In this document: positions 1-18,512 of the stretch, piece by piece
Numbering within the stretch: the first letter of the stretch is position 1
Layout of the letters: every line of letters begins with the position of its first letter
Assembly (NCBI GenBank): GCA_001786825.1
Contig: MFTL01000006.1
Coordinates: 1 to 18,512, forward strand
Length of the DNA: 18,512 bases
Source of the DNA: Candidatus Nomurabacteria bacterium RIFCSPHIGHO2_01_FULL_39_9
GTDB taxonomy: Bacteria > Patescibacteriota > Minisyncoccia > Phycocordibacterales > DATEUR01
Direction of reading: 5' to 3'
Program-made: the position numbers and the translations under genes
The notes under the pieces: generated by a model
Told to the model about the DNA's origin: nothing
The model's input: the letters and a program-made list of their open reading frames with translations, nothing else
Database searches by the model: none

Positions 1-51
1 CTCGGAACATTTTTTAGTATCAACGACTATGATTCTCCTAATCACTGGTAA
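1..51 (+). CDS. Possible 3' end of an upstream gene (partial)
   Basis: Frame 1 is open from the window edge to a TAA at 49-51 and would encode the tail LGTFFSINDYDSPNHW. It would overlap the start of the adenosyltransferase gene by 23 nt, which fits the tight packing seen elsewhere in the window. Sixteen codons are too few to identify a family, and the stretch may be chance. Confidence 0.3.
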   Translation, partial: LGTFFSINDYDSPNHW

Positions 52-550
52 TGGTAAAGGCAAAACAACGGCAGCGATCGGCCACGGTGTGCGTGTTGTT
101 GGAAATAGCAAACGCGTTTTAATGTTGCAGTTTTTAAAAAGCAAATCGTGGCCGACCGGCGAAGAAGAAGCTATCAAGAAATTCGGCAAACAATTTGAGC
201 TTATTAAAGGCGGAAAAGGTTTTGTCGGAATTATGGGTGATAAATTACCCTTCGTTGTTCACAAAAAAGCAGCAGAAGAAACTCTTAATAAAGCCAAAAA
301 AGCGATTTTCTCAAAAAAATATAACCTCATAATACTCGATGAGGTCAATGTTGCATTATCTCTTAAATTAATTAAACTTAAAGATGTCCTTGCTTTGATA
401 AAAAAATTGCCCAAAGATACGGATTTGATATTAACTGGCCGCTATGCGCCAAAAGAATTAATAAAAGTTTCAGATATTATGACTGAATGCAGAGAAATTA
501 AGCATCCTTATAATAAAGGTGTTCAAGGCAAAAAAGGCAGGGAATATTAG
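29..550 (+). CDS. cobO: ATP:corrinoid adenosyltransferase, BtuR/CobO family
   Basis: Predicted to transfer the 5'-deoxyadenosyl group of ATP to cob(I)alamin or a corrinoid precursor in the cytoplasm. The 173-residue protein carries the family P-loop GNGKGKTT at residues 7-14, a Walker-B-like LIILDEVN around 100-107, LTGRYAP at 135-141, the VSDIMTEC strand at 147-154, and the characteristic tail KHPYNKGVQGKKGREY. Length suits the shorter members (E. coli BtuR is about 196). The ATG at 29 sits directly before the first beta strand, as in many short members, but the frame is open back to the window edge, so a longer start cannot be excluded. A weak -10-like TAGTAT lies at 15-20. No other cobalamin gene is visible, so salvage of imported corrinoid or a different nucleotide-dependent role are both possible. 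The family is clear; the physiological substrate is not. Confidence 0.87.
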   Translation: MILLITGNGKGKTTAAIGHGVRVVGNSKRVLMLQFLKSKSWPTGEEEAIKKFGKQFELIKGGKGFVGIMGDKLPFVVHKKAAEETLNKAKKAIFSKKYNLIILDEVNVALSLKLIKLKDVLALIKKLPKDTDLILTGRYAPKELIKVSDIMTECREIKHPYNKGVQGKKGREY

Positions 551-566
551 TTCAAGATTTAATTTT

Positions 567-842
567 ATGAAAATACTTGGTTTATTAGATATATTGTCGA
601 GTTTGATGTTTTTCTTTGTTGTTTTTGGCGTTAAATTGCCGCTTTGGATTTTGATCGTTTTCGGCGCTTATTTAATTATTAAGGGATTAGTTTTCTTAGT
701 GCTTTCAAAAGACATCGGTAGCTTAGTCGATATCGCTGGCGGTGGAATTTTAATCGGCAGTAATTATGGGGAAATCGCGCTTATTGTTTTTATAATTTTT
801 GGAATTTTCTTTGTGATTAAAGGCGGCTTTAGTTTCGCTTAA
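567..842 (+). CDS. Small multi-pass membrane protein, unknown
   Basis: A 91-residue very hydrophobic protein with about three to four membrane segments (roughly residues 4-20, 24-45, 50-66 and 68-88), separated by short loops such as SKDIGSLVD. The frame is open to an ATG at 519, but that start would lie inside the adenosyltransferase gene and add a charged non-family-like extension. ATG 567 puts a hydrophobic segment right after the start and is preferred. It ends one base before the DUF456-like gene, so the two are probably cotranscribed and may act together in the membrane. I do not recognise the family. Confidence 0.65.
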   Translation: MKILGLLDILSSLMFFFVVFGVKLPLWILIVFGAYLIIKGLVFLVLSKDIGSLVDIAGGGILIGSNYGEIALIVFIIFGIFFVIKGGFSFA

Positions 843-843
843 C

Positions 844-1317
844 ATGGTTATCTCTATCATTGTAAGTATCTTGCTCGCGCCACTTGTTTTTTTGACGCTC
901 ATTCCTGTTTTCCCGGCAATTCCAATGATGTTCGGCTTGAGTTTAATTTATGGTTTTGTAGATAAATTTAAACATCTTGATTTAAATAATTATTTAATGC
1001 TCGGTGGTATTCTTGCCGTTTCAATTCTCATTGATTATTTTGCTGGAATTCTAGGCGCGAAATACGGCGGCGCGGCAAAAGAGTCTTTGATTTTCGGTTT
1101 GCTTGGTGTAGTGCTTGGCACATTTCTCTTGCCACCATTCGGCGGTGTCCTGGGTTTATTCTTAGGAATTTTGATTGCCGAGATTATTAGGTTTAAAGAT
1201 CATTACAAAGCGATCAAGGCGGCAAGTTATTCTGTGGTCGGCACGATCACCGGTGTGATATTTAATTTTTTTCTAGCAATTGCTTTTTTCGTTCTATTTC
1301 TGATTTTTGTGTTTTAA
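844..1317 (+). CDS. DUF456-like integral membrane protein
   Basis: A 157-residue membrane protein. Three to five hydrophobic segments flank a glycine-rich core, GAKYGGAAKESLIFGLLG, followed by LPPFGGVLGLFLGILIAEI (about residues 70-113). This small-residue GxxxG-rich arrangement with a conserved PPxG turn is typical of the DUF456 family (PF04306), whose biochemical role is unknown. It begins two bases after the stop of the preceding small membrane gene, so both are likely translated from one transcript. The C-terminal half adds two more hydrophobic helices. The family call rests on pattern recognition of the glycine core; function is not inferred. Confidence 0.7.
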   Translation: MVISIIVSILLAPLVFLTLIPVFPAIPMMFGLSLIYGFVDKFKHLDLNNYLMLGGILAVSILIDYFAGILGAKYGGAAKESLIFGLLGVVLGTFLLPPFGGVLGLFLGILIAEIIRFKDHYKAIKAASYSVVGTITGVIFNFFLAIAFFVLFLIFVF

Positions 1318-1334
1318 CTTCTTTATGTTAATAT
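1307..1334 (+). promoter_or_regulatory. Candidate promoter for the MreD-position gene and mrdA
   Basis: A TAATAT -10 at 1329-1334 is preceded by TGT, giving an extended -10 (TGnTAATAT). A weak -35 TTGTGT lies at 1307-1312 with a 16-bp spacer. Only 6 nt separate the -10 from the ATG at 1341, so the transcript would start at or next to the start codon. Confidence 0.5.
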
Positions 1335-1340
1335 CGAAGT

Positions 1341-1598
1341 ATGTTTTTGCGCATTACCGCTATTATTTTGCTCCTATTTTCGGCACTTCTTCTGCCATGG
1401 TGGCTAGGCCTTATTTTTGCCATAGGCCTCACTTTTTTCTTCAAATCCTTTTTAGAAATTATCCCGATTTACTTTTTTTCAGATCTTATTTTTGGCACGC
1501 CGCAAGCGAGATTTTTAGGATTTGCTTTTATCGGAACGATTGCGGCTTTTCTTATTTATATTTTAATGAATTCTTTTAAGAAATATTTAAGACAATGA
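1341..1598 (+). CDS. Small membrane protein at the MreD position upstream of PBP2
   Basis: An 85-residue protein with two or three hydrophobic segments (about 3-33, 38-50 and 58-76) and a basic tail, SFKKYLRQ. It overlaps the PBP2 gene by four bases (ATGA at 1595-1598), so translation is coupled. In many bacteria the gene directly upstream of mrdA is mreD, a membrane partner of the elongation machinery. This protein is about half the usual MreD length, so homology is not shown and the link rests on position alone. No mreB or mreC is visible. The alternative reading frame at 1307-1579 is a hydrophobic shadow of the same DNA. Confidence 0.65.
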   Translation: MFLRITAIILLLFSALLLPWWLGLIFAIGLTFFFKSFLEIIPIYFFSDLIFGTPQARFLGFAFIGTIAAFLIYILMNSFKKYLRQ

Positions 1599-3250
1599 AA
1601 CGAAACAGCAAATTTAAAGAAATAGAGCCGGATGAAATTTTTTTAGACGCAGAGAACGCGCCGGATTTTAATACTAATCAGCTTGAAGGCAGAATAACCA
1701 AGCCAATTAATAAAAAAACAATTTTTTCGGTAGGGCTCGTTTGTTTGCTTATTGGGCTTACTTTTATTGGACGATTGGGTTTTGTTCAAATTGCAAAAGG
1801 GCAAACTTTTTTTGATTTGAGTGAGCGCAATCGTTTGCAAAAAATTCCAATCATCTCGCCGCGCGGCATCGTTTATGACCGCAATGGTGTTGAGCTCGCC
1901 TGGAATAGGGAAGAGGAAGATAAAATTATTCGTTCATATATTGATCTTTCGGGCTTTGCTCATCTTTTAGGTTTTGTTGGTTATCCGACAAAAGATAAGG
2001 CCGGCTTTTATTGGCAAGATAATTTTATCGGCAAGTCTGGTATTGAGAAACAATACAACGATACATTGGCTGGTCAAAATGGCATGAAGATCACTGAAAC
2101 CGATGTTTTTGGCAATATTAAGTCAGAAAATATTTTAGCGGAAGTTCTGCCGGGTGATAATGTCTATTTATCTCTTGATGCGCGCTTGCAGAATAAGCTT
2201 TTTGAATCAATTCGCGATACGGCCGGTGGTTATTTCACCGGCGGCGCTGGTGTTTTAATTGATGTGACCGATGGTAGTGTTCTTTCGTTAGTGAGTTTTC
2301 CAGAATTTGATTCGGAAGTGCTTTCGTTGGGGCAAGATACAGAGGCGATTTTGCGATTTAATTCTGATAAGAGAAAAATATTTTTAAATCGGCCAGTCAG
2401 TGGTCTTTACACGCCGGGCTCGACCGTCAAACCTTTCTTTGCCACGGCGGCTCTGAAAGAAAATATTATTACGCCTGACAAGAAAATTTTATCAACTGGT
2501 TCAATTTCAGTGCCTAATCCTTACAATCCCAATCAAGCTTCTGTTTTTAAAGATTGGAAGGCACACGGCTTCGTTAATCTAGCGCAGGCGATTGCAGTTT
2601 CTTCGAACGTTTATTTTTACGAGATCGGTGGCGGCTTTGAAGGCCAGCCCGGTCTTGGTATCAGCCGGCTTGAAAAATATGCACGACTTTTTGGTTTAGG
2701 TGAAAAAACAAATATTGATCTTGAGGGCGAGACTCTGGGCACGATCCCAAATCCAACATGGAAGAAAGAGCACTTCAATGGTGAAATTTGGCGCGTTGGC
2801 GATACTTATTACACGGCAATCGGCCAGTATGGTTTCCAAGTAACGCCGCTTCAGCTGGCGCGAGCCATTGCAGCGGTTGCTAATAATGGCCGACTTCTGA
2901 CGCCGCATTTGATCAAAGATAAAACTAAAGAAGAAATTTTACTACCGATTGAAGATGATATTTTTCAAGAAGTAAAAAATGGCATGAGAATGACGGTTGT
3001 GAGCGGTACAGCCACGAGTCTTAATTTTGGCAAAGCAAAATTTGCCGCTAAGACAGGTACGGCCCAGCTCGGCGTTCTCAAAGAGCGCATGAATTCCTGG
3101 ATTATTGGCTTTGCGCCTTATGAAAATCCTAAATTTGCCTTTGTGATTCTTTTAGAAAATGGACCCGAAAACATCGGTATTTCAGCTCAAATGGCGGCTT
3201 ATAAATTTTTCAGCTGGATGGTCGAAAATACACCGGAATATTTTCAATAA
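1595..3250 (+). CDS. mrdA: Penicillin-binding protein 2, elongation transpeptidase
   Basis: A class B PBP that would crosslink peptidoglycan during elongation on the outer face of the membrane. The 551-residue protein has a cytoplasmic tail (1-42), one membrane anchor (about 43-62), the N-terminal motif PRGIVYDRNG (89-98), and a transpeptidase domain with all three active-site motifs: STVK with the acylated serine at 276, SSN at 336-338, and KTGT at 486-489. E. coli PBP2 is about 630 residues, so the pedestal between the anchor and the catalytic domain is shortened. Features favouring PBP2 over PBP3 are YTPGSTVKPF, the context of a small membrane protein overlapping upstream, and a separate FtsI in the dcw cluster at 7133-8836. 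No RodA gene is adjacent in the window. Expression is probably from the promoter before 1341. Confidence 0.93.
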   Translation: MKRNSKFKEIEPDEIFLDAENAPDFNTNQLEGRITKPINKKTIFSVGLVCLLIGLTFIGRLGFVQIAKGQTFFDLSERNRLQKIPIISPRGIVYDRNGVELAWNREEEDKIIRSYIDLSGFAHLLGFVGYPTKDKAGFYWQDNFIGKSGIEKQYNDTLAGQNGMKITETDVFGNIKSENILAEVLPGDNVYLSLDARLQNKLFESIRDTAGGYFTGGAGVLIDVTDGSVLSLVSFPEFDSEVLSLGQDTEAILRFNSDKRKIFLNRPVSGLYTPGSTVKPFFATAALKENIITPDKKILSTGSISVPNPYNPNQASVFKDWKAHGFVNLAQAIAVSSNVYFYEIGGGFEGQPGLGISRLEKYARLFGLGEKTNIDLEGETLGTIPNPTWKKEHFNGEIWRVGDTYYTAIGQYGFQVTPLQLARAIAAVANNGRLLTPHLIKDKTKEEILLPIEDDIFQEVKNGMRMTVVSGTATSLNFGKAKFAAKTGTAQLGVLKERMNSWIIGFAPYENPKFAFVILLENGPENIGISAQMAAYKFFSWMVENTPEYFQ

Positions 3251-3281
3251 TCTAACTTATCTTTTGGTCTTTAAATTAACC

Positions 3282-3309
3282 TTGACTTTAGCCTTTAAAA
3301 CGTTAAAAT
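3282..3309 (+). promoter_or_regulatory. Promoter of greA-lysS
   Basis: TTGACT at 3282-3287, a 16-bp spacer, then TAAAAT at 3304-3309, close to the sigma-70 consensus. The greA ATG at 3317 is 7 nt after the -10 box, which places the expected transcription start at the start codon. Confidence 0.75.
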
Positions 3310-3316
3310 AGAGTTA

Positions 3317-3790
3317 ATGGTTAAAACAAAAATTCAACAATATTTGACTAGTGATAAGAAGGCTCTTTTAGAAAAAGAGCTTGCTCATTTAAAGAGCGTT
3401 AAACGCAAGGAAATTATTGAAAGCATTGAATCTGCGAAAGCCCTTGGCGACCTTTCTGAAAATGCCGAATATCAGCAGGCAAGAGAAGAACAAGCAATGA
3501 CCGAAGATCGAATTGCTGAGATTGAGAATATTTTAAAGACAGCGATTATCGTCGAGCCGCATCATAGCGATAACGTTGAAATTGGTTCTATCGTGAACGT
3601 TCAAAAAGAAGGCTCAAAAGAAAAAAAGACTTATCAAATTGTCGGTACTAGCGAAGTAGATTTGGCGGCGGGAAAAGTTTCTAATACCTCGCCAGTCGGC
3701 CAGGCTCTCTTTGGCAAGAAAAAAGGCGATGCCGTCTCCGTAAAAACGCCAGCCGGTGTTGTTAATTATAAAATTATTGACATTGAATAA
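3317..3790 (+). CDS. greA: Transcription elongation factor GreA
   Basis: GreA enters the RNA polymerase secondary channel and stimulates cleavage of backtracked RNA. The 157-residue length is typical (E. coli 158). The N-terminal coiled-coil hairpin (about 1-75) carries the catalytic acidic tip GDLSENAEYQQAREEQ, with Asp45 and Glu48 in the expected places. The C-terminal FKBP-like domain (about 80-157) includes the conserved segment SNTSPVGQALFGKKKGD (122-138). The gene has its own promoter, and the start codon falls at the predicted transcription start, so the mRNA may be leaderless. The lysS gene follows after only two bases. A greA-lysS pairing is found in several bacterial lineages and suggests one transcript ending at the terminator at 5273-5296. 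Confidence 0.96.
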   Translation: MVKTKIQQYLTSDKKALLEKELAHLKSVKRKEIIESIESAKALGDLSENAEYQQAREEQAMTEDRIAEIENILKTAIIVEPHHSDNVEIGSIVNVQKEGSKEKKTYQIVGTSEVDLAAGKVSNTSPVGQALFGKKKGDAVSVKTPAGVVNYKIIDIE

Positions 3791-3792
3791 TT

Positions 3793-5247
3793 GTGTCTTT
3801 AGAAGAAATTCGTCAAGCTAAATTAAGAAAATTAGAGCTTCTCAAAAAAGAGGGTATTGAAGCTTATCCAATCGAATCTTATTTCGATGTCACGCTCTCT
3901 GAAGTTGTTTCTGACTTTTCTAAATTATCAAAGAAAAAGAAATTATATTTGGTTGGTCGGGTGATGTCGCTACGGCCACAGGGCGGTGTTTTCTTTTTGA
4001 ATTTAAATGATGGCACCGGACTTTTTCAAGCGATGCTAAAAAAAGATGAGACAAAAGACGAGGCTTTCGATTTATTCGGAAAAGTTATCGACATTGGAGA
4101 TTTTATCGAAGTCGAAGGCAGTTTATTTAAAACAAAAAGAGGCGAGAAAACGATTCTTGTTAAAAATTGGAAAATGCTTGCTAAAAGCATTTTGCCTTTG
4201 CCGGAGAAGTGGCATGGTCTCCAAGACGTTGAAGAACGGTTTCGAAAAAGATATTTGGATGCGCTCATGAATCCGGAAGTCAAAGAAAGATTTATTTTAA
4301 GAAGTAAGATTATTTCTCTTTTGCGAGAAATGCTTGATAATGAAAATTATTTGGAAGTTGAAACGCCAGTTCTTCAGCCGATTGCCGGCGGCGCAACAGC
4401 AATGCCTTTCGCGACCCATCATAATGCAATGGATATGGATATGTACTTGCGAATCAGTGATGAGCTTTATTTAAAACGCATGATTATTGCTGGTTTTCCA
4501 AAAGTATATGAGATTTCCAAGGATTTTCGCAATGAAGGTATTGATTGGAGCCATAATCCAGAGTTTACAATGATTGAATTTTATGAGAGTTTCAGTACAG
4601 CCGAAAAGCAAATGGCTTTTGTTGAGAAGATTTTTAAAACAATTGTTAAAAAATTATTGAAGAAAAATCAAATAACTTGGCGTGGTGATACGATAGATTT
4701 CAGTAAAAAATTCGCAGTAATTTCTTATTTTGACCTTATTAAGCGTTATGCGTTAATTGAAAATATCGAAACAATTTCAAAAGAAGAATTGCGGACAAAA
4801 GCGCTTCAACTTGGCGTAACTGTAACGCCTGCTGATTCTTTTGGTAAAATTTTAGATAATATTTATAAAAAGATGTGCCGACCAAAATTAATTCAACCGA
4901 CTTTTATTATTGATTATCCGGCCGATCTTTTGCCGCTTGCGAAAAGAAAAAATAAAGATATTGTTGATGCTTTTCAATTAGTGATTGGCGAGATTGAGCT
5001 CGTCAAAGCTTTTTCGGAGTTGAATGATCCAATTGATCAGCGAGAAAGATTTATGACTCAAGAGAAGATAAAAGAAGCGGGTGAAACTGACGCTCAAAGC
5101 CTTGATGAAGATTTTTTGGAAGCGATGGAATATGGCATGCCACCGGCCGGTGGAGTGGGTATTGGTATTGATCGCTTGGTGATGCTCTTAACTGATACTC
5201 ACAACATAAAGGAGGTCATTTTCTTCCCGACAATGCGGAAGGCATAG
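3793..5247 (+). CDS. lysS: Lysyl-tRNA synthetase, class II
   Basis: Charges tRNA-Lys with lysine. The 484-residue protein has an N-terminal OB-fold anticodon-binding domain (about 50-130, LYLVGRVMSLRPQGGVFFLN) and a class II catalytic domain. Motif 1 lies around 178-193 (NENYLEVETPVLQPIAGG), motif 2 at 244-264 (DFRNEGIDWSHNPEFTMIEF), and motif 3 at 454-467 (GVGIGIDRLVMLLT). SELNDP at 408-413 is also diagnostic. The start is GTG at 3793, two bases after the greA stop, with no visible Shine-Dalgarno, suggesting translational coupling to greA. Length is slightly below the usual ~500, the loss being at the N-terminal extension. All catalytic motifs are intact. Confidence 0.96.
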   Translation: MSLEEIRQAKLRKLELLKKEGIEAYPIESYFDVTLSEVVSDFSKLSKKKKLYLVGRVMSLRPQGGVFFLNLNDGTGLFQAMLKKDETKDEAFDLFGKVIDIGDFIEVEGSLFKTKRGEKTILVKNWKMLAKSILPLPEKWHGLQDVEERFRKRYLDALMNPEVKERFILRSKIISLLREMLDNENYLEVETPVLQPIAGGATAMPFATHHNAMDMDMYLRISDELYLKRMIIAGFPKVYEISKDFRNEGIDWSHNPEFTMIEFYESFSTAEKQMAFVEKIFKTIVKKLLKKNQITWRGDTIDFSKKFAVISYFDLIKRYALIENIETISKEELRTKALQLGVTVTPADSFGKILDNIYKKMCRPKLIQPTFIIDYPADLLPLAKRKNKDIVDAFQLVIGEIELVKAFSELNDPIDQRERFMTQEKIKEAGETDAQSLDEDFLEAMEYGMPPAGGVGIGIDRLVMLLTDTHNIKEVIFFPTMRKA

Positions 5248-5272
5248 AAGTTTTTTATTGTAACTTTGAATT

Positions 5273-5296
5273 AAGCCCTTAAACAAGGGCTTTTTT
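5273..5296 (+). terminator. Intrinsic terminator of greA-lysS
   Basis: An 8-bp perfect stem, AAGCCCTT (5273-5280) with AAGGGCTT (5285-5292), around an AAAC loop, running into a T tract (5291-5296). It lies 25 nt after the lysS stop and isolates the mraZ control region from upstream transcription. Confidence 0.9.
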
Positions 5297-5329
5297 GATT
5301 TATACCTTTAATATCCACCTAAATGAAAC

Positions 5330-5359
5330 TGTGGATAACTCTGTTTGTAATGTGGATAA
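5330..5359 (-). promoter_or_regulatory. Two consensus DnaA boxes, 21 bp apart
   Basis: TGTGGATAA occurs at 5330-5338 and again at 5351-5359. Read on the minus strand each is TTATCCACA, an exact match to the DnaA-box consensus TTATNCACA. The two are in the same orientation exactly 21 bp (two helical turns) apart, and the second overlaps the spacer of the predicted mraZ promoter. DnaA could regulate the promoter, or this could be part of a replication-related site. The TGG cores also coincide with the MraZ-type box series, so these may instead be MraZ sites. Confidence 0.5.
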
Positions 5360-5373
5360 GAGTGGTATATACT
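5345..5373 (+). promoter_or_regulatory. Candidate promoter of the mraZ operon
   Basis: TTGTAA at 5345-5350, a 17-bp spacer, and TATACT at 5368-5373, predicting a start near 5380. A second TATACT at 5375-5380 lacks a good -35. The spacer and the first transcribed bases carry the TGG boxes described separately, so bound protein would be expected to interfere with polymerase. Confidence 0.6.
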
Positions 5374-5398
5374 TTATACTAAGTGGGAAAAAATGGTA
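5353..5398 (+). promoter_or_regulatory. Two pairs of MraZ-type operator boxes
   Basis: TGGAT (5353) and TGGTA (5363) form one pair; TGGGA (5384) and TGGTA (5394) form another. Within each pair two 5-bp boxes are separated by exactly 5 bp, the arrangement described for E. coli MraZ (TGGGN repeats with 5-nt gaps). The pairs are 31 bp apart, and a further TGGAT lies at 5332. They overlap the promoter spacer and the start of the transcript. Autorepression of this operon by MraZ is the natural reading, by analogy. Confidence 0.65.
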
Positions 5399-5467
5399 AC
5401 ACATTATAAAAACATGAAAACAAGATTTTTATTACCGCCTGCCGGACTTCCTCCTGTAGGTTTGTAA
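5393..5467 (+). CDS. Proline-rich leader peptide upstream of mraZ
   Basis: A short ORF inside the mraZ leader. Read from ATG 5414 it gives the 17-residue peptide MKTRFLLPPAGLPPVGL, stop at 5465-5467. An in-frame ATG at 5393 would add seven residues (MVTHYKN) and has GGGA at 5385-5388 upstream. The C-terminal half is a tandem PPAGL-PPVGL repeat whose two copies use different codons (CCG CCT GCC GGA CTT against CCT CCT GTA GGT TTG), which suggests selection on the peptide rather than the DNA. Pro-Pro pairs are known to slow ribosomes lacking EF-P help. The stop codon is one base before the long hairpin that covers the mraZ ribosome-binding site, the layout expected of a regulatory leader peptide. 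Coding status is inferred, not proven. Confidence 0.55.
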   Translation: MVTHYKNMKTRFLLPPAGLPPVGL

Positions 5468-5518
5468 TATTCTCCACTCGTCTCTCTTGCTTTTGCAAGA
5501 GAGACGGAATGGGGAATA
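5468..5518 (+). promoter_or_regulatory. Shine-Dalgarno-sequestering hairpin in the mraZ leader
   Basis: The core is a perfect 12-bp stem, CGTCTCTCTTGC (5479-5490) with GCAAGAGAGACG (5495-5506), around a TTTT loop. Below it, TATTCTCCA (5468-5476) pairs with TGGGGAATA (5510-5518), including one G-U pair. The only Shine-Dalgarno-like sequence before mraZ, GGGGA at 5511-5515, is therefore buried in the lower stem, six bases before the ATG at 5524. No T tract follows, so this is not an intrinsic terminator. Confidence 0.65.
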
Positions 5519-5523
5519 ATTAT

Positions 5524-5958
5524 ATGCTTATTGGAGAATACATTCATAATATTGACGAGAAAAATCGGATTTCGTTTCCGGTTAAATTTCGCAAAGAAAC
5601 TGGGAAAAATTTAGTGGTAGCTCCCGGACTTGATAATTGTCTTTTTGTTTTCACAAAAAAGGAATGGTCACGTATATCTCTTGGCTTGGCAAAATCAAAT
5701 TTATTGCAATCGGATAATAGAAGCTTTGCGAGATTTTTCTTCGGTGGGGCAGTGGAAGTTGTTACTGACAATCTTGGTCGAATTTTAATTCCTGATTTTT
5801 TGAAAGAATATGCCGATCTTAAAAACGAAGTTGTAATCATCGGAGTTCAAAATCGATTGGAGTTATGGAATAAAACGAAGTGGGTGAGTTACAAAAAAGT
5901 AGTGGAAGGGCAGGCGGAAACATTGGCAGAAAAGTTAGGTGATGTAGGTGTGCTCTAA
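5524..5958 (+). CDS. mraZ: Transcriptional regulator MraZ
   Basis: MraZ is an AbrB-like double-barrel DNA-binding protein that controls the dcw cluster from its own promoter. The 144-residue protein begins MLIGEYIHNIDEKNRISFP, the canonical MraZ start, so ATG 5524 is chosen over an in-frame ATG at 5509 that lies inside the leader hairpin. Both internal DxxxR repeats are present, DEKNR (11-15) and DNLGR (82-86), followed by RLELW (111-115). The first repeat has Asn where Gly is usual. E. coli MraZ is 152 residues. The stop is one base before the rsmH ATG. Boxes matching the MraZ operator pattern lie upstream, and the leader carries a peptide and hairpin that may control its translation. Confidence 0.94.
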   Translation: MLIGEYIHNIDEKNRISFPVKFRKETGKNLVVAPGLDNCLFVFTKKEWSRISLGLAKSNLLQSDNRSFARFFFGGAVEVVTDNLGRILIPDFLKEYADLKNEVVIIGVQNRLELWNKTKWVSYKKVVEGQAETLAEKLGDVGVL

Positions 5959-5959
5959 T

Positions 5960-6817
5960 ATGCACAAATCAGTTCTTTTAAATGAAATAATAAGCGAGCT
6001 TGATTTAAAACCCGGGGATATTTTTGTTGACGCAACACTTGGCGCTGGTGGCCACAGCAGAGCTGTTTGTGAGAAATTTCCAAAAGCGAAAATAATCGGA
6101 TTTGATTTAGACGAAGGAGCTTATAAGTTAGCAGAAGAGAAATTAAAAGGTTGTAATACCGAAATTTTTAAGACAAACTTCAAAAATCTTGATTCTTTTG
6201 TAAAAGAGCCCTTTAATGCGATACTTTTTGACCTTGGGCTAAGCTCGATGGAGCTTGAAAGCTCTGGTCGAGGATTTTCATTTTTGCGGAACGAGCCACT
6301 TCTTATGACTTTTGGTGATCCGAAAGAATATCTTTTTACTGCTCGTGACATCGTCAATAGCTGGGATGAAGAAAATATTGTTGCAATTTTGAAAGGCTAC
6401 GGTGAAGAGCCTCGAGCTCAAAAAATAGCCAGAGCAATCATTGAAAGAAGAAAGGGAAAGTCGATCGAGACAACTTTTGATCTGGTGGAAACACTTTCAA
6501 GTGTTTTTCCAAAAAAAGGTCGAATTCATTTTGCGACAAAAACTTTTCAAGCGATTCGCATTGCCGTTAATGATGAATTGAACGTTATTAAAGAAGTATT
6601 ACCTAAAGCTTTTCATCTTTTAAAATCCGGCGGCAAAATTTTTGTGATATCTTTCCATAGTCTTGAAGACAGAATCGTAAAGCGATTTTTCAAAGAACAG
6701 AAAAAAAATGATTTGGCAAAAATTATTACCAAGAAACCGCTTATTGCGACGAGGGAAGAAATTCTTGAAAATCCGCGCGCCCGCAGTGCAAAGTTAAGGA
6801 TTTTAGAAAAAATTTAA
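5960..6817 (+). CDS. rsmH: 16S rRNA (cytosine-N4) methyltransferase RsmH (MraW)
   Basis: Methylates N4 of C1402 in the decoding centre of 16S rRNA using S-adenosylmethionine. The 285-residue protein starts MHKSVLLNEI, the standard opening, so ATG 5960 is preferred over an in-frame GTG at 5948. The SAM-binding loop is DATLGAGGHS (24-33), followed by GFDLDEGAY (47-55), FDLGLSSMELESSGRGFSF (90-108), ATKTFQAIRIAVNDEL (192-207), SFHSLEDRIVKRFF (231-244) and NPRARSAKLR (271-280). It is somewhat shorter than E. coli RsmH (313). The start codon is one base after the mraZ stop. After the gene comes a 31-bp, almost purely A/T gap before ftsL. Confidence 0.96.
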   Translation: MHKSVLLNEIISELDLKPGDIFVDATLGAGGHSRAVCEKFPKAKIIGFDLDEGAYKLAEEKLKGCNTEIFKTNFKNLDSFVKEPFNAILFDLGLSSMELESSGRGFSFLRNEPLLMTFGDPKEYLFTARDIVNSWDEENIVAILKGYGEEPRAQKIARAIIERRKGKSIETTFDLVETLSSVFPKKGRIHFATKTFQAIRIAVNDELNVIKEVLPKAFHLLKSGGKIFVISFHSLEDRIVKRFFKEQKKNDLAKIITKKPLIATREEILENPRARSAKLRILEKI

Positions 6818-6848
6818 ATTTAAAAATATTTAAAAATCAAATTTTAAT

Positions 6849-7133
6849 ATGACATTGATAAAAAAACTAAATATACGAATTTTTCTAGGCATTTTTCTTG
6901 CTGTTTTTTGCCTTTATCTTTATTTGGTGAGCAGTATTACTTTGAATATTATTGAAAGAAAAAATATTGAAAATGAGATGAAAAATAAAGCCAGTCTTTT
7001 GAGCGGTCTCGAATTGGACTTTTTGGCGCAAGACCGAAAAATAAACCCGGAATTGGCAAAATCACTTGGTTTTGAAGAAAATAATCGGACGTTTTTCGCT
7101 TATCGCAAGACTTTAGTTGCGAGTCTAGAATAA
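6849..7133 (+). CDS. ftsL: FtsL-like septum protein
   Basis: A 94-residue bitopic membrane protein: a short basic cytoplasmic end (TLIKKLNIR), one membrane helix (about 11-33), then a charged helical outer region (IIERKNIENEMKNKASLLSGLELDFL) able to form a coiled coil. FtsL partners FtsB and FtsQ in the divisome and activates FtsWI. FtsL sequences diverge strongly, so the call rests on size, topology and position between rsmH and ftsI. The stop overlaps the ftsI start by one base (TAATG), giving coupled translation. No Shine-Dalgarno is visible before the start, only A/T-rich sequence. Confidence 0.72.
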   Translation: MTLIKKLNIRIFLGIFLAVFCLYLYLVSSITLNIIERKNIENEMKNKASLLSGLELDFLAQDRKINPELAKSLGFEENNRTFFAYRKTLVASLE

Positions 7134-8836
7134 TGAAAGATCACACGATAAGAATAAAGATTTTTTCGGGAATAATATTTTTAGTGGCTTTGATTTTGTT
7201 AACCAAGCTTTTCTTTTTGCAGGTCTTGAGGAATGAAGCTTTTGCTTCGCGGGCCGATCGGCAATATGTTACGCCGATTGAAAATATTTACAATCGCGGT
7301 TCAATTTTCTTTACGACTAAAGATAAAGAGCTCGTTTCGGCCGCTTCTATCAGCAGTGGTTTTAAAATTACGATTAACCCTCGCGCAATTAAAAATCCCG
7401 AGGAAGCTTTCAATGTTTTAAATCAAATAATTTCTCTTAACAAAGAAGAGTTTTTAGCAAAGGCGATAAAAGATGATCCCTATGAAGAAATTGCTTTTCG
7501 CCAGAGCAAAGAGGTGGCTGATAAAATAAGTGAATTAAAAATTCCCGGCGTTTCAGTTTTTAAAGAAAGATGGCGTTTTTATCCGGGCAATGAATTGGCT
7601 AGCCGGGCCATCGGCCTTGTCGCCTTTGATGCTGACAAGCAGACAGGTCGCTACGGTCTTGAGCGTTCTTACAATCATATTTTAGAGAGACAGGCCGACA
7701 AGCTCTACATCAATTTTTTTGCGGAGGTTTTTGCCAATTTGAGCCAACTTGTTTTTGAAAAAGAAAAGCCCGGCAATGTCGTCACCTCAATTGAGCCAAG
7801 CGTCCAGGGCGTTTTGGAGGAACAATTGGCCGGAATAATCAAGAAGTGGAACAGTAATTTTGCCGGCGGCATTATTTTAAATCCTAAAAATGGTGAAGTT
7901 TATGCCATGGCCCATTTGCCCCAAATTAATTTAAATGATTTTTCAAAAGTGCGCGATGTGAGCTTATTTGGCAATCCTATTGTGGAGAGCGTATTTGAAT
8001 TTGGTTCGGTTATCAAGGCGCTTACAATGGCCGCTGCTTTAAACGAAGGGAAAGTTACCGCTGACACGAAATATGATGATAAAGGTTTTATTGTGGTTGG
8101 CAAAGAGACAATTAACAACTTTGATAAAAAAGGTAGAGGCGTGACAAATATGCAAGAGGTTTTAAATCAATCGCTTAACACCGGCGCAGTTTTTGCGATG
8201 CAAAAATTAGGCCGCGATAAATTTCGAAAATACTTTTTTGATTTTGGCTTAAAGGAAAGAACCGGCGTTGATTTGCCGTCGGAAGTAAAAAATTTGGTTA
8301 GTAATTTAGAGGGTAATCAAGATGTCGAATATGCCACAGCTTCCTTTGGCCAAGGCATTGCGACCAGTCCAATTTCCGCCGCACGAGCTTTTTCTGCTCT
8401 TGCCAATGGCGGAACGCTCGTGACGCCGCATTTGGTTACCAAGATAGATTTTGACGATCTGCCGGATAAAGAAATAAAAAAAACTGCTTCTCCAAATCAA
8501 ATAATCAAACCAGAAACAGCCGAAGAAATTACGCGAATGCTGACAGTTGTTTTTGACAAATCTATTAATAAGACTGATTCACTACTCAAGCGTTATAATA
8601 TTGCCGCTAAAACTGGCACGGCTCAAATTGCCAAAGAACAGGGCGGAGGTTATTATGAAGACAAGCACCTCCATTCTTTCTTTGCTTATTTTCCCGCTTA
8701 TAATCCAGAATTTCTTGTATTGCTTTATACTAAAGACCCAAAAGGCGCGCGTTTTGCTTCTGAAACAATGGCCGGCCCATTTATGAATATTGCTAAGTTT
8801 TTAATAAGCTATTATGAAATTCCGCCTGATCGCTAA
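7133..8836 (+). CDS. ftsI: Penicillin-binding protein 3, septal transpeptidase
   Basis: A class B PBP predicted to crosslink septal peptidoglycan. The 567-residue protein has one N-terminal membrane anchor (about 10-30), a pedestal region (40-215) that includes YPGNELASRAIGLV (150-163), and a transpeptidase domain with SVIK (acylated Ser292), SLN (347-349) and KTGT (493-496). GQGIATSPISAARAFSALANGG (407-427 region) is also typical. The usual RGxIxDRnG motif is degenerate here: NRGSIFFTTKDKEL (54-67) keeps only the RG. Length is close to E. coli FtsI (588). The gene overlaps ftsL by one base and murF by 23 bases. No C-terminal PASTA domain is present. Confidence 0.94.
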   Translation: MKDHTIRIKIFSGIIFLVALILLTKLFFLQVLRNEAFASRADRQYVTPIENIYNRGSIFFTTKDKELVSAASISSGFKITINPRAIKNPEEAFNVLNQIISLNKEEFLAKAIKDDPYEEIAFRQSKEVADKISELKIPGVSVFKERWRFYPGNELASRAIGLVAFDADKQTGRYGLERSYNHILERQADKLYINFFAEVFANLSQLVFEKEKPGNVVTSIEPSVQGVLEEQLAGIIKKWNSNFAGGIILNPKNGEVYAMAHLPQINLNDFSKVRDVSLFGNPIVESVFEFGSVIKALTMAAALNEGKVTADTKYDDKGFIVVGKETINNFDKKGRGVTNMQEVLNQSLNTGAVFAMQKLGRDKFRKYFFDFGLKERTGVDLPSEVKNLVSNLEGNQDVEYATASFGQGIATSPISAARAFSALANGGTLVTPHLVTKIDFDDLPDKEIKKTASPNQIIKPETAEEITRMLTVVFDKSINKTDSLLKRYNIAAKTGTAQIAKEQGGGYYEDKHLHSFFAYFPAYNPEFLVLLYTKDPKGARFASETMAGPFMNIAKFLISYYEIPPDR

Positions 8837-10031
8837 AAAAATTTTAACTTTCGTTTTTATTCTTCAAGCTAAATTAATTTTAGCCAAGTATAAGCCGAAA
8901 ATTATTGTAGTTACCGGGAGCGTCGGCAAGACCTCGGCTAAAAGCGCGCTCTATAATGTTTTGCGCCAGTTTGATTCAGTTAGGAAAAATATTACTAAAG
9001 GTAATAGCTATCAAATCGCGCTAACAATTATTGGCGCTAGCGACAAATGGTTCAAATCACTCATTAAAGGTTTCTTCATTTTAATTTTCAAAGAAAAATA
9101 TCCGCATTATCTTATTTTGGAAATTGCCTGTCGCCGACCCGGGGAATTAGAAGAAATTTTGCCGTGGCTGCCGATTGATTTTGCAATAGTCACTTATTTT
9201 GGAATGGTGCCGCCCCATATTGAATTTTTTGATTCCCGCAAACATTTAATTGAAGAAAAATTAAAAATTCTACAAAATCTTAAAAAAGGCGGAACTGTTA
9301 TTTTAAATGCCGATAGTCCGGATTTTAATTTTATAAAAGAAAAAATTAGAGCTCAAATAGTGACATTTGGTTTTGATGCTGGCGATGTGAGAGGCGGTAA
9401 TTTACAAATTATTTATGAAAGTAATTTACCAACAGGTATTAATTTTAGAATTGATTATGGTGGCAATAGCGTGCCGGTAAATATCAAAGGTGCATTAGGC
9501 CGTGCTCATGTTTACGCTTATTTGGCAGCGCTTGCTTTTGCTTATAAAAATAATTTTAATATGGTTCTGGCGAGTCAAAGCGCGGCAAATTATGACGCGC
9601 CTTGGGGGAGAATGAAGCTCTTGGCAGGGCTCAAAGATTCTTTAATTATCGATGATTCGTATAATTCTTCACCGTCGGCATTAGAGGAGGCAATCACCGC
9701 TTTATCTGAAATTAAAACAACCGGCCGGAAAATTGCAGTCTTGGGCGATATGTTAGAGCTTGGTCGTGAAAGCCATGATGTTCACATAAGACTTGGCGAA
9801 CTGGCAGGGAAGACTATCGACTTTTTAATTACCGTCGGTTCTCGAGCGCGAGGAATATCCCTTGGCGCTAGTGTTAAATTAAAATCTTCACAAATTATGC
9901 AATTTGAAAAAAATGATGAAGTAATTGAATATCTTAAAAATCTAATCAAACCGGGCGATTTGATTTTGGTTAAAGGCTCACGCGCGATGCGTTTAGAAGA
10001 AGTGGTTAAAATTCTTTCGAAAGCTCCTTAA
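8814..10031 (+). CDS. murF: MurF-type Mur ligase lacking the N-terminal substrate domain
   Basis: Predicted UDP-MurNAc-tripeptide:D-Ala-D-Ala ligase, the last cytoplasmic step in building the pentapeptide precursor. The ATP site is VTGSVGKTSAKS (33-44). Other Mur ligase signatures are EIACRRPGELEE (103-114), VTYFGMVPPHIEFF (126-139), DDSYNSSPSALEEAI (280-294), LGDMLELG (310-317) and KGSRAMRLEE (387-396); DDSYNSSP and GDMLELG are specific to MurF. The protein has 405 residues against about 450. The usual N-terminal Rossmann-like domain binding the UDP-sugar is absent and replaced by about 28 residues with a hydrophobic helix (IAKKILTFVFILQAKLILAKY). ATG 8814 overlaps ftsI by 23 bases; no later start is convincing. 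The 3' end overlaps the opposing surface-protein gene by 26 bp. Confidence 0.88.
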   Translation: MKFRLIAKKILTFVFILQAKLILAKYKPKIIVVTGSVGKTSAKSALYNVLRQFDSVRKNITKGNSYQIALTIIGASDKWFKSLIKGFFILIFKEKYPHYLILEIACRRPGELEEILPWLPIDFAIVTYFGMVPPHIEFFDSRKHLIEEKLKILQNLKKGGTVILNADSPDFNFIKEKIRAQIVTFGFDAGDVRGGNLQIIYESNLPTGINFRIDYGGNSVPVNIKGALGRAHVYAYLAALAFAYKNNFNMVLASQSAANYDAPWGRMKLLAGLKDSLIIDDSYNSSPSALEEAITALSEIKTTGRKIAVLGDMLELGRESHDVHIRLGELAGKTIDFLITVGSRARGISLGASVKLKSSQIMQFEKNDEVIEYLKNLIKPGDLILVKGSRAMRLEEVVKILSKAP

Positions 10032-12678
10032 TTTTCGCTCGTGTTTTGGGACCAATATAGCCGTAGCCGCGATCACCGGGTTTGGCAATATCGTATTTAA
10101 CTTGGAATTTTTTAACAGCTTCTTTTGTTTGATAGCCGTAGCGCTTTGTTTCTTTGCCGGGTGAACCGGGGCCTGTCTTTGCAACAGCAATGCCAATAGT
10201 ATTGAAGAATTTTTGAATTTCTTTAACCTCTTGACTTACTTGGCCGAAACCAATACCACGATTGATTGTAGTTAAAACAGTTTTATTTGGAGTGGTCGAA
10301 ACAGCTGAATTGTTTGTTAGAGTGGCGGTTGTAATTGTTCCTGATTGAGCTAAATAAGGGAATGTCGCGGTTGTAGTGTTTAGGGTTAATGGATTATTTA
10401 TTGTGTTTGTAGTTGTTGTAAGAGAAGATGTAACAGGGAAAATTGATGTCGTTGAAATTGTAGAAGTTGTCGAATTTGATAGAGGCAAAATAATTGCGCT
10501 ACCACCGCCTCCTCCACCACTTGAAGTTGTGGTAATTGGAGCAGGTTCGGGCGTTGGTGTTGGTTCAAGCGTAGGTTCTGGCGCTGGTTCAGGTGTTGGT
10601 GCAGGCGTAGGCTCTGGCGTTGGCGTCGGATTTGGATCTGATGGCGGCGGAGTTGATTCGTTTGTCTCCATAAAACCCGGGTCGGCTGAATCAACAGGCA
10701 AGATATAAAGACTGCCCGGTTCGAGATCGCGTGCCTTCTCCCATGTGCCTAGACATGTGCTTGTCGTAAAATCCCAATCTTTACATTTCATAAGCGTATT
10801 GCCTTTAGCTTCAATTTCAAATTCGGAATTGGTGCCAAGACCAGTTGGATCAATAGCAAAACTCTGCACAGCAAGAGGATTGTCAGTTAAGACATTTTCT
10901 TCAACTCGAAGGTCGTTGTTTGTATTTTCTGTGTGATTTTTAACTATAATCTTTTTTATAATATTTGGATTTGTCGGAACAATTTCAATATCGTCAGCTA
11001 CTTTTGTTTCGGTGTAATTAAGTAGAGCATTTTCTTTATCAAGCAGGGCAATTTGTTTCTTTGATTCAAAAAGCTCAGAAGCAGTATTTCTTTTTTCAAT
11101 ATTAAAACTATAATTTTCATTTTTAACTAAGTCTTTCTTTTTTATATATTTTCCCTTACAAATCTGATTACCAAAATCAAAATCATTGCATTCGAACAGA
11201 TCATTACCAACAGCTGTCGCTTCAATATCTGCCGACTTTGCAACTGTTTCTGATTGAAATTCAATAGTTTTTCTATCAGGGTTTGTTTCAGTGTTTTCTT
11301 CAGTATTTATTATAATTTCATCTAATTGTTCACCGGTTTCCGCGTCAAAATAAGTGATTATTTTGTGAGGATTCATGTCAATCAGTTGGACCGTGATGAT
11401 AGTTTCAAAAGGATTTTGAAGAATGCTCTGGATTGAAGGAATCACTTCAAGTCTTTGATCTAAAACCAAAAAACCGTCTTTTGCTTGGCCATAAACAGAT
11501 TGACCGGGCGAAGAGGAGACAAGCTCATATTCTTCATTCACAACTAAATTTTTTTCTTTTTTCCAACGTCGGCAAATGCCCTCTGTTTGATTATATTCGA
11601 GACAAGTGAGCAGCTTGGGGCTTAGGGCAACATCAGTGACCTTAACTTCTTCAGCGACAAGTGCGGTTGTGTCGATAAAAATTTCTTTTTTAGTGACATT
11701 GTTTTCTTCTCTGTGCACGACTTCAATGATGACATCATTATTCAGACTTTCTGTGGAAACGTTGATAACGTTAACTGCTGGCACAGGAAGCGGCGGCGCA
11801 TTTTCAACAACGGGTGTCGCAACTGGAACGAGTTTAACTGATGTTTCGGTCTCTGAAGATTGTTCTTCAAAATCAAGCAGTTCGCTTTTTTTGTTCAAAG
11901 CGTTAACGCGTCGGCTTGATTCAGCGTAGCCCGGATCAGCAGGCGTAAATTCTATTGTGTATTCAGAGCCAGGTACGATATTTGCAAGTTTGATCCAGCG
12001 GCCAGTACATGTTTGGTTGGTGTAATCCCAAAGAGCGCATTTAAAAAGATCTTTACCTTCAGCAGCTTTTTTAAAGCGACCTTTTGTGAAAGCAAGACCT
12101 GTTACATCACCCAAAGCAAATTTTCTATTCCAATGACCACTTGCCGGAATTTCATCAACTGGAATATCAATGATTCCTTCCTCGGAAATACTTATGTTAT
12201 CTAGCTCAAGACTTGAGATCGGCGCATCGGTAAAAGAAATTTGTATTTTTCGTGCATCGCTTCTTGGGCCACGAAACGTAAGACCGGCTCTTAAATTTCC
12301 TCTAGCCAGACTGCCACCTTGCGCGTCTAAAATATCAACGGTGCCTTGTAAGCCACTACCGCTTGCTTTTTTACTGTCTACTTGCACGAAATTTGGTTGG
12401 GCTTGCACGGTGTGAACATACGAAAAAGAAAAAACTAGGAATGATAAAATCATCAATGCAAAAACACCCCAATGGACATGACTCCGATTAGGGTGATGAT
12501 GCCAAGCACGATACCAGGCCGCATTATTATGAAGATAAGAGTGAGCATGGCCTATAATGGGAATTCCGTGATTATTATGACAATTAGTGGAGTCTAATTC
12601 GCAGATATATTCAGCTGAACAAGAATCAGAAACCTTGCATAAATAGAGGCGAATGCGATTTATGAATCTCTTAATCAT
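10006..12678 (-). CDS. Large exported surface protein with C-x9-C modules and C-terminal peptidoglycan-binding domain
   Basis: An 890-residue protein of unknown specific function, probably held at the cell surface. Residues 1-70 are unusual: four Cys (14, 20, 26, 33) and ten His. A hydrophobic segment follows (about 71-90) with a possible signal cleavage after VQA (91-93). The exported part has four related modules (about 210-254, 354-398, 492-537, 627-671), each with C-x9-C then an aromatic; modules 1 and 4 share LxPGSxY and ADPGaxE. A Pro/Thr/Glu-rich linker (about 672-712), a poly-Gly run and a Ser/Thr-rich stretch lead to a PG_binding_1-like domain (about 806-888; GSPGKE, AVKKFQVKYDIAKPGDRGYGYIGPKTRAKI) of a form common in Parcubacteria. 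The promoter gives an apparently leaderless mRNA. Its end overlaps murF and no terminator is visible. Confidence 0.88.
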   Translation of the reverse strand: MIKRFINRIRLYLCKVSDSCSAEYICELDSTNCHNNHGIPIIGHAHSYLHNNAAWYRAWHHHPNRSHVHWGVFALMILSFLVFSFSYVHTVQAQPNFVQVDSKKASGSGLQGTVDILDAQGGSLARGNLRAGLTFRGPRSDARKIQISFTDAPISSLELDNISISEEGIIDIPVDEIPASGHWNRKFALGDVTGLAFTKGRFKKAAEGKDLFKCALWDYTNQTCTGRWIKLANIVPGSEYTIEFTPADPGYAESSRRVNALNKKSELLDFEEQSSETETSVKLVPVATPVVENAPPLPVPAVNVINVSTESLNNDVIIEVVHREENNVTKKEIFIDTTALVAEEVKVTDVALSPKLLTCLEYNQTEGICRRWKKEKNLVVNEEYELVSSSPGQSVYGQAKDGFLVLDQRLEVIPSIQSILQNPFETIITVQLIDMNPHKIITYFDAETGEQLDEIIINTEENTETNPDRKTIEFQSETVAKSADIEATAVGNDLFECNDFDFGNQICKGKYIKKKDLVKNENYSFNIEKRNTASELFESKKQIALLDKENALLNYTETKVADDIEIVPTNPNIIKKIIVKNHTENTNNDLRVEENVLTDNPLAVQSFAIDPTGLGTNSEFEIEAKGNTLMKCKDWDFTTSTCLGTWEKARDLEPGSLYILPVDSADPGFMETNESTPPPSDPNPTPTPEPTPAPTPEPAPEPTLEPTPTPEPAPITTTSSGGGGGGSAIILPLSNSTTSTISTTSIFPVTSSLTTTTNTINNPLTLNTTTATFPYLAQSGTITTATLTNNSAVSTTPNKTVLTTINRGIGFGQVSQEVKEIQKFFNTIGIAVAKTGPGSPGKETKRYGYQTKEAVKKFQVKYDIAKPGDRGYGYIGPKTRAKIKELSKEF
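10540..10660 (-). repeat. Pro/Thr/Glu/Ala-rich low-complexity linker repeat
   Basis: About 120 bp of near-repeats (GGTTCTGGCGTTGG-like units on the plus strand) encode alternating TPEPTPAPEP-type sequence, a cell-wall-spanning or extended linker. The opposite strand shows a Gly/Val-rich frame that is only a shadow. Unit number could vary by recombination or slippage. Confidence 0.75.
10665..12051 (-). repeat. Four divergent copies of a C-x9-C surface module
   Basis: Protein-level repeats at about 11917-12051, 11485-11620, 11065-11204 and 10667-10798. Each starts with hydrophobic-hydrophobic-K/T/E-Cys, places a second Cys after nine residues (KCALWDYTNQTC, TCLEYNQTEGIC, ECNDFDFGNQIC, KCKDWDFTTSTC), then W or Y two or three residues on, and a Tyr-containing strand. 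Copies 1 and 4 are closest. The two cysteines could form one disulfide per module after export. Confidence 0.7.
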
Positions 12679-12684
12679 ATTCTA

Positions 12685-12713
12685 TTTATACATTGTTCTT
12701 TTTAACTTAGCAA
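12685..12713 (-). promoter_or_regulatory. Promoter of the surface-protein gene
   Basis: On the minus strand TTGCTA (12713-12708), a 17-bp spacer, and TATAAA (12690-12685). Only 6 nt separate the -10 from the ATG at 12678, so the transcript probably begins at the start codon. Confidence 0.65.
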
Positions 12714-12721
12714 TGCCTTTA

Positions 12722-12741
12722 ATATATATATATATATATAT
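12722..12741. repeat. (AT)10 dinucleotide repeat upstream of the surface-protein promoter
   Basis: Twenty uninterrupted bases of alternating A and T, ending 9 bp upstream of the -35 of the minus-strand surface-protein promoter. The position suits an UP element, and the repeat is prone to length change by slippage. Confidence 0.85.
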
Positions 12742-12785
12742 CATCAAAAACTCATATATTTCAAGGGTTTTAAAAGACTTCTATT

Positions 12786-12813
12786 AAAAAAGCATACAAA
12801 AATGTATGCTTTT
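12786..12813 (-). terminator. Intrinsic terminator of the 82-residue gene
   Basis: An 11-bp perfect stem, AAAAGCATACA (12788-12798) with TGTATGCTTTT (12803-12813), around an AAAA loop. Read on the minus strand it ends in a T run. The TAA stop of the gene (12812-12814) overlaps the stem. Confidence 0.85.
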
Positions 12814-13060
12814 AAATTTCTTTTATTTCCCGAATAACAAGTTTAATCGGCTTAAACCAGCGCAAGCGCGCTTCTTCCATTTCCAGAATTATTGAATAAT
12901 TGGAAAAGGCGTAAATCTCGTCATTGCTTTGGTAAAGAAGGCTGTTTTGAAGTTTGTTTTGATATTCTTGAGGTGAGCCAAATGTTTTACGCAATTTTTT
13001 AATTTCTTTTTTGAATGTTCTGGTAGCGAGAATGATTGCGCGCGGTTTCTTTTTTGCCAT
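12812..13060 (-). CDS. Small basic protein, unknown
   Basis: An 82-residue protein with a lysine/arginine-rich N-terminal half (MAKKKPRAIILATRTFKKEIKKLRKTF) and a more hydrophobic C-terminal half ending in alternating charged and hydrophobic residues (IKLVIREIKEI). It has no signal peptide or membrane segment, and I recognise no family. The basic helix could bind nucleic acid, but nothing proves it. It has a near-consensus promoter about 40 nt upstream and its own terminator, so it is a single-gene unit. Clean expression signals argue for a real gene; no partner gene of a toxin-antitoxin type is adjacent. Confidence 0.72.
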   Translation of the reverse strand: MAKKKPRAIILATRTFKKEIKKLRKTFGSPQEYQNKLQNSLLYQSNDEIYAFSNYSIILEMEEARLRWFKPIKLVIREIKEI

Positions 13061-13107
13061 AGATTACGAGTTTAGGGTTTGTATTTTCAGGAACAAATAT
13101 TTTGGTG

Positions 13108-13135
13108 ATTTTATAGAGTTTTGCGTTTTTGTCAA
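13108..13135 (-). promoter_or_regulatory. Promoter of the 82-residue gene
   Basis: On the minus strand TTGACA (13135-13130), a 16-bp spacer, and TAAAAT (13113-13108), the same geometry as the greA promoter. The predicted start near 13101 leaves a leader of about 40 nt. Confidence 0.75.
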
Positions 13136-13136
13136 T

Positions 13137-13182
13137 AAAAAAATCCCGTTAGTTGATAAGACGAGCGGGATTTTATTTTTTT
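13137..13182. terminator. Bidirectional hairpin terminator
   Basis: A 9-bp stem, AAAATCCCG (13140-13148) with CGGGATTTT (13166-13174), with T-rich tails on both strands (13171-13182 on plus; 13143-13137 on minus). No protein gene ends here on either strand. It sits between two divergent promoters and immediately upstream of the minus-strand -35, so it could insulate them or end an unseen small RNA. Confidence 0.7.
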
Positions 13183-13235
13183 TATTAATTATTCAATCGG
13201 GCTAGTCTTTCAATTAATTAAAAATTATACTAATT

Positions 13236-13244
13236 TGCTATAAT
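13236..13244 (+). promoter_or_regulatory. Extended -10 promoter of the FAD oxidoreductase gene
   Basis: TGCTATAAT at 13236-13244 is a perfect extended -10. No good -35 is visible, as is usual for such promoters. The ATG at 13252 is 7 nt after the -10, predicting a leaderless transcript. Confidence 0.65.
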
Positions 13245-13251
13245 AAGAGCA

Positions 13252-14865
13252 ATGAAAGAGGAAATTGCTAAATTTTTTAAAGGAGATTTAATGGATGATA
13301 TGGAAACCCTTCAGAAATATTCTCGCGATGCGAGCCTTTTTACAGTTTTCCCAAAACTAATCGCTTTCCCGAAAGATAGTGAAGACGTTAAAAATATAGT
13401 TAAGTGGGTTAGTGATAACAAAGTTAAATATCCGGATCTTTCAATTACCGCTCGAAGTGCCGGCACGGATATGACGGGCGGGCCACTTGGCGAATCGATA
13501 ATTTTAGATTTTACAAAATACATGAATCGGCTAATTTCTTTTGATTCGCAGAAAATGGAAATTACAGTTCTGCCGGGAATGTATTACCGTGATTTTGAAA
13601 AAATTGTCTCTGAAAAAAAACTAATGCTGCCAAGTTATCCGGCTTCAAAAAGCATCTGCGCGATCGGCGGAATGTTTGCCAATAATTCTGGTGGTGAAAA
13701 ATCTTTGCGTTACGGAAAAACTGAAAATTATATTATGAGTTCAAAAATAGTTTTAAGTGACGGCAATGAATATGAAATAAGAAAAGAAGAGAATAATCAA
13801 AATTTCTTGGGTGAAATTTATAAAAACTTAAAAGAATTAATTAAAACAAACGAAGCAATTATAAAGAAAGCTAAGCCAAATGTGTCTAAAAATTCGGCCG
13901 GTTATTACATTTGGAACGCATGGAATGGCAAAAATATTGATTTAAATAAGCTCTTAGTTGGCTCGCAAGGCACGCTTGGGATCACGACTGAAATAACTTT
14001 TCAACTTGTGTCGATTGTAGAAAATACAAGATTAGTTGTGATTTATCTCAATGATTTTAATAAAATTAGCGAATTGGTAAATGAGGTTCTTAAATATGAT
14101 CCAGAGAGTTTAGAGTCTTATGATGATAAAACACTTAAAATTGCAATTAAATTTTTCACAAGTTTTTTGAAGGGAAGAGGACTATGGGGCAGTCTCAAAT
14201 TCGCTTGGAGTTTTTGGCCGGATCTTTTTATGCTACTTAAACACGGATTTCCTAAAATAGTTGTCTTAGCAGAACTTTCTGGCACGCAAGAAGATATAAA
14301 CAAAAAATATTTTGGATTAAAGAAGTATTTAGATAGAGAAAATATTTTCTCACGTATTTCCAAAACAAAAACTGATACGCAAAAGTACTGGGATATTCGG
14401 CATGAGAGTTTTAATCTTCTGCGTAAACACGTGAAAGGGAAGAAGACGGCGCCCTTTATTGACGATGTCATTGTCCGGCCGGAATTTTTACCAAAATTTC
14501 TGCCAGAGTTAGAAAACATACTCTCTCTTTATCCAGAGCTGGAACACACGATCGCTGGCCATCCGGGTGATGGCAACTTCCATATTATTCCGCTAGTTGA
14601 TATTAACGATCAAAAAATAGGAAAAGACGTTTTAGAAGTATCCGAAAAAGTTTATGATCTTGTGAAAAAGTATAACGGCTCAATTACGGCCGAACACAAT
14701 GATGGTATCGTCCGCACGCCTTATCTTTCTAAAATGTATAGCAGAGAAGTAATTGAAATTTTCCAAAAAATAAAAAATATCTTTGATCCGAAAAACATTT
14801 TCAATCCCGGCAAGAAAGTTGAGGGAACTAAGGAATATATTTTTTCGCATTTAACGGTAAAATAA
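13252..14865 (+). CDS. GlcD/D-lactate dehydrogenase-type FAD oxidoreductase
   Basis: A 537-residue flavoprotein of the FAD_binding_4 plus FAD-oxidase_C type, the family of D-lactate dehydrogenase (cytochrome) and glycolate oxidase GlcD. The FAD domain includes ITARSAGTDMTGGPLG (65-80), VLPGMYYRDFE (106-116), YPASKSICAIGGMFANNSGG (129-148) and LLVGSQGTLGITTEITF (234-250). The C-terminal domain has IAGHPGDGNFHIIPL (434-448) and ITAEHNDGIVRTPYLSKMY (478-496), with the family's usual GEHG replaced by AEHN, ending in the typical FDPKNIFNPGKK (511-522). No C-terminal iron-sulfur domain is present, so electrons must go to a separate acceptor not seen here. The substrate is probably a 2-hydroxy acid but cannot be fixed from sequence. 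It is a single gene between its own promoter and a long inverted repeat. Confidence 0.87.
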   Translation: MKEEIAKFFKGDLMDDMETLQKYSRDASLFTVFPKLIAFPKDSEDVKNIVKWVSDNKVKYPDLSITARSAGTDMTGGPLGESIILDFTKYMNRLISFDSQKMEITVLPGMYYRDFEKIVSEKKLMLPSYPASKSICAIGGMFANNSGGEKSLRYGKTENYIMSSKIVLSDGNEYEIRKEENNQNFLGEIYKNLKELIKTNEAIIKKAKPNVSKNSAGYYIWNAWNGKNIDLNKLLVGSQGTLGITTEITFQLVSIVENTRLVVIYLNDFNKISELVNEVLKYDPESLESYDDKTLKIAIKFFTSFLKGRGLWGSLKFAWSFWPDLFMLLKHGFPKIVVLAELSGTQEDINKKYFGLKKYLDRENIFSRISKTKTDTQKYWDIRHESFNLLRKHVKGKKTAPFIDDVIVRPEFLPKFLPELENILSLYPELEHTIAGHPGDGNFHIIPLVDINDQKIGKDVLEVSEKVYDLVKKYNGSITAEHNDGIVRTPYLSKMYSREVIEIFQKIKNIFDPKNIFNPGKKVEGTKEYIFSHLTVK

Positions 14866-14884
14866 AAATAGAAATGAGGATGAG

Positions 14885-14949
14885 GATAATCAGAAACCTT
14901 TTTTATAAGGCTTAGGCTTGAGGGCTTATAAAAAAGGTTTCTGATTATC
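14885..14949. repeat. Perfect 25-bp inverted repeat with 15-nt loop
   Basis: The left arm is 14885-14909 and the right arm 14925-14949, with no mismatch; G-U and A-T pairs can extend it by two. The arms start GATAATCAGAAACC and contain a TTTTTT run near the loop side. It lies 19 bp after the FAD oxidoreductase stop. The T run is inside the stem rather than after it, so it is not a standard terminator, although it may still end or stabilise transcripts from either side. No target-site duplication flanks it. Confidence 0.85.
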
Positions 14950-15006
14950 TTAAGTTTACATTGTGTACATTTTTATGGCGTAATTAGTTTTCCACAGTTT
15001 TTTTGT

Positions 15007-15034
15007 TTGACAGAATTTTTAACTTTGGTAAGCT
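15007..15034 (+). promoter_or_regulatory. Promoter of the candidate structured RNA
   Basis: A perfect -35 TTGACA (15007-15012), a 16-bp spacer, and an extended -10 TGG-TAAGCT (15026-15034). The -10 core is weak, but the -35 and TG element compensate. The expected start is near 15041. Confidence 0.55.
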
Positions 15035-15040
15035 CATGGA

Positions 15041-15651
15041 TACCTCAGTTCTTTAAAAGAAAGTGTGAAGCTTCAATTGCAAGGTGATCGCGCCCTTAAA
15101 AGCGCCTTGTTCGCGAGAACAATGTTTAACCAAATCCCACAAGGTTTGGCTAATCTCTTCCGTAGCAATACGGAATAGAGATCAACAGATCATCTTATTC
15201 GATAGGTGTCAGACAGCAATGTTTGCGCACTTTAACTTGAATCTATTGGGCAGCAATGTCTGATAAGTAAAAGAAGTTCTCATAATATAGGAGAAGAATG
15301 TAGAATAGTACATTTTTTCATTAGTTGGTATTTATACGAACGAAATGGAAAAAACAATATCAAATTATTAGCAGTCTGTGCTGTTAACTAGTTTGATAGG
15401 TATAATTCTATATCTTGGATATATATTCTTTATATTCCTCACGGAATATTTAAATATTAACTCCAAGTGATGCCTAATGTAAGATTTTGAGTGAAAGCTC
15501 GAAACTCCGAAAATTGGGCCGCGTTGCATCTTCTTCGTATCAAATTAAGTTTAAATACTTTCCACCATCACGGAGGAATTTATTAGCTCTAGTTTGGTAT
15601 CAACAAAATCTAAGGTCCGTTAGCCTCATCGCTGACGGACCTTCTTTTTTT
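15041..15651 (+). ncRNA. Candidate large structured non-coding RNA (~610 nt), family unrecognised
   Basis: A stretch without a credible protein gene lies between a sigma-70-like promoter and a strong intrinsic terminator. Local hairpins include TTGTTC-GCGA-GAACAA (15107-15122); ATCTCTTCCGTA-GCAA-TACGGA..AGAGAT (15153-15182); GAGT-GAAA-GCTC (about 15490-15501); AATGTA/TACATT (15298-15315 region); and ATATTCC-TCAC-GGAATAT. Three have GNRA tetraloops, a mark of folded RNAs. Longer helices are TCAGACA (15209-15215) with TGTCTGA (15257-15263), and two near-identical 10-bp helices at 15358-15367/15389-15398 and 15538-15547/15590-15599. I see none of the conserved cores of RNase P RNA, tmRNA, SRP RNA, T-box leaders or group II domain V. 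It could be one of the known large ornate RNAs or something new. A 64-codon ORF at 15487-15681 overruns the terminator and is a shadow. Confidence 0.6.
15612..15651 (+). terminator. Intrinsic terminator of the candidate RNA
   Basis: A 13-bp stem with one T-G pair, AAGGTCCGTTAGC (15612-15624) with GCTGACGGACCTT (15631-15643), a six-base loop, then C and seven Ts (15645-15651). It is the strongest terminator in the window, and no plus-strand protein gene precedes it for 740 bp. Confidence 0.92.
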
Positions 15652-15680
15652 ATTTGTACTTTAATTTCTAATAGTAATTA

Positions 15681-15704
15681 AAAAATCCGCAACAAGTGCG
15701 GATT
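15681..15704 (-). terminator. Intrinsic terminator of the DUF4406-like gene
   Basis: A 7-bp stem, AATCCGC (15684-15690) with GCGGATT (15698-15704), around AACAAGT. Followed on the minus strand by a T run (complement of 15681-15685 and the A-rich bases before it). It lies about 26 nt beyond the stop codon. Confidence 0.8.
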
Positions 15705-15730
15705 AATAAACTTTTTTATTAAAGATTATT

Positions 15731-16360
15731 TTAACCAAGACCGAAAATTCTCGGCAAATCTTTTTTGGCTCCTTCAGTTTTTGCGATAACCGGTATGCCC
15801 AATCTTTTTGCATAGAGAATAATTGCCGCCATTCCTTCAGAAATAAAATCTCCGTAAAGCCAAACTTCATCAGCAATTTTTCTGCCGACAAGTTCAAGCA
15901 TGGCATCAATACCGCGCTCTCGGTCTTTCGGATTGTTTGGTTTTAATGCAACAATCGCGTCAAGATAAGGCGCGAGGGGATTAATGTTTTTATAATTCCC
16001 AAAAATCTGCGCGCAGATGGCAACGATGCTTTTGATATTTTTTCTGATGTTGGCTTCTTCCGCGTCATAAACCGGGTGGAGAATAAGGACCGTTTTCTTT
16101 TTATTGCGTGAAAAGGGTATCCAGCGCATAAGCGGACCGTCATCGTATTGAATATAGATGGTGTAAACAACGGCTTTTGAAACCTTGCTTCTCTCTAATT
16201 TCGCGATAAAAGAGAAGTCGGTATGCCAAAGGTTGTAAAGTCCTTGTTTTTCAGGGATATAATCGTGTTGTTTTGAAAGTTCTTCTTTATAAGAACGGAT
16301 AACATTGTTTGTATGGTCGTCTGCCGGAGCGACATACCAGTTAATCTTTTTTGCTTTCAT
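15731..16360 (-). CDS. DUF4406-like protein (nucleoside deoxyribosyltransferase-like fold)
   Basis: From ATG 16360 the protein has 209 residues. The C-terminal part (about 92-195) begins TVLILHPVYDAEEANIRKNI and contains NPLAPYL (127-133), RERGIDAMLELV (147-158) and DEVWLYGDFISEGM (164-177) followed by AAIILYAKRLGIPV. This pattern is that of DUF4406 and related members of the nucleoside 2-deoxyribosyltransferase-like superfamily, many of which lack a known reaction. The N-terminal ~90 residues (NWYVAPADDHTNN..) match nothing I recognise. An in-frame GTG at 16387 would add nine residues but lies upstream of the predicted -10 element, so ATG is preferred. It has its own promoter and terminator. 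No partner gene suggests a pathway. Confidence 0.72.
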   Translation of the reverse strand: MKAKKINWYVAPADDHTNNVIRSYKEELSKQHDYIPEKQGLYNLWHTDFSFIAKLERSKVSKAVVYTIYIQYDDGPLMRWIPFSRNKKKTVLILHPVYDAEEANIRKNIKSIVAICAQIFGNYKNINPLAPYLDAIVALKPNNPKDRERGIDAMLELVGRKIADEVWLYGDFISEGMAAIILYAKRLGIPVIAKTEGAKKDLPRIFGLG

Positions 16361-16368
16361 AGAACTGT

Positions 16369-16406
16369 GTTTTTCACAATCTACCACAGTTTTTGTGAAT
16401 CCACAA
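16369..16406 (-). promoter_or_regulatory. Promoter of the DUF4406-like gene with overlapping repeats
   Basis: On the minus strand TTGTGG (16406-16401), a 17-bp spacer, and TGG-TAGATT as an extended -10 (16383-16378). Two 13-bp imperfect copies, GTTTTTCACAATC (16369-16381) and GTTTTTGTGAATC (16389-16401), lie exactly 20 bp apart over the promoter, and TTGTG/CACAA (16393-16397, 16402-16406) is an inverted repeat covering the -35. These could be operator half-sites. Confidence 0.5.
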
Positions 16407-16436
16407 CTTTCGCTTTATTTAATATCTTTTTTCTAA

Positions 16437-16442
16437 TATAAT
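16437..16442 (+). promoter_or_regulatory. Candidate -10 box for the NHL surface-protein gene
   Basis: A perfect TATAAT at 16437-16442, with only a weak -35-like TTTATT at 16414-16419. The predicted start near 16449 would give a leader of about 20 nt before ATG 16469. A start at ATG 16461 is impossible, as it meets TGA after three codons. Confidence 0.45.
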
Positions 16443-16468
16443 TTATATTAAGTAAACTCAATGAAAGA

Positions 16469-18512
16469 ATGAAAGATTTTTTAAATCATCTCTTCAAGAA
16501 ACATCTAGGCGCCACAATTTTGGTTTTGGCGATTGTTGTTTTTGGCGGTTATTATATTTTTCAAAAATTAGAAGCGGCTACTTCATTAATTACCGTTAGT
16601 GAAGTGAGGCCCAATACTGCAACCAAAGGAACTCCAACCGAATTTTCAGCCCCGACAGAAAATAAATCAAGCGAAGGAAGTTTTGCGTGTTCTTTTTTTG
16701 CTGATGATCTTCTGGTAAATAATTCTAACGTAACAGCTTTATCAGATGAGCGCTTTGCTAACCCAGCTTATGTTGCCGTTAGTAGTTCTGGTAATGTTTA
16801 TATTTCTGGCGCAAGAAGCAGTGACGGAGTTTATAAAATTCAGAAATTTGATTCGGCCGGAACATTTCTTTTTAATTGGGGAGAAAATGGTTCTGGTAAT
16901 GGTCAGTTTAATAATTCAAGAGGATTGGCAGTTGATTCTGATGAAAATATTTACGTTGCTGATTTTGCTAATAATCGAATTCAAAAATTTGATTCGAACG
17001 GCACTTATCTTCTGCAATGGAGCGTTTCTGATGGGCCGACAGATATTGCCATTGATGGTTCTAATAATGTTTATGTGCTTACTCAATTTGAAGTTAGAAA
17101 ATATGACACTTCCGGAACTCCTTTAGGCGGACCTTTTGGATCATTTAGTTTTCCGACTGGTCTTGGAGTTGATATTGATAACAATGTGTATATTGCTGAT
17201 GGCGCCAATAGTAGGATTTTGAAATTTGATAGCGCAGGGAATCTTACAAACACTTTTAGTTTAGGTTATAGACCAGGAGATGTGGTCGCGGCATCTTCTA
17301 GAGGTTTCTTTTGGGTAACTGATATTATAAATCATCAAATTAAAAAATATGATCCTGATGGAAATCTAATGACAACTTGGGGTACTTTTGGTTCAGGAGA
17401 AGGAGGCGAACTAAATAATCCACTTGGTATTGCTTATCATTATACACAGGGTTATATTTTTTCAGCGCAAACTAATGGTGGAAACGCTAAAAAGTTTGCT
17501 TCAGATGGCGACTTTGTATTAAGTTTCAGAGGAACGCTTGCTAGTACTACTTCATATACTCATACTTTCAACACTTCTGGTTCGCATACTGCAAGATTTG
17601 AGTGTACAAGTGGTGAAAATCAAACAGGCGTCGGCCCGAATACTCAAATTAATGTTCCCGCATCTCAATTCGCAGTCACCGTGAACGCGAATGGCAGTGG
17701 TGGTGGCCAAGTCGAATCAAATATTGGCGGTATAAATTATCACTATCCGGAAAATAATTCCTCAACAACAACACTGCTTGATGAAGGGTCAGATGTTGTT
17801 ATAACAGCTTCAGCAGATGGAAATAATCTGGCCTTGTTAGATGATTGCGCCAGTGCCGGTGGCAATTTAGCTAATAATGGCACTCAAAGAGCCACTTGCA
17901 CTCTTAATGATTTAAATGAAAATAAAACTATAACGGCAACTTTTCAAGGAGAACCAAAAACCCTTACGATAGGTTTTAGCACATCAAATGGCGCCGGTAA
18001 TGTCCTCGATACCGACTTTGGGAAAATTAATTGCTCGCGCACCTTAGAAGGCGTCGCAGAAGGAGATTGCGCGGCTGGTTATGCTCAAGATACAAGAGTA
18101 ACTTTACAAGTTACAGCCGCAGAAGGCTCCACTTTCGGTGGCTGGGAGGACAGCTGTGCGATTTGCGGTCAAGAAACAACCTGCGCGCCTAGAATGGATA
18201 TTGATAAAATTTGTTCTGCTATTTTTAACATTCCAAGAGAACCAGAATGGTTACTCGTTCTCGAACAAGCTGAGAGTACTAATTTTCTTGAAGAAAATCA
18301 CACAGCAACAGCAACGCTAACTTTCGATGGTCGTGGAGAAGGAGGACAGCGAATTAATTTCATAGCTTCTGGCGTTGGAACGGATATAAATGAAACTATT
18401 ATAACTGACGCAAAAGGCCAAGCTAATTTTAGTTTTACAAGACAAGCGACCGGCACGGACACAATAAATGCAAGCGTTACGATATTGGGCGCTGGAAGAG
18501 ATGGTGGTCCTT
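16469..18512 (+). CDS. Exported NHL-propeller and Ig-like surface protein (partial, runs off window)
   Basis: The frame from ATG 16469 stays open to the window edge, giving 681 complete codons with no stop. A basic start (MKDFLNHLFKKHLG) and a hydrophobic segment (about 15-33) form a signal or anchor, with possible cleavage around LEA-AT. Residues 95-357 hold six NHL repeats (for example RGLAVDSDENIYVADFANNR and GVDIDNNVYIADGANSRIL), enough for a closed six-bladed beta propeller. Next come two Cys-containing repeats (401-490 and 497-588) of the kind ending in GSTFGGWEDSC and ITATF, resembling divergent InlB B-repeats, then a Big_1-like Ig domain (591 on; TATATLTFDG and TDAKGQANFSFT). Such architecture suggests adhesion or binding of polymers or proteins at the cell surface. 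The C-terminal anchor is outside the window. Confidence 0.85.
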   Translation, partial: MKDFLNHLFKKHLGATILVLAIVVFGGYYIFQKLEAATSLITVSEVRPNTATKGTPTEFSAPTENKSSEGSFACSFFADDLLVNNSNVTALSDERFANPAYVAVSSSGNVYISGARSSDGVYKIQKFDSAGTFLFNWGENGSGNGQFNNSRGLAVDSDENIYVADFANNRIQKFDSNGTYLLQWSVSDGPTDIAIDGSNNVYVLTQFEVRKYDTSGTPLGGPFGSFSFPTGLGVDIDNNVYIADGANSRILKFDSAGNLTNTFSLGYRPGDVVAASSRGFFWVTDIINHQIKKYDPDGNLMTTWGTFGSGEGGELNNPLGIAYHYTQGYIFSAQTNGGNAKKFASDGDFVLSFRGTLASTTSYTHTFNTSGSHTARFECTSGENQTGVGPNTQINVPASQFAVTVNANGSGGGQVESNIGGINYHYPENNSSTTTLLDEGSDVVITASADGNNLALLDDCASAGGNLANNGTQRATCTLNDLNENKTITATFQGEPKTLTIGFSTSNGAGNVLDTDFGKINCSRTLEGVAEGDCAAGYAQDTRVTLQVTAAEGSTFGGWEDSCAICGQETTCAPRMDIDKICSAIFNIPREPEWLLVLEQAESTNFLEENHTATATLTFDGRGEGGQRINFIASGVGTDINETIITDAKGQANFSFTRQATGTDTINASVTILGAGRDGGP

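Follow-up and report, generated by a model that had tools for sequence, protein, structure and literature searches.

The mraZ start codon in this genome is held in a long predicted hairpin, the left strand of which includes the end of a short leader ORF (sORF), a layout that suggests opening of mraZ by ribosomes on the leader. The best reading, held tentatively and based on modelled folds, is that mraZ translation is coupled to translation of this mini-ORF, and a function in mraZ control is plausible under that model. An earlier reading of the sequence alone had proposed a peptide-controlled attenuator at this place and is partly supported: the finding is real and structurally extreme, but it would amount to masking of a start codon rather than of a Shine-Dalgarno (SD) sequence, and to opening by termination rather than by pausing on Pro-Pro codons. 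As far as can be seen, the sORF/hairpin arrangement is private to the lineage.

The window (the whole stretch of DNA that was analysed, 18,512 nucleotides) consists of contig bases 1-18512 of a 408 kb genome assembly that is 62% complete. Among the genomes compared there is no second one from the same genus or family, and no close relative of the source. MraZ is a widely conserved bacterial regulator, the input of which is, to our knowledge, unclear; it was found in 372 of 397 genomes of the order. Gene order at the locus is greA, lysS, mraZ, rsmH, a 94-aa ORF, a penicillin-binding transpeptidase-like gene and a murF-like gene, which by gene content is a reduced dcw cluster. The 94-aa ORF 3' of rsmH was without a family match. 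Elsewhere in the window, an 890-aa ORF with repeats is present on the minus strand (10006-12678), with a C-terminus that resembles a peptidoglycan-binding domain by eye. The features of the mraZ region are listed in Table 1.

Table 1. Features of the mraZ leader region and adjoining genes (window coordinates).
Feature	Position	Strand	Basis
Terminator-like hairpin after lysS	5273..5292	+	terminator scan
DnaA-box-like TGTGGATAA, 53 bp before MraZ box 3	5330..5338	+	sequence; place kept in relatives
Sigma-70-like promoter match, TTGTAA-17-TATACT	5345..5373	+	promoter scan
Second DnaA-box-like TGTGGATAA, overlapping MraZ box 1	5351..5359	+	sequence
Putative MraZ operator: boxes at 5352, 5362, 5383 (GTGG) and 5393 (ATGG), spacing 10-21-10	5352..5396	+	sequence
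Leader sORF, MKTRFLLPPAGLPPVGL and stop, 17 codons	5414..5467	+	sequence; not found in relatives inspected
Hairpin left strand: last sORF codons, stop, TATTCTCCA, upper stem	5456..5490	+	predicted fold
Hairpin right strand, with GGGGAATA and mraZ AUG	5495..5531	+	predicted fold
mraZ, 144 aa	5524..5958	+	TIGR00242, 127.4 bits
rsmH/mraW, next operon gene	5960..6817	+	TIGR00006

The transcript would be expected to start around 5380, inside the putative MraZ operator, as judged from the promoter match. The hairpin after lysS would split transcription of mraZ from that of lysS. Promoter match and operator both lie upstream of the sORF ATG, so the sORF probably belongs to the mraZ transcript. A promoter-like match at 5492-5520 was set aside because by its position it would start transcription past the mraZ AUG. 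The promoter -10 sits between both box pairs, likewise in relatives. A GTGG-N6-GTGG-like box pair was present in 114 of 115 mraZ entries (2 duplicates counted in), and a double arrangement, with 21 bp from one box pair to the next and the -10 in between, in 40 (strict form) or 48 (relaxed form) of the 115 order entries. Assignment of the boxes to MraZ is by analogy with the operators of dcw clusters in E. coli and Mollicutes, described as mraZ promoter repeats bound by MraZ (PMC8475190). Repeats at the mraZ promoter, here GTGG boxes, are common to both; the double arrangement seen in many loci of the order is a difference. Upstream of the operator, an exact match to the DnaA-box-like sequence TTATCCACA/TGTGGATAA, a putative DnaA site, occurs within 450 nt upstream of mraZ in 84 of 116 loci, this one included, where 0.85 were expected from shuffles; some 200 permuted 9-mers used as a control reached 10 loci at best and 0.65 on average. 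Most of these DnaA-like boxes (79 of 90, in 79 loci) lie at locked, orientation-dependent distances from MraZ box 3, namely -51 to -55, -55 to -58 or -63 to -68. If DnaA binds the box, division would be tied to replication in one promoter.

The hairpin was predicted to consist of a lower stem, in which TATTCTCCA (5468-5476) lies opposite TGGGGAATA (5510-5518), and atop it an upper stem, CGTCTCTCTTGC-TTTT-GCAAGAGAGACG (5479-5506). The fold of 5384-5545 reaches -56.6 kcal/mol (z -7.1) and was equalled by 0 of 200 shuffles, in energies that leave co-transcriptional folding out of account. The two strands (5456-5490 and 5495-5531) are joined by 33 predicted pairs, in which the final codons of the sORF and all but one base of the mraZ AUG take part. 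A hairpin directly after the sORF stop, as first described, is thus present and far stronger than in shuffles, but it is longer than the 5468-5518 given to it. Among 112 folded mraZ leaders of the order, this one has the least accessible start region (0.18 unpaired from -20 to +10, against a median of 0.53) and, at -6.6, the lowest z-score of the fold. For the region around the sORF start (5400-5429) the unpaired value is 0.49, close to the 0.53 median of mraZ starts. The mraZ AUG itself is 0.37 unpaired in the free fold, so that occlusion is incomplete, which counts against the coupling reading. The left arm can alternatively pair with mraZ codons at 5532-5540, 7 kcal/mol less well. No Rfam family reached the gathering threshold in the window; matches in the stretch 5250-5650 were weak and below threshold, and the loci of 17 relatives gave only weak sub-threshold matches. 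A stem of this length without a terminator-type U tract, and with no terminator called in the scan, would also suit a role on the mRNA, either as an RNase III-type processing site or as an element that stabilises the division operon mRNA at its 5' end. This is considered unlikely; nothing specific for cleavage was seen, and the leader hairpins of relatives differ in sequence.

The hairpin had been thought to hide the only SD sequence of mraZ, and this part of the sequence-only reading does not hold. The 3' end of the organism's own 16S rRNA (...GCTGCTCGTGGAAAAAATTCTAAC) is without CCTCC, and CCTCC was found within 75 bases of the 16S anchor in none of the 30 order genomes read, i.e. the own genome and 29 others (118 genomes were searched, 82 had the exact anchor, and 30 of the 82 loci were read). 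An SD-like core at -18 to -4 was missing from 107 of 117 mraZ starts, the GGGG of the present leader being among the 10 with some core. With a 16S rRNA that has no anti-SD, there is no SD sequence for the hairpin to hide, and it is the start codon that would be masked instead. Translation in the order seems, from these 16S ends, to work without an anti-SD, and initiation control would then have to act through start-codon accessibility. In the portion of the literature consulted, no published report of a missing anti-SD was met for this group, which is not proof of absence in print. Also, the own 16S gene is apparently split by an insert containing an ORF (L129, 2736-3170) that resembles a LAGLIDADG homing endonuclease.

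The effect of a ribosome on the fold was calculated with an assumed footprint of 15 nt on either side of the first base of the P-site codon. With the sORF stop in the A site, the ribosome reaches 5477; the AUG rises from 0.37 to 0.69 unpaired and the GGGGA of the lower stem from 0.01 to 0.41. Opening of the lower stem was limited to ribosomes that have GGT or TTG as the P-site codon (0.38 and 0.41). A ribosome with the second Pro-Pro in the P site reaches 5468, which opens the outer stem and raises the AUG from 0.37 to 0.67, with the lower stem shut (GGGGA 0.03 unpaired). With the first Pro-Pro the AUG is unaffected (0.36). As for the earlier idea that a paused ribosome frees the mraZ initiation region, the masked folds release both AUG and lower stem at the stop codon, and the AUG only at the second Pro-Pro. 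Since the lower stem stays shut there, a strong stall on Pro-Pro would leave a partly open start, and termination would give the fuller opening. Going by these masked folds, the layout is explained by simple coupling, and no arrest has to be assumed.

The coupling reading would run as follows. From its start within the operator the mraZ mRNA would carry a leader of about 144 nt. Ribosomes without an anti-SD would start on accessible, AT-rich AUGs, of which the sORF AUG would be one, and the mraZ AUG would be inaccessible because the last sORF codons and the bases after the stop pair with it and its surroundings. A ribosome finishing the sORF would cover approximately 5447-5477 and so open the outer and lower stems, and the upper stem would remain, keeping the sORF stop close to the mraZ start. 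A new 30S subunit, or the same one, would then begin mraZ, and the MraZ so made would repress the upstream operator. The Pro-Pro repeats may tune the arrival of ribosomes and need not be the switch. What the analysis shows are the sequences, the boxes, the predicted fold, the missing anti-SD and the unusual occlusion; the transcript start, sORF translation, coupling and MraZ repression we infer. If the leader ORF does gate mraZ translation, dcw expression would answer to translation besides MraZ itself. A bolder form is improbable in our estimate: that no MraZ is made unless a ribosome translates a private leader ORF, the last codons of which mask the AUG, with the LPPxG repeat setting ribosome dwell, so that mraZ reads Pro-Pro speed (EF-P, proline).

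The short ORF with its tandem Pro-Pro repeat and its stop (TAA, 5465-5467) can be read directly from the sequence, just as first reported. An alternative in-frame start, ATG at 5393 inside MraZ box 4, would give 24 aa. Upstream of its start the mraZ frame stays open as far as about 5410 (182 aa); a -1 frameshift that would lead ribosomes on the sORF into this frame was dropped by eye, no standard slippery heptamer being seen. The sORF is unremarkable in length, as a closed ATG ORF of at least 17 aa was found in 4080 of 20000 shuffled leaders. The peptide is unusual. Tandem LPPAG-LPPVG has its sole place among the 22,015 six-frame positions of the window here (two overlapping matches), and when the sORF was shuffled 50000 times by nucleotide and 50000 times by codon, a repeat of this type arose 18 and 38 times, statistics that are post hoc, from a single sequence in which the repeat had already been noticed. 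If one repeat arose by duplication of the other, they have come to differ at 6 of 15 bases, mostly synonymously; with 6 of 15 bases changed at random, 4 or more of the 5 residues stayed the same in about 0.9% of trials (908 and 949 of 100000), so the pattern is mildly unlikely for an unconstrained duplication, with the same post hoc character.

These properties favour the model first proposed, in which a nascent-peptide or Pro-Pro stall exposes mraZ in the manner of ermC, as do the opening of the AUG in silico by the second Pro-Pro ribosome and a likely EF-P gene in the genome (E 1e-52; 175.8 bits, under the curated cut-off of 185.8). The model is nevertheless very unlikely: there is no anti-SD, the second Pro-Pro ribosome leaves the lower stem shut, and PPA and PPV are weak EF-P-dependent pause motifs. 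Conservation of the amino acids, which had been argued from the differing codons of the repeats, was not borne out at the level of the order. The codon pattern of the tandem peptide is found in 1 of 397 order genomes, the own one, and in 0 of the 396 others, and the peptide is in no sORF of the other mraZ leaders inspected.

Leaders were compared at 113 distinct loci, a sample biased towards more similar MraZ: the best 30 including the own locus, 80 that are about the next-best by MraZ score (one contig-edge locus skipped and one out of order), and 3 of 5 with a related MraZ in a named collection, from Parcubacteria and other Patescibacteria, the other 2 being duplicates. To these were later added 4 loci of the family to which one near relative belongs, with one of the 4 truncated at a contig edge. 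Between the last box pair and mraZ lie 11 to 338 nt across relatives, and the hairpins there are unrelated in sequence. Of 112 folded leaders, 60 are short (< 70 nt) and need no such device, which counts against coupling; 27 (28 of 113 in all) have a micro-ORF, with a median z of -0.4; and 25 are long without a micro-ORF, with a median z of -2.2 and 10 at z ≤ -3. The own leader is the extreme of the last style. Five of the 13 strongly folded leaders (z ≤ -3) are without an ATG sORF of at least 8 aa, and this again counts against coupling. L118, the locus with the most similar MraZ (70%), has 50 nt of leader after the box pair and an open start (0.50); the starts of two further loci of that family are open too (0.52 and 0.72), and all three count against coupling as well. 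The next-lowest accessibilities belong to L007 and L005, which are of the same family as L118 and have unrelated leader sequences. In the upstream regions of the relatives inspected the peptide was not found, and the leaders differ. Searched as DNA, the leader matched 26 other order genomes at E ≤ 0.01, the listed pieces being 18-43 bases and none a whole leader. Without a close relative, comparative support for the sORF or the stem is nil, a further point against coupling.

The chief rival to coupling is that the hairpin is a lineage-specific palindrome, inserted or formed by chance, and the sORF a chance frame, so that the leader would at most lower mraZ by a fixed amount. This is a serious possibility, if short of an even chance. 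It would account for the expected length of the sORF, for a peptide seen in no other leader inspected, for the short open leader of the most similar MraZ and for the unrelated hairpins of relatives, and one two-hairpin element of mraZ leaders in the order is a dispersed multicopy sequence. It fits less well with a hairpin whose base lies exactly at the stop codon and whose partner strand lies over the AUG, or with the unusual tandem peptide. Nor was a second copy of the own hairpin found at E 0.001 in the 62% complete assembly, and the two-hairpin element (searched as GGRCTAAAAC-hp-GTTCGYCCGA-hp-TTTAGG) gave 0 matches in the own genome under strict filters with 12 of 782 candidates scored.

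Coupling remains the preferred reading and has known counterparts. In ermC-type translational attenuators, a short leader ORF lies upstream of a stem that masks the initiation region of the next gene. The predicted layout of the present leader is alike; in contrast, the present case has neither an anti-SD nor a drug or a known stall, a second, alternative hairpin was not found, and Pro-Pro is too far upstream to open the lower stem. In translationally coupled operon genes, e.g. those of ribosomal protein operons, the terminating upstream ribosome opens the next gene. In both, the stem that covers the start of the following gene, here a predicted one, has a stop codon at its base, whereas the upstream ORF is here a leader of 17-24 aa, part of whose coding strand is the masking strand. 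The sequence-only reading knew of no described mraZ leader of this kind, which has to be corrected. The dcw 5' leader of R. sphaeroides, between the mraZ promoter and mraZ, is long and structured, contains an sORF and yields the sRNA UpsM (PMC5089854). The sORF is reported to occur in R. sphaeroides species only, and a lacZ fusion showed weak translation of it; the leader also holds a terminator, which most transcription fails to pass (PMC5089854). A long structured mraZ leader with an sORF is common to both; unlike that of R. sphaeroides, the present leader has no terminator that was found and its stem covers the mraZ start itself. A terminator or UpsM-type transcription attenuator was rejected here, as the only terminator-like site in 5240-5560 is the one after lysS, before the promoter. 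A leader in which the end of the coding sequence hides the start of the following gene, in a lineage without an anti-SD, was not met in the portion of the literature searched.

A conserved micro-protein of 40-55 aa (MKI.K..YKV..KGK.......REKVLV.KK) lies between operator and mraZ in 28 of 113 leaders, e.g. L024, L044, L057 and L066, where it carries no annotation. The 28 micro-ORFs were picked by eye, and a profile made from them recovers those 28 and no further one. By coordinates, 22 of the 28 stop within -24 to +31 of the mraZ start, and this suggests that coupling recurs at mraZ. The mraZ leaders of the order resemble a set of natural solutions, some being bare, some having a micro-ORF and some a hairpin. 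Four members of the micro-protein family gave no significant Pfam match. An origin as half of MraZ was rejected (profile comparison probability 0.1%), and so was the present sORF as a remnant of the family (-1.3 bits, equalled by 161 of 386 scored shuffles out of 500 made).

The two-hairpin element (GGRCTAAAACA..TGTTCGYCCGA..TTTAGG) is near-palindromic. Of 397 genomes, 73 contain it, at up to 12 matches per genome, and these numbers per genome are lower bounds because only 12 candidates were scored in each. It is present in the mraZ leaders L021, L027, L105 and L120 and was also seen at L161-L180; in 4 of 17 loci (L166, L171, L173 and L180) it adjoins the 5' end of a tRNA or tmRNA gene. As a dispersed multicopy repeat, it was ruled out as an mraZ riboswitch.

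Other leaders showed further peculiarities. In L019, L079 and L095 a short frame that lies upstream of mraZ begins with a further copy of the mraZ start (MLIGEY...), as if the 5' end of the gene had been duplicated, and in L019 and L079 a palindrome-like sequence follows the copy by eye. In L015 and L023, which are of one family, the hairpin stem is changed and the flanks are nearly identical by eye (GTATACGAA ... TTTCGTAGACA). Short hairpins just after MraZ box 4, with GTGG in or beside the loop, were seen by eye in L008, L046 and L127 (e.g. ATTAATTTG-TGTGG-CCAAATTAAT), and look like an extra MraZ box placed in a stem-loop.
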